Part shown: piece by piece, positions 1 to 64,000 of the stretch
Layout of the letters: every line of letters begins with the position of its first letter
Numbering within the stretch: position 1 is the first letter of the stretch
NCBI GenBank assembly: GCA_025462865.1
Contig: JAOAPI010000150.1
Location: forward strand, 62,001 to 126,000
DNA length: 64,000 nt
From: Candidatus Sulfotelmatobacter sp.
GTDB taxonomy: Bacteria > Acidobacteriota > Terriglobia > Terriglobales > Acidobacteriaceae
Direction of reading: 5' to 3'
The notes under the pieces: generated by a model
Seen by the model: the letters and a program-made list of their open reading frames with translations, nothing else
Database searches by the model: none
Told to the model about the DNA's origin: nothing
Made by a program: the position numbers and the translations under genes

Positions 1-2
1 CC

Positions 3-272
3 AATGAAAATTTTCTCCGCTTGCAGGACGAACTCGCTGGCACGGAGAATCGCATCGCGGTCGAGCGCAAGCGTTATAACGACACGCTGCGGGATTACAA
101 CACCTACGTCCAACAGTTCCCCAACAGCATTTTCGCCAGATTTGCGGGTTTCAAGCCCAACGAAGCTTATTTCGAGGCATCACCGGGATCGCGCGAAGTT
201 CCCAAGGTAAACTTCTCAAGTCCAGGCGCAACAGCTCCGCAAGCAACACCGCAGCCAGCACCGGTACACTGA
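3..272 (+). CDS. lemA: LemA family protein, C-terminal part (5' end outside window)
   Basis: The frame is open from the left edge, so only about 89 C-terminal residues are present. The stretch ENRIAVERKRYND followed by YNTYVQQFPNSIFA and a phenylalanine-rich PNEAYFEA ending is the typical C-terminal helix and tail of LemA. LemA proteins have one N-terminal membrane anchor and a helical domain; their biochemical role is not settled. The last ~30 residues are a low-complexity Pro/Ala/Gln tail. The anchor and the start lie upstream of the window. The gene converges on the sigma-54 activator at 366, and I see no clear terminator in the 93 bp between them. Confidence 0.85.
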   Translation, partial: NENFLRLQDELAGTENRIAVERKRYNDTLRDYNTYVQQFPNSIFARFAGFKPNEAYFEASPGSREVPKVNFSSPGATAPQATPQPAPVH

Positions 273-365
273 AACTTTAGGATTGCGGGCGCCGAACCAC
301 TTCTGGCGTGTGGTTATCGGGGATTGTAAAGCGACGTCAGAGAGAACGAGGTTACATTTCAACCA

Positions 366-2282
366 CTAAGAAGGCAGTTCCCAGCCTTCATCTTTCATTT
401 TCTTGTTGGTCCAGTGTTGCAGCTGCTCGAAGAGCGCCGGGTCAATCACAGAAAATCGCAGCCCGACGCGGCCTTCTCCTCCAAACCAGACGATGCGGGC
501 TTTTGCCTGAAAAATCGTCGAGCTTTCGGGAAGCGGAAAACTCACGCCGAGAATGCCGGTAAACTTCATGGGTTCCTTGAGGCCGTCGATACCCATGCCA
601 CCGGCGCTGAGGTTCACGCCCTGGGCCCGAACTTCTTCCCCTTTCTGATTTTTCAGCAATACATCAAGAGTCACGCGAGCGCGAAAAAATTTCTGTTGCT
701 CAATGCTGATAAAGCCCAACGAGTTCGCGGCATCCGCGGAATTTATGTTGATGTTGTATTCCTTCAGCTTCCGGCTGAGCGTGCGGCGGGAAATTCCCAG
801 TTGTTCTGCGGCTTGACTCCGATGACCGCCGCTGCGTTCCAGCGCGCGGATGATCATTTGCTCTTCCATGCTGTCGAGATTGCCGACGGGCATAGAGGCA
901 GCCTGACGCTGTGCCACTGGGTTGCCCGACATCGCATCCGTGATTTGCGATTTGTGGATCTCGGGCTGCCGCGACTCCACCGCTACTCGAGCGACGAGGT
1001 TGCGTAGTTCCCGAACGTTCCCCGGCCAGGAGTGCGACAGCAGCGCGGAAACAGCATCAGGAGTGAACAAGCTGCCTGGCTTTTTGACATTAAGAAAATG
1101 TTCAGCTAAAGCCACGATGTCCTCGGGACGTTCCCTAAGAGGTGGAACGCGAAGTTGAAACTGACCGAGACGATGAAAGAGATCTTCGCGAAAACGTCCG
1201 TCCTTTACCGCAGCGTCAAGATCCTGATTGGTGGCAGCAACAATGCGAACGTCCACCTTGATCTTGCGATGTCCGCCCAATCGATAGAAGGGATATCCGT
1301 CGAGCACTCGTAAAAGCTTCACCTGAGTTTGAAGCTGCAATTCACCGATTTCATCAAGAAATAACGTGCCTTTGTCGGCCATTTCGAACAGACCGGCCCG
1401 AGAGGAATCCGCGCCAGTGAATGCGCCTTTCTCATAGCCAAATAATTCACTTTCGACCAAATTCTCTGGAAGGGCCGCACAGTTGATGTCAACCCAGGGG
1501 CGGCTGCTGCGGTTCGAGGACTGGTGAATCGTACGAGCGATGAGTTCCTTGCCGGTCCCGGTTTCACCGGTGATCAGCACGCTTTCCGTGTGACCGGCTA
1601 CGCGGTCCACCATGCGCATGAAGCGGTGCATCAGAGGACTGGCCAGTATAAGATTCGTTCCGTCTATCTCACGCGAAACGGTATGCGCAGATTCTTCCTC
1701 ATCCGTTCGTAGGATGGGAACAGGCGGAAGCTTTACTACTTCCTCAGCGACAGAGAACGTAACGATTAACCCGGTGGGAGCGGAACTAGCGGCGCGCAGT
1801 ACGGTAACGGACAACTCCCCAGCGAAGGTCTTTCCAGACTTGGGTTGAAACTGAAATGAAGTCTTGTAATAACCGTGCTTTAGCGCCTCTGTCAGCATGG
1901 TCTGCTGCAACTTGTCCCGCTCGGCGCCATCTTCATGTAAGAAGAAAGCTGCCAATGGGTGGCCTAAAACAGCTGCGGGGCTATTGCCGAAAATATTCAA
2001 CGCACCTTCGCTGCAGCCGGTGATTGTGCCTTGAGGGTCAGCCGACAGCATGGCAATTTTCCCCAGCACTCCGGGGTGCAGAATTCCCGCGCGTAGGCTC
2101 GCGGTCTTTGTTCCCGTGCCCACGAGCGCTCGCTCTTGCGGCTGCGAATTAATGTTTTCTGTTGGCATTCCGCGCGTTTGGAATTGATCTTGACACAGAG
2201 CAGCTGTCTTGCAGGAAGTATGCCGTTGCGGGTGATAACGAAAGTAATTTATCAGCCTGGAAAATGATCTGGATCCGGACAT
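366..2282 (-). CDS. Sigma-54-dependent transcriptional activator: PAS, AAA+, Fis HTH, PilZ
   Basis: This predicted enhancer-binding activator of RpoN polymerase has 638 residues from the longest start. A PAS domain covers about 75-180. The AAA+ domain covers about 205-440, with Walker A GETGTGKE (239-246), the sigma-54 contact loop GAFTGA (286-291) and Walker B TLFLDE. A Fis-type helix-turn-helix lies at about 475-512 (SQAAEQLGISRRTLSRKL). A PilZ domain at about 530-625 has an FRARV start, NLSAGG and a VGLRF strand. There is no receiver domain, so input should come through PAS and, unusually, through cyclic-di-GMP binding at PilZ. Placing PilZ after the DNA-binding domain is uncommon. Both possible starts (2282, or Met39 at 2168) have weak ribosome sites; Met39 begins a more protein-like segment. 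It is divergent from the HD-GYP gene at 2463. Confidence 0.9.
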   Translation of the reverse strand: MSGSRSFSRLINYFRYHPQRHTSCKTAALCQDQFQTRGMPTENINSQPQERALVGTGTKTASLRAGILHPGVLGKIAMLSADPQGTITGCSEGALNIFGNSPAAVLGHPLAAFFLHEDGAERDKLQQTMLTEALKHGYYKTSFQFQPKSGKTFAGELSVTVLRAASSAPTGLIVTFSVAEEVVKLPPVPILRTDEEESAHTVSREIDGTNLILASPLMHRFMRMVDRVAGHTESVLITGETGTGKELIARTIHQSSNRSSRPWVDINCAALPENLVESELFGYEKGAFTGADSSRAGLFEMADKGTLFLDEIGELQLQTQVKLLRVLDGYPFYRLGGHRKIKVDVRIVAATNQDLDAAVKDGRFREDLFHRLGQFQLRVPPLRERPEDIVALAEHFLNVKKPGSLFTPDAVSALLSHSWPGNVRELRNLVARVAVESRQPEIHKSQITDAMSGNPVAQRQAASMPVGNLDSMEEQMIIRALERSGGHRSQAAEQLGISRRTLSRKLKEYNININSADAANSLGFISIEQQKFFRARVTLDVLLKNQKGEEVRAQGVNLSAGGMGIDGLKEPMKFTGILGVSFPLPESSTIFQAKARIVWFGGEGRVGLRFSVIDPALFEQLQHWTNKKMKDEGWELPS

Positions 2283-2462
2283 AATTCTTCGAGCCCGGGC
2301 CGCGCCCCACTCAATATTTTTTGCCGTTACCTCGGTAAGCTACTTAAAAGCCCCTAAGAACAATAGGATTTCAGTGAACAGGCTCGCCCGGACGTGTGCG
2401 TCGGAGATTTCCGCGCAGCGGGTGTCGTCTGTCGACTCCCCTGCGACAGAAGTAGTGACGCA

Positions 2463-4904
2463 ATGTCGACTCGGACAAAGCTATTTGTCGGGATTACTGT
2501 TTCGCTTGGAATGGCGGTGCTGTGCTCTGCTCTTTGGCGCTGGCAATCCGCTGATCTGACGCGATTTGTCTGCTATTTGATAGTCGCCGTCCTGGCTTCC
2601 AGCCTGAAGGTGCAACTGCCGGCAATCGACGGCACGATGTCAGTAAATTTCCTTTTCATTCTTCTTGGTGTAATGGAGCTGAGCCTGCCCGAGACTCTGG
2701 CCATCGGGTGTACGGCAACTCTGGTACAAAGCGTTTGGCAGGCACGGAACCGCCCAGACCCGGTGAAAGTGCTATTCAACGTCTTCGGCATGATGGCGAA
2801 TGCCAGCGCACTGTGTTACGTGAGCTATCACTGGTTGAATGGAAAAATGGGGAACAACAGACCGGTTCTGCTGATAGTGGCGGCGCTGGTTTTTTTTCTC
2901 GCCAATACTCTTCCAATTTCCGTGGTCATTGCGCTGACAGAAAACAAGACTAGCCGCAAAGTATGGTCGGAGTGCTACTTCTGGTCATTTCCCTACTATC
3001 TGGTCGGAGCCGCCGCGGTTGGGTTGGTAGGAGTGGTGAACAGCCGCGCCGGCTGGCAGACTTCTCTGCTCGTCCTGCCGGTGATTTATTGGGTGTACCG
3101 CTCTTATCGCCTGTATCTGGGACGATTGGAGGCCGAGAAAGAGCGAGTGGAAGTTGAAAAGAGGCACGTTGAACAGATTGCATCGCTGAACATGCGTACC
3201 ATCGAGGCCCTCGCGCTGGCCATCGAAGCCAAGGACCACACCACGCATACGCATCTGCAACGTGTGCGGACCTACGCGGTAGAAATCGCCAAAGAAATTG
3301 GCCTTTCGCCCGATGAGATTGAGGCACTACGAGCCGCAGCCCTGCTGCATGACATTGGTAAACTCGCGGTGCCGGAGCACATCATCAACAAACCCGGGAA
3401 GTTGACTCCGGAAGAATTCGAGAAGATGAAAGTGCACCCGATCGTAGGTGCGGAAATCCTGGATCGAGTGGCATTCCCTTATCCGGTAGCACCGATAGTG
3501 CGCGCGCATCACGAGAGATGGGATGGCTCAGGATACCCTTCGGGCCTGATCGGCGAAGAGATCCCCATCGGAGCACGAATTCTTGCGGTCGTCGATTGCC
3601 TCGACGCGCTGGCTTCAGACCGGCAATATCGCCCAGCCATACCTCTCGATCACGCCATGGAAACGGTGAAGGAGAAGTCCGGAAAGTGGTTCGACCCGAA
3701 GGTGGTGGAGATTCTCGAGCGCCGCTACAAAGAACTGGAACGCACCGCGCAAGTCTCTGAGGACGGCTTCGCCCCCGCCGGATTCGCAAAGGATGTACGC
3801 GTGGAGCGCGGTCTCGCTCCGGCAACCGGATTCGAAAAGTGGGCCAACAATTCGCAGAACGAAACCGACTTCCTGACCTCAATTGCATCAGCCCGACACG
3901 AAGCTCAAGCCATGTTCGAGTTGAGCCAGGATCTTGGAAACTCACTCAGCCTCAGCGAAACACTTTCGGTTCTGTCGATGCGGCTCCGAAGACTTATTCC
4001 CTATGACTCTATTGCGGTATTCGTAAACCGCAATGGATGGTTGTTGCCGGAGCTGGTAAGCGGCGAAAATTTCCGCGTTTTGTCGTCGCTGAAAATCCGC
4101 GTCGGCGAAGGTTTGTGCGGCTGGGTGGCGGAGAATTGCAAACCCATCATCAACGGCAACCCGCAGGTGGAAGAAGGTTATGTCGCCGATCCAAAAACTG
4201 CCACGCTAGCTTCGGCTCTGGTGGTTCCGTTGCAGGGACTGAATGGCGTCGTCGGCGTCCTCGCCATGTATCACTCGAGTCTGGATGCTTTTACTCCAGA
4301 CCATTTGCGGATTCTCCTCGCAGTTGCCTCTAAGGTCGCTCTCTCAGTCGAAAACGCCCTCAAGTATCAGCAGGCGGAGAGTTCCGCGACTACAGACTTT
4401 CTCACCGGCCTGCCCAATGCGCGCTCGCTGTTTGTGCATCTGGCGCAGGAAGTGGCGCGCTGCCGCCGTATGAAGACTTCGCTCGCCGTAATGGTATGCG
4501 ATATCGACGGCCTCAAAAAAATTAACGACTCCTTCGGCCACCTCGAGGGAGACAAATTGCTGCGGGAGTTCAGCGTCCGCCTGAAAGATGCATGCCGCGG
4601 CTACGACTACGTTGCCCGCATGGGTGGCGATGAATTTGTAGTGATGGCACCCGGCCTTTCGGTTGAAGGTGCTGAGGAGAAAACCGGCCGCTTGAATCAG
4701 GCAGCCATTGATGCGGGACGGCATACCTGCGGTCGGGAAGTGATTACTTTGAGCGTAGGTACCGCTTTCTGTCCGGAGGATGGCTTTGACGTAGAAGCTT
4801 TGCTGGCTGAAGCCGACCGTCGCATGTACACCGTGAAGCAAACTCACCACGCCCAAAATGCAGCCAGCCAGGGCACCCTCGCACACGGCGCTTCAGGAAA
4901 ATAG
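2463..4904 (+). CDS. Membrane sensor HD-GYP-GAF-GGDEF protein (c-di-GMP phosphodiesterase/diguanylate cyclase)
   Basis: This 813-residue protein has both c-di-GMP turnover domains. The N-terminal ~215 residues are a multi-pass membrane sensor region. HD-GYP follows at about 240-430, with H296-D297 in HDIGK, HH at 349-350 and GYP at 357-359, so the metal site looks intact. A GAF domain (about 470-620) comes next. The GGDEF domain at about 640-800 has its active site at 721-725 and an RxxD inhibitory site five residues before it. The protein could therefore make and break c-di-GMP. The ATG at 2463 is chosen over an upstream ATG at 2394 because it directly precedes the first hydrophobic segment. 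Its sensor region is clearly related to the stand-alone protein at 11241. Its stop codon touches the start of the next gene, a peptide transporter permease. Confidence 0.93.
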   Translation: MSTRTKLFVGITVSLGMAVLCSALWRWQSADLTRFVCYLIVAVLASSLKVQLPAIDGTMSVNFLFILLGVMELSLPETLAIGCTATLVQSVWQARNRPDPVKVLFNVFGMMANASALCYVSYHWLNGKMGNNRPVLLIVAALVFFLANTLPISVVIALTENKTSRKVWSECYFWSFPYYLVGAAAVGLVGVVNSRAGWQTSLLVLPVIYWVYRSYRLYLGRLEAEKERVEVEKRHVEQIASLNMRTIEALALAIEAKDHTTHTHLQRVRTYAVEIAKEIGLSPDEIEALRAAALLHDIGKLAVPEHIINKPGKLTPEEFEKMKVHPIVGAEILDRVAFPYPVAPIVRAHHERWDGSGYPSGLIGEEIPIGARILAVVDCLDALASDRQYRPAIPLDHAMETVKEKSGKWFDPKVVEILERRYKELERTAQVSEDGFAPAGFAKDVRVERGLAPATGFEKWANNSQNETDFLTSIASARHEAQAMFELSQDLGNSLSLSETLSVLSMRLRRLIPYDSIAVFVNRNGWLLPELVSGENFRVLSSLKIRVGEGLCGWVAENCKPIINGNPQVEEGYVADPKTATLASALVVPLQGLNGVVGVLAMYHSSLDAFTPDHLRILLAVASKVALSVENALKYQQAESSATTDFLTGLPNARSLFVHLAQEVARCRRMKTSLAVMVCDIDGLKKINDSFGHLEGDKLLREFSVRLKDACRGYDYVARMGGDEFVVMAPGLSVEGAEEKTGRLNQAAIDAGRHTCGREVITLSVGTAFCPEDGFDVEALLAEADRRMYTVKQTHHAQNAASQGTLAHGASGK

Positions 4905-5777
4905 ATGAATAATCTGCGATGGAAAATTGGTGGGCATGCACTGGCGGTGGTAGCGACGCTACTGCTTGGAGGCCTGCTTTCTGCAACACTGGTGCGGCTC
5001 GCCCCTGGTTTCGACGCGGATGAGCGGGAGCTAGATCCGCACTTGAATACGCAGAGCGTGCAGGCATTACGCGAGGCGAGGCGGCACGAACATAACATCT
5101 TCCACTTTTATCTCTCGTACTTGAATCACTCACTACACGGAGACTTGGGCACTTCGCTAGCACTCGGCCAACCGGTGCGGACTTTGTTGGGTGATCGCTT
5201 GCCCCTCACTACACGCTTGCTGACCACTGGTCTCGGACTCGCGTGGATGTTGTCACTGACGCTGGCATTGAGCGCTGCCTGGCTGAGGCTTTCGATTTTC
5301 GATGTCTTCACCACCGTGGTGAGCGGAACTTTTCTCTGTATTCCGGCCGCGGTGCTGGCATTGCTATCGGTACTCTGGAATCTGCCGGGGTCGTTGGCGA
5401 TTGCGCTGATCGTTTTCCCTCGCACCTATCGATATGCCAGCAATCTGCTGGTGAAAGTTTATTCCCGGCCTCATATCCTTGCAGCGCGGGCGCGAGGTCT
5501 GGGAGAAGCACGCATCCTGTTCCGCCATGTAGTGCCTGTGGTCACGCCGCAGCTGCTAGCTGTCGCCGGAGTTTCCGTAAGCGTAGCTGTTGGAGCCGCA
5601 ATTCCCGTCGAAGCGTTGTGCGGATTGCCAGGGGTGGGACAACTGGCATGGCAAGCTGCGCTGGCACGCGATCTGCCCTTGCTGGTTAACATTACGATTC
5701 TGGTGACACTGGTAACCTTGCTGGCCAATTCCGCGGCAGATGTAATCGGTCATGTGGTCCAGAGGCGGGAAATATGA
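4905..5777 (+). CDS. Peptide/nickel-type ABC transporter permease (DppB-like)
   Basis: This inner-membrane permease has 290 residues, somewhat short for the DppB/OppB family (usually 300-340). An N-terminal membrane segment is followed by a periplasmic region containing a DLGTSL motif, as in DppB. Several membrane helices follow, with an EAA-type cytoplasmic loop (RARGLGEARILFRHVVP) that would dock on the ATPase. The ATG follows the TAG of the HD-GYP gene with no spacer, and the end overlaps the next permease by 4 bp. This implies one transcript and translational coupling. Substrate cannot be told from sequence; the family carries oligopeptides, nickel, opines and some sugars. Confidence 0.9.
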   Translation: MNNLRWKIGGHALAVVATLLLGGLLSATLVRLAPGFDADERELDPHLNTQSVQALREARRHEHNIFHFYLSYLNHSLHGDLGTSLALGQPVRTLLGDRLPLTTRLLTTGLGLAWMLSLTLALSAAWLRLSIFDVFTTVVSGTFLCIPAAVLALLSVLWNLPGSLAIALIVFPRTYRYASNLLVKVYSRPHILAARARGLGEARILFRHVVPVVTPQLLAVAGVSVSVAVGAAIPVEALCGLPGVGQLAWQAALARDLPLLVNITILVTLVTLLANSAADVIGHVVQRREI

Positions 5778-6580
5778 GCCTCGGGCGAAAACTTGCATGT
5801 GCGGCCTTAGTGCTTGTGATGAGTGCATCGGCGGCCGCCAACTGGCTGGCCCCCGCGGGTTACTCCAAACAATACCGCGAGGCTACGAATGCACCGCCGT
5901 CGCACACCCACTGGCTTGGCACGGATGAAATCGGGCGGGACCGCTTTGCCCGCGTTCTTTACGGCACGCGAATTTCCTTGCTGTTAGCTCCGGCAGCAGC
6001 GCTTCTTTCGACACTGATGGCGGCGTTTTTCGGAGGATTGGCAGGATATCTCGGCGGCGCCTGGGCTCGCACGGCGATGGCGGTGACCGATCTGTTCTTG
6101 TCGTTGCCCTGGTTGTTCCTGCTGATCGCGGCGCGGGCGCTGATGCCGCTAAATGTATCTCCGCTGATATCAGTACTGGTGACATTTCTGTTGCTGGGAC
6201 TTTTGGGCTGGACCACTGCGGCGCGAGTGCTTTGCACCACCGCCGCATCGCTGCGTACGTCAGATTTTGTAAGGCAAGCGCGAGCCGCGGGTCTCACCGG
6301 TCAAAGATTATTTTGGATGCATGTCGTACCGAATTTGAAGCCTGTCCTATACGCGCAATTTTGGATTTCAATTCCCGTCTTCATTTTGAGCGAAGCTAAC
6401 CTTGGGATCCTCGGATTGGGCGTTGCCGAACCCATGCCCTCTTGGGGAAGCCTGCTCAAAGAGCTGGAAGGCCTGGTTTCAGTTGGGGAGGAACCTTGGA
6501 AATTTGCGCCGTTGATTTTACTGGCGGTAGTGGTTACGTCGTTTCAGCTTTTGTTGTCCAAGCAAGAGGAGGCCGCGTGA
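5774..6580 (+). CDS. Peptide/nickel-type ABC transporter permease (DppC-like)
   Basis: This is the second inner-membrane subunit (268 residues) of the same importer. The N-terminal part has the DppC-type sequence HWLGTDEIGRDRFARVLYGTR, which is highly characteristic. It is followed by about five hydrophobic helices and the EAA loop RQARAAGLTGQRLFWMHVVP. The C-terminal part has the typical LGLGVAEPMPSWGSLL ending. The start overlaps the DppB-like stop as ATGA, and the end overlaps the GTG start of the binding protein, so the three genes are translationally coupled. Confidence 0.93.
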   Translation: MSLGRKLACAALVLVMSASAAANWLAPAGYSKQYREATNAPPSHTHWLGTDEIGRDRFARVLYGTRISLLLAPAAALLSTLMAAFFGGLAGYLGGAWARTAMAVTDLFLSLPWLFLLIAARALMPLNVSPLISVLVTFLLLGLLGWTTAARVLCTTAASLRTSDFVRQARAAGLTGQRLFWMHVVPNLKPVLYAQFWISIPVFILSEANLGILGLGVAEPMPSWGSLLKELEGLVSVGEEPWKFAPLILLAVVVTSFQLLLSKQEEAA

Positions 6581-8229
6581 AGCGTAAAGAGAGACAGTCG
6601 GAGATGATGGTAGCTCCCTGCTGGAAAGCAATCGCTGCGGCAATCATTTGCCTGGGATCTCTACTCGGATGCGCGACGGCTCAAGCCAGTGGTGAGCTGA
6701 AGTTTTGTCTCCGCACCGAACCGAAAACATTTAACCCCCTGAAGGTTGAAGACGAGGCCTCCGGCACTATCCGCTATTTGACTGGTGGCGTGTTGGTCCG
6801 AGTGAATCGCCAATCCCAGGAACTAGAGCCGGAGTTGGCGCAAACGTGGAAACTTTCTAAAGACGGGCGGCAAATATCATTTCACTTGCGCAGCGGACTA
6901 TCTTTCTCGGACGGCACGACTTTTTCCGCGGAGGACGTCGCTTACACAGTCCAGCAGTTGATGGACCCGGCGCTGCATTCGCCGACCGGCGACGCTTTTC
7001 GTTCGGGCACCGGAAATGTCGAAACTAAGATCCTGTCCCCTACGCAAATTTCGATCAGGTTCCCGGCCCCGGTGGCCGGACTGGATCGCCTCTTCGACCA
7101 GGTCGCAATTCTCTCTGGACATTCGCCAAAAAAAGAAATGGCGGTCCTGGGGCCGTTCATGGTGGCCGATTACAAAGCTGGATCCACAGTTCTGTTGAAG
7201 CGCAATCCCAACTACTGGAAGTCTGATGAACAAGGGCGCAAACTGCCTTATCTGGATTCCATACGGCTGGATATCCAGCCCAACCGCGATGTTGAGATGC
7301 TTCGTTTCAAGCGCGGAGAACTTGACCTGATCAATTCTCTTGATAGTGAATACTTCGATAAGCTGGCGACAACTTCGCCGCAACTGGTGCACGACGCGGG
7401 CGCGTCGCTGGATAGCGAGCAACTCTGGTTTAACGAAGTAGCCAAGTCTCCAATTCCAAAATACAAGAAGGCATGGTTCCATTCGGCCAATTTCCGGCGG
7501 GCGATTTCGGAAGCGATCAATCGCGAGGATCTAAGCCGCGTCGTTTTCCACGGGCATGCCCAGCCCGCAGCGGGACCGTTTTCGCCGGCCAATAAATTCT
7601 GGTTCAACGCAAAGCTCAAACCGCAAACCTATAGTCCCGACGGGGCGTTGAAGGCGCTGCAGTCCGATGGCTTCCGCATGGAGAACGGAACGCTCAAAGA
7701 TAAGGACGGCAATGAGGTTGTGTTTTCGATCATCACAAATGCGGGTAACAAATACCGCGAGCGTATGGCCGTGTTGATTCAGGAAGATTTACAGAAGATT
7801 GGCATCCACGTGAATGTGGTGACACTCGACTTCCCTTCCCTGATTGAACGCATGACGCAGAGCTTCGACTATGAAGCGATCCTCCTCGGACTGACCAACG
7901 TCGATCTGGATCCAAATGGCGAGATGAATGTGTGGCTGAGTTCCTCGGAGAATCACCAGTGGAATCCGCAGCAGAAAACTCCAGAAACTTCGTGGGAGGC
8001 GGAAATCGACCGCCAGATGCGGGCACAGGCTTCGTCGAGCGATTTGAAGAAACGCAAAGAGGCGTTCGACCGCGTGCAGGAAATCGTCGTTGATCAGGAA
8101 CCTTTCATCTTCCTGATTAACAAGAATGCACTTTCCGCGGTTTCAACCAGCGTGCACGGGGCGGCTCCGGTCATTCTGTCACCGCAAACATTCTGGAACG
8201 CAGAACGGCTGGCTGTATCAGCGAAATAG
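6577..8229 (+). CDS. ABC transporter substrate-binding lipoprotein, family 5 (DppA/OppA-like)
   Basis: This 550-residue protein captures the substrate outside the inner membrane for the adjacent permeases. The signal peptide ends in a lipobox-like SLLGC, so it is probably a lipoprotein. The mature part has family-5 features: EPKTFNPLK near the N-terminus, PELAQTWKLSKDGRQISFHLR, and DGTTFSAEDV. I chose the GTG at 6577 because a strong AGAGGAGG site sits a few bases upstream and the codon overlaps the preceding TGA. An ATG at 6604 is a possible alternative. The ligand is unknown, and the neighbourhood offers no metabolic genes that would reveal it. Confidence 0.92.
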   Translation: MKRKERQSEMMVAPCWKAIAAAIICLGSLLGCATAQASGELKFCLRTEPKTFNPLKVEDEASGTIRYLTGGVLVRVNRQSQELEPELAQTWKLSKDGRQISFHLRSGLSFSDGTTFSAEDVAYTVQQLMDPALHSPTGDAFRSGTGNVETKILSPTQISIRFPAPVAGLDRLFDQVAILSGHSPKKEMAVLGPFMVADYKAGSTVLLKRNPNYWKSDEQGRKLPYLDSIRLDIQPNRDVEMLRFKRGELDLINSLDSEYFDKLATTSPQLVHDAGASLDSEQLWFNEVAKSPIPKYKKAWFHSANFRRAISEAINREDLSRVVFHGHAQPAAGPFSPANKFWFNAKLKPQTYSPDGALKALQSDGFRMENGTLKDKDGNEVVFSIITNAGNKYRERMAVLIQEDLQKIGIHVNVVTLDFPSLIERMTQSFDYEAILLGLTNVDLDPNGEMNVWLSSSENHQWNPQQKTPETSWEAEIDRQMRAQASSSDLKKRKEAFDRVQEIVVDQEPFIFLINKNALSAVSTSVHGAAPVILSPQTFWNAERLAVSAK

Positions 8230-8305
8230 TGGCATTTCCTGGCGACGGATTTGCACGAATTCACATGAACCATAAAAGCTAGGAAACAGCGAAAGCACAA
8301 GCCAC

Positions 8306-9148
8306 ATGGCGTTTAAGAACTCACAAGAGAAGACTTTGCTGTCGGCGCACATCTCTGTGCGTTACGCGGACAAGCCGGTCTTACGCGCAGTGCAGTTGAA
8401 GATTCAGTGCGGCGAAGTGCTGGGGCTGGTTGGGCAGAGTGGCTCTGGCAAGAGCACACTGGCCATGGCGATTCTTGGACTTCTCGAGAAAAAGCGCACA
8501 CACACCGAAGGCAACATCCGGTTTCAGGACTCCGAACTCCTACAGCTCTCAGAACGTGAGCTGCGAGCGTTGCGGGGACGAGCGATTGCACTGGTCTTAC
8601 AAAGCCCCTTGTCCTCCTTGAACCCGGCGCTCAAAATCCGAACCCAACTTAAGGAAGCATGGCGCGCTCACGCTTCGGGCACATCCGAAGAGTGCATGAC
8701 GGCGATCCGGGCGTGTATGGCGAGCGTTTCGCTGCCCTCCGACGACGAATTTCTTCGCAAGTATCCTTCACAGATGAGCGTGGGACAAGCGCAGCGCGTG
8801 CTCATCGCGATGGCGGTAATGCATCGTCCCGCGCTACTGATCGCGGACGAAGCGACCAGCGCGCTCGATGTGATCACGCAATCCGAAATTTTGGCGCTGT
8901 TCCGGCACCTGAACCGCTCCACGGGAATGGCGATTCTCTACATTTCTCATGATCTTGCATCGGTGGCGGGGATTTGCGACCGCATCGCCATTCTTCACCA
9001 GGGCGAAATCGTTGAGTGTGGGACCACGGAGCAAATCTTCACCAACCCGGGCCACAACTATACGCAGCGGTTGATGGCAGCGATTCCAAGAGTTCTGTCG
9101 GCGGGCGCTAACCCGCAACGGAAAAGCGAAGCTGCTGCCGCACGGTAA
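8306..9148 (+). CDS. Peptide-type ABC transporter ATP-binding protein (DppD-like)
   Basis: This is the ATPase of the importer (280 residues). Walker A is GQSGSGKST, the signature is a variant MSVGQAQRV in place of LSGGQ, Walker B is LLIADEATSALD, and the switch His lies in ISHDLAS. The C-terminal NPGHNYTQRLMAAIP region is typical of the oligopeptide ATPase family. It lies 76 bp after the binding-protein gene on the same strand. Only one ATPase gene is present, whereas many Dpp/Opp systems have two (D and F). It may act as a homodimer or pair with a partner elsewhere. Confidence 0.92.
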   Translation: MAFKNSQEKTLLSAHISVRYADKPVLRAVQLKIQCGEVLGLVGQSGSGKSTLAMAILGLLEKKRTHTEGNIRFQDSELLQLSERELRALRGRAIALVLQSPLSSLNPALKIRTQLKEAWRAHASGTSEECMTAIRACMASVSLPSDDEFLRKYPSQMSVGQAQRVLIAMAVMHRPALLIADEATSALDVITQSEILALFRHLNRSTGMAILYISHDLASVAGICDRIAILHQGEIVECGTTEQIFTNPGHNYTQRLMAAIPRVLSAGANPQRKSEAAAAR

Positions 9149-9398
9149 ACGACGTCTCCAATCCTTTTTTCCCTGCCAGTAACTAACCGAAGTAACCATT
9201 GCGGAATTGCGGGACAAACTGTCCCGCGCCCCACCCAGCAGGACAGACTGGCCCACCCTGCACCCAGTGACGGCTTTTATCTCCAATGATTGCAAAGGTT
9301 TACGAGCAAGCGATTGGCCTTGCCCGTGCATAACAGCATGTGGGTCTAAGCATTACTGTGCTCTACATTCGTTCTTGCGCTTGGGAAGGGTGAGATTC

Positions 9399-11207
9399 AT
9401 GTCGAAGATACTGAAACCTAAAAGGCCGGACCGGGGGCAGCGCCACAGCGCCGCTTGGGGAAAGCGCCTGAGCATGCTGTTGCTGATCCTGATCGCGGAA
9501 GCCGCATTCGCCCAGCATGGGGGCAATGGTCGGGGAGTTGGCAAGTTCGCAGATGATCTTGCGCCCGCTGTGGCGCGAGCCCATCACGGTAAGGCCGGCG
9601 TCCAGACCGTAAGAGTTATCGTGCAATACCAGAACGTGCCTCAAGCGAGGCATGAGCGCCGGATGCAGGGTCTGGGCGCGCACCTGAATCACAGGCTTGG
9701 CACGGTGAAGGCGATTGCCCTCACCATTCCAGTCAGCGCACTACCTGCACTGGAAGCTGACCCCGAGATTCTCTCCGTAAGCATCGACCATCCGCTGAAT
9801 GGGGCGGACGATTATACGGACGCGGCAGCTAACGTTAGCGCTGCCTGGAATGCTGGATTCACCGGCACTGGAGTCGGCGTCGCGGTGATTGATAGCGGCA
9901 TCAACGATAGTCACGCCGACTTGTGGGATTCAACCCAGTCGTATTCGCGGGTGGTTTATCGCCAGGACTTTACTGGCACGGCAACTTCAAACGCGAATGG
10001 GGCGCGATATGACTTGTACGGACACGGGACCCACGTTGCCGGCATTATCGGCGGCAACGGCTACCTTTCGGCGGGACGGTTTGCCGGCGTAGCTCCCAGT
10101 GTTAACTTCGTTGATCTGCGCGCGCTCGATGCCAACGGCTCCGGCAGCGACGGCAGCGTAATCGCGGCTATCCAAGAAGCGATTGCGTTGAAAGATACCT
10201 ACAACATTCGCGTCATCAACCTGTCGTTGGGACGCGGCATCCCTATCAGCTACACGCAAGATCCTTTGTGCCAAGCGGTGGAAGCCGCCTGGAAAAGCGG
10301 GATCGTGGTGGTAGTGGCGGCAGGCAACTATGGCCGTTTGAGCGTCAACGGCAGCAACGGCTTCGGAACGATCACGGCGCCAGGAAACGATCCCTTTGTC
10401 CTGACCGTGGGCGCGATGAAGTCCATGAACACGTACGCTCGCGTCGACGACCAGAAAGCCAGCTTCAGTTCCAAGGGGCCCACTACCTACGATCACGTGG
10501 TAAAACCCGATATGGTGGCTTCTGGAAATGCTGTCGTTTCGCTCGCGGCTACTGGCGCAATGTTGGAGGCAACATATCCGCAGGCGCTGGTTGCGGGGAC
10601 TGACGGGAACAACGAATATTTCACGCTTAGCGGCACCAGCATGGCAACGCCGGCAGTCAGCGGCGCCGTGGCCCTGATGCTGCAAGAAGATAGCTCGTTG
10701 ACTCCCGACCAAGTGAAGGCGCGGTTGATGAAAACGGCATACAAACGATTTCCTCAATCGTCCATCTCTTCAGTGCCGCATTTAGGGCGAACCTTCACCG
10801 AGTTCTATGACCTTCTGTCGATAGGTGCCGGCTACCTGGATGTACAGGCGGCGCTGGCTAACAACGATCGGGCACCGGGAACAGTCGGATCCGCTCTGTC
10901 GCCATCGGCAGTTTACAACTCGGTAACGCATACCGTCTCATTGAGCAACGGAAACTCGGTGGTTCTGCCCAACTCCGTGGTTTGGGGGACATCGGTGGTT
11001 TGGGGAACATCGGTGGTTTGGGGCGCGAACGTAAATGGCAGCTCCGTGGTCTGGGGTTGCTCGCTTCCCTGGAATGACAACATGCTGAGCGCCTTCAGTG
11101 TGGTTTGGGGCGCGAGCACGGGCACTTCAGCCACCAGCGTGGTTTGGGGTGCGTCAGACTTGGCTAGCAACAGTGCGTTCTCCGATGCAGGAGACGATGA
11201 ACAGTAA
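9399..11207 (+). CDS. Secreted subtilisin-like serine protease (S8) with SVVWG-repeat tail
   Basis: This 602-residue protein starts at an ATG preceded by GAAGGG. An N-terminal hydrophobic segment (MLLLILIAEAAFA) is a likely signal peptide. A propeptide of roughly 100 residues resembling inhibitor I9 follows. The catalytic domain has Asp165 (VAVIDSG), His212 (GHGTHVAG) and Ser414 (GTSMATP), plus AAGN for the oxyanion Asn, so it should be active. After the catalytic domain, residues about 526-584 carry six SVVWG motifs; the last ~18 residues are acidic and Ser/Asp-rich. A membrane-protein gene starts 33 bp downstream with its own AGAGAGGAG site, so the two are probably co-transcribed. What the tail does is unknown. 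Confidence 0.93.
   Translation: MSKILKPKRPDRGQRHSAAWGKRLSMLLLILIAEAAFAQHGGNGRGVGKFADDLAPAVARAHHGKAGVQTVRVIVQYQNVPQARHERRMQGLGAHLNHRLGTVKAIALTIPVSALPALEADPEILSVSIDHPLNGADDYTDAAANVSAAWNAGFTGTGVGVAVIDSGINDSHADLWDSTQSYSRVVYRQDFTGTATSNANGARYDLYGHGTHVAGIIGGNGYLSAGRFAGVAPSVNFVDLRALDANGSGSDGSVIAAIQEAIALKDTYNIRVINLSLGRGIPISYTQDPLCQAVEAAWKSGIVVVVAAGNYGRLSVNGSNGFGTITAPGNDPFVLTVGAMKSMNTYARVDDQKASFSSKGPTTYDHVVKPDMVASGNAVVSLAATGAMLEATYPQALVAGTDGNNEYFTLSGTSMATPAVSGAVALMLQEDSSLTPDQVKARLMKTAYKRFPQSSISSVPHLGRTFTEFYDLLSIGAGYLDVQAALANNDRAPGTVGSALSPSAVYNSVTHTVSLSNGNSVVLPNSVVWGTSVVWGTSVVWGANVNGSSVVWGCSLPWNDNMLSAFSVVWGASTGTSATSVVWGASDLASNSAFSDAGDDEQ
10974..11150 (+). repeat. Six SVVWG-coding repeats at the 3' end of the subtilase gene
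   Basis: Six 15-base units encode SVVWG, at 10974-10988, 10992-11006, 11010-11024, 11043-11057, 11097-11111 and 11136-11150. The first three are in tandem with an 18-base period and a single Thr codon between units. The later three are separated by 6 to 13 residues. Codons differ between copies (gtt/gtc, tcc/tcg/agt/agc), so the protein motif appears conserved rather than freshly duplicated DNA. Confidence 0.9.
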
Positions 11208-11240
11208 GCCGTGGTCAATTAATTCAGAGAGGAGAAGATT

Positions 11241-11972
11241 ATGAATCGCAATACACGGCTAACGAAAACGTTCATCGGAGTGATGGTTCTGGCGGCGACT
11301 GCAAGTAGTGCATATGCCAGCCTGGCCAGCCACACCCTGCATACGTCTTATGCCCTGGCGATCCTGGCTTTAGCGGCGGCAACGTCGCGCATGAAGATCA
11401 AGCTGCCGGGCATTGACGGAAACATGTCAGTCAACCTGCCATTCCTGTTAATGGCTGTAGTAAATCTGAGTGCGATGGAAGCGGTGGTGGTTGCAAGCAT
11501 CTCAACGATGGTGCAGTGCTGGCCTAAACTGGATGCAAAATTCAAGCCGGAACAGATGCTGTTTAACGTCAGCATGATGGCGTTCGCAACCAGCATGGCG
11601 AATTTTATCTGGAACGCCGGATGGCTTGGAAAGGGCGCGTGGGCATCGGAACCTTTGATGTTGGCTTCCGCAACCGCTGCGTTCTTCGTGGGGCAGACGG
11701 CACCCGTGGCTGGCATCATCAAGCTGGCCGAGGGAGCTGCAATGCGCCGCATCTGGTTGGGGATCGTGCAACTGTCATTTCCCTACTATGTACTTAGCGC
11801 TGGAATGACCTCAATGGTGAACCTGGTAAGCCATCATTTCGGATGGCAGGCCGCCTTGGTAATCTTTCCCGTGATGTTTGGCGTCCATCTCTCGTACCGG
11901 TTGTACTTCGGACGAGCGGTGGAATCTTTACGCACTGCGCCGTTGGCAAGAACCGCCAGCGTAGGAGTCTAA
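11241..11972 (+). CDS. Multi-pass membrane protein, stand-alone homologue of the HD-GYP sensor domain
   Basis: This 243-residue protein has about six to eight hydrophobic segments and no catalytic domain. It aligns along its length with the N-terminal region of the HD-GYP-GAF-GGDEF protein at 2463: KLPGIDGNMSVNLPFLLM matches QLPAIDGTMSVNFLFILL, EQMLFNVSMMA matches VKVLFNVFGMM, and LSFPYYVLSAG matches WSFPYYLVGAA. Both also end in SYRLYFGR or SYRLYLGR. Here the chain stops about 14 residues after that motif. It starts 33 bp after the subtilase and shares its strand. I cannot name a function: it could be a sensor subunit, a partner of the protease or its substrate. Confidence 0.85.
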   Translation: MNRNTRLTKTFIGVMVLAATASSAYASLASHTLHTSYALAILALAAATSRMKIKLPGIDGNMSVNLPFLLMAVVNLSAMEAVVVASISTMVQCWPKLDAKFKPEQMLFNVSMMAFATSMANFIWNAGWLGKGAWASEPLMLASATAAFFVGQTAPVAGIIKLAEGAAMRRIWLGIVQLSFPYYVLSAGMTSMVNLVSHHFGWQAALVIFPVMFGVHLSYRLYFGRAVESLRTAPLARTASVGV

Positions 11973-12031
11973 GATAAGGTCGGCTACCGGATACCCGGTC
12001 GTCGACGGCACGAAATATTGGTAATCAACGT

Positions 12032-12063
12032 GGCGTTCCGGCCCAACCGGAACGCCATTTTTT
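12032..12063 (+). terminator. Rho-independent terminator after the subtilase/membrane-protein pair
   Basis: A perfect 10-bp stem, GGCGTTCCGG (12032-12041) with CCGGAACGCC (12047-12056) around a CCCAA loop, is followed by A and six T residues. It lies 60 bp after the membrane-protein stop codon. This is the cleanest intrinsic terminator in the window. Confidence 0.9.
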
Positions 12064-12164
12064 CGTCTCGCACCGCTCGGGGCGGGATGCTTGCAACGGA
12101 CAGGAATTGGACAACCTGGTGACAATTTCTTGACAACCTCGAAAAGACGGCAGCCTAGTATTGC

Positions 12165-12199
12165 GACCATCCGAAGTCGGATAGTGAGGACCATCCGAA
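12165..12199 (+). repeat. 11-bp direct repeat upstream of the TIGR03118 gene
   Basis: GACCATCCGAA occurs at 12165-12175 and 12189-12199, 24 bp apart. The first copy also forms the inverted repeat ATCCGA-AG-TCGGAT. It lies about 60-90 bp before the start at 12258, where a regulator could bind. A TTGACA at 12130-12135 lies nearby, but its best -10 match (TAGTAT, 12156-12161) is 20 bp away, so a promoter is only tentative. Confidence 0.4.
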
Positions 12200-12257
12200 A
12201 CTCTCAGACAACGATTCGGGATTCCCACTCGCAATACATCACTAAGGAGAAAATCGC

Positions 12258-13277
12258 ATGCGGCGTCTGCTCAGTTGCAATCACGTCCTCACCTCGCTTC
12301 TGGGGCTTGTGCTGGTGTTGGCATCCAGCTCTGCCCTGGCACAGTATCAAGCAACCTATCTAGACTCGGATCTGTCGGGCAAAGCCCTGCATACGGATCC
12401 CCTGCTGAAAAATGCCTGGGGACTTGCTTACAGCCCAGGCGCAGCTTTTTGGATCAGCGACGAGGCTAGCGGCTGGTCCACTTTGTATGACGGTAAGGGA
12501 AACCCGCAAAGTCTGCAGGTGGTCATTCCTCCCGCCACTGGTACCGGGCAAGGAACACCCACGGGCATCGTCTACAACGGCTCGACAGAATTCAAAATTC
12601 GAAACTGGACGTCGGTATTTCTGTTTGCCACTCTAGATGGAACTATCAGCGGTTGGTCCGCATTCAATCCCAATGCGGCGCTCATCGGTGTAACTAGTCC
12701 GGGCGCGGTCTACACCGGCCTGGCCATCACCAGCAAGCCTTCGGGAAATTTCCTGTTCGCCGCCGACGCCGCCAACAATAAGGTCGATGTCTACGACGGC
12801 AATTTCAATCTGGTGAAATCCTTCACCGATCCGGCCATTCCCGCGGGTTTCGCTCCGTTCGGAATTCAGGACATTAAGGGCAAGGTTTACGTTTCGTTTG
12901 CCAGTTCGTCGGGTGGCACGGGTGGCTTCATCGATATTTTTGGCGAAGATGGCACTTTGGTGAGACATCTTTCGCACGGGGCACCGCTGAACCAGCCATG
13001 GGGTTTCGCAGTGGCTCCCTCAAACTTTGGTCCGCTCAGCAATACGCTGCTGATCTCGAATAATACGTCCGCAGGCACCATCAACGGATTCAGCCTTAGC
13101 ACCGGAAAGCTCGTGGGCACGATAAAGAATTCGGCCGGCACGCCAATCACGATCAAGGGATTATGGGGAATCGAGTTCGGAGGCGGGTCGTCAGCAAATG
13201 GCCAACGAAATCAGCTTTTCTTTACCGCCGGTCCTAACGACACTGATGGCTACTTTGGGTTGATCGCTTTCAAATAA
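12258..13277 (+). CDS. TIGR03118 family secreted protein
   Basis: This 339-residue protein has a clear signal peptide ending near SSALAQ. A six-bladed-propeller-like repeat structure follows, with the phrases NAWGLAYSPGAAFWISDE, PTGIVYNG and FATLDGTISGW that mark the TIGR03118 family. The family is exported and uncharacterised; some members in other bacteria carry a PEP-CTERM signal, but this one ends in LIAFK without it. The ATG is preceded by AAGGAG at good spacing. The gene stands alone between two terminators. Confidence 0.85.
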   Translation: MRRLLSCNHVLTSLLGLVLVLASSSALAQYQATYLDSDLSGKALHTDPLLKNAWGLAYSPGAAFWISDEASGWSTLYDGKGNPQSLQVVIPPATGTGQGTPTGIVYNGSTEFKIRNWTSVFLFATLDGTISGWSAFNPNAALIGVTSPGAVYTGLAITSKPSGNFLFAADAANNKVDVYDGNFNLVKSFTDPAIPAGFAPFGIQDIKGKVYVSFASSSGGTGGFIDIFGEDGTLVRHLSHGAPLNQPWGFAVAPSNFGPLSNTLLISNNTSAGTINGFSLSTGKLVGTIKNSAGTPITIKGLWGIEFGGGSSANGQRNQLFFTAGPNDTDGYFGLIAFK

Positions 13278-13279
13278 CA

Positions 13280-13342
13280 TTTTGCGCTCTGACGAGCGCA
13301 AAAGAACTAAAAAGACAAAGGCCGCCTTTCATGGCGGCCTTT
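13280..13342 (+). terminator. Two consecutive hairpins after the TIGR03118 gene
   Basis: TTTTGCGCTC/GAGCGCAAAA (13280-13303, loop TGAC) is followed by AAAGGCCGCC/GGCGGCCTTT (13317-13342, six-base loop). Both stems are perfect and end in short A/T runs, so they could stop transcription from either side. They begin directly after the stop codon at 13277. Confidence 0.75.
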
Positions 13343-13516
13343 GCATTGCACGCTACGTAGTCGGCGGCGGTGATGGCTACTCTCACGAGTGCCTTCGTGA
13401 TGCCAGGCTTTCCTATCGGGCAAGCCAAAAAATATGCGTTCCATTGTCGATCCGGGAGTTGCTCGTCCGACGAGTAAGTAGAGGCCCAAAGACGCCTCTA
13501 ACTGGACGACACAGCG

Positions 13517-13891
13517 ATGCCAGAAATATTCTTCACACGTGCTAAATCGGTCGGAGGAGCCGTTCTCGTCGGACTCGGAATTATTATTTTCTACGAGCAT
13601 CTCGGTGTGGCGGCAACGCAAGTGAGTCACCTCCTCGGTGTTATTCCTGGCCAGAGAGCAGGGATGTTATCCCTAATATTGGCGGCCACGCGAGTTTTGC
13701 GAGCCTATACCGCCGATCACCGGCAGTTCTGGCAGGGCTTGATCCAGGACGTGCTGGTATTGTCCTGGCCACTCGTGCTCGTTATGGCCGGAACCGTGTT
13801 ATCTCGAAATACTTCCGACGAAGTGGACGTGCTTGCAAAAAGAAATTGCGAAAGTGTCGATCTCGCCGCCGGTTGTTCGACGTCAAGGTAG
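13517..13891 (+). CDS. Hypothetical small membrane protein
   Basis: The 124 codons encode two hydrophobic stretches, GGAVLVGLGIIIFYEHLG near the N-terminus and VLVLSWPLVLVMAGTVL near residue 90, with a soluble segment between them and a polar tail. I do not recognise a family. No good ribosome site is visible before the ATG, and the preceding 175 bp hold nothing else I can support. The residue composition is protein-like, which argues for a real gene. It lies 35 bp before the first DGPF gene but has no obvious link to it. Confidence 0.5.
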   Translation: MPEIFFTRAKSVGGAVLVGLGIIIFYEHLGVAATQVSHLLGVIPGQRAGMLSLILAATRVLRAYTADHRQFWQGLIQDVLVLSWPLVLVMAGTVLSRNTSDEVDVLAKRNCESVDLAAGCSTSR

Positions 13892-13925
13892 ACGGCGGTT
13901 TAATCTCAATTAAAGGGAGACAGCA

Positions 13926-14351
13926 ATGCGATTCCTGGTGATGGTCAAGGCCACCAACGACTCCGAATCCGGCGTTATGCCCAAGCAGGAGCTTCTGGGT
14001 GAAATGGTGAAGTTCAATGAGGAACTGGTGAAGGCTGGGGTAGTCCTGGCCATGGAAGGGCTGCAGCCCAGCTCGAAGGGTAAGCGCGTCAGGTTCTCGG
14101 GAAAGAAACGAACCGTGATTGACGGACCTTTTGCCGAGACAAAGGAACTCATCGCCGGTTTCTGGCTCTGGCAGTTAAGGTCAATGGAGGAGGCGGTGGA
14201 GTGGGTAAAGCGTTGTCCAAATCCCTTTGACGGCAAATCTGACATCGAGATTCGGCAGGTGTTCGAAGCAGACGACTTCGGAACGGAGCTGACTCCGGAG
14301 CTCCGAGAGCAAGAGGAACGTCAGCGCAAGAGGATGGCTCAGAAAAAATAG
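13926..14351 (+). CDS. YCII/DGPF-domain protein, first copy
   Basis: This 141-residue protein has the DGPF motif in DGPFAETKELIAGFW and the N-terminal MRFLVMVKA strand of the YciI-like fold. It ends in IEIRQVFEADDFG, as in proteins next to ECF42 sigma factors. The molecular role of DGPF proteins is unknown. The ATG follows GGGAGACAGCA. A second DGPF gene and the sigma factor follow within 600 bp, all on the plus strand. Confidence 0.88.
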   Translation: MRFLVMVKATNDSESGVMPKQELLGEMVKFNEELVKAGVVLAMEGLQPSSKGKRVRFSGKKRTVIDGPFAETKELIAGFWLWQLRSMEEAVEWVKRCPNPFDGKSDIEIRQVFEADDFGTELTPELREQEERQRKRMAQKK

Positions 14352-14471
14352 TTGAAGGCGTGTCGATTTGTCGTCTCTCGTTCGACGTCCCAATAGAACA
14401 GCTTTTGATTTTCGAGTAACAGTGTCAGAAGAGTTCAGCTTGCAAACTGAAATACAAAAGGAGAAATGACA

Positions 14472-14882
14472 ATGCGATTCCTGATGATGGTCAAGCACGC
14501 GGAGAATTCGCCACCTCCGCCCCAAGAACTGATGGATGCCATGGCAATTCTCACCGAAGAGGCGATCAAAGCGGGCACCATACGCGGAAGTGGGGGCCTT
14601 GCGCCCACGGCGCAGAGCACCCGCGTCCGGCTTTCCGGTGGGCAGATCAAAGTCACCGACGGACCATTCACCGAAGCCAAGGAAATTATTGGCGGCTATG
14701 CGGAGTTTGAACTGAAATCGAAGGAGGAGGCCATCGAAGGAGCGGTGCGCTTCATGGAACTCCACAAGAAACACTGGCCAGGATGGGAGGGCGAGACCGA
14801 AATTCGCCAGGTTTTTGGGCCGGAGGACTTCGCGCAACCCTGCGGGGAAACGTCGCGTCCCTTGCAGAAGCAAGCTTCATAA
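14472..14882 (+). CDS. YCII/DGPF-domain protein, second copy
   Basis: This 136-residue paralogue of the preceding gene has MRFLMMVKHAEN at its start, TDGPFTEAKEIIGGYAEF in the middle and TEIRQVFGPEDF near the end. The ATG at 14472 is preferred over the ATG at 14466 because AAGGAG lies 8 bases before it and only 2 bases before the other. The sigma factor gene starts 47 bp downstream, so co-transcription is likely. The two copies differ considerably, so this is not a recent duplication. Confidence 0.88.
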   Translation: MRFLMMVKHAENSPPPPQELMDAMAILTEEAIKAGTIRGSGGLAPTAQSTRVRLSGGQIKVTDGPFTEAKEIIGGYAEFELKSKEEAIEGAVRFMELHKKHWPGWEGETEIRQVFGPEDFAQPCGETSRPLQKQAS

Positions 14883-14929
14883 CACCAGGCCTCACCCCTT
14901 GCAATGGCGGCATGAAAGTGATGTGATCG

Positions 14930-16213
14930 GTGGCAGTGACAGCCACCGACACACATCGCGCCATCGAGGCGGTCTGGAGGATTGAGTCTCCCAGGCTCAT
15001 CGCTGGACTTACGCGGATCGTTCGTGACATCGGGATTGCCGAAGATCTCGCGCAGGATGCTCTCATTGCCGCTCTCGAGCAGTGGCCGGAGTCAGGCGTT
15101 CCTGACAACCCGGCAGCGTGGCTGATGGCGACCGCGAAGCATCGTGCCATGGACCACTTCCGCCGAAACACCCGGCTCGACCGCAAGCACGAGGAGCTCG
15201 GCCGCGAGCTCGCGGCGAAGGAGAGGGCTGTGCCCGATCTGGATTCTGCTCTCGATGACGATGTTGGCGATGATCTGTTGCGCCTCGTCTTCACATCGTG
15301 TCATTCAGTGCTCTCGACCGAAGCGCAGGTTGCGCTCACGCTTCGATTGCTTGGAGGCCTGACCACCGACGAGATCGCGCGAGCCTTCCTTGTTCCTGAA
15401 GCAACCATCGCGCAACGCATCGTCCGTGCCAAGCGGACTCTCTCGCAAAAAAGTGTGCCGTTCGAAGTTCCGAGCGGGAATGAACTGGCGGCGCGCCTCG
15501 CGTCGGTGCTCGGAGTGATCTATCTCATTTTCAATGAAGGCTACTCGGCGACCGCCGGCGACGACTGGATGCGGCCCGCACTCTGCGAAGAGGCTCTGCG
15601 GCTGGGACGAATTCTTGCGGAGCTGGCGCCGCAGGAGCCGGAAATTCACGGTCTCGTCGCGCTCATGGAGATTCAGGCGTCGCGGTCCAAAGCAAGAGCC
15701 GGTCCCTCGGGAGAACCTATTCTGCTCTTCGATCAAAATCGCTCGCATTGGGACCAGCTTCTCATCCGCCGGGGCCTGGCAGCGCTCTTTCACGCGGAAA
15801 CTCTGGCGGCTCGGCAAGGTCCGTATGTACTGCAGGCTGAAATCGCGGCTTGTCATGCGCGGGCGCGCACTCCGGAAGAGACCGACTGGCCACGTATCGT
15901 TACGTTCTACGAAATGCTGGCGCGAGTTTCGCCGTCTCCGGTTGTAGAGTTGAATCGCGCGGTTGCGGTGGCGATGGCATCAGGGCCGGCAGCGGGACTT
16001 GAACTTGTCGATGCGCTGATGGCCGAACGTTCTCTCGAGAACTATCACTTGTTGCCGAGCGTGCGCGGCGATCTGTTGAAAAAGCTTGGCCGGTTTGACG
16101 AAGCCAGAGCCGAGTTCGGACGAGCCGCCTCGCTAACCCGTAACGCGCGAGAGCGGGAATTGCTCACCGATCGCGCGCGGGCATGCTCCGATGATTTCCC
16201 ACAGCCACGCTAG
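14930..16213 (+). CDS. ECF-type RNA polymerase sigma factor with long C-terminal domain (ECF42-like)
   Basis: This 427-residue protein is more than twice the length of a standard ECF sigma factor. Region 2 is near residues 10-80 (EDLAQDALIAALEQWPESGVPDNPAAWLMATAKHR in pieces), and region 4 near 110-170 has LRLLGGLTTDEIARAF and PEATIAQRIVRAKRTL. The remaining ~250 residues are an alpha-helical, TPR-like extension with YLIFNEGY and ELNRAVAVAMASGP. That extension plus adjacent DGPF genes is the hallmark of the ECF42 group, which lacks a standard anti-sigma factor. The start is GTG. No anti-sigma gene is seen. The gene converges with the OmpA-like gene. Confidence 0.9.
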   Translation: MAVTATDTHRAIEAVWRIESPRLIAGLTRIVRDIGIAEDLAQDALIAALEQWPESGVPDNPAAWLMATAKHRAMDHFRRNTRLDRKHEELGRELAAKERAVPDLDSALDDDVGDDLLRLVFTSCHSVLSTEAQVALTLRLLGGLTTDEIARAFLVPEATIAQRIVRAKRTLSQKSVPFEVPSGNELAARLASVLGVIYLIFNEGYSATAGDDWMRPALCEEALRLGRILAELAPQEPEIHGLVALMEIQASRSKARAGPSGEPILLFDQNRSHWDQLLIRRGLAALFHAETLAARQGPYVLQAEIAACHARARTPEETDWPRIVTFYEMLARVSPSPVVELNRAVAVAMASGPAAGLELVDALMAERSLENYHLLPSVRGDLLKKLGRFDEARAEFGRAASLTRNARERELLTDRARACSDDFPQPR

Positions 16214-16217
16214 AAGA

Positions 16218-16233
16218 AAAAGGCCGGCCTTTT
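16218..16233. terminator. Palindrome between convergent genes, possible bidirectional terminator
   Basis: AAAAGGCCGGCCTTTT is a perfect 16-bp palindrome lying in the 18-bp gap between two convergent genes. Its right edge overlaps the stop codon of the minus-strand OmpA-like gene. A-rich and T-rich flanks suit weak termination in both directions, though the hairpin loop would have to open at least four bases. Confidence 0.55.
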
Positions 16234-17074
16234 ACTGTTTGGCAACCTGCGCGATATCGTTTTTCAACAGATTGACTTCAATGCGTGTGCCGCCGCTGCT
16301 CTTGCTCCCGGCGGGGTTGCCAAGGGCAATCACATAGATGCGATAGGCAGGAATTTCATGATTCAGCACCAGGTAGCGCGCCACGGAGTCTGCCATCTTC
16401 CGTGAGTTTGCGATCGCGGCAGGACTCTGACCTGCAGCAAAGCCCTGCACTTCGATGATATAGCCGCGCTGATTCGTAAGCTGGCCAGCCATTTCATCGA
16501 GCGCCTCTTTCGCTTCTTTGCTCAACACAGTCTGTCCGGCCCTGAAGCGAATTTCGGTCTGCGCCCCAGACTTGTATTGATCGATGTTTCCAACCGCCTT
16601 CTCATCCGTGTCGAGGCGGGTATCGAGAGCCGTTGCTTTTTGTTGGGCCGCCTGGGCCTTGCTCGCAGCTTCCTGCGCGTGTCCATCCGCTACGCTTGCC
16701 TTCGCTGAAGCCAGCTGAATGCCTTGTTGGGCACGAGAGTCGACGTCTTTGATCATCTTGCTGTGAGTCTCGGTCAATTCTTCGAGCTCGTTGACTCTAT
16801 CCCGGATCGGCTGAACGTGCCGCTTCACATACGCTTTGCTGGCCATTGGGTGCAGCAGTAGAGCTCCGAGGCTGGGCTCGTCGCCATCCCAAAAATCCTG
16901 AGGGGCAGCTGGCTCTAGTGGTTCTTTTTCTGCTGTTGCCGCCGATTGTGAACTCGAAACAGTTTGACCGGTAGGCGTCGGTTGCGCAGTGGAACTCGAG
17001 TTGGATTGTTGGCCGAATGCGGCGAGTGCAAACATGGCAGACAAAAGCGGCGTGATGAACATCCGTTTCTTCAT
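16232..17074 (-). CDS. OmpA-family peptidoglycan-binding outer-membrane or periplasmic protein
   Basis: The protein has 280 residues. A signal peptide (MKKRMFITPLLSAMFALAAFGQ) is followed by a Ser/Thr/Ala-rich linker and a coiled-coil stretch of Ala/Gln/Lys-rich repeats at about 95-160. The C-terminal OmpA-like domain (about 170-275) has YIIEVQGFAA, NSRKMADSVARYLV and GTRIEVNLL. The start at 17074 is chosen over longer frames because AAGGA sits at good spacing and the signal peptide begins there. It is divergent from the export system at 17609. It probably ties the outer envelope to peptidoglycan. Confidence 0.85.
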   Translation of the reverse strand: MKKRMFITPLLSAMFALAAFGQQSNSSSTAQPTPTGQTVSSSQSAATAEKEPLEPAAPQDFWDGDEPSLGALLLHPMASKAYVKRHVQPIRDRVNELEELTETHSKMIKDVDSRAQQGIQLASAKASVADGHAQEAASKAQAAQQKATALDTRLDTDEKAVGNIDQYKSGAQTEIRFRAGQTVLSKEAKEALDEMAGQLTNQRGYIIEVQGFAAGQSPAAIANSRKMADSVARYLVLNHEIPAYRIYVIALGNPAGSKSSGGTRIEVNLLKNDIAQVAKQ

Positions 17075-17608
17075 TTCATTTTCCTTCTGAGTGAATTCCT
17101 TCAAGCTGATGGCCAGTGCTTGTTGCGAATGCGCAGTCCAGAAATTAATTCCCGCCTTAATTTGTTGCGTTATCAAGGGGGGAAAGTTGTTGGATACTCG
17201 CCAAAGCGCCGGAGACTCACCTCTACTGCAGCAACACATTGTAGCCCCGAAACGAAGACTTTCATCCAGAAAATTTCACGGGGACGGGGAACGCCCGTCC
17301 AGAGCGCCTTTCGGGCTAGTTTCAGTCCCGAACGCAACCGCTTTGGGGTCCAAATGCTCCTATAACCCAAACTATTCGGGAGGTTAAGCGAGTGGTTATG
17401 CGTTCCCGCATGCACTTGGCCGGGCAGCAAGGGCCAATCTCGGCCAACCGCCTAGCCCCGTCGTCTGTCCCCAAAGTCGCAACGTGGCATTGACTGAACT
17501 GTCCTATACTTGCCGCCATCCCTGACTATACTTGTTTGCCCAGCGGTGCATTATCATAGATCACTCCACCCTCTACTGGCCTCTCTGTTGCAAGGAGCAC
17601 TTATAAAA
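17075..17608. other. Divergent intergenic region with a spaced 9-bp direct repeat
   Basis: These 534 bp separate the OmpA-like gene (minus) and the export operon (plus). I see no convincing gene. CTATACTTG occurs at 17504-17512 and 17526-17534, 22 bp apart, so on the same face of the helix. Each copy contains TATACT, a good -10 hexamer, but no good -35 element lies 16-18 bp upstream of either. AAGGAG at 17592-17597 is the ribosome site for the adaptor gene. Confidence 0.45.
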
Positions 17609-18847
17609 ATGGCGACGAACGACAATGCGCCCGCACATGACCTCGGCTCGCTGCGCATTCACGAAGGGCAGCGCAAGGGCGGAAAAGTTGGAAAAGTTCT
17701 CGCCATTTTTTTCGGCGTTCTTATTATCCTCGCCAGCGCTGCAGCAGGTGTCTACGGCTTGCTGGCATCGAAGCCGGTCGTGGAAGTTGCCGTGGCCACA
17801 AAAGCTGTTGGCCCGGGCGGTCGCGAGGCTCTGCTCAATGCCACCGGATACGTCACGCCACGACGCCGCGCTACGATCGCAGCTAAAATCACGGGCCGCG
17901 TCACCGGAGTTTTCTTTGACGAAGGCACGCACGTCCGTCAGGGCCAGTTGCTTTCCACTCTGGACGATGCAGACTCAAAGAGAGCTTTGCAATCGGCTCA
18001 GGCGGAGCGCGACTCTGCCAAGGCCGCCATCGCAGATTACGAAGTGCAGTTGAAGAATGCTCGGATCGTTTTATATCGCACCGGAGAGCTCCAGAAAGCC
18101 GGCGTGCAACCTCAGGAGCAGTTGGACAATGCCCGCACCTCTGTGGAAAGTCTTCAAGCCAAGATAAATTTAGCCAAGGCACAGGCGACTGCGGCCGAAG
18201 CCCGCATTGGCGAGGCACAGCAAGCGGTTGACAATTGCACTATTCGGGCACCCTTTGACGGCATTGTCGTCTCCAAGGACGCGCAGGTCGGCGAGATGGT
18301 TTCGCCCAACTCCGCAGGTGGCGGCTTCACTCGCACTGGTATCGCCACAATCGTGGACATGAACTCGAACGAAATCGAAGTCGACGTGAATGAAGCCTAC
18401 ATCACGCGGGTAAAGCCCGGGCAACAGGTCACTTCTATTCTCGACGCTTATCCCGAATGGGAGATTCCGAGCCGTGTCCGAACAATCATTCCCAGTGCAG
18501 ACCGCCAAAAAGCGACTGTGAAAGTGCGTATTTCTTTTCTGAAACTTGATCCGCGCATTTTGCCCGACATGGGAATCAAAGTGACCTTCCTCGCGGATGA
18601 AAGGTCTAAGAAAGACGTGGCAGCTACTCCGGCAATTCTGATACCACAAAATGCCATTCGCGACGATGCGGGCAAAAAGGTTGTGTACCTTATTAAAGAG
18701 AACAAGGCGGAGCGCCGTGCCGTGACTGTCGGCGGAAATCGCGGCACTGATACCGAAGTAGTCGCGGGAATCGGGGTCGGTGATACCGTAGTCATCAATG
18801 GACCGCCAACCCTTCAGGACGGCGACAGCGTTCAAATTAAGAAATAA
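17609..18847 (+). CDS. Periplasmic adaptor (HlyD/MacA-like membrane fusion protein)
   Basis: This 412-residue adaptor bridges the inner-membrane ABC transporter encoded next to it and an outer-membrane channel. One membrane anchor lies at about 32-55 (VLAIFFGVLIILASAAAGVYGLLA). A lipoyl/biotinyl-like half follows with RRATIAAKITGRV and EGTHVRQGQLLSTLD, then a helical hairpin of about 90 residues, the second lipoyl half (CTIRAPFDGIVVSKDAQVGEMV) and a beta-barrel domain. The start at 17609 is chosen because it follows AAGGAG and immediately precedes the anchor. The ATPase starts 16 bp downstream. No outer-membrane TolC-like gene is present here. Cargo is unknown; MacAB-type systems export peptides, macrolides and lipids. 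Confidence 0.9.
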   Translation: MATNDNAPAHDLGSLRIHEGQRKGGKVGKVLAIFFGVLIILASAAAGVYGLLASKPVVEVAVATKAVGPGGREALLNATGYVTPRRRATIAAKITGRVTGVFFDEGTHVRQGQLLSTLDDADSKRALQSAQAERDSAKAAIADYEVQLKNARIVLYRTGELQKAGVQPQEQLDNARTSVESLQAKINLAKAQATAAEARIGEAQQAVDNCTIRAPFDGIVVSKDAQVGEMVSPNSAGGGFTRTGIATIVDMNSNEIEVDVNEAYITRVKPGQQVTSILDAYPEWEIPSRVRTIIPSADRQKATVKVRISFLKLDPRILPDMGIKVTFLADERSKKDVAATPAILIPQNAIRDDAGKKVVYLIKENKAERRAVTVGGNRGTDTEVVAGIGVGDTVVINGPPTLQDGDSVQIKK

Positions 18848-18863
18848 TTGAGGGAGTAGCAAT

Positions 18864-19604
18864 ATGGTTCAAGTGGACGGCACCGGAAAAACCAACAGCC
18901 AAATACAGGTCCGCGGTCTGGACAAAACATATCGCCGCGGTGGTGAGGAAATTCACGTTCTGCAGGGATTGAATCTCGACGTTGAGAAAGGCGACTTTGT
19001 CGCTTTCATGGGACCCAGCGGTTCTGGCAAAACGACGCTATTGAATTTACTGGGCGGGCTCGATATCCCTACGCGAGGAAGCATCACCGTAGCGGGCGAC
19101 GAAATTACACACATGTCAGCCAGCAAGCTGACCTCGTGGCGGGCACGGCACGTTGGCTTCATCTTCCAGATGTACAACCTGATTCCGGTATTGACCGCAT
19201 TTCAGAATGTTGAACTGCCACTGCTGCTCACCAGCCTCTCAAAAGCAGAACGCCGCAGGCACGTCGAAACAGCGCTCGGCATCGTTGGGCTCTCTGAGCG
19301 AATGAATCACTATCCCCGTCAACTCTCTGGTGGCCAGGAGCAGCGCGTCGCTATTGCCCGCGCCATCGTCGCCGATCCCACTTTCCTGCTCTGCGACGAA
19401 CCCACTGGTGACCTCGACCGAAAGAGCGCAGACGAAATTATGGATTTGATTCACCGCCTCGTAGAGGAATACAGCAAGACGGTGCTCATGGTGACGCACG
19501 ACCCTCTGGTTGCGAAGCGCGCCGATCTCACGTTGCACCTTGAGAAGGGTGTGCTCGTCGAATCCGGTGAGTTGCAAGAAGTTCCTGCGAGAGCGACAGT
19601 ATGA
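18864..19604 (+). CDS. ABC transporter ATP-binding protein (MacB/LolD type)
   Basis: This 246-residue protein has Walker [10 protein letters not shown], the Q-loop in [22 protein letters not shown] (partly quoted), the signature [14 protein letters not shown], Walker [13 protein letters not shown] and the switch in VTHD. The Gln-rich [10 protein letters not shown] motif is typical of the LolD/MacB/FtsE type that works with FtsX-fold permeases. It overlaps the next permease by 4 bp (ATGA). It should power the two separate permeases that follow, unlike MacB, where ATPase and permease are fused. Confidence 0.95.
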
Positions 19605-20752
19605 AATTCCGCGGCTTGATTTTCGCCAATCTTTTTCGCAAGAAGCTTCGTCTCATCCTCACCGTGGGGTCATTCGCTGTCGCGCTTTTTCTTTTCGCAT
19701 TCCTCGCCGTAGTCCGAGGGGCCTTCACTCGCGGCGCCGATATCGCTGGAGCGGATCGTTTGGTGGTGATCAATCGAGTATCGATCATTCAGCCGCTGCC
19801 GCTTGCCTATCGCGACAAAATTCAGCGCATTCCCGGAGTGAAGTTTGTCACGCACAATAATTGGTTTGGCGGTGTATATCAGGATGAAAAAAACTTCTTT
19901 CCTCAATTTGTGATCGACGTGGAAAATCAGCGGAAGGTCATTCCCGAACTGGTTGTTCCCGAGGACCAGTGGCAGAACTTCCTAAAGGATCGTCAAGGCG
20001 CCATTGCTGGCGCGAAAACCGCTAAACGCTTCGGCTGGAAAATCGGCGACCGCATTCCCATTAAGAATATTGCCTACGGCGTCGCGGGCACGTGGGAATT
20101 CAACCTGGACGGCGTCTATCACAGCGAACGCGCGGGTGGCGATGAAGGCCAGTTCTGGCTGCAGTGGGACTACTTCGAAGAACGCATGCCGGCAAGCTTC
20201 AAAGGCAATGCAGGCTGGTATGTTGTGAAACTCGACAGCCCGGAGAATGCCGCGGGAGTGGCAAAAGCCATCGACGAGATGACGGCGAACTCTTCGTTCG
20301 AAACGAAGACGGATACTGAATCTGCGTTCGCTGCCAACTGGGTGAAGCAATTCGGAAATATTCAATTCCTGATCATGACGATCGGAAGCGTGGTGTTCTT
20401 CACTCTGCTGCTGGTCACCGGCAACACCATGGCGATCTCTGTGCGCGAGCGCGCAGGTGAGTTGGCCGTGCTGAAGGCAATCGGATTCAGCGACCGCTGG
20501 GTACTTTTCTTCGTGCTGGCGGAAGCTCTTACCATTGCGATTGTCGGTGGCGTGCTGGGGCTCGGTCTCGCGCTTTTGGCAATTCCGGCTCTGGGCGCGG
20601 CCCTGAATGGCATGCTGCCTACGCTGATCTTGTCTCCTGCCATTCTTTCTCTCGGACTTGCTACCGCTCTCCTGGTCGGACTGGTCAGTGGGCTGCTACC
20701 GGGAATCGGCGCCATGCGCATGCGGGTTGTCAATGCGCTTCGGAGGGTTTGA
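19601..20752 (+). CDS. ABC transporter permease (FtsX/MacB fold), first of two
   Basis: This 383-residue permease has one N-terminal membrane helix, a large extracytoplasmic domain (about 50-250) and three C-terminal helices. The last part has RERAGELAVLKAIGFSDRWV, the FtsX-type coupling motif. The start overlaps the ATPase stop. The gene is followed after one base by the second permease, so a heterodimer is likely. Confidence 0.93.
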   Translation: MKFRGLIFANLFRKKLRLILTVGSFAVALFLFAFLAVVRGAFTRGADIAGADRLVVINRVSIIQPLPLAYRDKIQRIPGVKFVTHNNWFGGVYQDEKNFFPQFVIDVENQRKVIPELVVPEDQWQNFLKDRQGAIAGAKTAKRFGWKIGDRIPIKNIAYGVAGTWEFNLDGVYHSERAGGDEGQFWLQWDYFEERMPASFKGNAGWYVVKLDSPENAAGVAKAIDEMTANSSFETKTDTESAFAANWVKQFGNIQFLIMTIGSVVFFTLLLVTGNTMAISVRERAGELAVLKAIGFSDRWVLFFVLAEALTIAIVGGVLGLGLALLAIPALGAALNGMLPTLILSPAILSLGLATALLVGLVSGLLPGIGAMRMRVVNALRRV

Positions 20753-20753
20753 G

Positions 20754-21923
20754 ATGGCTATTCCTATCGTCTACAACATTCGCAGCGTGCGGGCCCGTTG
20801 GACGTCTTCCATCGTTGCCGTTCTGGGTATCGCTGGAACCGTTGGCGTATTTGTCGCGATGCTTTCGCTGGCGCGCGGCTTCAGAGCTACGCTTGTTGCC
20901 TCCGGCTCCAGTGACAATGCAATCGTCATGCGCGCCGGCGCCACCTCGGAGATGATGAGCGGAATTAATTTGCAGGAAGTTAAAATTCTTCAGGACGCTC
21001 CGGGCGTGGCCCGCGGCGCTGATGCTCCTCTTGTGACCTCGGAAGTAGTGGTGGTTGCGCCCTTTCCTTTGCGCGCCACAGGGACGAATGCGAATGTTCA
21101 GGTTCGTGGAGTCTCGGCAAATGTTTTGACAATTCGGACAAACGTGAAAATTGCCCAGGGGCGCATATTCCAGCCGGGTCTTGCCGAGTTGATTGTAGGA
21201 AAGAATGCCACTAACAGTTACTCCGGTTTGACGGTCGGCAACACGGTGAATTTTGGAGGCGGTCACTGGCAAGTTGTTGGAGTCTTCGACGCCGGCGGTA
21301 GTGCGTTCGATTCAGAAGTGTGGTGCGATGCGCGTGTGCTCGACGATGTATATAAGCGGCCCAGTAATATTTTTCAGTCCGCCACCGTCCACCTGAGTTC
21401 GGCAGGCGCCTATGACCAGTTCAAGGACGCCGTCACTTCCGACCGGCGCCTCAACGTGGACGTGAGCCGAGAAATCGATTATTACGCCAAACAATCAACC
21501 CGCATGACCCAATTGATTACGATCCTCGGAGGTCTGGTAGCCTTCGTCATGGCTATTGGGGCGGTTTTCGGCGCGCTTAACACGATGTACTCCGCTGTTG
21601 CCGAGCGTGGCCGTGAAATCGCAACCATGCGTGCCTTAGGATTTGGCGGCGGAGCCGTGGTCTTCTCTTTCCTAGTCGAGGCCTTGCTGATTTCATTCGT
21701 AGGAGGCGCCATCGGTTGCCTTGCCGTCCTTCCCTTGAATGGCCTGACAACAGGCGCGATGAATTGGCAGACGTTCTCGCATCTGGCCTTCGCCTTCCGT
21801 ATTACTCCCCCGCTCTTGGCAGGCGGAATCATCTTCGCACTTCTTATGGGTTTGCTTGGAGGCTTGCCTCCGGCGATGCGCGCGGCCTGGCGTCCCGTCG
21901 CGGTCGCTCTGCGTGAACTATAG
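20754..21923 (+). CDS. ABC transporter permease (FtsX/MacB fold), second of two
   Basis: This 389-residue protein has the same layout as the first permease: an N-terminal helix (SSIVAVLGIAGTVGVFVAML), a periplasmic domain and three C-terminal helices, with AERGREIATMRALGFGGGAVVFSFLVE (partly quoted) as the FtsX motif. The ATG at 20754 is chosen because GGAGGG lies 6-7 bases before it and the stop of the previous gene is one base away. Sequence similarity to the first permease is modest outside the C-terminal motif, so the two subunits have diverged. Confidence 0.93.
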   Translation: MAIPIVYNIRSVRARWTSSIVAVLGIAGTVGVFVAMLSLARGFRATLVASGSSDNAIVMRAGATSEMMSGINLQEVKILQDAPGVARGADAPLVTSEVVVVAPFPLRATGTNANVQVRGVSANVLTIRTNVKIAQGRIFQPGLAELIVGKNATNSYSGLTVGNTVNFGGGHWQVVGVFDAGGSAFDSEVWCDARVLDDVYKRPSNIFQSATVHLSSAGAYDQFKDAVTSDRRLNVDVSREIDYYAKQSTRMTQLITILGGLVAFVMAIGAVFGALNTMYSAVAERGREIATMRALGFGGGAVVFSFLVEALLISFVGGAIGCLAVLPLNGLTTGAMNWQTFSHLAFAFRITPPLLAGGIIFALLMGLLGGLPPAMRAAWRPVAVALREL

Positions 21924-22001
21924 TCGCTGCCTCAGCGAAGCAACACAATTCGAGCGCGTGATTCTCTCTGTCCGCCCCTGTGTATATTTAACAAACGATT
22001 C

Positions 22002-23057
22002 GTGCTTCTGCTTGAAAACATTCCGCTGGCGCCACTGACCACCATCAACATTGGAGGCCCTGCGAGGTATTTCGTCGAAGCAAATAATATCGGTGAAGTG
22101 CAAGAAGCCGTTACATTCGCGCGCTCACGCGCTCTTCCTCTATTCGTTCTGGGCGGCGGCAGCAATTTGGTTGTGGCTGACGCAGGCTGGCCGGGTCTGG
22201 TGCTGAAAGTCTCGCTTCTCGGCATCGACCAGCAAGCCGGAAACGACGATGAAGGCAAAGTTCTTTTCGATGTCGGTGCTGGAGAATCCTGGGATAAGTT
22301 CGTCTCCCGCGCCATAATGGCCCGCTGCGGCGGCGTCGAATGCCTGAGCGGCATTCCCGGCAGCATGGGCGGTACACCGGTGCAGAACGTCGGCGCTTAC
22401 GGGCAGGAAGTGTCGGAGACTATAGCGTCGGTGCAGGCTCTCGACTTGAAAGATGGTCAAGTCCGCGACCTCTGTCGCGAAGCTTGCGAGTTCGGCTACC
22501 GAACCAGCATCTTCAACACAACCGAGCGCGGACGATTCATCGTTCTGCGCGTCACTTATGCGCTCACGCCCGACGGCAAGCCGCACATCAGCTACTCCGA
22601 CCTGAAGCGGCACTTCGAAGGCCGCGAAACCACTCCCAACCTTGCCGAAACGCGCGAGGCCGTACGTCACATCCGCGCACTTAAGGGAATGCTCATTGTT
22701 CCTGGAGATCCGGATTGCCAAAGTGCCGGCTCGTTCTTCAAAAACCCCGTACTTTCCGAAGAAGAGCACGAAGATCTGAAAAGGCGTGCTGCCTCGCGAA
22801 GGTTAACTGTACCCAGTTATCCCGCCCTCGAAACGCGCAAGAAAGTTTCCGCGGCATGGCTGGTCGAGCACTCCGGGTTCGCCAAAGGATTCGGCTCTGC
22901 ACGCGTCGGTATTTCCACCAGGCATGCGTTGGCCATTGTCAATCGCGGCGGAGCCACCGCCGCCGACGTAGTCGCTCTGAAAGAACAAATCCAGCAGCGC
23001 GTGCACGAGATCTGGGGTATACCCCTCGAGCCCGAACCAGTTCTGGTGGGCTTTTAA
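22002..23057 (+). CDS. murB: UDP-N-acetylenolpyruvoylglucosamine reductase MurB
   Basis: MurB is the FAD-dependent cytoplasmic enzyme that reduces UDP-GlcNAc-enolpyruvate to UDP-MurNAc in peptidoglycan synthesis. The protein has 351 residues, close to the E. coli type. FAD-binding motifs are PLTTINIGGPA, VLGGGSNLVV and SGIPGSMGGTPVQNVGAYGQEV (partly quoted). The catalytic Ser region is SAGSFFKNP, and the C-terminal Glu is in EPEPVLVG. The start is GTG with no strong ribosome site. It lies 78 bp after the export permease. The usual mur/fts neighbours are absent, so murB is separated from the division cluster here. Confidence 0.95.
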   Translation: MLLLENIPLAPLTTINIGGPARYFVEANNIGEVQEAVTFARSRALPLFVLGGGSNLVVADAGWPGLVLKVSLLGIDQQAGNDDEGKVLFDVGAGESWDKFVSRAIMARCGGVECLSGIPGSMGGTPVQNVGAYGQEVSETIASVQALDLKDGQVRDLCREACEFGYRTSIFNTTERGRFIVLRVTYALTPDGKPHISYSDLKRHFEGRETTPNLAETREAVRHIRALKGMLIVPGDPDCQSAGSFFKNPVLSEEEHEDLKRRAASRRLTVPSYPALETRKKVSAAWLVEHSGFAKGFGSARVGISTRHALAIVNRGGATAADVVALKEQIQQRVHEIWGIPLEPEPVLVGF

Positions 23058-23214
23058 CCTTCTGTGGGATGCCATGCGTTACCGTGACCGGACCTGAGCG
23101 TCAGAGGATTGGACAGAATCAGCGGCGCCGCCTCGGTCCGTGACCCGCTTTCTTATGATTGTGACCCCATTTGAATGGGGTAGGGTGCAACGATCCGCCC
23201 GGCGGCGCCATAAA

Positions 23215-23928
23215 TTACTCATCGGCAAGTCTTGCCGCCTCTTTAAATATCTCCACAAACATTTGCCGCGTAAGCTTGCCCGTCTGCGTATTCTGGTTCG
23301 AGGGATGGTAAGAGGCCAGTAACACCTTGCCGTCCGGTAACCGGTAACTGGCGCCATGTTTGAACAGGTAACTTCTGAAGAGATACGCCTGTCTGTTTTC
23401 CATCGGCACCTTGCGTTTCAGATAGTTCAGATAAGCGTCGAACCCAATCTTGCCCAGCGCAACTACGATCTTTACTCGCTCTAATCCTGCGATTTCGCGG
23501 TCGAGAAAATAAGAACATTCTGCGAGTTCCTGCGGAGTAGGCTTGTTGGCTGGCGGAGCGCAACGTACCGCGGCCGTGATGTACAGATCTTTCAGCTCCA
23601 GCCCGTCGTCGCGTCCAGTGGCGTTTGGCTGGTTGGCAAATCCAGTTTCATACAGCACAGGAAACATGAACTTCCCGGAAGCATCCCCGGTAAACGGGCG
23701 TCCGGTGCGGTTTGACCCGTGAGCCCCGGGAGCCAGCCCCATGATGAGCACGCGCGCCGCCGGATCGCCAAATCCCGGCACCGGCCTGCCCCAGTACTCG
23801 CAGTCCTTGTAAGCACGCCGTTTCTCGCGGGCGACCTGCTCGCGATACACGACAAGGCGCGGGCAACGAGTGCAGGTGACAACCTCATGGTTGAGGACGG
23901 TTAGCCAGTGTGGATATTGAGTGTTCAC
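23215..23928 (-). CDS. Uracil-DNA glycosylase, family 5 (UDGb)
   Basis: This 237-residue base-excision repair enzyme removes uracil and related deaminated bases from DNA. Motif A is GLAPGAHGSNRTGRPFTGD and motif B is YHPSNQNTQTGKLT, both diagnostic of family 5. Four Cys (19, 22, 123 and 138) match the spacing of the [4Fe-4S] cluster ligands. The first motif lacks the catalytic Asp/Asn of families 1-2, as is normal in this family. The start is GTG at 23928. It is convergent with murB, with a weak CCCCAT/ATGGGG hairpin (23165-23180) between them. Confidence 0.93.
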   Translation of the reverse strand: MNTQYPHWLTVLNHEVVTCTRCPRLVVYREQVAREKRRAYKDCEYWGRPVPGFGDPAARVLIMGLAPGAHGSNRTGRPFTGDASGKFMFPVLYETGFANQPNATGRDDGLELKDLYITAAVRCAPPANKPTPQELAECSYFLDREIAGLERVKIVVALGKIGFDAYLNYLKRKVPMENRQAYLFRSYLFKHGASYRLPDGKVLLASYHPSNQNTQTGKLTRQMFVEIFKEAARLADE

Positions 23929-24078
23929 GCGTCCCCTCTATTTATCACAACGAAAGGTTTGACGTGCGCCCTTATCAAGAACTTGGCGCCGCGGCACCGA
24001 TAAAGGAATCGCCGCTTCATTCGACAATCGGTGTTTCGTGGCATACTCGTTTGTCTTATCGAAGGGCCCAGGAGATCC

Positions 24079-26358
24079 ATGCAACGCTCATTTCTTGCTC
24101 TACTGATCATCGTCTCGTTTCTGCATTCAGCAATGGCAAATCCCCAGCAAGCGGGGGCGGATCCCTCACTCTTCGGATTCTCATCGCAGCATGCGCAAAC
24201 CGAGCGCGAATGGGAAAGCAAATTTCGCGCGCTTCCCAACGCACAGAAGCAGCGCGACTATATGCAGTTGTTGAGCGCCCGTCCACATCATGTCGGCTCG
24301 CCGTACGATAAACAAAATGCCGAATGGATTCTTGCGCGGTTCAAGGAATGGGGATTCAATGCGCAAATTGAAAGCTTCAAAGTGCTGTTCCCCACTCCGA
24401 AACGCCGCCTCCTGGAACTCGTAGCGCCCACCCGCTACGTTGCCAAACTGCAGGAGCCTGCCTTGCAGGAAGACCCAACCTCCAATCAGCGGGATGAGCA
24501 ACTTCCCACCTACAACGCCTATTCGCGCGATGGCGATGTGACCGCACCTCTGGTGTATGTGAACTACGGCTTGCCCGAGGACTACGAGCGCCTGCAGCGT
24601 CTCGGCGTTTCAGTGCAGGGAGCGATTGTGATCGCGCGCTACGGCAACTCATGGCGCGGCATCAAGCCCAAAGTTGCTGCAGAGCATGGCGCGGTGGGCT
24701 GTCTCATTTATTCCGATCCCAAAGATGACGGTTATTTTGGCGGCGACACTTTCCCCAAGGGCCCGATGCGTCCTGACCAGGGTGTGCAGCGCGGCAGTGT
24801 AATGGATTTTGCCTCCAACTATCCTGGCGATCCGCTCACTCCTGATCGAGGCGATCCAAACGCGCCCAAGATGACCGCGAGCAACGCTCCCAGCATTACC
24901 AAAATTCCGACCCTTCCCATTTCTTATGGAGACGCGCAACCGCTATTGGCGGCCATCAGCGGCCCACTAGCATCGGAGGAGTGGCGCGGAGCTTTGCCAA
25001 TTCCCTATCACGTCGGTCCGGGCGCTGCCAAGGTGCACCTCGTGGTCGAATCCAATTGGGACGTGAAGGAAGTGCACGACGTCATCGCCCGGCTTCCAGG
25101 TGCGACCGAACCTGACGAATGGGTGGTGCGCGGCAATCATCACGATGGCTGGGTGAATGGCGCCGAGGATCCAATCTCCGGCCAGGTTGCGTTGCTCGAA
25201 GAAGCTCGCGCGCTGGGCGAATTGCTCAAGCAGGGCTGGAAGCCCAAGCGCACCATCATTTATTGCGCGTGGGATGGCGAGGAGCCCATGCTGCTGGGCT
25301 CGACCGCTTGGGCCGAAACCCACGGGCGCGAGCTGCAGGAGCACGCCGCCATCTACATCAACACCGACGGCAACGGCCGCGGCTTTCTTGCCCTCGAAGG
25401 CTCGCACTCCCTGGAGCATTTCATGACCGAAGTCGCTCGAAGCATTACGGATCCCGAGAGCAAGCTTTCTGCTTTCGAGCGCGACCGCCTGGCAGGCATT
25501 GCCCATGCGAAGTCCGAGGAGGACCGTAAAGAACTGCGCCAGCGGCCCGATTTGCGGATGAACGCCCTCGGCTCCGGGACCGATTACACCGCCTTTGTCG
25601 ACCATCTGGGCATCGCATCGCTCAACCTTGGCTATGAGGGGGAGGACGAAGGCGGAATTTACCACTCCATCTACGACGACTTCTATTGGTACACACATTT
25701 TTCCGACACGGATTTTGCCTACGGCGTAGCGCTTTCGCAGACGGTTGGCACAGCGGTCATGCGAATGGCCGACGCCGACGTTCTACCTTACGAATTCACC
25801 GATCTCGCTGACACCATGCAGAAGTACAGCAAAGACCTGCAAAAGCTCTTGCAGACGAAGCAGGAGGAAGCCCGCGAACGGGAGCAGGAATTAAATGAAG
25901 GAGCGTTTCGCGCGACGCTTGATCCGCGCAAGCCAACGGTAGATCCGCCGCGCGAAGACATTCCCCCGCACCTGAATTTCGCGCCGCTGGAAAATACTCT
26001 GGAGCTCCTTAGCAAAAGTGCCGAGCATTACAAGGCTGCCTTCAGCAAAGCACAAGCCTCCGGATTTTCCGGCGGCGAACAGCAGTTGACCGCGCTGAAC
26101 CAGAAGTTACTCGAAAGTGAGCGCCGTCTCACCGATCCCGCAGGCCTGCCGAGGCGTCCCTGGTACAAGCACCTGTTTTACGCTCCCGGCGTTTACAGCG
26201 GATACGCACCCAAAACTATGCCAGGCATTCGCGAAGCCATCGAGCAACGCCGTTGGCAGGAAGCTGACGGGGAAATCGCGCGCGTCGCCAGGGTGCTGGA
26301 GAATGAGGCGGCGCTAGTTGAGGTTACTGCGAAGGAGCTTGAGGCTATCGCCAAGTAG
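24079..26358 (+). CDS. Secreted M28 metallopeptidase, glutamate carboxypeptidase II-like
   Basis: This 759-residue protein has a signal peptide ending near LHSAMA. It has the full GCPII/transferrin-receptor layout: PA domain (about 110-300), M28 peptidase domain (about 320-570) and a C-terminal helical dimerisation domain (about 600-755). The zinc ligands by comparison with GCPII are His354 (GNHHDGW), Asp in GAEDPISG, Glu pair in WDGEEPML, Asp in YINTDG and His in YHSIYDD. All are present, so an active two-zinc exopeptidase is expected. The start at 24079 is chosen for the AGGAG just upstream. Substrates are probably peptides with acidic C-termini, but that is an inference. It ends 22 bp before a convergent gene. 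Confidence 0.92.
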   Translation: MQRSFLALLIIVSFLHSAMANPQQAGADPSLFGFSSQHAQTEREWESKFRALPNAQKQRDYMQLLSARPHHVGSPYDKQNAEWILARFKEWGFNAQIESFKVLFPTPKRRLLELVAPTRYVAKLQEPALQEDPTSNQRDEQLPTYNAYSRDGDVTAPLVYVNYGLPEDYERLQRLGVSVQGAIVIARYGNSWRGIKPKVAAEHGAVGCLIYSDPKDDGYFGGDTFPKGPMRPDQGVQRGSVMDFASNYPGDPLTPDRGDPNAPKMTASNAPSITKIPTLPISYGDAQPLLAAISGPLASEEWRGALPIPYHVGPGAAKVHLVVESNWDVKEVHDVIARLPGATEPDEWVVRGNHHDGWVNGAEDPISGQVALLEEARALGELLKQGWKPKRTIIYCAWDGEEPMLLGSTAWAETHGRELQEHAAIYINTDGNGRGFLALEGSHSLEHFMTEVARSITDPESKLSAFERDRLAGIAHAKSEEDRKELRQRPDLRMNALGSGTDYTAFVDHLGIASLNLGYEGEDEGGIYHSIYDDFYWYTHFSDTDFAYGVALSQTVGTAVMRMADADVLPYEFTDLADTMQKYSKDLQKLLQTKQEEAREREQELNEGAFRATLDPRKPTVDPPREDIPPHLNFAPLENTLELLSKSAEHYKAAFSKAQASGFSGGEQQLTALNQKLLESERRLTDPAGLPRRPWYKHLFYAPGVYSGYAPKTMPGIREAIEQRRWQEADGEIARVARVLENEAALVEVTAKELEAIAK

Positions 26359-26380
26359 CGGTGCGTATATAGAAACGGAG

Positions 26381-28636
26381 CTAGTGCTTTGGCTTAGGCA
26401 ACCCGTAGGCTTTGCACAGGCACACGTCGAATGCGGCGTGAAATTCTTCCGGAGTGAGTTTCATCTGCGACGCGTGTTCGTGAACGCATTTTCTAAGTTT
26501 GCCGCTGTCCTCTTTCTTCTGGGCAGCTTCTGGGTGCAGATACATCCAGTGTTGCTTTTCTTCACGTACGGCGCAAACCCCGGCATCAGTGGTCAGTTGC
26601 AGCGTGCTTTCTTGGCCATTTTCCGATATCCGCGATACGCAGTATCGGAAATCCGTTTTTTCGGACTCCGTCCAAATATTCGAGGTTGCCGGTAAACCGT
26701 AATTCACCGCTTGGGATCGAGCCGCAGGTTTTGCACCGGGCACGCGCAGGAATACGTAGGTAGCGTGATCGTCCGAGATCGCCTTCTGAAATGCCTTATA
26801 ACTCTTCAACTGATCAGGCGTCACCTCACTCAGTTTGAGCAGCATGCGCCGCTTGGTTATCAGCACCCCTTCACGCACTTCCGAGCTTCCCCGGAACTCC
26901 GCGAAACTCTCTTTGAAGTCAATCGGAACTGTCGGCGTGGCGGACCATCCCTTGGGCAACTGGATTCGTGACTCGTACTGCAACTCGCCAGGATAGCCAA
27001 TCCAGAGGGGCGTCGTCCGCCGCAGATCCTCGTCTCTGACTCCCGGGATACCCAAAGCAGGAAGTGGAACTATGAACCGATGCGCATCGCCCCCAGCGAA
27101 ATCTTTTAAAGTATAGTCATACGTCAGGTTGAAAGGTTCTTCCGTCCTTTCGGGTGGAGTGGCTCGGACGTTACTGATCGTTGCCCCCAGATGCGCTCCG
27201 TAGGATATTTGCTGGGCCAGATCTTTCCACTGCGACTCAGGCACTCGACGAAACGCCACCCGTGAATAGACTTCGCTGTCGCCGCGCACTGTGGTGTCCA
27301 CATGCGCTTGCAGCGTGCCGTCGGCGTCGAGGGTGGCTATGAGTGTCCCGGTTTGTTTGCTGGCGAACGGAGGATTGGCGGGCGTGGTCTCAAACGCAAC
27401 TCTGTCCGGAGCGATGACCAACGCGGGTTTCGCACGGAGTGGATAGATTAAATATCCAATGCCCATCACTTCCGGCGTTGTATCCATCCAAGACAGCGTT
27501 CTTCCCTTCGCCACCACGCTGATAAGGTGGTTAAACTGTCCCGGCGAAGGTACGTCGGCATCCACGGCCGCCCAACTGTTGATTAACGCGGGATACGCGC
27601 GTATCCCGACACCACTGAGTAATGCTGCAAGCAGTGTGTGCTTGTCCTTACAATCTCCATATTGGTTTCCGAAAATCTCGCCTGCGGCATGAGGTTGATA
27701 GCGTCCGATGCCGAAAGAAATCGCCACATAGTGGTAGCGCAGGCTGACATAGTTGTAAATTGCGCGTAGTTTCGCATCGTCATCCTGGAGTCCTTTAGTC
27801 AGTTCCTCTGCCTTTGCTGTTACCTCCGGCGACGGCTGAATCTTCTCTTTCTGCAGACTCTCATACCATCTACCGACTTCCTCCCAGCTGCGGAAACTGC
27901 TGATCAGAACATCTGGTGGCTTGAACGATCCACGGATAGTGTTATAACTCTGGACTTCCTTCTCTTTCTCCCCGTTCTCGCTTTCGAGATTTGATGTCTT
28001 CCACGTGTAAATGCGGCGGCCACTCTCCTCACGCGTTGTGGGCTGGACAGTGTGACTCTTGAGTTTTACCTCGCGCTCGCTCGGAATACTGATTTCCAAG
28101 TGCTCATCGAGAACAATTGCGTTTTTCGTGAATTGATGACCGGACCAGAATTGTCCTTTGGCGAGCGGTTTCTCTATCTGCCACCGGACCGAATACTGCA
28201 GCGTATCGCCGGGCTCGAGTCCTTTGACAGGAACATGCTTTTCTCGCAAGTCCGTATAAGAGGCAACGGCACGATAGGCTTCCGGAGTAACTTCCTGGGT
28301 TGAGACCAGAGGGGTTACGACAACCGACCCATTTGGTTTAGTGACCCGGACATCTAGGACTTCGATACGTTCGACGGATGCCTGGTAGGGCACGCGAAGT
28401 ACGTCAAACTGTTGCACTCCCGCGTCGGATTGAACTCGGACGCGGGTGTGTTGCTCGCGAGTGGACGTGCCATCCGATTGAAAGGCCACCTTGTTCGTCA
28501 GTTGCTCAATAACCACACCTTGCTTCGGGTAATTCTTGCTGGCTGCATCCTCCCGGACGGGCGTTTGAGCAATGCCAGGAACAGACAAGAGAAGTACCAG
28601 AGCCAGAGGACCCGTGCAGAACGCGCGGTCAGACAT
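26381..28636 (-). CDS. Secreted DUF3857 and transglutaminase-like domain protein
   Basis: This 751-residue protein has a signal peptide ending near GIAQ. The DUF3857 domain (about 55-220) is followed by a transglutaminase-like core (about 280-420). Its Cys-His-Asp triad is visible as Cys in YGDCKDK, His in FNHLISV and Asp in WMDTTPE. A long beta-rich C-terminal part follows, ending in a Cys-containing helix (VCLCKAYGLPKP). Bacterial proteins of this kind are common in Acidobacteria and Bacteroidetes. They are exported, and their reaction (peptide cleavage or cross-linking) is not established. The gene converges on the M28 peptidase gene. Confidence 0.9.
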   Translation of the reverse strand: MSDRAFCTGPLALVLLLSVPGIAQTPVREDAASKNYPKQGVVIEQLTNKVAFQSDGTSTREQHTRVRVQSDAGVQQFDVLRVPYQASVERIEVLDVRVTKPNGSVVVTPLVSTQEVTPEAYRAVASYTDLREKHVPVKGLEPGDTLQYSVRWQIEKPLAKGQFWSGHQFTKNAIVLDEHLEISIPSEREVKLKSHTVQPTTREESGRRIYTWKTSNLESENGEKEKEVQSYNTIRGSFKPPDVLISSFRSWEEVGRWYESLQKEKIQPSPEVTAKAEELTKGLQDDDAKLRAIYNYVSLRYHYVAISFGIGRYQPHAAGEIFGNQYGDCKDKHTLLAALLSGVGIRAYPALINSWAAVDADVPSPGQFNHLISVVAKGRTLSWMDTTPEVMGIGYLIYPLRAKPALVIAPDRVAFETTPANPPFASKQTGTLIATLDADGTLQAHVDTTVRGDSEVYSRVAFRRVPESQWKDLAQQISYGAHLGATISNVRATPPERTEEPFNLTYDYTLKDFAGGDAHRFIVPLPALGIPGVRDEDLRRTTPLWIGYPGELQYESRIQLPKGWSATPTVPIDFKESFAEFRGSSEVREGVLITKRRMLLKLSEVTPDQLKSYKAFQKAISDDHATYVFLRVPGAKPAARSQAVNYGLPATSNIWTESEKTDFRYCVSRISENGQESTLQLTTDAGVCAVREEKQHWMYLHPEAAQKKEDSGKLRKCVHEHASQMKLTPEEFHAAFDVCLCKAYGLPKPKH

Positions 28637-28782
28637 AATTGGCTGCTATCTTAACCCCCTGCCAAAGCAGGGACAAGGGAATTGGGGTGGCATCTTTAGC
28701 GGGTAACCACCCCTCCGAAGGAGTGCCCACATCTCCGGGGTATGATTTCCCGAACTAAACTGGAGATGGGCGATCGGGAGGA

Positions 28783-29388
28783 TCAGGGCCTATATAGCGC
28801 AATGCTCATGCTCGCCAGTCCCATGGTGGAGGAGCAGCCATCGCCGGTCTCGTCGACGCAGCCGAATTCGACTTCGACGCTATGGGACTGATTGGCTTGG
28901 GAGTTCGTCACCAGCGCTACTACAGCGTAGGAGCGCGCTTGCATGACAGTCGAGTTTGGATCGGCCGTATCCCACGCGAAGAAGCCGTGGAAATCTGTCG
29001 GTCCGGGAGTGGGAGCGACGCCATCCACTAGAAACTGGAATATGCCGCTGTCATTGGCGCTCACCGATGCCTGAGTTTCCACATGAATGTAGTACGCGCA
29101 GGTTGCGCCGGCTAGTTGGGGACAAACAATGTGCACGACCGATGGCGTTACGATCACCCCGAGGTTTTCGCAAAGGCTTGGGGTGCACGACACGGTAACC
29201 GGTCCCGCACTGGTTCGAAATGCAGTCGATACCAAGGTTAAGTTTCGGATATTCGCTGGCGCTGCGGGAGCGGGAGCTGCAGCAGGCTGTCCTGCCTGTG
29301 CGTTGAGCATGCTACCGGCGAGGGTGCAGGCCGTAATAATAGCGGCTAGACATGAGCCGATAGACCAAATCAGGAAACGAACTCTCAT
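28783..29388 (-). CDS. Hypothetical secreted protein with paired cysteines
   Basis: This 201-residue protein has a signal peptide (about 1-32) and a Pro/Ala linker, then a beta-rich body. Six Cys occur in three close pairs: CTPSLC, CPQLAGATC and CVDETGDGC. This suggests three disulfides and therefore export. The ATG is preceded by AGGAG at good spacing. I do not recognise a family. It is transcribed alone, 146 bp from the DUF3857 gene and divergent from the PilZ gene at 29696. Confidence 0.75.
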   Translation of the reverse strand: MRVRFLIWSIGSCLAAIITACTLAGSMLNAQAGQPAAAPAPAAPANIRNLTLVSTAFRTSAGPVTVSCTPSLCENLGVIVTPSVVHIVCPQLAGATCAYYIHVETQASVSANDSGIFQFLVDGVAPTPGPTDFHGFFAWDTADPNSTVMQARSYAVVALVTNSQANQSHSVEVEFGCVDETGDGCSSTMGLASMSIALYRP

Positions 29389-29695
29389 TTAGATTCTCCT
29401 GAACCGCATCGCAGCCCACAACCTGCGGCTATTCTGGATGCGCTGGTCGGGCTGGATGTTGCCGGGAAGGTGCTTTACCTCTGGCGGGAGAGTTGGGCAG
29501 CATGCCCGGTCGTAAAAGCCGCCCCTACCGGCATAAGATCAATTCCCGAAAGTGCTAACGTCAATAATCGAACTCATTCCCTCGGTTCTCACAGTTGGCG
29601 TAACATCTCCGTTACACCAGTAATCCTGACAATACTCTGGTGAATGCGACATAATGCCCGCTGCTGCTGATGCAGGTCGCAAGAGGGGAGCCGCA
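29389..29695. other. Divergent intergenic region, no gene seen
   Basis: This stretch separates the cysteine-rich secreted protein (minus) and the PilZ gene (plus). It holds the AGGAG site of the former, near 29391, and AGGGGAG, the ribosome site of the latter, near 29682. I found no convincing promoter, RNA or repeat. Confidence 0.5.
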
Positions 29696-30052
29696 ATGGG
29701 GAAACGACGAGAGGCGCGGATAGAGGCGAAACTGCAGGTCCGAATCGCCGGCACCGATGCCAGCGGAAGCCCTATCCTCCTCATGGTGCCGACGCGCAAC
29801 GTCAGCCGGCAAGGGGCATTGTTGGATGGGATTCAAGCCACGCTGAAGGTCGGGGAGATTGTCGCTATTACCTACAAGACCAGTAAAGGCCGGTTCCGCG
29901 TGACTTGGGTCGGCGACGCCGAACGAGCGGGTCAAATCGGAGTTCAGAGTGTAGAAACAGAAAAGTGCATTTGGGGCGCAACAGCTCTGCCACCGGTAAC
30001 TGCCGACATGTACGTCGCGCCGCCGCTTGACCAGGAAGTCAAAGGTTCTTAG
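29696..30052 (+). CDS. PilZ domain protein
   Basis: This 118-residue protein consists of little more than a PilZ domain. It has RREARIEAKLQV at the N-terminus and NVSRQGALLDG, together matching the two PilZ c-di-GMP-binding motifs loosely: the arginine-containing start and an N/DxSxxG variant with Arg-Gln in the middle. A shorter binding motif means affinity for c-di-GMP needs checking. The start at 29696 is chosen because AGGGGAG precedes it; an ATG at 29654 would add 14 residues. Confidence 0.85.
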   Translation: MGKRREARIEAKLQVRIAGTDASGSPILLMVPTRNVSRQGALLDGIQATLKVGEIVAITYKTSKGRFRVTWVGDAERAGQIGVQSVETEKCIWGATALPPVTADMYVAPPLDQEVKGS

Positions 30053-30217
30053 TAGAGACACAACAAGTTACGGCTTCGTAACATTCAGTCTTGCGCCGAT
30101 CGGGTTCTGAGTGCAATCGCCACCCATCGAAACACAAACTTTCCTGCGCTTTGGCGAAATCACTTGCCCAATACGGCATCCCGATTTTCCCAGTTCGTAA
30201 CTATCCCCTCTGACCGT

Positions 30218-30247
30218 TTGACGCTGCTCTCCTTCTGTCTTTACACT
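30218..30247 (+). promoter_or_regulatory. Predicted sigma-70 type promoter for tig
   Basis: TTGACG (30218-30223) and TACACT (30242-30247) are separated by 18 bp, about 80 bp before the trigger-factor start. Match to consensus is 5/6 at -35 and 4/6 at -10. This is read from sequence only. Confidence 0.5.
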
Positions 30248-30328
30248 CAAAGGAACGCCGCATGAGTTTCGATGCTCTCCGTTTGCTCGACGGAGTCTCT
30301 GGATCCAGCGGTTTGGGAAAGGTAAAAC

Positions 30329-31642
30329 GTGAGCCCCACAGAGACTACCGACGCGGCCAAAACAGAAGACACAAAAAAAGATATCAAGCGGGAGATTTCG
30401 GTCGAGATTCCGGCCGCCGAAGTTACCCGCGAGACCGAAGCGCAGATTCAGCGCTATCAGAAGAGCGCGCGGCTACCGGGGTTTCGCGCCGGGCATGTGC
30501 CGGCCTCTATCATCAAACAACGCTTTGGCGAAGGGCTCAAGAACGATGTGGCCGAGGCTTTGATTCCAAAATACTTTCGCCGGGAAGCTGAGAAGCAGGG
30601 TCTGATCCCGGTTTCGCAGCCCCGCGTTACCGACCTGCATATTCATGATGGCGAACCGCTAACCTTCAAGGCCAGCTTCGAAGTGCTACCCGAGATTAAA
30701 GTGGAAGGCTACAAGGATCTCCGCTCTGACAAGCCGGAGATTATCGTCACCGACGAGGATATCGAGCAAGCGCTCACTAGCGTCCGCGAACAGCATGCGA
30801 CCTACGCTACCGTGGAAGGCCGCACCCTTGCAGAGGGCGACTTTGCCCAGGCTTCCATGGATGGGAAGCCCAAAGACGGCAAAGATGTCGCGGACGCTAA
30901 AGCTAATCCCGTTCACATGGACGATGTGTTGATCGAAATTGGCGGCAAGAATACTGTGCCGGAATTCTCCCAGCACCTCACCGGCGCTTCTGCCGGAGAC
31001 GAGCGCACGTTCGACGTAAGCTATCCCGACGACATTTCGGACAAGCGCCTCGCGGGCAAGACTTTCGTCTACACAGTTAAGGTGAATGGCATCAAGCAAA
31101 AGAGCCTGCCCGAACTCAATGACGATTTCGCTAAAGAGTTGGGAGAGTTCACCAGTCTGGACCAGGTTCGCAAGCAGATCCGCGAGAATATGGAAGCAGA
31201 GAAACGCCACACTGTGGAGCACGAAGCAAAAGACAAACTGGTTGCCGAATTGGTAAAGCGCAACGATTTCGAGGTACCTGAGTCTTTGATCGATCGCCAG
31301 ATTGATTTGCGCCTGGAGCGCGGCCTGCGCGCTCTGGCGGCTCAGGGCATGAAGATGGAAGATCTGAAGAAAATGGACTTGCCTCGCCTTCGCGCCGGAC
31401 AGCGGGAGCAGGCGATTCAAGATGTAAAGTCTTCGCTGCTGCTGGAGCGCATTGCCGATCTCGAAAAAATCGAAGTCGGTGACGACGAAGTGAACCGGGA
31501 AGTCGAGGCTCTCGCACAACAGTCAAAACAAACCTCTGAAGCGGTTCGCGCTCGTTTGACACAAGATGGGGGGCTCGATAGAATCCGGATTAGAATCCGC
31601 AGTGAGAAGACCCTCAACTTTCTTTATCATCAGTCCGCGTAA
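30329..31642 (+). CDS. tig: Trigger factor, ribosome-associated chaperone and peptidyl-prolyl isomerase
   Basis: Trigger factor binds nascent chains at the ribosome exit tunnel. The protein has 437 residues, the usual length. The N-terminal ribosome-binding domain has the signature GFRAGHVPASIIKQRFG (residues about 50-66). The FKBP-like isomerase domain follows (about 160-250) with EGDFAQASMDGK, and the C-terminal helical arms have KDKLVAELVKRNDFEVP. The start is GTG at 30329, preceded by GGAAAGG. It is the first gene of the tig-clpP-clpX-lon order, an arrangement widely conserved in bacteria, linking folding with proteolysis. A predicted promoter lies at 30218. Confidence 0.96.
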   Translation: MSPTETTDAAKTEDTKKDIKREISVEIPAAEVTRETEAQIQRYQKSARLPGFRAGHVPASIIKQRFGEGLKNDVAEALIPKYFRREAEKQGLIPVSQPRVTDLHIHDGEPLTFKASFEVLPEIKVEGYKDLRSDKPEIIVTDEDIEQALTSVREQHATYATVEGRTLAEGDFAQASMDGKPKDGKDVADAKANPVHMDDVLIEIGGKNTVPEFSQHLTGASAGDERTFDVSYPDDISDKRLAGKTFVYTVKVNGIKQKSLPELNDDFAKELGEFTSLDQVRKQIRENMEAEKRHTVEHEAKDKLVAELVKRNDFEVPESLIDRQIDLRLERGLRALAAQGMKMEDLKKMDLPRLRAGQREQAIQDVKSSLLLERIADLEKIEVGDDEVNREVEALAQQSKQTSEAVRARLTQDGGLDRIRIRIRSEKTLNFLYHQSA

Positions 31643-31735
31643 ATCGAAAAAAGACGCGGACCACTTTCGACCCTCCCCGAGTAATGCAGGCGCTAGTTCG
31701 GGGCGGAGTGTGGCAGGTGGGCAGGCCAGATAACC

Positions 31736-32353
31736 ATGAAGCAAAATGATCCGCAAATGATGCTGGTACCGATGGTCATCGAGCAGACCGGTCGGGGCGA
31801 ACGCGCCTACGACATTTATTCCCGGCTGCTCCGCGATAACATTATTTTCATAGGCACGCCGATTGACGACAACATCGCCAATCTGGTGATCGCCCAAATG
31901 TTATTTCTGGCTCAGGAAGACCCTGAGAAAGACATTCAGCTCTACGTCAACTCGCCCGGCGGCTCGATCACGGCGGGTATGGCGATTTATGACACCATGC
32001 AGTATGTGAAGAATGACGTGATGACACTGTGCGTGGGACAGGCGGCATCAATGGCTGCGCTATTGTTGGCGGCCGGGGAGCCCAAGAAGCGGCTGGCCTT
32101 GCCCAATTCGCGCATTCTCATCCACCAGCCCTCCATGGGCGGGTTGTCGGGACAAGCTACGGATATCGACATTCATGCGCGCGAGATCCTCCGCATGCGG
32201 GAGATTACCAACCAGTTACTCTCCAAGCACACCACTCAAAAACTCGATAAGGTGGAAAAGGACGTGGAGCGCGATTTCATCATGAACGCGCAGCAGGCGA
32301 AGGAGTACGGAATCATAGACGATATCATCTACAAGACCGGAAAAGCGGTATGA
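31736..32353 (+). CDS. clpP: ATP-dependent Clp protease proteolytic subunit
   Basis: ClpP forms the 14-mer peptidase chamber used with ClpX. The protein has 205 residues. The catalytic Ser105 is in [14 protein letters not shown] and His130 in [10 protein letters not shown]; the third residue is an Asp in the DVERD segment (about 176-180). The short N-terminal extension resembles the processed prosequence of other ClpPs. It lies 93 bp after tig and 114 bp before clpX on the same strand. Confidence 0.97.
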
Positions 32354-32467
32354 TCTGCCTTCGCCCTTGAACCGGCAAACGGGTCAGGAGCGAAACCAGT
32401 CGCAACGGAGTAGATGAGTCGAATGACGCGGGTTCAAGCGGTACGAAGGTAAAAGGAGCAGAGCCGA

Positions 32468-33742
32468 GTGAAAACCAAGTCCTCCGACGAGATTTTGCGT
32501 TGCTCATTCTGCCACAAGTCGCAGGATGCCGTAGCCAAGTTGATCTCGTCGCCTAGCGACTATCCGCGCGCCTATATTTGCGATGAGTGCGTAGCGGTGT
32601 GCAATTCCATTCTCGAAGACGACCGCACGGCCACTCCTGCAAGCGCGCCGCCGAATCAGTTGCCCAAGCCGCAGGAGGTCAAGACCTTCCTCGACGAATA
32701 CGTGATCGGGCAGGAGCAGACCAAGAAGAAGCTGGCGGTGGCGGTTTACAACCACTACAAGCGCATCTTCATGAACCGGCAGAAGACGAACGACGGTATC
32801 GAGCTGAGCAAGTCGAACATCATGCTCATCGGTCCGACGGGCACTGGCAAGACGCTGCTGGCGCAGACTTTGGCTCGCATGCTCGACGTCCCCTTCGCCA
32901 TTGTCGATGCGACTACGCTCACCGAAGCCGGCTACGTGGGCGAGGATGTGGAGAACATCATTCTTAAACTGCTGCAGGCTGCCGAGGGAGACGTAAGCCG
33001 CGCCCAGACTGGCATCATCTACATCGACGAGATCGACAAGATCGGGCGCAAGGACGAGAATCCCTCCATTACGCGCGACGTCTCCGGCGAAGGTGTGCAG
33101 CAGGCTCTGCTGAAGATTCTGGAAGGAACGATCGCCAACGTCCCGCCGCAGGGCGGACGAAAGCATCCTCACCAGGAATTCACTCCCGTCGACACCACCA
33201 ACATCCTTTTCATCTGCGGCGGAGCATTCGTTGGCTTGGAGAAAATCATCGGAAGGCGCGTTGGGAAAAAGTCGCTGGGCTTCCGGGGCGGCGAAGAGGC
33301 AGAAAAAGAAGACATTGCTGTCTCAGGCAAGCGCAATTTCGAATTGTTAAGCGAAATCCAGCCGGAAGACTTGATCAAGTTTGGATTGATTCCTGAATTT
33401 GTCGGACGGCTGCCCGTCGTCGGCATGCTCGAAGATCTGGACGAATTTGCTTTGATCGAGATCCTCACCCGTCCCAAGAACGCAATCGTGAAGCAATATC
33501 AGCGGTTATTTGAGTTCGAGAATGTGCGCCTGAAGTTCAGCGACGAAGCCCTGCGCGCCGTTGCCCGCCAGGCCATGGCCCGGAAAGTGGGGGCTCGCGG
33601 CCTGCGCATGATTCTCGAAGAGCTTATGCTTGACTTGATGTTCCACCTGCCTAGCCAGAAGAAACTAAAAGAGTTCGAGGTTACGCGCGAGATGGTGGAG
33701 AAACGCAGCGCTTCCGTGGCCACGTTAGAGAAGGCAGGATAG
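32468..33742 (+). CDS. clpX: ATP-dependent Clp protease ATP-binding subunit ClpX
   Basis: ClpX unfolds substrates and passes them to ClpP. The protein has 424 residues. The N-terminal zinc-binding domain has Cys12, Cys15, Cys38 and Cys41. The AAA+ domain has Walker A GPTGTGKT, Walker [10 protein letters not shown], the pore loop GYVGED and sensor motifs near [10 protein letters not shown]. The IGF loop that docks on ClpP is present in modified form, as [11 protein letters not shown]. The start is GTG with AGGAG nine bases upstream. Confidence 0.97.
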
Positions 33743-33823
33743 TAAAAGAGAGTAAACTGTAGCAGCCGGTATTGTGGGAGAATGCGCCACGATTGTTATT
33801 CCGCACGACCCTGGGGAGATTGA

Positions 33824-36235
33824 GTGACCACATCCAAAGAGAAATTCGAGAGCAAGAAGCTGCCGATGATGCCCATCCGCGATGTGGTCATCTTTCCGTT
33901 CATGATGACACCGTTCGTGGTGGGCCGCGAGTCCAGCGTCCGCGCCCTGGAAGAGGCTCTCGCCGCCGACAAAAAAATCTTCCTCGCCACCCAGCACGAC
34001 GCTTCCATCGACGAGCCCAAGTCGAATGAGATCTATCAGGTCGGCACCATCGTAAACATCGTGCAGAGCCTCAAGCTGCCTGATGGCAATATCAAGGTTC
34101 TCGTGGAAGGCATTGAACGCGGCCGGCTGCTTCAAGCTACCGATGCCGATGGCTATATGCAGGCTTCCGTACGAGTGGCGCGTTATCCCGTGGAAATGAA
34201 CGCGCAGGTCGAAGCTGGCATGCAGCGCGTCACCACGCTGTTCGAGCAGTACGTAAAGCTTTGCCAGGCGCTGAACTACGAGACCATGATTTCCGCCGTC
34301 CGCATGGAAGATCCGGCAAAGCTCACCGACATTATTGCTGCAAACCTGCAGCTTTCCATCGAAGAAAAACAGGAACTGCTGGAGATATTCGATCCTTCCG
34401 AGCGACTGAACCGCATCGCCGACGTGCTCGACGTTGAAATCGAAAAACTCAACGTGGACCGCACCATCCAGTCGCGCGTGAAGCGGCAAATGGAAAAGGC
34501 GCAGAAAGAGTATTACCTCAACGAAAAGATCAAGGCCATCCAAAAGGAACTGGGCCGCGGCGAGAAGAGTGAATTCGACGAACTGAAGAAGAAGGTCGAA
34601 GCTGCCGGCATGCCCAAAGAAGTAAAAGACAAGGCATTGCAGGAACTGAAGAAGCTAGAAGCCATGCCGCCGATGTCGGCCGAATCCACGGTTTCGCGCA
34701 ACTATCTCGACTGGCTGCTGGCCGTTCCTTGGAAAAAACGCTCCAAGGAAATTCGCAATATTTCGCGCGCGGAAAAAGTTCTCAACGAAGATCATTACGG
34801 CCTGGAAAAAATCAAGGAACGTATCCTTGAATTCCTCGCAGTTCGCCAGCTCGTAAAAAATCCCAAAGGCTCGATTCTTTGCTTCGTGGGGCCTCCGGGC
34901 GTGGGCAAGACCTCGCTGGGCATGTCGATCGCTAAGGCCACCGGCCGCAAGTTTGTCCGGATGTCGTTGGGCGGAGTACGTGACGAGGCCGAAATTCGCG
35001 GCCACCGTCGCACTTATATTGGCGCGCTGCCCGGGCAGATCATTCAGATGATGAAGAAGGCGGGCACTAAGAACCCTGTTTTCATGCTGGATGAAGTGGA
35101 CAAAATGTCGATGGACTTCCGCGGCGACCCCTCCGCCGCTCTGCTGGAAGTACTCGATCCCGAGCAGAATTTCATGTTCGTCGACCACTACCTCGACGTC
35201 GAATACGACCTCTCGCAGGTTTTCTTCGTGGCTACCGCCAACGTGATGCACACCATTCCTCCCGCGCTGCAAGATCGCATGGAAGTGCTGCGTCTGCATG
35301 GCTACACCGAGCAGGAGAAGGTCGAGATCGCCAAGCAGTTTCTGGTGAAGAAGCAGATGCTGCAGGCTGGTTTGTCGGAGAAAAACGTAAAGTTTTCTGA
35401 CGACGCCATCACTACGCTGATCAGGGCTTACACGCGCGAAGCTGGAGTGCGCAATCTCGAGCGCGAAATCGGCAATGTCTGTCGCAAAGTGGCGCGCAAG
35501 GTTGTGAAAGAAGGCGAGAACTATACCATTGCCGTCACTGGTTCGAATGTCACCGATTTCCTGGGCGTCATCAAGTTCCGCGACACGCTAGCGCATGAAA
35601 AGAGCGAAGTCGGATTGGTTACTGGCTTGGCGTGGACCGAAGTTGGCGGCTCCATTCTCAGCACTGAAGCCACCGTAGTCGACGGCAAAGGCAAGTTAAC
35701 ACTGACCGGCAAGCTGGGCGACGTCATGCAGGAGTCGGCGCAGGCCGCCCTGTCGTACGTCCGCTCGCGCGCGCACCGGCTTGGCTTGAATCGAGATTTC
35801 TATCGCACCCTCGACCTGCACGTGCACGTGCCGGAAGGCGCCATCCCGAAAGATGGACCGTCGGCAGGCATTACCATTGCCACGGCAATCGCGAGCGCAC
35901 TCAGCAAGATTCCAGTACGCCGCGACGTTGCCATGACCGGAGAAATCACGCTGCGCGGTAAAGTGCTTCCGATCGGCGGGCTTAAGGAAAAACTGCTGGC
36001 TGCGCATCGCGCTGGACTCTTCGAAGTGATTTTGCCGCGCGATAATGAGAAGGATCTCGCGGAGGTTCCGGAAAATCTGCGCAGCGCAATGAAAATGCAC
36101 TTTGTGGATACGATGGACCAGGTGCTGCAGATTGCCTTGGAGTCTCCACTGCCCTCTCTCAGCGAAGATGTGACCGCGCAGCCGATCGCGCCACTGACTT
36201 CGGGGACCGATGAGATTCCGGCTGCTCATCAGTAA
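33824..36235 (+). CDS. lon: ATP-dependent Lon protease
   Basis: This 803-residue hexameric AAA+ protease degrades misfolded and some regulatory proteins in the cytoplasm. The N-terminal LAN domain covers about 1-200 ([19 protein letters not shown], partly quoted), then the coiled linker. Walker A is GPPGVGKTS and the S16 protease domain has catalytic Ser680 (PKDGPSAG) and Lys721 ([14 protein letters not shown]). The start is GTG with GGGGAG five bases before it. It lies 81 bp after clpX. Whether it shares a transcript with clpX is not decided by the sequence. Confidence 0.97.
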
Positions 36236-36276
36236 TAGAGCAGTTCCCCTGGTTCCGGATTATTTTCCCCGCGGCG

Positions 36277-36305
36277 TTGACATGTTTTCCTTGCCTCCTT
36301 ACAGT
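36277..36305 (+). promoter_or_regulatory. Predicted sigma-70 type promoter for the dCTP deaminase gene
   Basis: A perfect TTGACA (36277-36282) and TACAGT (36300-36305) are separated by 17 bp, about 125 bp before the start at 36431. This is the best promoter match found in the window and implies that the gene is expressed independently of lon. Confidence 0.65.
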
Positions 36306-36430
36306 GGAAGCACTTTCCAGCCGCCAGGGGCAGCCTTGGACAGCGTTTTCGAATAGACTGCAGAAGTGTTACCCAGCCAGCCGATTTCTGAGTTTTCGCA
36401 AACTATCAGTCAGGCCGGGGAATCTTGAAG

Positions 36431-37615
36431 ATGTCTACATCCAACCAAAGCCAGATTGCTTTTGAAAACGAACCGGACCGTCCAACCGCAGATGGTCGAG
36501 CCCGTACAACGGGAATCCTGCCTTCGCAGGAAATCACCAATCTGATCGCCCGCGGAAATATTAGCGCCACCCCCGCAATCAACCCCGACCATATCCAGCC
36601 CGCAAGTCTCGACCTGCGGCTCGGAGACATGGCGCATCGCGTGCGCGCTAGTTTTTTACCCGGACCCAATAGCACCGTTGAAGCGAAGATAAGAGAACTG
36701 CGGATGACGCGGGTCGATCTGACCGCGGCGCCGGTCTTCGAAAGAGATTGCGTTTATATCATTCCTCTGGTGGAGGAGCTGAACCTGCCGGAAAATATTT
36801 CCGGGAAGGCGAATCCCAAGAGTACGACTGGCCGCCTCGACATTTTCACCCGTCTGATCACCGATTACGGAACCGAATTTGACCGGGTGCCTCCCGGCTA
36901 CAAAGGCAAGCTGTATGCAGAAGTCGTGTCGCGCACATTCACCGTCGCCATTCGAGCTGGGATGAGACTCAGTCAGCTGCGGTTTGTGCAGGGTAATCCG
37001 GTCTCGGGAGATCGCACGATTAAAGGCTTAGATCAAGAGGAATCACTGGTCTACATGGACGACGAGGAAAGTCCGGTGAAAGCCCGCCTTCACCGCGGGC
37101 TCAGAATCACCGTTAACCTGGAAGCCGCGGAAGCGGGTGAAGTTATTGCCTATAAGGCGAAGCGATATGCCCCGGCAATCGAGTTGGATCGCATCGACTA
37201 CTATCCGACGGAGGAGTTCTGGGAAGTGCGTCATCAGACTGCCAAGAAAACTCTGATTCTCGAGCCGGATGACTTTTATATTCTGGCGTCAAGAGAAAGA
37301 GTGCGGGTCCCCCCTGAATTCGCGGCGGAAATGGTTCCCTTCGATCCTTCCGACGGAGAGTTCCGAATTCACTACGCAGGATTCTTCGATCCGGGCTTCG
37401 GATATGGGTCGAGCGATATCAAAGGGACGCGCGCCGTCCTCGAAGTTCGAGCCCACGAGGTTCCGTTCTTGATCGAGCACGGGCAGCTTGTGGGTCGCCT
37501 GAACTATATGCCTTTGCTTTGCCGTCCAGAAAAAATCTATGGCACGAACATCGGATCGTCCTACCAACATCAGTCGCTCACGCTGAGCAAACAGTTTCGG
37601 CGCTCAGAGCGCTAA
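36431..37615 (+). CDS. dcd: 2'-deoxycytidine 5'-triphosphate deaminase, double-length form
   Basis: This enzyme converts dCTP to dUTP for thymidylate synthesis. The protein has 394 residues, twice the ~190 of E. coli Dcd. The first half has HIQPASLDLRLGD and GKANPKSTTGRLD followed by GYKGKLYAEVVSRTF. The second half has the matching AGFFDPGFGYG and EHGQLVGRLNYMPL. The two halves thus look like a tandem duplication of the dUTPase-like fold, as in the long alphaproteobacterial form. The start is ATG at 36431; a TTG at 36425 is possible. The conserved dUTPase-like Ser/Arg/Glu arrangement cannot be assigned by eye in both halves. Confidence 0.85.
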   Translation: MSTSNQSQIAFENEPDRPTADGRARTTGILPSQEITNLIARGNISATPAINPDHIQPASLDLRLGDMAHRVRASFLPGPNSTVEAKIRELRMTRVDLTAAPVFERDCVYIIPLVEELNLPENISGKANPKSTTGRLDIFTRLITDYGTEFDRVPPGYKGKLYAEVVSRTFTVAIRAGMRLSQLRFVQGNPVSGDRTIKGLDQEESLVYMDDEESPVKARLHRGLRITVNLEAAEAGEVIAYKAKRYAPAIELDRIDYYPTEEFWEVRHQTAKKTLILEPDDFYILASRERVRVPPEFAAEMVPFDPSDGEFRIHYAGFFDPGFGYGSSDIKGTRAVLEVRAHEVPFLIEHGQLVGRLNYMPLLCRPEKIYGTNIGSSYQHQSLTLSKQFRRSER

Positions 37616-37622
37616 TCGGAAA

Positions 37623-37650
37623 CCTTCGTGATACTTCGTGCCCTTCGTGG
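37623..37650. repeat. Three CTTCGTG repeats in the dcd-engB gap
   Basis: CCTTCGTG, ACTTCGTG and CCTTCGTGG occur about 10 bp apart, followed by TTAATTG. A related short sequence, CTTCGTGGTTAA, is common between genes in many bacterial genomes as far as I recall. Its role is not known. Confidence 0.5.
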
Positions 37651-37724
37651 TTAATTGATTTTTCCGATTGTCCCCTGCGCCGCCACGGCTTGCCAACTTT
37701 CCCTGCCGCATTGCACACTGAGAC

Positions 37725-38339
37725 ATGAGGGTTATGGCGCGATTCATGGCGGCAGCTACCGACGCTGCCCACTTCCCTGCTCCCAGCCTGCCGGAGGTCG
37801 CTTTCCTTGGCCGCTCGAACGTTGGCAAGTCCAGCGTGATCAATACGCTGGTGGAGACCAAGCTGGCGCGCACGAGTTCCACCCCAGGCCGCACTCGCAG
37901 CATTAACTTTTTCGAAGTGCGCTGGCCTGGAAAGCCGCAGCCGGAAGTCATCTTCGCCGATCTGCCAGGCTACGGGTATGCCAAGCTTTCGCGTGAGATA
38001 TCTCAGGAGTGGCCAAAGTTTATTGAGCCCTATCTCAACGAGCGCCCCACTCTGGCTTTGTGTCTGGCATTGGTGGATGTAAATGTTCCACCCCAGGATA
38101 GCGACCGGCATCTCTTGGAGTTTCTTAATTCATCGGGCCGCGATTTTCTTTTGATCGCTACCAAAAGCGACCGGCTCTCGAACAACCAACTGCGCAACGC
38201 TCTCAAGGAATTGGCGGAAGCGTATCCCACGGCGACTATCATTCCTTTTTCCGCGAAAACCAGAACTGGCCGGGACGAAGTATGGAACAAGATTCGCCAA
38301 TCGGCGGCGGAGTTTCCAGCAAACGCGTCCCAATCTTGA
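37725..38339 (+). CDS. engB: Ribosome biogenesis GTPase EngB (YsxC/YihA)
   Basis: EngB is a cytoplasmic GTPase needed for assembly of the 50S ribosomal subunit. The protein has 204 residues. G1 is GRSNVGKSS, G2 is the Thr in the TPGRTRSINFF region, G3 is DLPGYGYAK, G4 is TKSDRL and G5 is SAKT. All motifs are intact. Overlap with other genes is absent: it starts 110 bp after dcd. The ATG at 37725 is the first of three close ATGs, so the exact start is uncertain by a few codons. Confidence 0.96.
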   Translation: MRVMARFMAAATDAAHFPAPSLPEVAFLGRSNVGKSSVINTLVETKLARTSSTPGRTRSINFFEVRWPGKPQPEVIFADLPGYGYAKLSREISQEWPKFIEPYLNERPTLALCLALVDVNVPPQDSDRHLLEFLNSSGRDFLLIATKSDRLSNNQLRNALKELAEAYPTATIIPFSAKTRTGRDEVWNKIRQSAAEFPANASQS

Positions 38340-38499
38340 ATTTCTTCCCATAATGGAAAACTGACGCATCCCTCCGGTGCACGGTCTCTACTCTTCTTCT
38401 AAGTGTTTCGATAGAAAACTCCGTAAAGTGAACAGAGACAAATGTTTCAGCAGGAGCCAGGCTCTCGTCTTGGTCTCAAACTCTGGCGCGGAAAGACGG

Positions 38500-39156
38500 A
38501 TGCTTCCTATGTCGGACGAAGAAGGCGCCGGCGCGGCATATCTGGCCGCATTGAAGCAATCAACAGTTCAGCCGGCAACGGCAGCGGCGCCAGCACGCGC
38601 GCCAATTCCCCTGTCGCCTTCCGAAACGATTCCTGGGAAAGCGGTCTCCACCGGAAGAACCGGACCCGTCCCGGAAAAACGAAGAAGCCCTCGATACAGA
38701 TGCCAGGGCAGCGCCCACCTTCGTGAAATCAACGGCGGTGTGGCGATGTGGGCAACATTCAGCGACATCAGCTTGCACGGATGCTACGTGGAGGCTGCGG
38801 CGGGTTACGCGGTCGGATCGGCCATCGCGATAATCATCGAGGCCGATGGCTTGCGGTTCGAAGCCGCGGGAGAGGTGCGAGTCGCTTATCCAGGTCTCGG
38901 CATGGGGATTTCCTTCACCAGGGTTTCCGATGAAGACCGTGAGCGTCTGCGGGCATTGGTGCGATCGCTCTCGCAGCCTTCTGTCATCATGGGCGCGCGT
39001 GTTATGGAACGTCGTCCATCTGGCCCGCAACCAGATGCCACCGGGCCCGTGCCAAACCCGAACGCGGCCTTGCGAGCGATCCAAAAGTTCTTCGAGGACC
39101 GGCATGTCCTGGGACGGGAGGAATTTCTGAGAATCCTCCGGAAAAGTCAGATGTGA
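38500..39156 (+). CDS. PilZ domain protein with Pro/Ala linker
   Basis: From the ATG at 38500 the protein has 218 residues: an acidic start, a Pro/Ala/Thr-rich linker of about 50 residues, then PilZ (about 60-160). PilZ has RRSPRYRC with the conserved arginines and DISLHGCYVE as the D/NxSxxG motif, so c-di-GMP binding is plausible. The C-terminal tail has FFEDRHVLGREEFLRILRK, a helical segment. A start at 38377 (GTG) would add 41 residues, including a Cys-rich part that looks non-coding. The gene sits between engB and the epimerase. Confidence 0.82.
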   Translation: MLPMSDEEGAGAAYLAALKQSTVQPATAAAPARAPIPLSPSETIPGKAVSTGRTGPVPEKRRSPRYRCQGSAHLREINGGVAMWATFSDISLHGCYVEAAAGYAVGSAIAIIIEADGLRFEAAGEVRVAYPGLGMGISFTRVSDEDRERLRALVRSLSQPSVIMGARVMERRPSGPQPDATGPVPNPNAALRAIQKFFEDRHVLGREEFLRILRKSQM

Positions 39157-39245
39157 ATGCAGTTTCCGTTTCACGGTTACTCTCGTTTAGCCCAGCCCAC
39201 CGCCTCTTGCTCGAGATATTCGCCTGATTGCTATGATTAAGCACT

Positions 39246-40187
39246 ATGGCGCTTTATTTGATCACTGGGATCGGCGGGTTTATCGGATCGTCCTTGGCGC
39301 GCGAATTGTTGCGGCGCGGCGAACAAGTTCGGGGAATAGACAATTTTTCAACCGGCAGGCGGGAAAATCTTGCGCAGATACTTGGGCAGATTGACTGTCG
39401 TGAGATTGACATCCTTGATCTTGAGGCTGTGAAGTCAGCGTGCGCGGGCGTTGACTTTGTTTTGCATCAAGCCGCAATTCCTTCGGTACCTAAATCTGTA
39501 CTAGATCCCATAGCCAGCAATCGGGCGAACGTGGATGGCACGGTGAACGTGCTGGTAGCGGCCCGCGATGCCAAGGTGAAGCGGGTGGTTTATGCGGCGT
39601 CGTCATCAGCATACGGAGACACGCCCACTCTGCCGAAACACGAGGGCATGACGCCGGATCCGATCTCACCATATGCGGTAGCAAAACTGGCCAGCGAGCG
39701 CTACATGATCTCGTTTTACCGGTGCTACGGGTTGGAGACGGTGGCGCTGCGGTACTTTAATATTTTTGGTCCGCGGCAGGATCCCTCATCACCCTATTCT
39801 GGCGTGCTGGCGAAGTTCATCACACTGATGCTCAAAGGAAAGCAGCCAACGATGTTTGGCGACGGCGAACAAAGCAGAGATTTTACTTATATCGACAATG
39901 CGGTCGAAGCCAACCTGCTGGCCTGTAAGGCTCCAGCGGTGCAAGTAGCGGGCAAAGTGTTCAACGTCGCGACCGGCCGGCGCGTCACTCTCAATGAGAC
40001 ATTTAAACTGCTACAGGAACTCACCTCTTATTCCGGGACAGCCACCTACGGCGAGGAGCGCGGCGGCGACATCAAGCATTCCATGGCCGATATTTCTTTA
40101 GCGGAAAAACACCTTGGTTACAAACCCAAAGTAAATTTCGAAGATGGTTTGCGGCGGACGGTTGAGTGGTACCGGAGTGAAACGTAG
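39246..40187 (+). CDS. NAD-dependent sugar-nucleotide epimerase (WbpP/GalE-like)
   Basis: This short-chain-dehydrogenase-type enzyme has 313 residues. The NAD site is TGIGGFIGSSLARELL. The catalytic Ser is in AASSSAYG and the Tyr-Lys pair in YAVAK. The substrate-binding loop has RYFNIFGPRQDPSSPYSGVLAKFI (partly quoted), which resembles the WbpP-type UDP-GlcNAc 4-epimerases of polysaccharide pathways. The exact sugar is not decidable by eye. It may work with the nucleotide-sugar dehydrogenase at 54580, which acts on related substrates. It is followed by two hairpins. Confidence 0.88.
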   Translation: MALYLITGIGGFIGSSLARELLRRGEQVRGIDNFSTGRRENLAQILGQIDCREIDILDLEAVKSACAGVDFVLHQAAIPSVPKSVLDPIASNRANVDGTVNVLVAARDAKVKRVVYAASSSAYGDTPTLPKHEGMTPDPISPYAVAKLASERYMISFYRCYGLETVALRYFNIFGPRQDPSSPYSGVLAKFITLMLKGKQPTMFGDGEQSRDFTYIDNAVEANLLACKAPAVQVAGKVFNVATGRRVTLNETFKLLQELTSYSGTATYGEERGGDIKHSMADISLAEKHLGYKPKVNFEDGLRRTVEWYRSET

Positions 40188-40237
40188 AGACGTTGCTTGC
40201 AACGTCTTTCCGGCAGAGACGTAGGAAGCTACGTCTC
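40188..40237 (+). repeat. Pair of hairpins sharing an AGAGACGT core
   Basis: AGACGTTG/CAACGTCT (40188-40207, four-base loop) is followed by GAGACGTAG/CTACGTCTC (40216-40237, GAAG loop). Both are perfect stems beginning with the core GAGACGT, directly after the epimerase stop codon. They may act as a terminator or be members of a dispersed palindromic repeat. Confidence 0.65.
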
Positions 40238-40307
40238 CACTGCTTTCCGGACCGGTCGTTACGTTGGTGATCTAGGTCGCCGTTACCGGTGTCAGTAAAG
40301 TTGAAAC

Positions 40308-40985
40308 ATGACACTCTCATCGATGGTTGTTTCCCGTGACTGGCAGGAAGTCAGTGTTCTGGAATGTATTCTTGGCGGCTTGCAGATGGATGTTGCCGTC
40401 GAGACCGAACCGCAACGCGCTCTTTCCCGGCTCTCAAAATCGAAAGTGGATGCCCTCATCGTTGATTGTGACCTGAACGGCTCGGGGCAATTCTTTCGTG
40501 AGCTGCAACGGGAAGCGCCGCGAGCAAGCACGGTGCCGCTGGTTATTATGGGCGCTCCGCAAGGAAGGCGTGACATGGAGGAGACTGGCGCGATGTTTGC
40601 GTTCGACAAGCCGATATCCGTGGAACAGGCGGTACATACCTTATCCGCAGCGCGCAACATGATTCTTGACGGACGATTGCGCTACCACCGCGCGGGAATC
40701 GAAGTGCCAGTCACTCTGCATGGTCGCACTCAAAAAACGGCTGGAGGACAGCTGATCAATCTCAGCCAAGGCGGCCTTCAGGTTCGCGTTGACGATGGCT
40801 TTGAGGCCAGCGAGGCCTCGCGTATATCCTTCGCACTGCCGGGCACAGATTTCGGGGTCCACGCTCAAATCGAAGTGGCCTGGTCCGACAATCAAGGAAA
40901 CGTAGGCATACGATTCGTGAAGATGGCGTCGCTCATGAAAAGCACTCTCCGCCTCTGGCTCGCGCAACAGTATTTTTCGAACTAG
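40308..40985 (+). CDS. Degenerate receiver domain fused to PilZ
   Basis: The protein has 225 residues. Residues 1-115 have a receiver-like fold: the phosphoacceptor position Asp53 (VDCDLNG) and Lys101 (FDKPIS) remain, but the N-terminal acidic pair is replaced by Arg-Asp (VSRDWQ) and the Ser/Thr position is Gly-Ala. Phosphorylation is therefore doubtful. PilZ follows (about 120-220) with RYHRAGIEVPVTL and NLSQGGLQV. The arginine motif reads RYHR, so c-di-GMP binding should be tested. The ATG at 40308 has no strong ribosome site. Confidence 0.85.
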   Translation: MTLSSMVVSRDWQEVSVLECILGGLQMDVAVETEPQRALSRLSKSKVDALIVDCDLNGSGQFFRELQREAPRASTVPLVIMGAPQGRRDMEETGAMFAFDKPISVEQAVHTLSAARNMILDGRLRYHRAGIEVPVTLHGRTQKTAGGQLINLSQGGLQVRVDDGFEASEASRISFALPGTDFGVHAQIEVAWSDNQGNVGIRFVKMASLMKSTLRLWLAQQYFSN

Positions 40986-41018
40986 GGAAACTCAATTTTC
41001 AGTTGCACGAAGCGACAA

Positions 41019-41867
41019 TTAGCGGAAGCGGTCTCCACCATCTCCTTCATCTTTCTCTTCAGAGCCAGGCGTAAGCTCCGCCAGACGAGCGCCGAGGCTT
41101 AGTCCTCCAAAAACAGCAAATACGCCCCAGTAGGCGGCAGACACAAACGCTGCCGCAGCCACTCCCGCGCCTAGAGTGACAGGCCATCGCGGCAGTTCGT
41201 GCGCGATGGCAAGGAAAATCACCGCGAACAGAAGCAGCGCTGCGGTAACAACCAACGTATCTACGACCCACGCCAGCATCCGTGCAGAGATCGGACGAGA
41301 GAGCCATTTTAGTTGTGCATCGGATTCAAAGAGATCGTCGGAATCCTCCACATCACGCGGCATGGGAGTCTGTATTCCCTCCGCCCGGGTGAAGCTGGCT
41401 TCCAGACGGATCGCCGGACGCGGCGTAGCGGAAAGTGTGAGGCCGTCATTTTCCTCACTAGCATGCCCTTGACGAACAATGGGGACAACAGCATCGGCGA
41501 AGATCGACTGGGGATGAGCTGCCTCACGCGCTACCGTATCCAGCAGATTGGAAAATATCCACTGATTGATCTGATACCGGGTGTTTGCGGAGAGTTCCAC
41601 GAACCGGACTCCACATTGCCCAGATGGATTCGCCCAACTGACTCGGCCGCAAGCGTCCACGCGCAAGCGCGGGAATCTCAGTTCAAAGCGCAGCCGGACG
41701 CGCTCGCCACAGCGCAACGGACCGACGGCCTGCACAGCGACGCCTTCGTGATTAAGATTGCGAATGACTCCACCGTTGGCCTCATCCAGGATGACGTAGG
41801 TCAACGTGCGTAGTTCATGCCGGTAGTGGGTGCGCGTTTGCCGTGCGGGAAATGACGCTGACTGCAT
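41019..41867 (-). CDS. PilZ domain protein with RDD-like membrane domain
   Basis: The protein has 282 residues from the ATG at 41867, preceded by GGAAAG. PilZ covers about 20-120 with THYRHELR, RNLNHEGVAVQAV and GVRFVEL. A charged linker follows. Two hydrophobic helices then lie at about 205-265, with RMLAWVVDTLVV and GGLSLGARLAEL, which match the ends of the RDD family. The PilZ motif lacks the usual DxSxxG (here NLNHEG), so c-di-GMP binding may be lost. It converges with the receiver-PilZ gene. It may be a membrane-anchored effector. Confidence 0.78.
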   Translation of the reverse strand: MQSASFPARQTRTHYRHELRTLTYVILDEANGGVIRNLNHEGVAVQAVGPLRCGERVRLRFELRFPRLRVDACGRVSWANPSGQCGVRFVELSANTRYQINQWIFSNLLDTVAREAAHPQSIFADAVVPIVRQGHASEENDGLTLSATPRPAIRLEASFTRAEGIQTPMPRDVEDSDDLFESDAQLKWLSRPISARMLAWVVDTLVVTAALLLFAVIFLAIAHELPRWPVTLGAGVAAAAFVSAAYWGVFAVFGGLSLGARLAELTPGSEEKDEGDGGDRFR

Positions 41868-42189
41868 TTCTTTCCGCCTGAAGGAAATCGGACGGGCTAC
41901 ATTTTGTCCGATTCTAGTCCCACAGATGCGTCCCGGCATTAACCGGGTTGGTTCTCGCGGCCGCGGCGGGAATGGCTTACCAAAGTCCATGGCCAAAGGG
42001 GCATGCCGGTACCATTGCAACCGCGGTAAAACCCCGTTAACTTACTGTTAAACCGGGTGAAAACCCAACGGGAAGCGGAGCTAAGCTGACGCGCAGGCGC
42101 CAAGGCAAACCCGCTACGCAAAGTAGTCAATTGACAGCGCTGCGCACCGTGGCGACACTCGATTATCGCGATATTTGCACTAACAGTGA

Positions 42190-44628
42190 ATGGCTACGAC
42201 TCCCACTAAACCGGAGATCGACCTCGGTACCGTGCCTGATGTTTCGCGCGTGCCGTCGTGGCCGTCCGAAAAAACCCAGTTTGAATCTTTCACCATTTAC
42301 GAAACTGCTCCTGATACGCGGCGGGAGTTAAGGCCATCAGGCGCAGATGCGCTGCAGGCGCTCCTGGCATTTTCGGCGATGCATCAGCAAGTCCGGCGGC
42401 GGCGTGCGCTGGCCGCGCGGCTCGTTGGATTCGACACCATTGCACACCCCACTGAGTTTGAAGCGGAAGAGCAATTTATTCTGGATGAAGTACTGCAGTT
42501 GGTAGCAGAGCGAGCGATTGCGATCACCGGCGCGGACGGGCTAGGGATAGCGCTCGCAGAGAACAATGAAATCGTTTTGCGGGCATCGGCGGGCGCGATC
42601 AAGCCCGATGTCGGCGCACGCATCCAGCGGGATTCCGCTTTTTCCGGAGCGTGCTTTCGCACCGCCCAGATTATCCGTTGCGACGATACCGAGACCGACG
42701 ATCGCGTAAACCTTTACGCCTGCCGCCAACTGGGAGCACGCTCGATGGTGGCTGTGCCGCTTTGCGGCCGCCGGCGCGTAATCGGACTGCTGGAAGCATT
42801 CTCGGCCGAACCGTTTGGGTTCAATGACAGCGATGTCGGTAGCCTCGAACTTCTGGCCGAGTTGATTCTCGCAGCTCTCAAACCTGAGGACGAAGAGCGC
42901 TTTGCGGAATCGGCGCAAACTGCCGAAGCAACACTAACCACGCCGCCGATTGCCTCCTCTACCGCTATACCCGATCCGCCGCCTTCTTTGGAAAACGCTG
43001 CCCCAGCTCCTACTCCTGCAGCGCAACCTAAAAGCGAACCCAAGGCTGTGACGGCAACCCTGGCTCCGGCCCAACCTTTGACTCTGCCTTTACCGTTGCG
43101 TGTTGAACCGAGAAGTGTAGTCGCAGATATCGCATCTCTGGAAACCACGTTGGAATCCGAGCCCCTTGCCAGCAACCATCCCAGGACACTGTTAGTGCTG
43201 GCGGCCGTGGTGCTCGTGTCGCTGCTGGCGGGCGGCCTGTGGTGGAAACTGAATAATGCGCAACTCGGCAGCGCGATGGTTCAGCCAGAACCCGCGATCA
43301 CAAGTCCCGACACAGGATCGAAGGAAACAACGAATTCCAGCAGCCCATCGTCATTCAATTCTTCTCCGGACATTTCATCTTCGGCCACTTCATTGTCCAC
43401 AGGAGTGGATGCGAAACAGAATTCGCAGGCCAATTCCGGCACGCCAGGCGACAACATGCCGGCTGCACCTGCAAATGGGGTTGGAAACGCTACCACGCAA
43501 GAGCTTTCGAAGATGCCCCGCATCACCGGCATCCGGCATTGGTCTTCCACCGATTCCAGTACGATCGTGCTCGACCTTCAGGATCAGGTTCAGTATGAGG
43601 CGCATCGGCTGAGCTCGCCGGACCGGATTTATTTTGATTTGCACGATACGTCGCTGGCTCCTGGAATTGAAGGAAAGATGATCGACGTCGGCGATGCGCT
43701 GCTATCGCGGGTCCGGGTAGCGCAGCCGGTCTCCGGCTTGACCCGCGTGGTGCTTGAGACCAAGGGCAACTCGAATTATTCCGTCAGCCTGGAGCCCAAT
43801 CCCTATCGCCTGGTCGTTCAGGTGCGCAAGTTGGGTGCGGATGCGAAAACTCAGATAGAACTTTTTCCCGGAGAGGCAGAACGCAAAAAGCTAGCGATCA
43901 TTGTGCCACCCGCGACGCGCGAGGACCTGCAATTTCGGGCGAGGGTGCCGAAGATGCGCATCGTGGTCGATGCCGGCCACGGCGGCTGGGATTTGGGCAC
44001 TGTCGGCAAGCGTGGCTTGCTGGAAAAAGACCTGGTGCTCGAAATTGCGCAGAGATTGGGAAAGCTATTGGAAAGCCGGCTCGGCGCGGACGTAATTCTC
44101 ACTCGCAATGACGACAACTACATTCCGCTCGACGAGCGGGCGGGCATGGCGAATCAGTCGCAGGCTGATCTGTTTGTTTCGGTCCATGCGAACTACAGCG
44201 ATCTGCCTTCGGCGCGCGGGGTCGAAACTTACTACACCAACTTCTTTTCGGCTCCCAATGCGAAAGATTTGGAAACGCGCGACCAGGCCAGCAAGAACGG
44301 CAGCACCGCAGTGCTTACTCCCACCGAGCTCCATGAAAAAATCGAGCAGTCGCGGCGGCTGGCGGCCAGCGTGCAGCGCTCGCTCTACGGAATGCTCTCA
44401 GCACAGAATTCCGGCTTGCGCGACCGAGGCGTAAAAGAAGCTTCCTACGTGGTTCTCACTGAGACTGCCATGCCGGGGATACTGGCGGAAGTCTCTTTCG
44501 TCAGTAGTCCCACCGACGAGCAGAAACTGCGCAGTGACGGATACCGCGAGCAGATCGCCGAAGCGCTCTACAAAGGCATTGCGCGGTATGCTGCCGGCCC
44601 GCATGGTGTGAAGTTGGCTGCGAAGTAG
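42190..44628 (+). CDS. N-acetylmuramoyl-L-alanine amidase with GAF and AMIN domains
   Basis: The protein has 812 residues. A GAF domain covers about 90-235 (AERAIAITGADGLGIAL, RSMVAVPLCGRRRVIGLLE). A Pro/Ala-rich linker and one membrane segment (about 333-352) follow, then an Asn/Ser-rich stretch, AMIN domain (about 444-545) and Amidase_3 domain (about 585-805). The zinc ligands His597 (DAGHGG), Glu612 (LLEKD) and His666 (SVHANY) and catalytic Glu767 (LAEVSF) are all present. The topology puts GAF in the cytoplasm and the cell-wall hydrolase outside. There is no cleavable signal. No regulatory partner is adjacent. The ATG at 42190 has no strong ribosome site. Confidence 0.9.
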   Translation: MATTPTKPEIDLGTVPDVSRVPSWPSEKTQFESFTIYETAPDTRRELRPSGADALQALLAFSAMHQQVRRRRALAARLVGFDTIAHPTEFEAEEQFILDEVLQLVAERAIAITGADGLGIALAENNEIVLRASAGAIKPDVGARIQRDSAFSGACFRTAQIIRCDDTETDDRVNLYACRQLGARSMVAVPLCGRRRVIGLLEAFSAEPFGFNDSDVGSLELLAELILAALKPEDEERFAESAQTAEATLTTPPIASSTAIPDPPPSLENAAPAPTPAAQPKSEPKAVTATLAPAQPLTLPLPLRVEPRSVVADIASLETTLESEPLASNHPRTLLVLAAVVLVSLLAGGLWWKLNNAQLGSAMVQPEPAITSPDTGSKETTNSSSPSSFNSSPDISSSATSLSTGVDAKQNSQANSGTPGDNMPAAPANGVGNATTQELSKMPRITGIRHWSSTDSSTIVLDLQDQVQYEAHRLSSPDRIYFDLHDTSLAPGIEGKMIDVGDALLSRVRVAQPVSGLTRVVLETKGNSNYSVSLEPNPYRLVVQVRKLGADAKTQIELFPGEAERKKLAIIVPPATREDLQFRARVPKMRIVVDAGHGGWDLGTVGKRGLLEKDLVLEIAQRLGKLLESRLGADVILTRNDDNYIPLDERAGMANQSQADLFVSVHANYSDLPSARGVETYYTNFFSAPNAKDLETRDQASKNGSTAVLTPTELHEKIEQSRRLAASVQRSLYGMLSAQNSGLRDRGVKEASYVVLTETAMPGILAEVSFVSSPTDEQKLRSDGYREQIAEALYKGIARYAAGPHGVKLAAK

Positions 44629-44705
44629 AAAGTAGCGTGGCTCAACTTATCTCGCTTAATCGTCTCCGCAACATCGCGTGCAATCAGGAGGGGTGCTCCG
44701 ACTCC

Positions 44706-45194
44706 TCAGGCCGCATTTTCCTTTGGTCCATCTTTCGTAGATTCTTTGGGTAAATTCGCCGGCGCTTGCTCCGATTTTGATGATTTGTTCGACTTCTTAT
44801 TCTCATCCTTCTCAGAAGCGGCAGGACTGAGTTTTTGTGGCTTGGAATTGTCGTCAGTCTGTTGGTCGGGTTCACCCTTCCGATCGGACTTTCCCTGAGC
44901 GGTTTCTTTGTTGGTTTCCGGTGCGGGTGCGGGTTCGGGCTTATTAGGGGTGGTCTTCGCTTCCGGTTCGGCGGACTTCATCGCCGAGGAGATCAGACTA
45001 CGAATTCTGACGCGAGTGGCACGCCAGCGGACATTGCTCGCATTTCCCGCCTGCTCGAGGAATGGCGCAAGTTCCTCGTCGCTGGCGAGTCCTTTGGCTT
45101 TCAGAAATTGCAGAAGGGCGGAGGCCTGAGTGTCGAGCGGCTCAAGCGAAGTCAGCAAATCGTCGACAATCTGCTGCACGATTTCTTCTTCCAT
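44706..45194 (-). CDS. Hypothetical protein with charged low-complexity tail
   Basis: This 162-residue protein has a helical acidic N-terminal half (EEEIVQQIVDDLLTSLEPLDTQ) and a Lys/Glu/Pro/Ser-rich tail from about residue 75. No membrane segment or signal peptide is visible, so it is probably cytoplasmic. I do not recognise a family. AGGAT lies before the ATG. It is 30 bp downstream of the DoxX-like gene on the same strand and could be the last gene of that transcript. Confidence 0.6.
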   Translation of the reverse strand: MEEEIVQQIVDDLLTSLEPLDTQASALLQFLKAKGLASDEELAPFLEQAGNASNVRWRATRVRIRSLISSAMKSAEPEAKTTPNKPEPAPAPETNKETAQGKSDRKGEPDQQTDDNSKPQKLSPAASEKDENKKSNKSSKSEQAPANLPKESTKDGPKENAA

Positions 45195-45223
45195 CTGCCA
45201 TCCTATCTTGTCGAAGCTCTGGT

Positions 45224-45682
45224 CTAGGCCGCCAGCTTGCGTCCCAGCTTGCGGACTTTGCGGACCAGTTTGGGTTGAGTGAAGTTCAGCTGCTCGGTAG
45301 GAACGCTGGCTTCCCAGGGTTCGTCGATGCCCATCAGGGCGAGTGCGCCGCCGGCGAGGGCAGTGTTCTTCATGAAGTCCACCATATTCTTCATCCGCTC
45401 TTCGGGATTTTCGTTGCGCCAGAAGTCGTGCATGATAGGCGAAACGCCGGCGAGGAAGCCGAGGATCGCAAGCGCTCCAAGCTTGGGCTTGACCCCGAGC
45501 AGGAGACTTGCTCCGCCCACGATCAGCGGGACAGCTGACAGCTTTACCGCGAGCTCCGGGGCGGGCACGCCCTTGGATTCGGCGTATGGCGCCATGTCCT
45601 TGGCTTTCTTAAGGTGATTGATCCCGTTATAGAGGAAGAAGCCGCCAAAGAGGATGCGACCGATAAGGAATGGAGCTTTCAT
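45224..45682 (-). CDS. DoxX family membrane protein
   Basis: This 152-residue protein has four hydrophobic segments. It starts MKAPFLIGRILFGGFFLYNGINHL and has the GxPxPxLA-type phrase GVPAPELAVKLSAVPLIVGG, typical of DoxX/DoxD-like proteins. The family is mostly of unknown role; some members are linked to redox or membrane stress. AAGGAC precedes the ATG at 45682. It follows the VOC protein gene by 224 bp on the same strand. Confidence 0.85.
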   Translation of the reverse strand: MKAPFLIGRILFGGFFLYNGINHLKKAKDMAPYAESKGVPAPELAVKLSAVPLIVGGASLLLGVKPKLGALAILGFLAGVSPIMHDFWRNENPEERMKNMVDFMKNTALAGGALALMGIDEPWEASVPTEQLNFTQPKLVRKVRKLGRKLAA

Positions 45683-45906
45683 GGAAATGTCCTTCGGGCC
45701 GGTTGCCCGATATGAGATTCGCGGAGCTACGCTGGTGTTGCCTGAATTGTGAACTGCATCCGAGGGCGAAGGACAAACTCGACCTTTTGTCTGACTTCGA
45801 GCAGGTTTTGGCAAAGTACGCGAGAAAAATAAGCACCCGAAAATCAACAGCGAGACAAGTCAGAGGGCAGCGGACGAGAGTGTCCGCTGCACTCGAACTA
45901 TTTTGC

Positions 45907-46380
45907 TCATTCTTGGTTGGCGGCTTGCCTTAAGCGGGCGATGTCAATCTTGTCCATTTGCAGCATGGCTTGCATAGCACGGTGGGATTTCTTGGCATCC
46001 TTGTCTTGCAGCAAGTCGCCCAGGGCAGTCGGGATTACTTGCCAGGAGAGACCGTATTTGTCTTTGAGCCAGCCGCAGCGGCCTTTTTCTCCGCCGAGGG
46101 AAAGTTTCTCCCAGAGATCGTCGACTTCTGGCTGGGTTTCACAATTGATTAGAAAAGATGTGGCCTCGGAAAATTTGAATTGCGGGCCGCCATTCAGTGC
46201 GATAAATCTTTGTCCAGCGAGTTCGAAGGTCACGGAGATGGCTGTACCTTTGGCTCCTGGGCCAGCCTCGCCGTAGCGGGCAACGTTGACAATTTTTGAA
46301 TTCGTGAAAAGAGACGTATAGAAATTAGCGGCCTCTTCAGCTTTGCCGTCGAACCAGAGAAATGGAATTATTTTTTGCAT
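45907..46380 (-). CDS. VOC-superfamily protein (PhnB-like)
   Basis: This 157-residue protein has the PhnB-type pattern: KIIPFLWFDGKAEEAANFYTSLF at the start (partly quoted), FIALNGGPQFKFSEATSFLINC in the middle, and YGLSWQVIPTALGDLL near the end. PhnB-like proteins often lie in ArsR/SRPBCC clusters. Catalytic metal ligands are poorly conserved in this subfamily, and no reaction is assigned. It ends up 12 bp after the SRPBCC gene, so the two are likely co-transcribed. Confidence 0.88.
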   Translation of the reverse strand: MQKIIPFLWFDGKAEEAANFYTSLFTNSKIVNVARYGEAGPGAKGTAISVTFELAGQRFIALNGGPQFKFSEATSFLINCETQPEVDDLWEKLSLGGEKGRCGWLKDKYGLSWQVIPTALGDLLQDKDAKKSHRAMQAMLQMDKIDIARLRQAANQE

Positions 46381-46392
46381 GGGATTTGTCCT

Positions 46393-46869
46393 TTAGTTTT
46401 TGGATGTCAGTAGCTCGGCGAGTTTGTCGTAGGTCTCAGCGGCGCCGTGTTCCATGCCGGACTTGATGACCGCGTCACGAATCTCCTGTGATTGGTAGAG
46501 GACGGTACCGGTGAGAGTCGTCTTTCCTGCCTGTTCGACCAGAACTCCGGTGACGATAGACTCGCCCGGATAGTCGTCGAAAGATTCAGTGTGCACCGTC
46601 CGCTCCGGTCGAAGCAGCTCTCGATAGACCCCGTACATCCCCATCTTCTTGCCGCCAGGCCCCTGCAATACGAAGCGCCATTTTCCGCCAACTCTAAGAT
46701 CAATTTCGCAAACCACGAGCGACCAGCCGCGCGGTCCGAACCAACGTTTCAATAGGTCAGGTTGAGTCAGGGCATCGTAGACCATGGTGCGGGGCGCATC
46801 GAAGACTCGGGTGAGGACGATCTCGCGCGGAGAGGGCGTCGTAACTTTTAATGTGCCGGTGTTCTTCAT
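46393..46869 (-). CDS. SRPBCC (AHSA1-like) ligand-binding protein
   Basis: This 158-residue protein has REIVLTRVFDAPRTMVYDALTQPDLLKRWFGPRGW (in parts), which is the START/AHSA1-type N-terminal signature, and ends in AAETYDKLAELLTS. The fold binds hydrophobic ligands in a deep cavity. Its start overlaps the stop of the ArsR gene by 4 bp, so it is under the same transcript and probably the same repressor. Confidence 0.9.
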   Translation of the reverse strand: MKNTGTLKVTTPSPREIVLTRVFDAPRTMVYDALTQPDLLKRWFGPRGWSLVVCEIDLRVGGKWRFVLQGPGGKKMGMYGVYRELLRPERTVHTESFDDYPGESIVTGVLVEQAGKTTLTGTVLYQSQEIRDAVIKSGMEHGAAETYDKLAELLTSKN

Positions 46870-47246
46870 CTGTATCTCCTGGAATGTTTAGGGCGTTTGC
46901 GATTCTTGCGTCTGGATTTTGATTCGCCGGCTTTCATTTCATTGAGCAAGGAATCGAGGCGCTGAAAGCTGGATTCCAAAGATTGACGATAATTCTCGAG
47001 CCAGCTCGTGGCATCGGCAAGAGGCTTAACTTCAGCACGGCAGGGCCGGCGCTGAGCTTCGCGGCTGCGCGAAACCAGGCCGGCGCGCTCAAGCACCTTG
47101 AGATGCCTGGAGATCGCGGGCTGGCTCATGGCGAAAGGCTCAGCCAATTCCATAACCGAGACTTCGCCGGAGGCCAGCCGCGCGAGGATGGCGCGCCGGG
47201 TGGGATCGGCAAGGGCGGCAAAGGTAGTATTAAGCTGGTCTCTCAT
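46866..47246 (-). CDS. ArsR family winged-helix transcriptional regulator
   Basis: This 126-residue protein has NTTFAALADPTRRAILARLASGEVSV and FAMSQPAISRHLKVLERAGLVSR (both in parts), the classical ArsR HTH. A metal-binding CxC motif is not visible, so this is a small-molecule or non-metal type. It is the first gene of the minus-strand cluster. A perfect inverted repeat lies just upstream of its start codon, which suggests autoregulation. The tail is Lys/Arg-rich. Confidence 0.92.
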   Translation of the reverse strand: MRDQLNTTFAALADPTRRAILARLASGEVSVMELAEPFAMSQPAISRHLKVLERAGLVSRSREAQRRPCRAEVKPLADATSWLENYRQSLESSFQRLDSLLNEMKAGESKSRRKNRKRPKHSRRYR

Positions 47247-47248
47247 AT

Positions 47249-47280
47249 ATAACGTATCAGTTATATAACGAATACGTTAT
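47249..47280. promoter_or_regulatory. Candidate ArsR operator
   Basis: ATAACGTAT (47249-47257) and ATACGTTAT (47272-47280) form a perfect 9-bp inverted repeat with a 14-bp centre. The centre includes the palindrome GTTATATAAC (47260-47269). The site starts 3 bp before the ArsR start codon. It is strikingly AT-rich against the local GC-rich sequence. Confidence 0.6.
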
Positions 47281-47589
47281 CTTAGTTAAGAGCGAACGTC
47301 AACAGCGTTATTTCGATCGCGCGAATAAAAGGCCTGCAACCTGTTTCCGGAAGGAAGGAGGGGCCGACCCGACACTTCTTTATCGTTCCAATTTGGCTTC
47401 CCGTTTCTGGAATCCAAGGGCATTAAAACCCTTAGCATCTTGCCCCAAGTTTGAAAACACGTTACTACTCAATTTCTCACGACACATCCTGCTCGATTCA
47501 TCGTCAGGGCACCCCAGCCCGGACTGGTGAAAGTGTGTGTAGTGGGTGTTAGCGTTTCTCCATCCCCGACAACTGAAAAGGACTAGCGA

Positions 47590-49485
47590 ATGCGCAATCC
47601 CAGGCACTTTGCCGTAACCTCGTTCGTGCTTCTTGTCTTCTCCTGCGCGATTTTTCTTGGCGCATCGCAAGTGGTCTCCGCTCAAAGCGTTCCGTTGGCG
47701 CAGCATGTGGTCTTGGTGATTGAGGAGAATACATCGTTTAATAACGTGTACCCCAGCGGTATGAGCTGGCTGGTGAGCCAAGGGAAAAAGTACGGATATG
47801 CCAACAACTACATTTCCGATGTAAGCGGATCGCTGCTTGACTATTTGTATCTGGCATCTGGGAGTTGCCAATCGGACTATCACTGCGGGGGCGCGCCGGT
47901 GTGCGGCCTCCCATCGGGAGGCCATAATTTTTACTGCAACGGCAATGATTGCTATATGGCGAACAGTTGCATTGGGACAACGACGAAGGATCCGATCACG
48001 GACGAAAACATATTTCACCTGATGAATAACAAGCCGGTTTCGTGGAAGGTTTACGTGCAGAATTATCTGAACGCCGGCGGAACGGTAAATGTCCCCGACT
48101 TCACGGCGCCGAACCAGCCGCCATATACGAACTACTATGCCCGCCACAATGCGGCCGTCTGGTACGAAGAGGTGCTGAGCAATGTGCTCGGCTCGCAGGG
48201 AAATCTGGTGGACTTCGAGCAATTTGGAATCGATGTGGCGAACGGAACCTTGCCGCGCTTCGCCATTATCCTTCCAGACGGATGCTGGGATCTGCACGAT
48301 GGCTGTTCTTCGCTTTCGAAAGCTGACAGCTTTCTAAACAGCAATCTCACGCCCATGCTGAACCTGGCGGACTTCAAGACCGGAGGCAGCGGTCTACTGA
48401 TCATGACCTTCGATAACGGCAATGGCGATGGCTCGGGCAAAGTGTATACGGCCTTCGCGGGTCCGAACGTAAAATCAGGTTACGTTTCCAACGTGTTGTA
48501 TAAGCACGAGAACACCCTGCGAACCATGCTGGATGCGCTGGGAATCGAGACTTACCCGGGGTGGTCGGCAGGCGCCATCGATATGTCCGACTTTTTTTCT
48601 TCGAAAGCCGGCAGCGTGGTGATTAATTCGCCTGTGAACCAATCCACGCAAGGACCGTCCGTGATGGTGAGTGCCGCGGCATCGGAGCTGGGGGCCGTAG
48701 TGGACCACATGGAAGTTTGGGACACATTCAATGGAAAGCCTACCAAGTTGGGAAACGTCTTCAGCAAAACCGTCAATCAGGCGTTTTCGGTGAGCGGAAA
48801 CGGCGCTCATCAGCTTACTGTCGAAGACGTCGGTGGAGGTCCCGGTTATCCGATTCTGCACTCGCAGACGATGAATTACACCCTCTCTTCGAGTTATGGA
48901 GTATTCGTGAACACTCCGGCGAACAATTCAACGCAGGGCGCCCTGGTGCCACTCAGCGCCTTCGGGGTTGAACCGGCTGCTCAAGCCTCGATCTCAGGGA
49001 TTGATCATCTCGAGGTTTGGAATGGTACTGCAAAGATTGGAGATTCGCCGAAGGGTACGGGCATCAGCCAGTGGTTTCAGTTTTCCCCGGGAAAATATAC
49101 TTTGACGGTGCAGGACGTCAACGGTGCGGGCCAGCCTATTCACAAGTCAAACATTACTTTCACTGTATCGTCTACTAAAGGAGTATTCGTCAATTCGCCG
49201 ACGAATAATTCGACTTGGCCGACGAAGACGGTGCCGATCAATGCCTATGCCTATGAGCAGAGCGGATCAAACACTCCGTTAGTGGATCACATTGAGGTCT
49301 GGGACAACACTCACGGAGTCAAACTCGCACAGTCGGTCACGGGAACTGGAGTGAATAGCGTCTTCATGAATCAAAGCGTGACACTGCCGAGCGCCGGAAC
49401 GTATCAACTCGCGATTGAGGACATCAATCCGAATAACGGTTACAAGGCTATTCATACGGCTTATGTAACGGTGACGGTGAAGTGA
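47590..49485 (+). CDS. Secreted phosphoesterase-like protein with three C-terminal Ig-like repeats
   Basis: The protein has 631 residues and a signal peptide ending near VVSAQS. The N-terminal ~330 residues resemble the phosphoesterase/phospholipase C family (PF04185 type): HVVLVIEENTSFNNVYP at the start, IDVANGTLPRFAIILPDG, and LLIMTFDNGNG, with Asp and Glu at metal-ligand positions. Three repeats of about 90-100 residues follow, each opening with V(V/F)(I/V)N(S/T)P.NxST and holding an (I/M)EVWD or LEVWN strand. They end at VTVTVK. AAAAGGA precedes the start. Catalytic residues in the first domain cannot be fully assigned by eye. Confidence 0.82.
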   Translation: MRNPRHFAVTSFVLLVFSCAIFLGASQVVSAQSVPLAQHVVLVIEENTSFNNVYPSGMSWLVSQGKKYGYANNYISDVSGSLLDYLYLASGSCQSDYHCGGAPVCGLPSGGHNFYCNGNDCYMANSCIGTTTKDPITDENIFHLMNNKPVSWKVYVQNYLNAGGTVNVPDFTAPNQPPYTNYYARHNAAVWYEEVLSNVLGSQGNLVDFEQFGIDVANGTLPRFAIILPDGCWDLHDGCSSLSKADSFLNSNLTPMLNLADFKTGGSGLLIMTFDNGNGDGSGKVYTAFAGPNVKSGYVSNVLYKHENTLRTMLDALGIETYPGWSAGAIDMSDFFSSKAGSVVINSPVNQSTQGPSVMVSAAASELGAVVDHMEVWDTFNGKPTKLGNVFSKTVNQAFSVSGNGAHQLTVEDVGGGPGYPILHSQTMNYTLSSSYGVFVNTPANNSTQGALVPLSAFGVEPAAQASISGIDHLEVWNGTAKIGDSPKGTGISQWFQFSPGKYTLTVQDVNGAGQPIHKSNITFTVSSTKGVFVNSPTNNSTWPTKTVPINAYAYEQSGSNTPLVDHIEVWDNTHGVKLAQSVTGTGVNSVFMNQSVTLPSAGTYQLAIEDINPNNGYKAIHTAYVTVTVK

Positions 49486-49560
49486 GGCGGCGGCCGCTTG
49501 AGAGGATCGTGGGCGCTGCCCCGATAGATTGACACAAGTGAAACGCTTCGGGTTAAAGAA

Positions 49561-49598
49561 GCCCCGTCCCTTTGTAAGCGAATACGAAAGGACGGGGC
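49561..49598 (-). terminator. Hairpin after the PEP-CTERM gene
   Basis: GCCCCGTCC (49561-49569) pairs with GGACGGGGC (49590-49598) in a long GC-rich stem with an extended interrupted helix. On the minus strand it is followed by TTCTTT and lies 35 bp after the PEP-CTERM stop, so it suits that gene; it could also end the phosphoesterase transcript. Confidence 0.6.
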
Positions 49599-49632
49599 CA
49601 GGTTGTGGGAACTGGGAACTCTTCAGTAAAAG

Positions 49633-50271
49633 CTAACTGTACATCCGTCTAAAGAATCTTCGGCGCAGCCTTCCAGCTGAAAGTTTCAAGGCGCCGGAGC
49701 CGAATAAACCAGACCCGAGCAATACAAATGTCCCCGGCTCAGGAACGGTCGAGCGCGCCGCCATGGTAAGGCAATCGCTCGCGCCATAACAACTCGGTCC
49801 TCCATCCACGTCGCTACAGATCTCGGCACGGAGAAAGGTGCCATTCCCAAGCGGCACCGACACAAAGATGTCTTCATTGCTCTCAGTAAACTGCCCGAGG
49901 ACTGGCAGGTGCAAGGCAGACATTGCGGTGAGGTCGGTATCGGACAGGAAGGTCACGGTAGCGACGCCACCAACGTTGGTGAACGCCACGATGTCGCTTA
50001 ATGTCGTATGGCCGGCATCGTCGTAAATCAGAACTACTCCCTGTCTCGCGAAGGAATAGCCGGTCAGGGTTGCGACCAGCGGGAGTTCGGGGGTCGTTTC
50101 CGGTATGAGACAGGCTACCGGAGGTCCGTTCAAGGTAAGGGCAACGGTTGAGCAGGAGTTTGCCCAACTCAGGCTGGACAGTGCAAAAATGAAAACCAGC
50201 GCCGCCACTAAGGTTAGTGGCTTCCACAACTTGAACGCTTTGCAGGAAACGGGGGTGAATAGGTTTCGCAC
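49633..50271 (-). CDS. PEP-CTERM sorting-signal protein
   Basis: This 212-residue protein has a signal peptide (about 1-37). The C-terminus has VPEPG (176-180), a hydrophobic segment (TFVLLGSGLFGSGALKL) and an Arg-rich end (RLRRRFFRR). This is the exosortase-recognised PEP-CTERM signal. The body is beta-rich with Cys residues and no recognised domain. The start is GTG at 50271 with AGGAG eight bases before it. The exosortase itself is not in the window. PEP-CTERM proteins are usually tied to exopolysaccharide production. A structured leader precedes it. Confidence 0.88.
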   Translation of the reverse strand: MRNLFTPVSCKAFKLWKPLTLVAALVFIFALSSLSWANSCSTVALTLNGPPVACLIPETTPELPLVATLTGYSFARQGVVLIYDDAGHTTLSDIVAFTNVGGVATVTFLSDTDLTAMSALHLPVLGQFTESNEDIFVSVPLGNGTFLRAEICSDVDGGPSCYGASDCLTMAARSTVPEPGTFVLLGSGLFGSGALKLSAGRLRRRFFRRMYS

Positions 50272-50320
50272 GAACGTGCTCCTGTTCTTGACTGGAGGAG
50301 AGGCGCTGTCGGTCCGTGTG

Positions 50321-50419
50321 AGGCGTCTTGTACGCCTTAGCCCTAGCGGGGCGAACGGCTCCCTAGACAGAGATCACGCGGTAACCTCCCGCGTCTCTTG
50401 AGCCCGAAGTGGCGGACTC
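50321..50419 (-). ncRNA. Structured 5' leader of the PEP-CTERM gene, unidentified
   Basis: Read on the minus strand, three stems occur in about 100 nt before the start: GAGTCCG/CGGGCTC (50400-50419, six-base loop), AGAG with ACGCGG/CCGCGT (50369-50398, seven-base loop and small bulge), and AGGCGT/ACGCCT (50321-50337, five-base loop). A further partial stem involves CTAG at both ends of 50343-50366. I could not match known riboswitch consensus sequences. The gap from 50272 to 50584 holds no gene. Confidence 0.4.
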
Positions 50420-50584
50420 GTCCCAGGCGAATGTAGTCATAGGCCGGGGATAGTTGTTTTCCTATAAGGAAAAATCCGTACTCCTCTGAGATGTTTTACC
50501 TACTAGCGCCCCAAGAAACCCTGTAGGTCTTAGAAATTGCCAATCATTTTCGGAACCTACTTCAAAACTTTCGCTTCTAGCCTC

Positions 50585-52891
50585 CTAATGGACAACTTGG
50601 ACGAGGGTAGCGGAGCTGGACAAATAGTTTCCACCCCCCGCATAGATGCCTTTCAATCTGAAGGAACCAGCTTGAGCGAACTTAGTGTTCAAGACTGCTG
50701 TGCCGTTGCTTAATGCGACTGTGCCCAGGATTGTGTTTCCTCTCGCGAACTGCACTTTGCCGGTGGGAGTCGGCAGTCCCGAGGGCGCGGTCACGGTGGC
50801 GGTGAGCGTTACGGTTTGATTGACGCCCGCGGGGTTCGGCGAAGAACCTAATGTGGTTCCGGTCGCCGCTTTGTTCACCATCTGCGAAAAGATTGAAGAC
50901 GTGCTGGCAGCATGGGAGGCGTCCCCGCTATAGATGGCGGAGATGGAAGCTGTTCCGGCGGCGAGTTGCGTGGGTTTGGTAGTGAAGGTTGCCGTACCGT
51001 TGTTGAGAGTTCCCTTCCCCAATGGAGAGTTTCCCGCTTTGAAAGTTACGGTGCCTGTGGGTAGTCCGTTATTCGATGTCACGCTGGCGGTGAAAGTGAC
51101 CGGCGTTCCATACGTGGAAGGATTCAGCGAAGAAGAAACGATCGCGGTTGCCGTGGCAAAAAGATTTCCAATCGCGATGAAGTGGCCCGCATTCTCGCCG
51201 TAGATTGTGCCATCACCACCAAGTGAGGTTGGAGTGTAGCCCGCGCTGATGGCGCGTTCCAGAAAAATCCTCTGCAGCAGAGTGCCGCCTTGCGAAATGG
51301 CATAAAGATATCCATCTTCGTTATCGGCATAGACCACGCCGTTTGCGTCGACCGCAGCCGCGTTCACGCACCACTCGTAGCCGTTGGGATGCTGCTTGTT
51401 GATCGTGATGTCCTGAAACTTCCATTCGGGAGTCAAGTTCGAATCGAGCTGGGTGATGTAATACGGCCCTGGAGCTACGGGCGGACAATACGTGGGATTC
51501 GAACAATACGATCCGCTGCTGTAGTGATTGTCTTTCAGGATCACCGAATAGCTTCCGTTGTTGGGATAGATGGCGGGCGTGGTATCCCAGCCAAAATCGT
51601 AATTCGCCTGATAGGTTCCGCTCGGGGAGAATTTGAGGAGATGGCCGCGACCGTAGTTGTAGCCATCGTTCACGCCAAGGAGGATGCTGCCATCGGGAGC
51701 GACCAGGGGTGAGGCGGAGGCTTGATCGGAAATAATTCCAGCTCCCAATGTGTTCTGCGTGGGATCCAAGCCGGTAGCGCCATAGATACTGCAACCATTC
51801 GGCTGGCCGTCGGGCGGCAAGAGAATGTTGCAGCCGTCATCGAAGATCCCAAACATGGATGTCGACCACTGCAGGCTTAGGTCGGAAGTGTTGAGGGCCA
51901 ACAGATACGAGTTGCGTCCGCGGAAATGGGCGCGGCTCACTGTGTAAAGAGTTGAGCCATCAGGCGAGATCGCCGGGGCGACGTTCAAGCCAGGGCGCTG
52001 CCCGCCACAGGCAAGGATGGGAGGAACCGCATTCGAACTGGGTGGCCACGGCAACTGAGATGGTGAAAAGGTCCCGAGACATGTTGTCGGAGCATTTGGG
52101 AGAAGCGACGGATATGTCGCGGTAGTGACGGCTCCGTTGGCCGCGACTTTCACGATCCATGAATTCACTACGTCGCTGTCCCAGGGCCAGGCAAGGACGA
52201 CTTGCATCACGTTGAAATAGACGTTTCCTTGAGCGTCGGCCGTGAGGCCTCCGGCGACGAACTTGGTGGGATCTTCCGACACGCCGAAGGGATTGATCTG
52301 CTGTACAACAGCGCCGGTCGCCTGATCGAGTTGATAGATGGTGCCGCCCGCGCCGGGGACATACAAATAGTTTGAGGCGAGCGCGGGCTGGAAGAGTGGC
52401 TCCCAGCCCCCGAGCGTGTAGTCGTTCGGGATCGGGGTCCAGTCGGTAGCGAAATTCCATACAGGGACGAGTTGGCCGTTCTGCCATTGCAGGTTGGTCT
52501 CGTTCCAGATTTCGGTGTTCCAGTCATTCGGGCCGCAGGGGAATGGCTGGCCGGAACCAGGCGGCACGCAAGAAACGTACTTGCCCGTCTTGAACATCAT
52601 GAAGACGTTGTTGGTCGCGCTCACCAGCGGGACTTGATAATGCATCAAAAGCGCGCCATGCGATTCCGCCATCTCTTGCGAGGTAAAAGGATCAAAAATC
52701 TGATCGGAAAGTTTGCCTTGCAGGGACTGGCCACCAACTGGGAGAAAACCGGAGTGTTGGGGATTTTGTCCCCATTGGGGCCAGGCAGCTTGGGCCTGCG
52801 CAGGCAGGCGGGCCGCGGCGAACAAGAGCACAGGGAGGATCAAGCACCTAAACCTTGAGCGACAGGATAAGTGCGGACATACGGAATTCAT
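50585..52891 (-). CDS. Secreted PQQ-like beta-propeller protein with two Ig-like domains
   Basis: The protein has 768 residues and an N-terminal hydrophobic signal. The first ~550 residues are a propeller-like fold with repeated Gly/Asp phrases (LYVPGAGGTIYQLDQATG, VAPDGSILLGVNDG, NEDGYLYAISQGG) similar to PQQ-repeat proteins. Two bacterial Ig-like domains (group 3 type) follow, with PSTYGTPVTFTASVT, PTGTVTFKAG, NPAGVNQTVTLTATVT and PTGKVQFARG. No enzymatic residues are evident. The start at 52891 is chosen for GAGG just upstream; 52942 would add 17 residues. It is transcribed toward the PEP-CTERM gene but a 313-bp gap separates them. Confidence 0.82.
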   Translation of the reverse strand: MNSVCPHLSCRSRFRCLILPVLLFAAARLPAQAQAAWPQWGQNPQHSGFLPVGGQSLQGKLSDQIFDPFTSQEMAESHGALLMHYQVPLVSATNNVFMMFKTGKYVSCVPPGSGQPFPCGPNDWNTEIWNETNLQWQNGQLVPVWNFATDWTPIPNDYTLGGWEPLFQPALASNYLYVPGAGGTIYQLDQATGAVVQQINPFGVSEDPTKFVAGGLTADAQGNVYFNVMQVVLAWPWDSDVVNSWIVKVAANGAVTTATYPSLLPNAPTTCLGTFSPSQLPWPPSSNAVPPILACGGQRPGLNVAPAISPDGSTLYTVSRAHFRGRNSYLLALNTSDLSLQWSTSMFGIFDDGCNILLPPDGQPNGCSIYGATGLDPTQNTLGAGIISDQASASPLVAPDGSILLGVNDGYNYGRGHLLKFSPSGTYQANYDFGWDTTPAIYPNNGSYSVILKDNHYSSGSYCSNPTYCPPVAPGPYYITQLDSNLTPEWKFQDITINKQHPNGYEWCVNAAAVDANGVVYADNEDGYLYAISQGGTLLQRIFLERAISAGYTPTSLGGDGTIYGENAGHFIAIGNLFATATAIVSSSLNPSTYGTPVTFTASVTSNNGLPTGTVTFKAGNSPLGKGTLNNGTATFTTKPTQLAAGTASISAIYSGDASHAASTSSIFSQMVNKAATGTTLGSSPNPAGVNQTVTLTATVTAPSGLPTPTGKVQFARGNTILGTVALSNGTAVLNTKFAQAGSFRLKGIYAGGGNYLSSSATLVQVVH

Positions 52892-53077
52892 GGAACCTCG
52901 AAGGGGGAGAAGAGTTACCTTGCAAACACGCAAGCGGCGCACGGGACCGGGCGGAACGGGTTGTGGTGGGGGATACGGTCCGTTGCGCGAATTCGAATAG
53001 TCTGTCCTAGGTCGCCATGTGTGTCAAGTTGCAGGATTCTGCAGACTGTGTGAATTGGTTGGCGTGTGGATTTCTGC

Positions 53078-53116
53078 TAGGGCGCATTACTAGGGCACAT
53101 TACTAGGGCACATTCG
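53078..53116. repeat. Three 13-bp tandem repeats spanning the FecR-like stop codon
   Basis: TAGGGCGCATTAC, TAGGGCACATTAC and TAGGGCACATTCG follow one another with a 13-bp period. The third copy contains the C-terminal codons (Asn-Val-Pro, stop) of the minus-strand gene at 53103, while the other two copies lie beyond its stop. The unit is not a multiple of three. Confidence 0.85.
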
Positions 53117-53813
53117 GACTAATGGGGTCATCATTTTTTGTAAGCACCCAAATCGCTACGCCACCAATCACAGCCGCTCCTACGCCAATGGCGATTGGGG
53201 AGTTCAACACGCCGCCGCCGGCTGCTGGAATGGCCCCTGCGGCTCCCTTCTTTTTCTTCTTCTTGTTGTCCGATTGATCAGACTGCTCGTCCCTTGTAGT
53301 CTCCTGACCTTGCGCCAGTGTGACCGTGCCTTTTTCGTCCGTGATCGTCAGGTCGCCCTTACGGGCGGCGATTCGTACGATGCCGTCAACATCTGTAACA
53401 TTGAACTCGGTCCAGGCATTCGATGCTGGAGCCACTCGCACATCGCCCGCCGTCGTGGTTACGCCCTTTGAGGTGGAAACAGCGACTCCTCCGTGTTCCA
53501 CTTTCAACGAAGCGCCTTCAAACTGGACCAGCGAATCACCCAGCACGGTGATGGTCGAGCCCGGTGCATGAATGTTCGCGGCACCATCTGATCGAGTTTG
53601 AACCAGGTCGCCCGCGAAGATCGCCGAAGAGTTCGGCACATGACTGCCATTCAGCCAGGCAGGGCCGGTGGCGTAAAGCATCGCCGCGCCGGAATCAGCA
53701 GCAAGCAGACATGCAGGCACTATCAGCAGAAGCAAGCAACTTACAATCCTGCGTAAAGCGGACATGCCCATCCCACACTCCGTTACTGCCTGATTGAAAA
53801 GCCGTAACCGCAT
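53103..53813 (-). CDS. FecR-like domain exported protein
   Basis: This 236-residue protein has an N-terminal hydrophobic segment (SCLLLLIVPACLLAAD). A FecR-like beta domain follows (about 45-165) with AGDLVQTRSDGAANIHAPGSTITV (in parts), VKVEHGGVAVST-like strands and VTLAQGQ. A Lys-rich, Gly/Ala-rich segment leads to a C-terminal membrane helix (SPIAIGVGAAVIGGVAIWVL). The start at 53813 is chosen because GGAGG precedes it; two upstream ATG options exist. It probably faces the periplasm. FecR proteins usually modulate ECF sigma factors, but none is adjacent. Confidence 0.78.
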   Translation of the reverse strand: MRLRLFNQAVTECGMGMSALRRIVSCLLLLIVPACLLAADSGAAMLYATGPAWLNGSHVPNSSAIFAGDLVQTRSDGAANIHAPGSTITVLGDSLVQFEGASLKVEHGGVAVSTSKGVTTTAGDVRVAPASNAWTEFNVTDVDGIVRIAARKGDLTITDEKGTVTLAQGQETTRDEQSDQSDNKKKKKKGAAGAIPAAGGGVLNSPIAIGVGAAVIGGVAIWVLTKNDDPISPNVP

Positions 53814-53916
53814 CGTAACCTCCATGTTGTTGTCAGTCAATGGCTTTTGTGTCACCAATCGCTTCCATCGGTGGAAAACTTTGGCGCACGAGGCGAAATA
53901 AATTTTCAGTAGCGCC

Positions 53917-54516
53917 TTAACGCCATCGATCGACGCTTTCCCACCAGATTAATCGCATCCATTCGTCGATAATCATTTTCGCCCACTGGCGATGCGTCCA
54001 CCATCGGACGCCGAATTGTTCTTCGTCGCGGGACGCTGCAACGGCGAACTCGCGTCCGGCAATTTCGCGTCGAAAAACGCTCAGCGCACGCCGGGTGTGG
54101 AAATCGGACGTGACAATCAGAACTCTTTCACTCGCTCCCTCGCGTATCAGGCACTTCGCCACATCTCTCGCCTCGTCCCGCGTCGAGAGTCCATAGATCG
54201 GACAAATACTCACCGCCGCTGCCTGAGGCAGATCCTGAATATATTTCTGGGCCAACTCAATCTGCGTGAACTGGTAGATTCTAGCGGTGGTTGGAACATC
54301 CAGCACAATTCGCTGGCCAAATCCCTGGGCCAGAAGCTGCAGCGCGCGTTCTGGGCGGTGGTTCATTTCACCCGCCAGCACCAGAATCACATCCGACGAA
54401 CGTGGCGCGTCTACTACCAGAAAGCTGCCAGCTTTAGCAGCCACTCCGATTAAGAAGGCTGCCACCACGATCAGAACAGGCAGGCGCCGGCGATCCAATA
54501 TGTTCTTTCTATCCAT
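53917..54516 (-). CDS. YdcF-like (DUF218) membrane-anchored protein
   Basis: This 199-residue protein has one N-terminal membrane helix and a DUF218-type domain: SSDVILVLAGEMNHRPERAL, LSTRDEARDVAKCL (the STxxE/DA motif) and VLIVTSDFHTRRALSVF. In E. coli, relatives act in envelope processes such as ElyC. The exact role is unknown. It lies divergent to the nucleotide-sugar dehydrogenase at 54580, 63 bp apart. Confidence 0.87.
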   Translation of the reverse strand: MDRKNILDRRRLPVLIVVAAFLIGVAAKAGSFLVVDAPRSSDVILVLAGEMNHRPERALQLLAQGFGQRIVLDVPTTARIYQFTQIELAQKYIQDLPQAAAVSICPIYGLSTRDEARDVAKCLIREGASERVLIVTSDFHTRRALSVFRREIAGREFAVAASRDEEQFGVRWWTHRQWAKMIIDEWMRLIWWESVDRWR

Positions 54517-54579
54517 GATTTCTTTTCACCGAAAGCCGGTAACTTCCCCACACGCAGCATCCACTGATCGCGTAACTGC

Positions 54580-55992
54580 ATGCTAGAATCGAAAACGCAA
54601 TTCACTCCACGCGGAAGAGACTCCGTCGCGCCGATGACCAATCACTCTGCCGGAAATCAATCTGTCGATCAACTGAAGAACAAGATCCTGCAGCGCAAAG
54701 CCCAAGTCGGCATCATCGGACTGGGGTATGTCGGACTGCCCCTGGCACTGTTGTTCAGCGAACAAAAGTTCACCGTCACCGGCTTCGACATCGATCAGCG
54801 CAAAGTTGACTCGCTAGCCAAAGGCGAATCTTACATCTATCGCATCAGCACCGAAGAGATCCAGACAGCCAAAGCCCAGGGCTTCACCGCCACTTCCGAT
54901 TACGCCAGGCTGGTTCATATGGATGCTGTAATCATCTGCGTCCCTACGCCATTAAACCAATACCACGAACCCGATCTCAGTTTCATTACCGATACCACTC
55001 ACGCCATTGCCCCACATCTTCAGGCCGGCCAGTTGGTGGTTCTCGAAAGCACAACCTACCCGGGCACCACGGAAGAGGTGATGGTTCCGATTCTCGAAAA
55101 GGAAAACAAAAATGGGCTGAAGGCCGCCCGTGGGAACACATCCACTGACAAGAACTTTTTTGTTGCGTTTTCGCCTGAGCGCGAAGATCCCGGCAACACC
55201 ACGGTGGCGCGTCGCGACATCCCCAAAGTGGTTGGAGGAGTGAATCCGCAGGCTTCGGAACTGGCTGGCGCGATGTACGGGTCTATTTTTCATCGCACCG
55301 TCCCCGTCTCTTCGCCGGCCGCGGCCGAGATGACGAAGCTGCTCGAAAATATCTACCGCTGCGTTAACATCGCATTGGTCAATGAACTGAAGCTGCTCTG
55401 CCTCCGCATGGGAATCGATATCTGGGAGGTCATTGAAGCCGCTTCCACCAAACCTTTCGGCTTTCATCCGTTTTATCCCGGGCCCGGCCTCGGGGGGCAC
55501 TGCATTCCCGTGGATCCCTTCTACTTGTCATGGAAAGCCAAGGAGTGGGATTTCCGGACCCGATTCATTGAATTGGCGGGCGAAATTAATACCAACATGC
55601 CGTATCATGTGCTCGCCTCTGTTGGCGGCGCATTGAACGGTCACAAGAAATCGGTGAATGGCGCCCGGATCCTCATTCTGGGCGTGGCTTACAAGCGGGA
55701 TATCGACGATCTACGCGAGTCCCCGGCGCTGACCATTATCGAACTTTTGCAAAAAGAGGGCGCCCAAGTCAGCTATCATGATCCCTATTTCCCGTTCATT
55801 GGGAAAGGTCGCAAATACGACTTGCAGATGAAGCGTTCGGAACTTGAGAAACTAGGGCAATACGACTGCGTCGTAATCGTCACCGATCACTCTGACTACG
55901 ACTACCGGAAGATCGTGGGCGAAGCCCAGTTGGTGGTCGACACCCGCAACGCGACCAAGGGAATCGAAAGCAACAAAGTGGTTCGCTGCTAG
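54580..55992 (+). CDS. Nucleotide-sugar 6-dehydrogenase (UDP-HexNAc type)
   Basis: This 470-residue protein oxidises the C6 hydroxyl of a nucleotide sugar with NAD. The Rossmann motif is VGIIGLGYVGLPLALLFSE, and the catalytic Cys is in PGLGGHCIPVDPFYLSWKAKEW (in parts). The phrase MGIDIWEVIEAASTKPFGF places it in the WbpA/WbpO-like group that acts on UDP-GlcNAc, UDP-GalNAc or UDP-ManNAc. The C-terminal UDP-binding domain has ILGVAYKRDIDDLRESPA. Product sugars are building blocks of surface polysaccharide. Starts at 54580 and 54634 are both possible and neither has a good ribosome site. Confidence 0.93.
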   Translation: MLESKTQFTPRGRDSVAPMTNHSAGNQSVDQLKNKILQRKAQVGIIGLGYVGLPLALLFSEQKFTVTGFDIDQRKVDSLAKGESYIYRISTEEIQTAKAQGFTATSDYARLVHMDAVIICVPTPLNQYHEPDLSFITDTTHAIAPHLQAGQLVVLESTTYPGTTEEVMVPILEKENKNGLKAARGNTSTDKNFFVAFSPEREDPGNTTVARRDIPKVVGGVNPQASELAGAMYGSIFHRTVPVSSPAAAEMTKLLENIYRCVNIALVNELKLLCLRMGIDIWEVIEAASTKPFGFHPFYPGPGLGGHCIPVDPFYLSWKAKEWDFRTRFIELAGEINTNMPYHVLASVGGALNGHKKSVNGARILILGVAYKRDIDDLRESPALTIIELLQKEGAQVSYHDPYFPFIGKGRKYDLQMKRSELEKLGQYDCVVIVTDHSDYDYRKIVGEAQLVVDTRNATKGIESNKVVRC

Positions 55993-56377
55993 TCATTCAC
56001 TATTAGTCAAAGGTGCCGATTGCTTGCTCCTGGCCGAGCAATTGCACGCTCAATTGCGTCGATCGCCGAATCCTGCTGACGAATAAGGTTCCAGTCGAGA
56101 CGACTCGACCTTCCGGACGTAAAAAGAATCTTTCGGATGTAAAATCTTGCTTCTTCTTGCTCCGCTGGCTGAATTCCATTGGCAGAGCGAGCGTAAGTAA
56201 CTGAAACATCAATTGCTTACTCTCTCATGCCGCAGATAAAATGGCCCTCGCCGTGCAGATTTTTGCTTTGTAGTAGTAAAATGACGGCTCGGTTCCCGCG
56301 GCTGAGAATCGATGTGCTAACCAGTTCGAGAAACTTTTAGTCTCGAATGGGTGTTCTCAGCAACTAAAGAAGTGGAT
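55993..56377 (+). other. Intergenic region with a 14-bp imperfect direct repeat
   Basis: The 385-bp gap between the dehydrogenase and the TonB-like gene holds no gene I can support. TTCCGGACGTAAAA (56111-56124) and TTTCGGATGTAAAA (56131-56144) form a 20-bp-period repeat matching at 12 of 14 bases. No clear promoter or terminator is seen. Confidence 0.5.
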
Positions 56378-57418
56378 ATGAGCTATTCTGCCTCCCAACA
56401 AAGTCTCTTCTCTCTACTACCCAAGGCAAGGACTCCTTGGACTGAATTCGTTTTCAGTACTGGGACGCAAGCCCTTGCCATTGCACTTCTGGCTTGGGTG
56501 CGCTTGGTATATCCCACGGTCATCTCGCAACCGGAACGCACATTCCGTTCAATTCAGTTGATCAGCACGCCGGTGCCGGTCAATCATCAGCCGCAGCCGC
56601 TGCCCGAGCTTCCTAAGGCTGTTGTTGTGGCAAAAGCGGACGCACCTACTACAGCGCTGCGGCTTCCCGCTCCTCGACCCAAGGCCGCGGAAGAAACCCC
56701 TCCTGCCCCCACCGTCGGTATCACCCCCAGGAAGTTGGAACCGTTACCGATGAACGCCGCGCCTGTAATTCCAAAAGCGCCGGTCAGGACGAATGTATTT
56801 TCAACAGGCAGTTCGGCCACTCCTACAATCGCGCGTGCCCCCTCACAGGTGCAAACCGGAGGTTTTGGTGACCCTAATGGAATTCCCGCCAAAACTGGTC
56901 AGGGTAAGGCAGTCAACATCGCAGCGTTGGGATCATTCGACCTACCGTCCGGACCGGGCTCGGGAAACGGCACCGGCGGCTCAAAAGGCGTGGCCGGTGT
57001 TGTCGCGAGTTCGGGCTTTGGCAACGGACCCGCAACAGGAAACGGCCGCAGCCGCGCATCCAACGGCACGGTTCAATCAAGCGGCTTCGCCAGCGCCGAT
57101 GTTCCCGCCCCGCCTACGGTGCGGTCGCACTCGGCGGAGGCAACCTCCCGTGCAGTCCCGGCCGAAATCCTTTCTAAGCCAACGCCGGTCTATACTTCAG
57201 AAGCGAAAAGTCTTCGGATTGAAGGCGAGGTTCTACTCGAAGTAGTTCTCGAAGCCTCCGGTGGCCTCAAGGTCATGCGCGTCGTACGCGGATTGGGCCA
57301 TGGCCTCGATGATAATGCCGTCAAGGCGGCCGAACAGATTCGTTTCAAGCCGGCGATGAGGGATGGCCAACCAGCCGATTCCACTGTCGTTTTGCACATT
57401 ATTTTTCAGTTGGCATAA
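56378..57418 (+). CDS. TonB-like energy transducer protein
   Basis: This 346-residue protein has one N-terminal membrane helix (STGTQALAIALLAWVRLVYP), a long Pro/Ala/Gly-rich spacer of about 200 residues, and a C-terminal TonB domain (about 260-346) with PVYTSEAKSLRIEGEVLLEVVL and KAAEQIRFKPAMRDGQP (in parts). It probably spans the periplasm and transmits proton-motive energy to outer-membrane transporters, or is a TonB-like relative. ExbB and ExbD genes are not in the window. The ATG at 56378 is chosen over a GTG at 56351. It is followed after 21 bp by an M48 protease gene. Confidence 0.87.
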   Translation: MSYSASQQSLFSLLPKARTPWTEFVFSTGTQALAIALLAWVRLVYPTVISQPERTFRSIQLISTPVPVNHQPQPLPELPKAVVVAKADAPTTALRLPAPRPKAAEETPPAPTVGITPRKLEPLPMNAAPVIPKAPVRTNVFSTGSSATPTIARAPSQVQTGGFGDPNGIPAKTGQGKAVNIAALGSFDLPSGPGSGNGTGGSKGVAGVVASSGFGNGPATGNGRSRASNGTVQSSGFASADVPAPPTVRSHSAEATSRAVPAEILSKPTPVYTSEAKSLRIEGEVLLEVVLEASGGLKVMRVVRGLGHGLDDNAVKAAEQIRFKPAMRDGQPADSTVVLHIIFQLA

Positions 57419-57439
57419 CTCAAATCTCAGAAGGTTCTT

Positions 57440-59170
57440 ATGCGTATCTTCCAGGTCGGTTCTCTTTCGTTTGTTCTATTGGCGCTGGGGGCGTTGCCTG
57501 CTCTTGGCCAGGATCAAGCCTCATCTCCGTCTCCCTCAGTCATGATCGAAGCCCTCCCGCCCCAACAGGGCGGAGGAGCTTATTCCTCCGCTCCAACTTC
57601 GTTCAGTGGCGTTGTCGATCGCGTGGTCCAGCGAGAGCATCTTTTCGTCGCGCAGATGCGCCACATGCGTCCCATGGTCGAGACCTATCTTCAGAATCTC
57701 AAGACCGATAAAAGCGGGAACGATTCCATCATGAAGGACAACTATTTCCTGGGCCGCCTCGACATGTCTGACGGTCCTGAAGACACCTCCTTCATCGGGC
57801 AGCCCGGGTTCAGCCGCCGCATGCTCAATCGCCTGACCGGCCTGTATGCCATGCATTTCCTTCCTCTTGGCTTTGCTCAGATGGTGGTTCTTGATCCGGA
57901 TTTTCAGAAAAGGTCTTACAACTTTACCTTCGTGCGACGGGAATTTCTGGGAGAAGTGCGCTGTTTGGTAATTGACGTCGAGCCGAAAAAAGATGCTTCG
58001 CCCGGACGGTTCGTCGGGCGCATCTGGGTTGAGGATCAGGACTACAACATCGTGCGTTTCAATGGCACATACTCTTCTCGAGCCGGCACGGATTTTTACC
58101 TTCACTTTGACACCTGGCGTCTGAATCTTCGCCCCGACATGTGGGTCCCGGCCTACATCTACAGCGAGGAATCCGATTTCAAATATGGCGTATCAAAGAG
58201 CCTGCGCTTCCGCGCCCAGACCCGGCTGTGGGGATACGACCTGAAAGCTCTCAATAAGAATTCCGAGTTCACACAGATCCTCGTGGACTCTCCGCAGTCG
58301 GTCAAAGATCAATCCGACGCGGGCGCCGACGCCACTCCCGTCGTCGCCGAGCGAATGTGGGAACGGCAGGCGGAAGACAATGCGGTCGAACGGCTGCAGA
58401 AGATTGGCCTTCTCGCCCCGGCTGGCGAGGTAGACAAGGTTTTACAAACTGTTGTCAACAATTTGCTCGTCACCAATAACATCGACTTGCAGTCTGATGT
58501 TCGCTGCAGGGTTCTGCTCACTTCGCCACTGGAATCTTTCACCATCGGACACACCATTGTGGTCAGCCGCGGTCTGTTGGATGTTCTCCCCGATGAGGCG
58601 TCGCTCGCCATGGTTATGGCCCATGAACTCAGCCACATCGTGTTGGGCCACAAGTTCGACACCAAACTGGCTTTCAACGATCGTTTGTTCTTCCCGGATG
58701 AAAACTCTTTCCAGCGCCTCGACTTTAAACGTCGCCCGGCGGATGAAGAAGCAGCGGATACCAAGGCTGTGGAACTGCTAAAGAATTCCCCCTACAAAGA
58801 CAAGCTCGGGAGTGCGGGACTATTTCTTACGGCCCTGCGTGAGCGCGCACCTGACATGCCGAATTTGATTCGGCCTCATTTGGGTAACGGACTTGCGCAA
58901 GGGAAAAGCCTCCGCATGTCGGCGCTGTTAGCCTCTGCTCCCCAAGTTCAACCACAGCGGATTGATCAGATTGCAGCGCTGCCGCTCGGAGGACGAATCA
59001 GGCTAGATCCATGGACAGATCAGGTGGAGATGTCGAAAGCGAAGCCGGTAGCTCTAACATCGGCTCGGGAGAAAATGCCGTTCGCAATTACCCCGTTCTT
59101 CCCTTACCTGACCAGGCTATCGGTTCCGGGCAGTGAAAAGGTCGCTCTCACCGCCCCCACACCGCAGTGA
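57440..59170 (+). CDS. Secreted M48 family metalloprotease
   Basis: This 576-residue protein has a signal peptide (about 1-25) and a long N-terminal domain (about 30-290) that resembles outer-membrane lipoprotein-sorting (LolA-like) folds. A zinc-protease domain follows with HELSH (His395, Glu396, His399) and a downstream Glu in the ADEEAADTKAV segment, the M48 third ligand region. It is probably exported to the periplasm. It lies 21 bp after the TonB-like gene on the same strand, so the pair may be co-transcribed. A fused LolA-like plus M48 arrangement is unusual to me. Confidence 0.87.
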   Translation: MRIFQVGSLSFVLLALGALPALGQDQASSPSPSVMIEALPPQQGGGAYSSAPTSFSGVVDRVVQREHLFVAQMRHMRPMVETYLQNLKTDKSGNDSIMKDNYFLGRLDMSDGPEDTSFIGQPGFSRRMLNRLTGLYAMHFLPLGFAQMVVLDPDFQKRSYNFTFVRREFLGEVRCLVIDVEPKKDASPGRFVGRIWVEDQDYNIVRFNGTYSSRAGTDFYLHFDTWRLNLRPDMWVPAYIYSEESDFKYGVSKSLRFRAQTRLWGYDLKALNKNSEFTQILVDSPQSVKDQSDAGADATPVVAERMWERQAEDNAVERLQKIGLLAPAGEVDKVLQTVVNNLLVTNNIDLQSDVRCRVLLTSPLESFTIGHTIVVSRGLLDVLPDEASLAMVMAHELSHIVLGHKFDTKLAFNDRLFFPDENSFQRLDFKRRPADEEAADTKAVELLKNSPYKDKLGSAGLFLTALRERAPDMPNLIRPHLGNGLAQGKSLRMSALLASAPQVQPQRIDQIAALPLGGRIRLDPWTDQVEMSKAKPVALTSAREKMPFAITPFFPYLTRLSVPGSEKVALTAPTPQ

Positions 59171-59230
59171 TGCGGGCGTTCGTCTTCGGCAATTGGTAGC
59201 TTTTCTAAAGCAATTGGCGCGACGAGGAAG

Positions 59231-59249
59231 GGAGCCGGAAGCCGGCTCC
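59231..59249. terminator. Hairpin between the M48 protease and Flp pilin genes
   Basis: GGAGCCGG/CCGGCTCC around an AAG loop makes a perfect 8-bp stem in the gap between convergent genes, 60 bp after the M48 stop and 28 bp beyond the pilin stop. It is GC-rich without a strong T run, so termination is only likely. Confidence 0.5.
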
Positions 59250-59276
59250 AGGCGCGTGCTTTACGAAGTTGCTTCG

Positions 59277-59441
59277 TTATTGGATGGAACTGCCAACGTT
59301 GGAGAACACAGTGTTGGCATTCGAGCCGATAAGCCGAATAGTCCCGACCACGATCACCAGGATCACTGCCAGCATGACAGCGTACTCGGCGATGTCCTGA
59401 CCACTCTCATCGCTCCAGAGGTTTTGTATAATTTTTGGCAC
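59277..59441 (-). CDS. flp: Flp-family type IVb pilin
   Basis: This 54-residue gene is read on the minus strand from a GTG at 59441, with AAGGAG nine bases upstream. The start MPKIIQNLWSDESGQDIAEY ends at Tyr20. The processing motif is Gly14, then Gln-Asp-Ile-Ala-Glu-Tyr, placing Glu at +5 and Tyr at +6 as in Flp prepilins. A hydrophobic helix AVMLAVILVIVVGTI follows, and the tail NANTVFSNVGSSIQ is typical. The mature pilin would be about 40 residues. The Tad assembly genes are not in the window. It lies 190 bp downstream of the response regulator on the same strand. Confidence 0.88.
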   Translation of the reverse strand: MPKIIQNLWSDESGQDIAEYAVMLAVILVIVVGTIRLIGSNANTVFSNVGSSIQ

Positions 59442-59630
59442 GGGCTCCGTCTCCTTAGACTTCGTATTAAATCCGCCCCTCTTTCCAACCGGGCAGATCT
59501 CCCAAACGTTGGTGGCTGGATCTGTTTATGTCCTGAGGCTGGTTATATCTAATGGTACGTTTCACCCCCGACCCAGCCAATGGCCCGTAAGTGCCATATC
59601 GATTGACCGAGCCCAATTCCTAAATCCTCG

Positions 59631-60320
59631 CTAGCCAATGCTTTTCAAGGGGAGAGATTGATTCACTGCAAATAGTGCTAACTCGAGCCGCGTCGAGACC
59701 CCCAGCTTATCGAAAATGTTGCTCAGGTGATGCTTGACCGTATCTTCGCTGATTTTGAAGTATTCCGCGATCTCTTTATTCGAGTATCCTGCCACCACTG
59801 CGGCGACAATTTCCAGCTCGCGCGGAGTCAGGCCGAATTTTTTCTGGCGCGCTTCGTCGCTTGAAGACTGCACCAGAGTTCGCAAGTATTGCACCAGGTT
59901 GGAAACGCTTTCGCGCCCCACCCAATATTCACCCGACATTACGGTCTCGATAGCTTTCAGAAGGAGCTGTGTGGCAGAGTCTTTTAAAACCACTCCCCGT
60001 GCGCCCAACTGCAAAGCCTCAACAATCTGACTCTTCTCCGCCGCCGCGGTCAGCAAAATTACGCGTACTGGACTTGAGCTGGTTCCAGCGCTCAGATCCC
60101 GCAATGCCTCCAAACCAGGATGCTTGGGCATTGCCAGATCCAGCAAGAGAATATCGGGCTTCAACTGCCTGGCCAGTTTTACGGCTTCGGCGCCGTCAGC
60201 CGCCTCGCCCATCACTTTCAAATTCGGCTCCGATTCCAGAAGCCGTCGCAAACCATCCCGGAAAATCGGATGGTCGTCCGCGATCACGATACGAACCAGT
60301 TGTGATTTCTTAAAGTTCAT
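59631..60320 (-). CDS. NarL/FixJ family response regulator
   Basis: This 229-residue protein has a receiver domain (about 8-122) with the acidic pair in IADDHP, the phosphoacceptor Asp61 (LLLDLAMP), Thr in LLTAAAE and Lys in LKDSA. A LuxR-type HTH follows (about 165-225) with LTPRELEIVAAVVAGYSNKEIAEYFKIS (in parts). The ATG at 60320 is chosen over a GTG at 60335. Its first codons overlap the end of the kinase gene by 11 bp, so the pair is one operon. The only further gene downstream on that strand is the Flp pilin, a possible target. Confidence 0.93.
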   Translation of the reverse strand: MNFKKSQLVRIVIADDHPIFRDGLRRLLESEPNLKVMGEAADGAEAVKLARQLKPDILLLDLAMPKHPGLEALRDLSAGTSSSPVRVILLTAAAEKSQIVEALQLGARGVVLKDSATQLLLKAIETVMSGEYWVGRESVSNLVQYLRTLVQSSSDEARQKKFGLTPRELEIVAAVVAGYSNKEIAEYFKISEDTVKHHLSNIFDKLGVSTRLELALFAVNQSLPLKSIG

Positions 60321-62133
60321 CGGAACTTTCTCCACTCCTCGGAACCTTAATCTCCAGGCGTGTCCCCAGACCGGGATTCGATTCTACAGTGAGCGCGCCC
60401 GCAATCAAACGGACACGCTCTTTAATAATGGTCGGCCCCTTTCCCATCTCGTCCAGTTCATCGTGCTTGAGGCGGCCGGAAAAGGGAAAACCCTTGCCAT
60501 CATCCTCCACCGTCAGGCTCCACTCGCTGGCACTCGAAGTCAGCCGCACCAGTGCGTGGCGGGCCTTACTGTGCTTCCGCACGTTGACCAGCCCCTCCTG
60601 CACAATGCGCAACAACTCTCTGCAAACCTTGTCGGGCATCTCCAGATTCTCCACGTCAGTTGCGAACCGCGCGGAGATTCCTGTCTCTCTTTCGAACCGT
60701 TCCACTGCATCCCGCACCACGTTAAGAAATCTACGAGCATCCACATCGATCGACTTCATCTGCTGCATTAGTTCCCGCAGCTTCAGCACTTCCTCGCGCA
60801 GCAAACCCTGGATGCGGTCCAGTTCGTCACTTACAACGTGTGGCGAATTCTCGGCTTGGCGCCGGAGGACATCCACCTGCATCTCCACAGCGATCAGCGA
60901 TTGCACGGCCCCGTCATGCAACTCTCGGGCAACCCGCGTGCGCTCCGCCGCTCCAGCCCTACGCCTCAACCGATGCAGCAGGTAGACGTTGTATATTGCC
61001 GGCCCCACTTGGCGGAACAGATCGAGCAGAAAACGCAACTCTTCTTGTCGTTCACCTTGCCAGGATGGGTCGAATACAAAGACCCGGCCCCTCCATTCCC
61101 CTCCAAACACAAACGAAATTGCAATCACCGACCGGAAAGGCTGCCGCTCCTGCAGCCGAAGTAACGGTTCGGTTGAGGGAGCAGCCACCTGATTGCCTTC
61201 ACGGTCCAGAGCGATCACCGACCAGCGACCCTTTTCGTGAGTGGCATAGCACACCTCCCCGGGGAAACTATCCAGATATCTACTCGCATCCCGCGGACCG
61301 GAGTCCAGCCAGATGAAATCTGAAGCCACACCCTCTCCATTGCGCAACTCTCCGAGAAAGGTTCTGCGGCTGTGAATTTCCTGCGAAGCCACGAGCAATC
61401 GACCCGCGGCGTACATGCTGGCAATCTGCCCGCATAGTTGCTGCAGCGTTCCCGTCAGTCCCGCTTCCACCCGCACTGTGGAGAGCATCCGGGTCACTAC
61501 CGCTTTTTCAATGCGCAATCGTTTCTGCTGTTCCGACAGATATCCCAGCAGCAATCCCATGACAAGCAAGTACACCGAGAGCATGAACAACCGCTTCGGT
61601 TCGAACTCCGTCACATTAATCTGCAAACCAGAGAACAAGCGCCACGGCAAAGCAGATCCATGCCTCACCCACACATGCAACAGAAAGAGGCTTTCCGCCC
61701 ATAGCAGCACCACCTCCGCCGCGGCGGTGCTCAACGTCTCCCACAGGCCCCAACGGTAGGCGGCCGCCGTCAGCACAAAAACAAAAAACAGAAAGAACGG
61801 GCTTCTCGGGCCCTCCGCAAACACCGAGATAAAGGCCGGCCAGATAATGTCGGCGGCATGTACCAGTAAGCGAAATGAGGAAGTCGAAGCTTTACGCCGG
61901 CGCAGCAGCATGAGCACGAGAATGCTATTCCCCATGTAAAACCCCAAAAGCCCATAGGCTGCAAGGGAGTGCCCAAGTTGTGTAGGGTCCATGCGGATTG
62001 CAATCAGAGCGGAGACTGCCAGAAACACGCGCGCGGTAGCCAGCCAGCGCTCGATGCGGCGTGTTTCACTGGCATCGGATGGCGCCTGCGCCATTCCAAA
62101 AAAACGGTGATTGGTATTCGCGTACAAACTCAA
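60310..62133 (-). CDS. Membrane sensor histidine kinase (HisKA_3, NarX/DesK type)
   Basis: The protein has 607 residues. About six N-terminal membrane helices (to ~190) are followed by a coiled segment, a GAF-like region (about 220-375) and the HisKA_3 core with the phosphorylated His in VARELHDGAVQSL. The HATPase domain follows, with Asn in EGLVNVRKHSKA and Gly-rich VEDDGKGFPF. The start is TTG at 62133 with AGGAA just upstream; an ATG at 62094 lacks a ribosome site. It should phosphorylate the adjacent NarL-type regulator. The stimulus is unknown. It is divergent from another kinase at 62349. Confidence 0.92.
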   Translation of the reverse strand: MSLYANTNHRFFGMAQAPSDASETRRIERWLATARVFLAVSALIAIRMDPTQLGHSLAAYGLLGFYMGNSILVLMLLRRRKASTSSFRLLVHAADIIWPAFISVFAEGPRSPFFLFFVFVLTAAAYRWGLWETLSTAAAEVVLLWAESLFLLHVWVRHGSALPWRLFSGLQINVTEFEPKRLFMLSVYLLVMGLLLGYLSEQQKRLRIEKAVVTRMLSTVRVEAGLTGTLQQLCGQIASMYAAGRLLVASQEIHSRRTFLGELRNGEGVASDFIWLDSGPRDASRYLDSFPGEVCYATHEKGRWSVIALDREGNQVAAPSTEPLLRLQERQPFRSVIAISFVFGGEWRGRVFVFDPSWQGERQEELRFLLDLFRQVGPAIYNVYLLHRLRRRAGAAERTRVARELHDGAVQSLIAVEMQVDVLRRQAENSPHVVSDELDRIQGLLREEVLKLRELMQQMKSIDVDARRFLNVVRDAVERFERETGISARFATDVENLEMPDKVCRELLRIVQEGLVNVRKHSKARHALVRLTSSASEWSLTVEDDGKGFPFSGRLKHDELDEMGKGPTIIKERVRLIAGALTVESNPGLGTRLEIKVPRSGESSDEL

Positions 62134-62348
62134 TTTACTTCCTGCTCGGCTCGGAGTTATTCAGTACTTTGGAAGCGCCTCGCATACTATTGATAAGAAA
62201 GATTGGTAGCAAGCAAAACTTTATTTAGCCCCGGACTCGTGTTTAGGCCTCACTTATTGCTGTCATCTTACTGCCTGCTTGAGGATTACTTACGTAACCA
62301 GTGCCTTTTCTGAGCGCAGTCTAAAATAGCAGCGAGGATCGTATTTTC

Positions 62349-64000
62349 CTGCGCGCCTTTTCCAAATTTTGGACCGCCGCGGTCGCAATCTGTCTGGCGA
62401 CTCTGGTTCTGGCTGCGCTGTTTCTGCCAAACTCATTCGGTCTTAAAGCCCTCAGTGATGTCATCCAGTGCGTGCTGCTGTTTTCCGGGGCCATGTCTCT
62501 CATCCCTCATGTGGTCCGATCACGCGGGCGCTTGCGCCTGTTTTGGACGCTCATCACCACCGGCATCACATTCTGGTTCACTTATCAGCTGTATTGGACG
62601 TATTTCGAAGTCTGGCTTCGCACCGATGTCCCGGATTTGTGCGCCGCCGACATGGTTCTGTTTCTACATATTGTGCCTTTGATGGCCGCCTTGGCGATTC
62701 GTCCTCATGCCCCGCAAGATGAATACGCCGCGCAACTTCGGCGCCTCGATTTTGCTCTATTAATGGTCTGGTGGGGATATCTCTACATTCTTATTGTGAT
62801 TCCCTGGCAGTATGTCGTCGCCGACATCAAGGCTTATAACACCAATCTGAACGCATTGTATCTCCTTGAAAAGGTCGTTTTCCTGACTACCTTATTCATG
62901 GCCTGGAGGGGAAGCAAGGGCGGCTGGAAAACTTTTTACGCGAATCTGTTCGGCGGCTGCCTCACTTACGCTGCCAGTTCCTATTTCGCCAATTGGGCTC
63001 TCAACCGAAATTCTTACTACAGCGGAAGTCTCTACGATATTCCTCTGGCGGTCTCAATGGCCTGGGTTACTGTAACCGGTCTTTGGACGGGCGAGAGCGA
63101 ACCGCAGGCCGGCGTCCGCACCACTTCCACCTGGCACGGAGTATGGCTGGCCCGGCTGGGCATGATCGCGGCCTTTTCCCTTCCGCTTTTCGCCGCTTGG
63201 TCGCTACTGAACGAGCCGATTCCTTCGCGTATACGTTCATTTCGCCTGGTCTTGACTCTGGCGGCTGCGCTTCTCATGGGCTTCATGGTTTTCGTCCGTC
63301 AGCGCCTGCTCGACCGGGAATTGCTTCGCTTACTGACTCACTCGCGCGAGTCCATCGCCAATCTGAAACGTTTGCAGGTGCAAATCACGGAGTCCGAAAA
63401 GCTGGCCTCCATCGGACAACTAGTAGGAGGGGCTGCGCACGAACTGAACAATCCCATCACTGCCATGCTGGGTTATTCCGATCTGTTGATGAGCACCTTA
63501 CTAACCCCTGAGCAGAGCGATCTGGCAGGAAAAATTGGGCAGCATGTGCGCCGCACCAGGTCGCTGGTGGCCAGTCTGCTAGGTTTTGCCAAGCAAGGTC
63601 CAGCGGCGATGGCGCCCGTGGATCTCAACACTTTGCTGCGCACGGCTATTAAACTCTCACAACCGCAGTGGCAAGCTCTTCACATCGAAGTGCACACAGA
63701 CTTTGCACAAGAACTTCTGCTTGTGCGCGGAGATTCCAATCAGTTGCTCCAGGTTTACGTTCAGATTATTAACGACGCGCTCCATGTAATTGATCAACAT
63801 GGCGCTCGCAACCTCACCATCGTTTCCGCAAACAGGGACGGCATCGCCATCGTCAATATTTCGGATACCGAGGTCGCCGGCAGTTTCGCGGAATACAAGG
63901 AGCAGGGCCCCGGATCTCCGGAGACCCTTTCCGGCCTGGGCCTAAGCGCCTGCCAGGGTATTTTGCGTCAACATCAGGGGAAACTTCTGTGGCAGCAAGA
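62349..64000 (+). CDS. Membrane sensor histidine kinase, 3' end outside window
   Basis: The frame is open from 62325 to the window end, giving at least 550 residues. About eight to ten hydrophobic segments span residues 10-320. A HisKA-type dimerisation domain has the phosphorylated His364 (GGAAHELNNPITA). An HATPase domain follows with IINDALHVIDQH as the N-box region and GLGLSACQGILRQHQG near the edge. No ATG, GTG or TTG occurs in frame before 62472. GAGGA at 62334-62338 followed by CTG at 62349 suggests a CTG start just before the first helix; a GTG at 62472 would remove that helix. A receiver or output domain may follow beyond the window. Confidence 0.8.
   Translation, partial: MRAFSKFWTAAVAICLATLVLAALFLPNSFGLKALSDVIQCVLLFSGAMSLIPHVVRSRGRLRLFWTLITTGITFWFTYQLYWTYFEVWLRTDVPDLCAADMVLFLHIVPLMAALAIRPHAPQDEYAAQLRRLDFALLMVWWGYLYILIVIPWQYVVADIKAYNTNLNALYLLEKVVFLTTLFMAWRGSKGGWKTFYANLFGGCLTYAASSYFANWALNRNSYYSGSLYDIPLAVSMAWVTVTGLWTGESEPQAGVRTTSTWHGVWLARLGMIAAFSLPLFAAWSLLNEPIPSRIRSFRLVLTLAAALLMGFMVFVRQRLLDRELLRLLTHSRESIANLKRLQVQITESEKLASIGQLVGGAAHELNNPITAMLGYSDLLMSTLLTPEQSDLAGKIGQHVRRTRSLVASLLGFAKQGPAAMAPVDLNTLLRTAIKLSQPQWQALHIEVHTDFAQELLLVRGDSNQLLQVYVQIINDALHVIDQHGARNLTIVSANRDGIAIVNISDTEVAGSFAEYKEQGPGSPETLSGLGLSACQGILRQHQGKLLWQQ

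What the first reader, a model, noticed from the sequence alone, without database searches (positions are those of the whole stretch)
9399..11972. Subtilase with six SVVWG motifs and a co-transcribed sensor-like membrane protein
A secreted S8 protease with an intact triad (D165, H212, S414) ends in six SVVWG motifs whose codons vary while the residues stay fixed, which suggests selection on the peptide. The next gene, 33 bp away, encodes a multi-pass membrane protein without a catalytic domain, and a strong terminator closes the pair. Repeated short C-terminal motifs paired with a dedicated membrane partner recall sorting systems such as PEP-CTERM with exosortase. Whether this tail is a sorting tag, an anchor or an interaction motif is inference.
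Basis: partly seen in the sequence, partly recalled or inferred. Interest (0 to 1): 0.7.

Follow-up and report, generated by a model that had tools for sequence, protein, structure and literature searches.

The report
Repeat-tailed protease with membrane sensor partner
A soil bacterium makes a secreted protein-cutting enzyme whose tail repeats one short motif, encoded beside a membrane protein of a sensor family whose trigger is unknown; the same pairing recurs across the bacterium's phylum, so the tail is a candidate trigger for that sensor.

Summary
In detail: a secreted S8 subtilase (9399-11207) with six SVVWG motifs, a membrane gene 33 bp downstream, and a terminator. The partner is a lone MASE9 domain (PF20972), a sensor domain otherwise seen fused to c-di-GMP enzymes; its AlphaFold model matches ECF-transporter S components best. 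The linkage is widespread. Of 75 VVWG-tailed subtilases with at least 1500 nt downstream, 47 have MASE9 immediately after on the same strand. Of 23 phylum genomes with such arrays, 22 carry MASE9, against 54 of 373 without. In the genomes examined, one subtilase subfamily carries the tail and lies near MASE9 (20 of 46, against 0 of 39 others). Motifs differ between proteins but are nearly uniform within each, while codons vary. A peptide-type ABC importer is a third, less constant neighbour, present here. The PEP-CTERM-like sorting reading is not supported. Best reading, largely inferred: tail motifs, displayed or clipped off, are what MASE9 senses, coupling extracellular proteolysis to c-di-GMP. 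Against it: motif type does not track MASE9 beyond the catalytic domain, and many tailed subtilases stand alone. The papers searched hold nothing on SVVWG tails or MASE9.

The parts
2394..4904 (+). MASE9 domain fused to HD-GYP (HD_5), GAF and GGDEF domains: predicted c-di-GMP sensor enzyme at the head of the gene run (start codon uncertain)
   Evidence: Pfam scan (MASE9 21.7 bits, under the cut-off); a MASE9 hit 9-11 kb upstream of the lone MASE9 also in G010, G011, G013 and G018; neighbours
4905..5777 (+). DppB-like ABC permease
   Evidence: BPD_transp_1 E 4e-19
5774..6580 (+). DppC-like ABC permease
   Evidence: BPD_transp_1 E 2e-14
6619..8229 (+). family-5 (oligopeptide-type) solute-binding protein; start codon uncertain (longest ORF from 6442)
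   Evidence: SBP_bac_5 E 3e-69
8306..9148 (+). DppD/F-type ABC ATPase
   Evidence: ABC_tran E 1e-27, oligo_HPY E 3e-6
9399..11207 (+). secreted S8 subtilase: signal peptide about aa 1-38 (by eye), propeptide-like region about aa 70-135 (inferred from the model and its pro-subtilisin matches), Peptidase_S8 match 156-450
10974..11204 (+). tail with six SVVWG motifs (aa 526-584) and a conserved acidic end (AGDDEQ); mostly under pLDDT 50 in the model
11241..11972 (+). lone MASE9 membrane protein, ECF-S-component-like predicted fold, no output domain found
12030..12058 (+). intrinsic terminator

Best explanation
The pair is one copy of a recurring Acidobacteriota module that couples extracellular proteolysis to c-di-GMP. 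SHOWN by sequence: an exported subtilase of one subfamily carries a tail of repeated, array-specific x-phi-phi-W-G motifs; a MASE9 membrane domain (ECF-S-component-like in the model) is often its immediate neighbour, alone or fused to HD-GYP, GGDEF or EAL output; a Dpp/Opp-type peptide importer is a third recurring neighbour, and here all three lie in one run of same-strand genes. INFERRED: the tail motif is what MASE9 binds. The motif may be displayed on the enzyme, or released as short peptides by cutting at the Trp-Gly bond, a plausible site because subtilisins accept aromatic P1 residues (recalled). Fused MASE9 proteins turn occupancy into c-di-GMP change, the lone MASE9 acts as a capture, tuning or retention subunit, and the importer recycles or clears the peptides.
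For: Adjacency: 47 of 75 testable tailed subtilases have MASE9 directly downstream on the same strand; of the 50 with any MASE9 in the stretch, 32 have a frame-to-frame distance of -3 to 45 nt. Subfamily S8 within 5 kb of MASE9: 20 of 46, against 0 of 39 other S8 (p 6e-7). Genome co-occurrence: 22 of 23 against 54 of 373 (p 2e-16), and p 1e-4 when shuffled within families. Adjacency sits in several deep clades of a quick S8 tree (12 changes). MASE9 model pLDDT 90.8; Foldseek ranks 1-15 are chains of ECF-type transporters, chiefly S components, which bind small ligands. In 130 arrays the motif's first residue is nearly uniform within each (entropy 0.15 against 1.58 shuffled), with codon diversity 0.53 against 0.63 elsewhere in the gene. 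Importer genes lie within 5 kb in 7 of 20 S8+MASE9 loci. A natural experiment: five genus paralogues with no MASE9 in the stretch fetched, grouping inside the window's clade, keep only 2-3 motifs and lack the AGDDEQ end.
Against: No physical interaction was tested. Tail motif type does not track MASE9 once the S8 catalytic domain is accounted for (partial Mantel r 0.085, p 0.097; 62 pairs); it tracks the catalytic domain (0.40, p 0.0005). 23 of 26 subfamily S8 with no MASE9 within 5 kb keep at least 3 motifs (six of the 26 abut a contig end within 1 kb), and 2 of 20 beside MASE9 have fewer than 3. 25 of 75 testable arrays have no MASE9 in the stretch. One array genome, G448, has no MASE9 hit. 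The importer also lies near 5 of 26 lone S8, so it may go with the protease and not the sensor. The lone MASE9 has no output domain. No Foldseek E-value passes 0.001. Sampled genomes are related and the 24 genomes behind one search were picked as MASE9 carriers, so p-values are optimistic.
Confidence: 0.42

Rival explanations
1. Docking or inside-out control, like LapD/LapG (recalled): MASE9 holds the intact protease at the outer face of the inner membrane through the tail, and c-di-GMP inside decides its release. The lone MASE9 is a constitutive anchor.
For: Same linkage data. A tail with many copies suits multivalent binding. A c-di-GMP enzyme carries the same domain.
Against: No evidence of retention. 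MASE9 is nearly all helix in the model, with no separate periplasmic module. It does not explain the importer.
Confidence: 0.22
2. The tail serves the protease alone: surface, matrix or substrate binding, or self-assembly. MASE9 is a neighbour only because c-di-GMP governs the same lifestyle.
For: Tails persist on 23 of 26 lone subfamily S8; motif type follows the catalytic domain.
Against: Does not explain the output-less lone MASE9 immediately downstream in 43 of 75 testable loci, nor tail decay in the paralogues without MASE9.
Confidence: 0.25
3. Sorting or anchoring signal processed by the membrane partner, as the first reader proposed (PEP-CTERM/exosortase-like).
For: Short conserved C-terminal motifs on exported enzymes next to one membrane family.
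Against: The partner is a sensor-family domain with an S-component-like predicted fold; no terminal hydrophobic helix or basic cluster; S8 is the only enzyme family identified with the tail; exosortase hits sit elsewhere in the genome.
Confidence: 0.06

Closest known systems
MASE9 sensor domain (PF20972)
   Same: Residues 48-219 align to profile positions 38-196 of 203; the domain lies N-terminal to HD-GYP, GGDEF or EAL in relatives.
   Different: Here it is alone, without any output domain found, and paired with a protease.
ECF transporter S components (RibU, BioY, ThiT, FolT)
   Same: Predicted fold: Foldseek ranks 1-15 are chains of ECF-type transporters, chiefly S components; RibU 3p5n TM 0.72 by target length. 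Weak ECF-ribofla_trS sequence hits in 2 of the MASE9 proteins scanned.
   Different: No CbiQ/EcfT subunit found in the genome; best Foldseek E-value 4e-3; eight helical segments in the model against six transmembrane helices in S components (recalled).
Subtilases with propeptide (Tk-SP, pro-subtilisin)
   Same: Catalytic domain, triad and a propeptide-like N-terminal region.
   Different: The Trp-rich repeat tail lies outside the Peptidase_S8 match (aa 156-450) and no Pfam model covers it.
LapD/LapG c-di-GMP-controlled periplasmic protease (recalled)
   Same: An exported protease paired with a membrane c-di-GMP protein.
   Different: Different protease and receptor families (recalled).
Multi-copy peptide pheromone precursors with Opp import (recalled)
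   Same: Near-identical short units in one exported precursor, and a peptide importer nearby.
   Different: The precursor is itself the protease; no cytoplasmic peptide receptor was looked for.

Membership tests
Peptidase S8 (subtilase) | S8 domain with Asp/His/Ser triad | tested here: met
   PF00082 E 5e-53; D165, H212, S414 invariant in 44 sequences
MASE9 (PF20972) | profile score over the curated cut-off | tested here: inconclusive
   23.8 bits against 24.3; 63 of 396 phylum genomes hold a match over the cut-off, while neither match of the window's genome listed there reaches it
MASE9 (PF20972) | same domain as the N-terminal sensor of c-di-GMP enzymes | tested here: met
   the protein alone finds the MASE9 region of the 845-aa HD-GYP-GGDEF frame of its own genome at E 1e-35, 34% identity; alignments A1 and A3 hold such rows
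ECF transporter S component | S-component fold | tested here: met
   predicted model only; the best PDB matches are ECF S components, none under E 0.001
ECF transporter S component | partner T subunit (EcfT/CbiQ) in the genome | tested here: not met
   0 matches for PF02361; the control rang in 10 of 14 genomes
PEP-CTERM / exosortase | partner is an exosortase | tested here: not met
   only MASE9 is hit in Pfam, nothing in NCBIfam; exosortase hits at C62 and C57, the window being on C102
PEP-CTERM / exosortase | PEP-like motif, hydrophobic helix and basic cluster at the C-terminus (recalled) | tested here: not met
   tail mostly under pLDDT 50, ends SDAGDDEQ
LapD/LapG-type control | direct c-di-GMP-dependent binding of the protease | not testable with these tools
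   needs binding assays
Peptide pheromone system | released peptide with a cognate receptor and response | not testable with these tools
   only precursor-like repeats and a neighbouring importer seen

The most novel reading that the evidence does not exclude
A protease that is its own pheromone precursor: the subtilase cuts its tail (or that of a sister molecule) at Trp-Gly bonds, releasing short peptides of one array-specific sequence; an S-component-like MASE9 domain binds them and sets c-di-GMP, and the co-encoded Dpp importer clears them. The within-array letters would then be a private code separating paralogues in one genome, for example QIIWGD beside MASE9 against NIVWGN on the lone paralogues of G413; G375 does not fit so neatly, as a lone paralogue there shares HIVWGD/GVVWGD with those beside MASE9.
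Probability: 0.2. Interest if true: 0.93.

Novelty: new variant of a known kind. Interest (0 to 1): 0.72.

Why it matters
MASE-type membrane sensors head many c-di-GMP enzymes (recalled), and a 2022 review counts MASE1 among domains with no discernible physiological purpose (PMC8846402, passages seen), although a 2013 title and abstract tie the MASE1 of YfgF to aspartate responses (PMC3718329, listing). Here one such domain is linked, across many Acidobacteriota lineages, to a concrete candidate ligand: a short repeated motif that can be synthesised and tested. If true, it would also be a new way for soil bacteria to sense their own extracellular digestion.

Tried and rejected
Exosortase-like sorting: rejected on partner identity and tail end. 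A complete ECF transporter: no T subunit found. S8-MASE9 fusion as a Rosetta stone: none among the loci held. Coevolution of motif type with MASE9: not significant. A folded repeat tail (beta-helix): the model leaves 523-557 and 568-602 under pLDDT 50; not decisive, as the alignment is thin there. Near/far test over all S8 frames: 15 of 18 within 3 kb of MASE9 and 24 of 67 others have tails, but this mixes subfamilies, so it was redone by subfamily at 5 kb. Literature, listings only: SVVWG 3 papers and VVWG 28, none on this by title; MASE9 none; combined-term searches found no paper, one unrelated paper each, or six papers on other MASE or c-di-GMP proteins.

Rows left out. rests on 85 frames scoring at least 50 bits to my own S8 profile; S8 genes below that were dropped (several fetched stretches gave none). 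Of the 24 genomes, picked as MASE9 carriers, the S8 genes of G119 and G204, those of G010, G011 and G018, and the second listed S8 of G013 were not fetched; the list was itself cut. The five paralogues L100-L104 and the cut array of L088 are not. Stretches fetched for single S8 genes carry about 2.5 kb of flank, less at contig ends; I checked by eye against the coordinates that no MASE9 lies just beyond. The subfamily cut (195 bits) was set after seeing the scores; the nearest are 166 and 201. In one search the label of L100-L104 was set by hand; the absence of MASE9 there comes.

Full report
WHAT IS THERE. The subtilase gene runs 9399-11207 (602 aa) and carries a Peptidase_S8 domain. D165, H212 and S414 are invariant in 44 aligned sequences, the window's included. 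The AlphaFold model (mean pLDDT 67.7) resembles pro-subtilisins and leaves most of the tail under pLDDT 50. Six SVVWG motifs lie at aa 526-584. 33 bp later, 11241-11972 encodes a 243-aa membrane protein whose only Pfam hit is MASE9, half a bit under the cut-off. A terminator stands at 12030-12058; the promoter scan found none in 8500-12800, which says little. Upstream on the same strand lie a MASE9-HD-GYP-GAF-GGDEF protein, two Dpp-type permeases, a family-5 binding protein and an ABC ATPase.

THE MOTIF IS SELECTED. In 26 distinct genus tails, motif columns keep the majority residue at 99.2% and linker columns at 74.6%, while codons for the majority residue differ about equally (57.6% and 56.1% of pairs). 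The 26 were chosen for at least 4 motifs, which favours the motif columns. Across 130 subfamily arrays with at least 5 motifs, the motif's first residue is nearly uniform inside an array (entropy 0.15, against 1.58 when copies are dealt out at random) but differs between arrays; the Trp is fixed by the search itself. Forms seen include SVVWG, NIVWG, TLVWG, TIVWG, QIIWG and GVFWS. Codon diversity inside motifs is 0.53 against 0.63 for the same residues elsewhere in the gene, so recent duplication does not explain the uniformity in general, though some concerted evolution is not excluded and single arrays (L269, 0.18) may be recent. Related arrays share motifs, so the shuffle overstates the contrast between arrays.

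THE PARTNER. 39 of 61 near genomes hold a relative of the membrane protein, fused forms included, and 35 of 61 one of the protease. 115 have an array-bearing frame, 103 of them S8. 75 of the 103 have at least 1500 nt downstream; of these, 47 have MASE9 directly downstream on the same strand (43 of them lone MASE9), 50 have any MASE9 in the stretch and 25 have none. By record title (my count), 100 of the 103 are acidobacterial; the other three (L166, L190, L193) are titled as other taxa and were not checked. Of the 12 frames without an S8 hit, eight are in records not titled acidobacterial and four in acidobacterial ones (L140, L150, L199, L208); L150, which has MASE9 next to it, and L208 are cut by the stretch's edge. 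I did not resolve the 12.

CONTROLS. In the genomes fetched, tailed subtilases form one subfamily by profile score. 20 of 46 of its members lie within 5 kb of MASE9 and 41 of 46 have at least 3 motifs; for other S8 both counts are 0 of 39. At genome level, 22 of 23 genomes with VVWG or IVWG arrays carry MASE9, against 54 of 373 others (p 2e-16); shuffling within the five families that vary still gives p 1e-4. The exception is G448. On a quick 50-row S8 tree, MASE9 adjacency changes 12 times and appears in several deep clades.

NATURAL EXPERIMENT. Five genus paralogues (L100-L104) have no MASE9 in the fetched stretch nor within 5 kb. They form a clade (99) that groups with the MASE9-adjacent copy of G013 (94) inside the window's clade (100). 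They keep 2-3 motifs and end differently. A sixth, L050, has the same decayed tail but lies on a contig that also holds a MASE9 gene about 6 kb away, so it is not a clean case.

WHAT MASE9 LOOKS LIKE. The lone MASE9 model (pLDDT 90.8, pTM 0.86) has chains of ECF-type transporters, chiefly S components, at Foldseek ranks 1-15, although no E-value passes 0.001. Two MASE9 proteins give weak ECF-ribofla_trS hits. The genome shows no CbiQ/EcfT subunit. So the domain probably binds a small ligand and here is not part of an ECF transporter (inference).

THIRD NEIGHBOUR. Genes similar to the window's DppB, DppC or SBP5 proteins lie within 5 kb of 7 of 20 S8+MASE9 loci, 5 of 26 lone S8, 0 of 5 decayed paralogues and 2 of 25 MASE9 loci counted as lone. 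Of those two, one is the window-type operon of G013, whose own subtilase lies about 6 kb away, and the other is G051, whose two tailed subtilases lie some 40 kb away. Lone-S8 flanks were shorter, so the comparison is rough. No genome-wide background rate for this importer was measured.

MECHANISM. Shown: the architecture, the linkage, conservation of the motif, and the predicted folds. Inferred: that the motif is the MASE9 ligand, that it may be released by cutting at Trp-Gly, and that c-di-GMP responds. Against: motif type does not follow MASE9 beyond the catalytic domain (partial r 0.085, p 0.097) but does follow the catalytic domain (0.40, p 0.0005; 62 pairs), and lone tailed subtilases are common. 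The second result would also fit self-cutting, or simply common descent.

NOVELTY. Searches for SVVWG, VVWG and MASE9 in 5.39 million open papers returned nothing on this by title (listings). Two combined-term searches returned no paper, two one unrelated paper each, and one six papers on other MASE or c-di-GMP proteins, among them a MASE1-aspartate study (listing). A review lists MASE1 among domains with no discernible physiological purpose (PMC8846402, passages). Most subscription papers and all bioRxiv preprints are outside that library. The parts are known kinds; I found no description of the combination.

Noticed in passing
window 12258-13277: TIGR03118 (PEPCTERM_chp_1) family protein right after the terminator (E 1e-74), but its sequence ends without a PEP-CTERM tail (by eye).
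   Followed up: no
L085 5355-9435: Second module in the same genome: a MASE9-HD-GYP gene divergent from a subtilase with NVLWGT motifs.
   Followed up: partly
L321 6565-9444: A further MASE9 gene of the window's genome with HD-GYP- and GGDEF-like motifs and no subtilase hit nearby; frames of similar length with MASE9 occur in many same-genus genomes.
   Followed up: no
L298 2638-4692; L234 2263-4446: Tail variants near MASE9 with other repeats: DSIVWSGSLFGD and GVFWSD.
   Followed up: no
L269 2156-4054: Tail of 16 identical TLVWGD units running to the stop, in a single-contig genome; low codon diversity (0.18), so this one may be recent.
   Followed up: no
L085, L087, L096, L098, L277: Several tails end in G-E-N, G-E-Q or D-G-E; the window family ends AGDDEQ.
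   Followed up: no
L140, L199: Acidobacterial VVWG arrays in frames without a recognised S8 domain that are not cut by the stretch's edge: frameshift or another protein.
   Followed up: no
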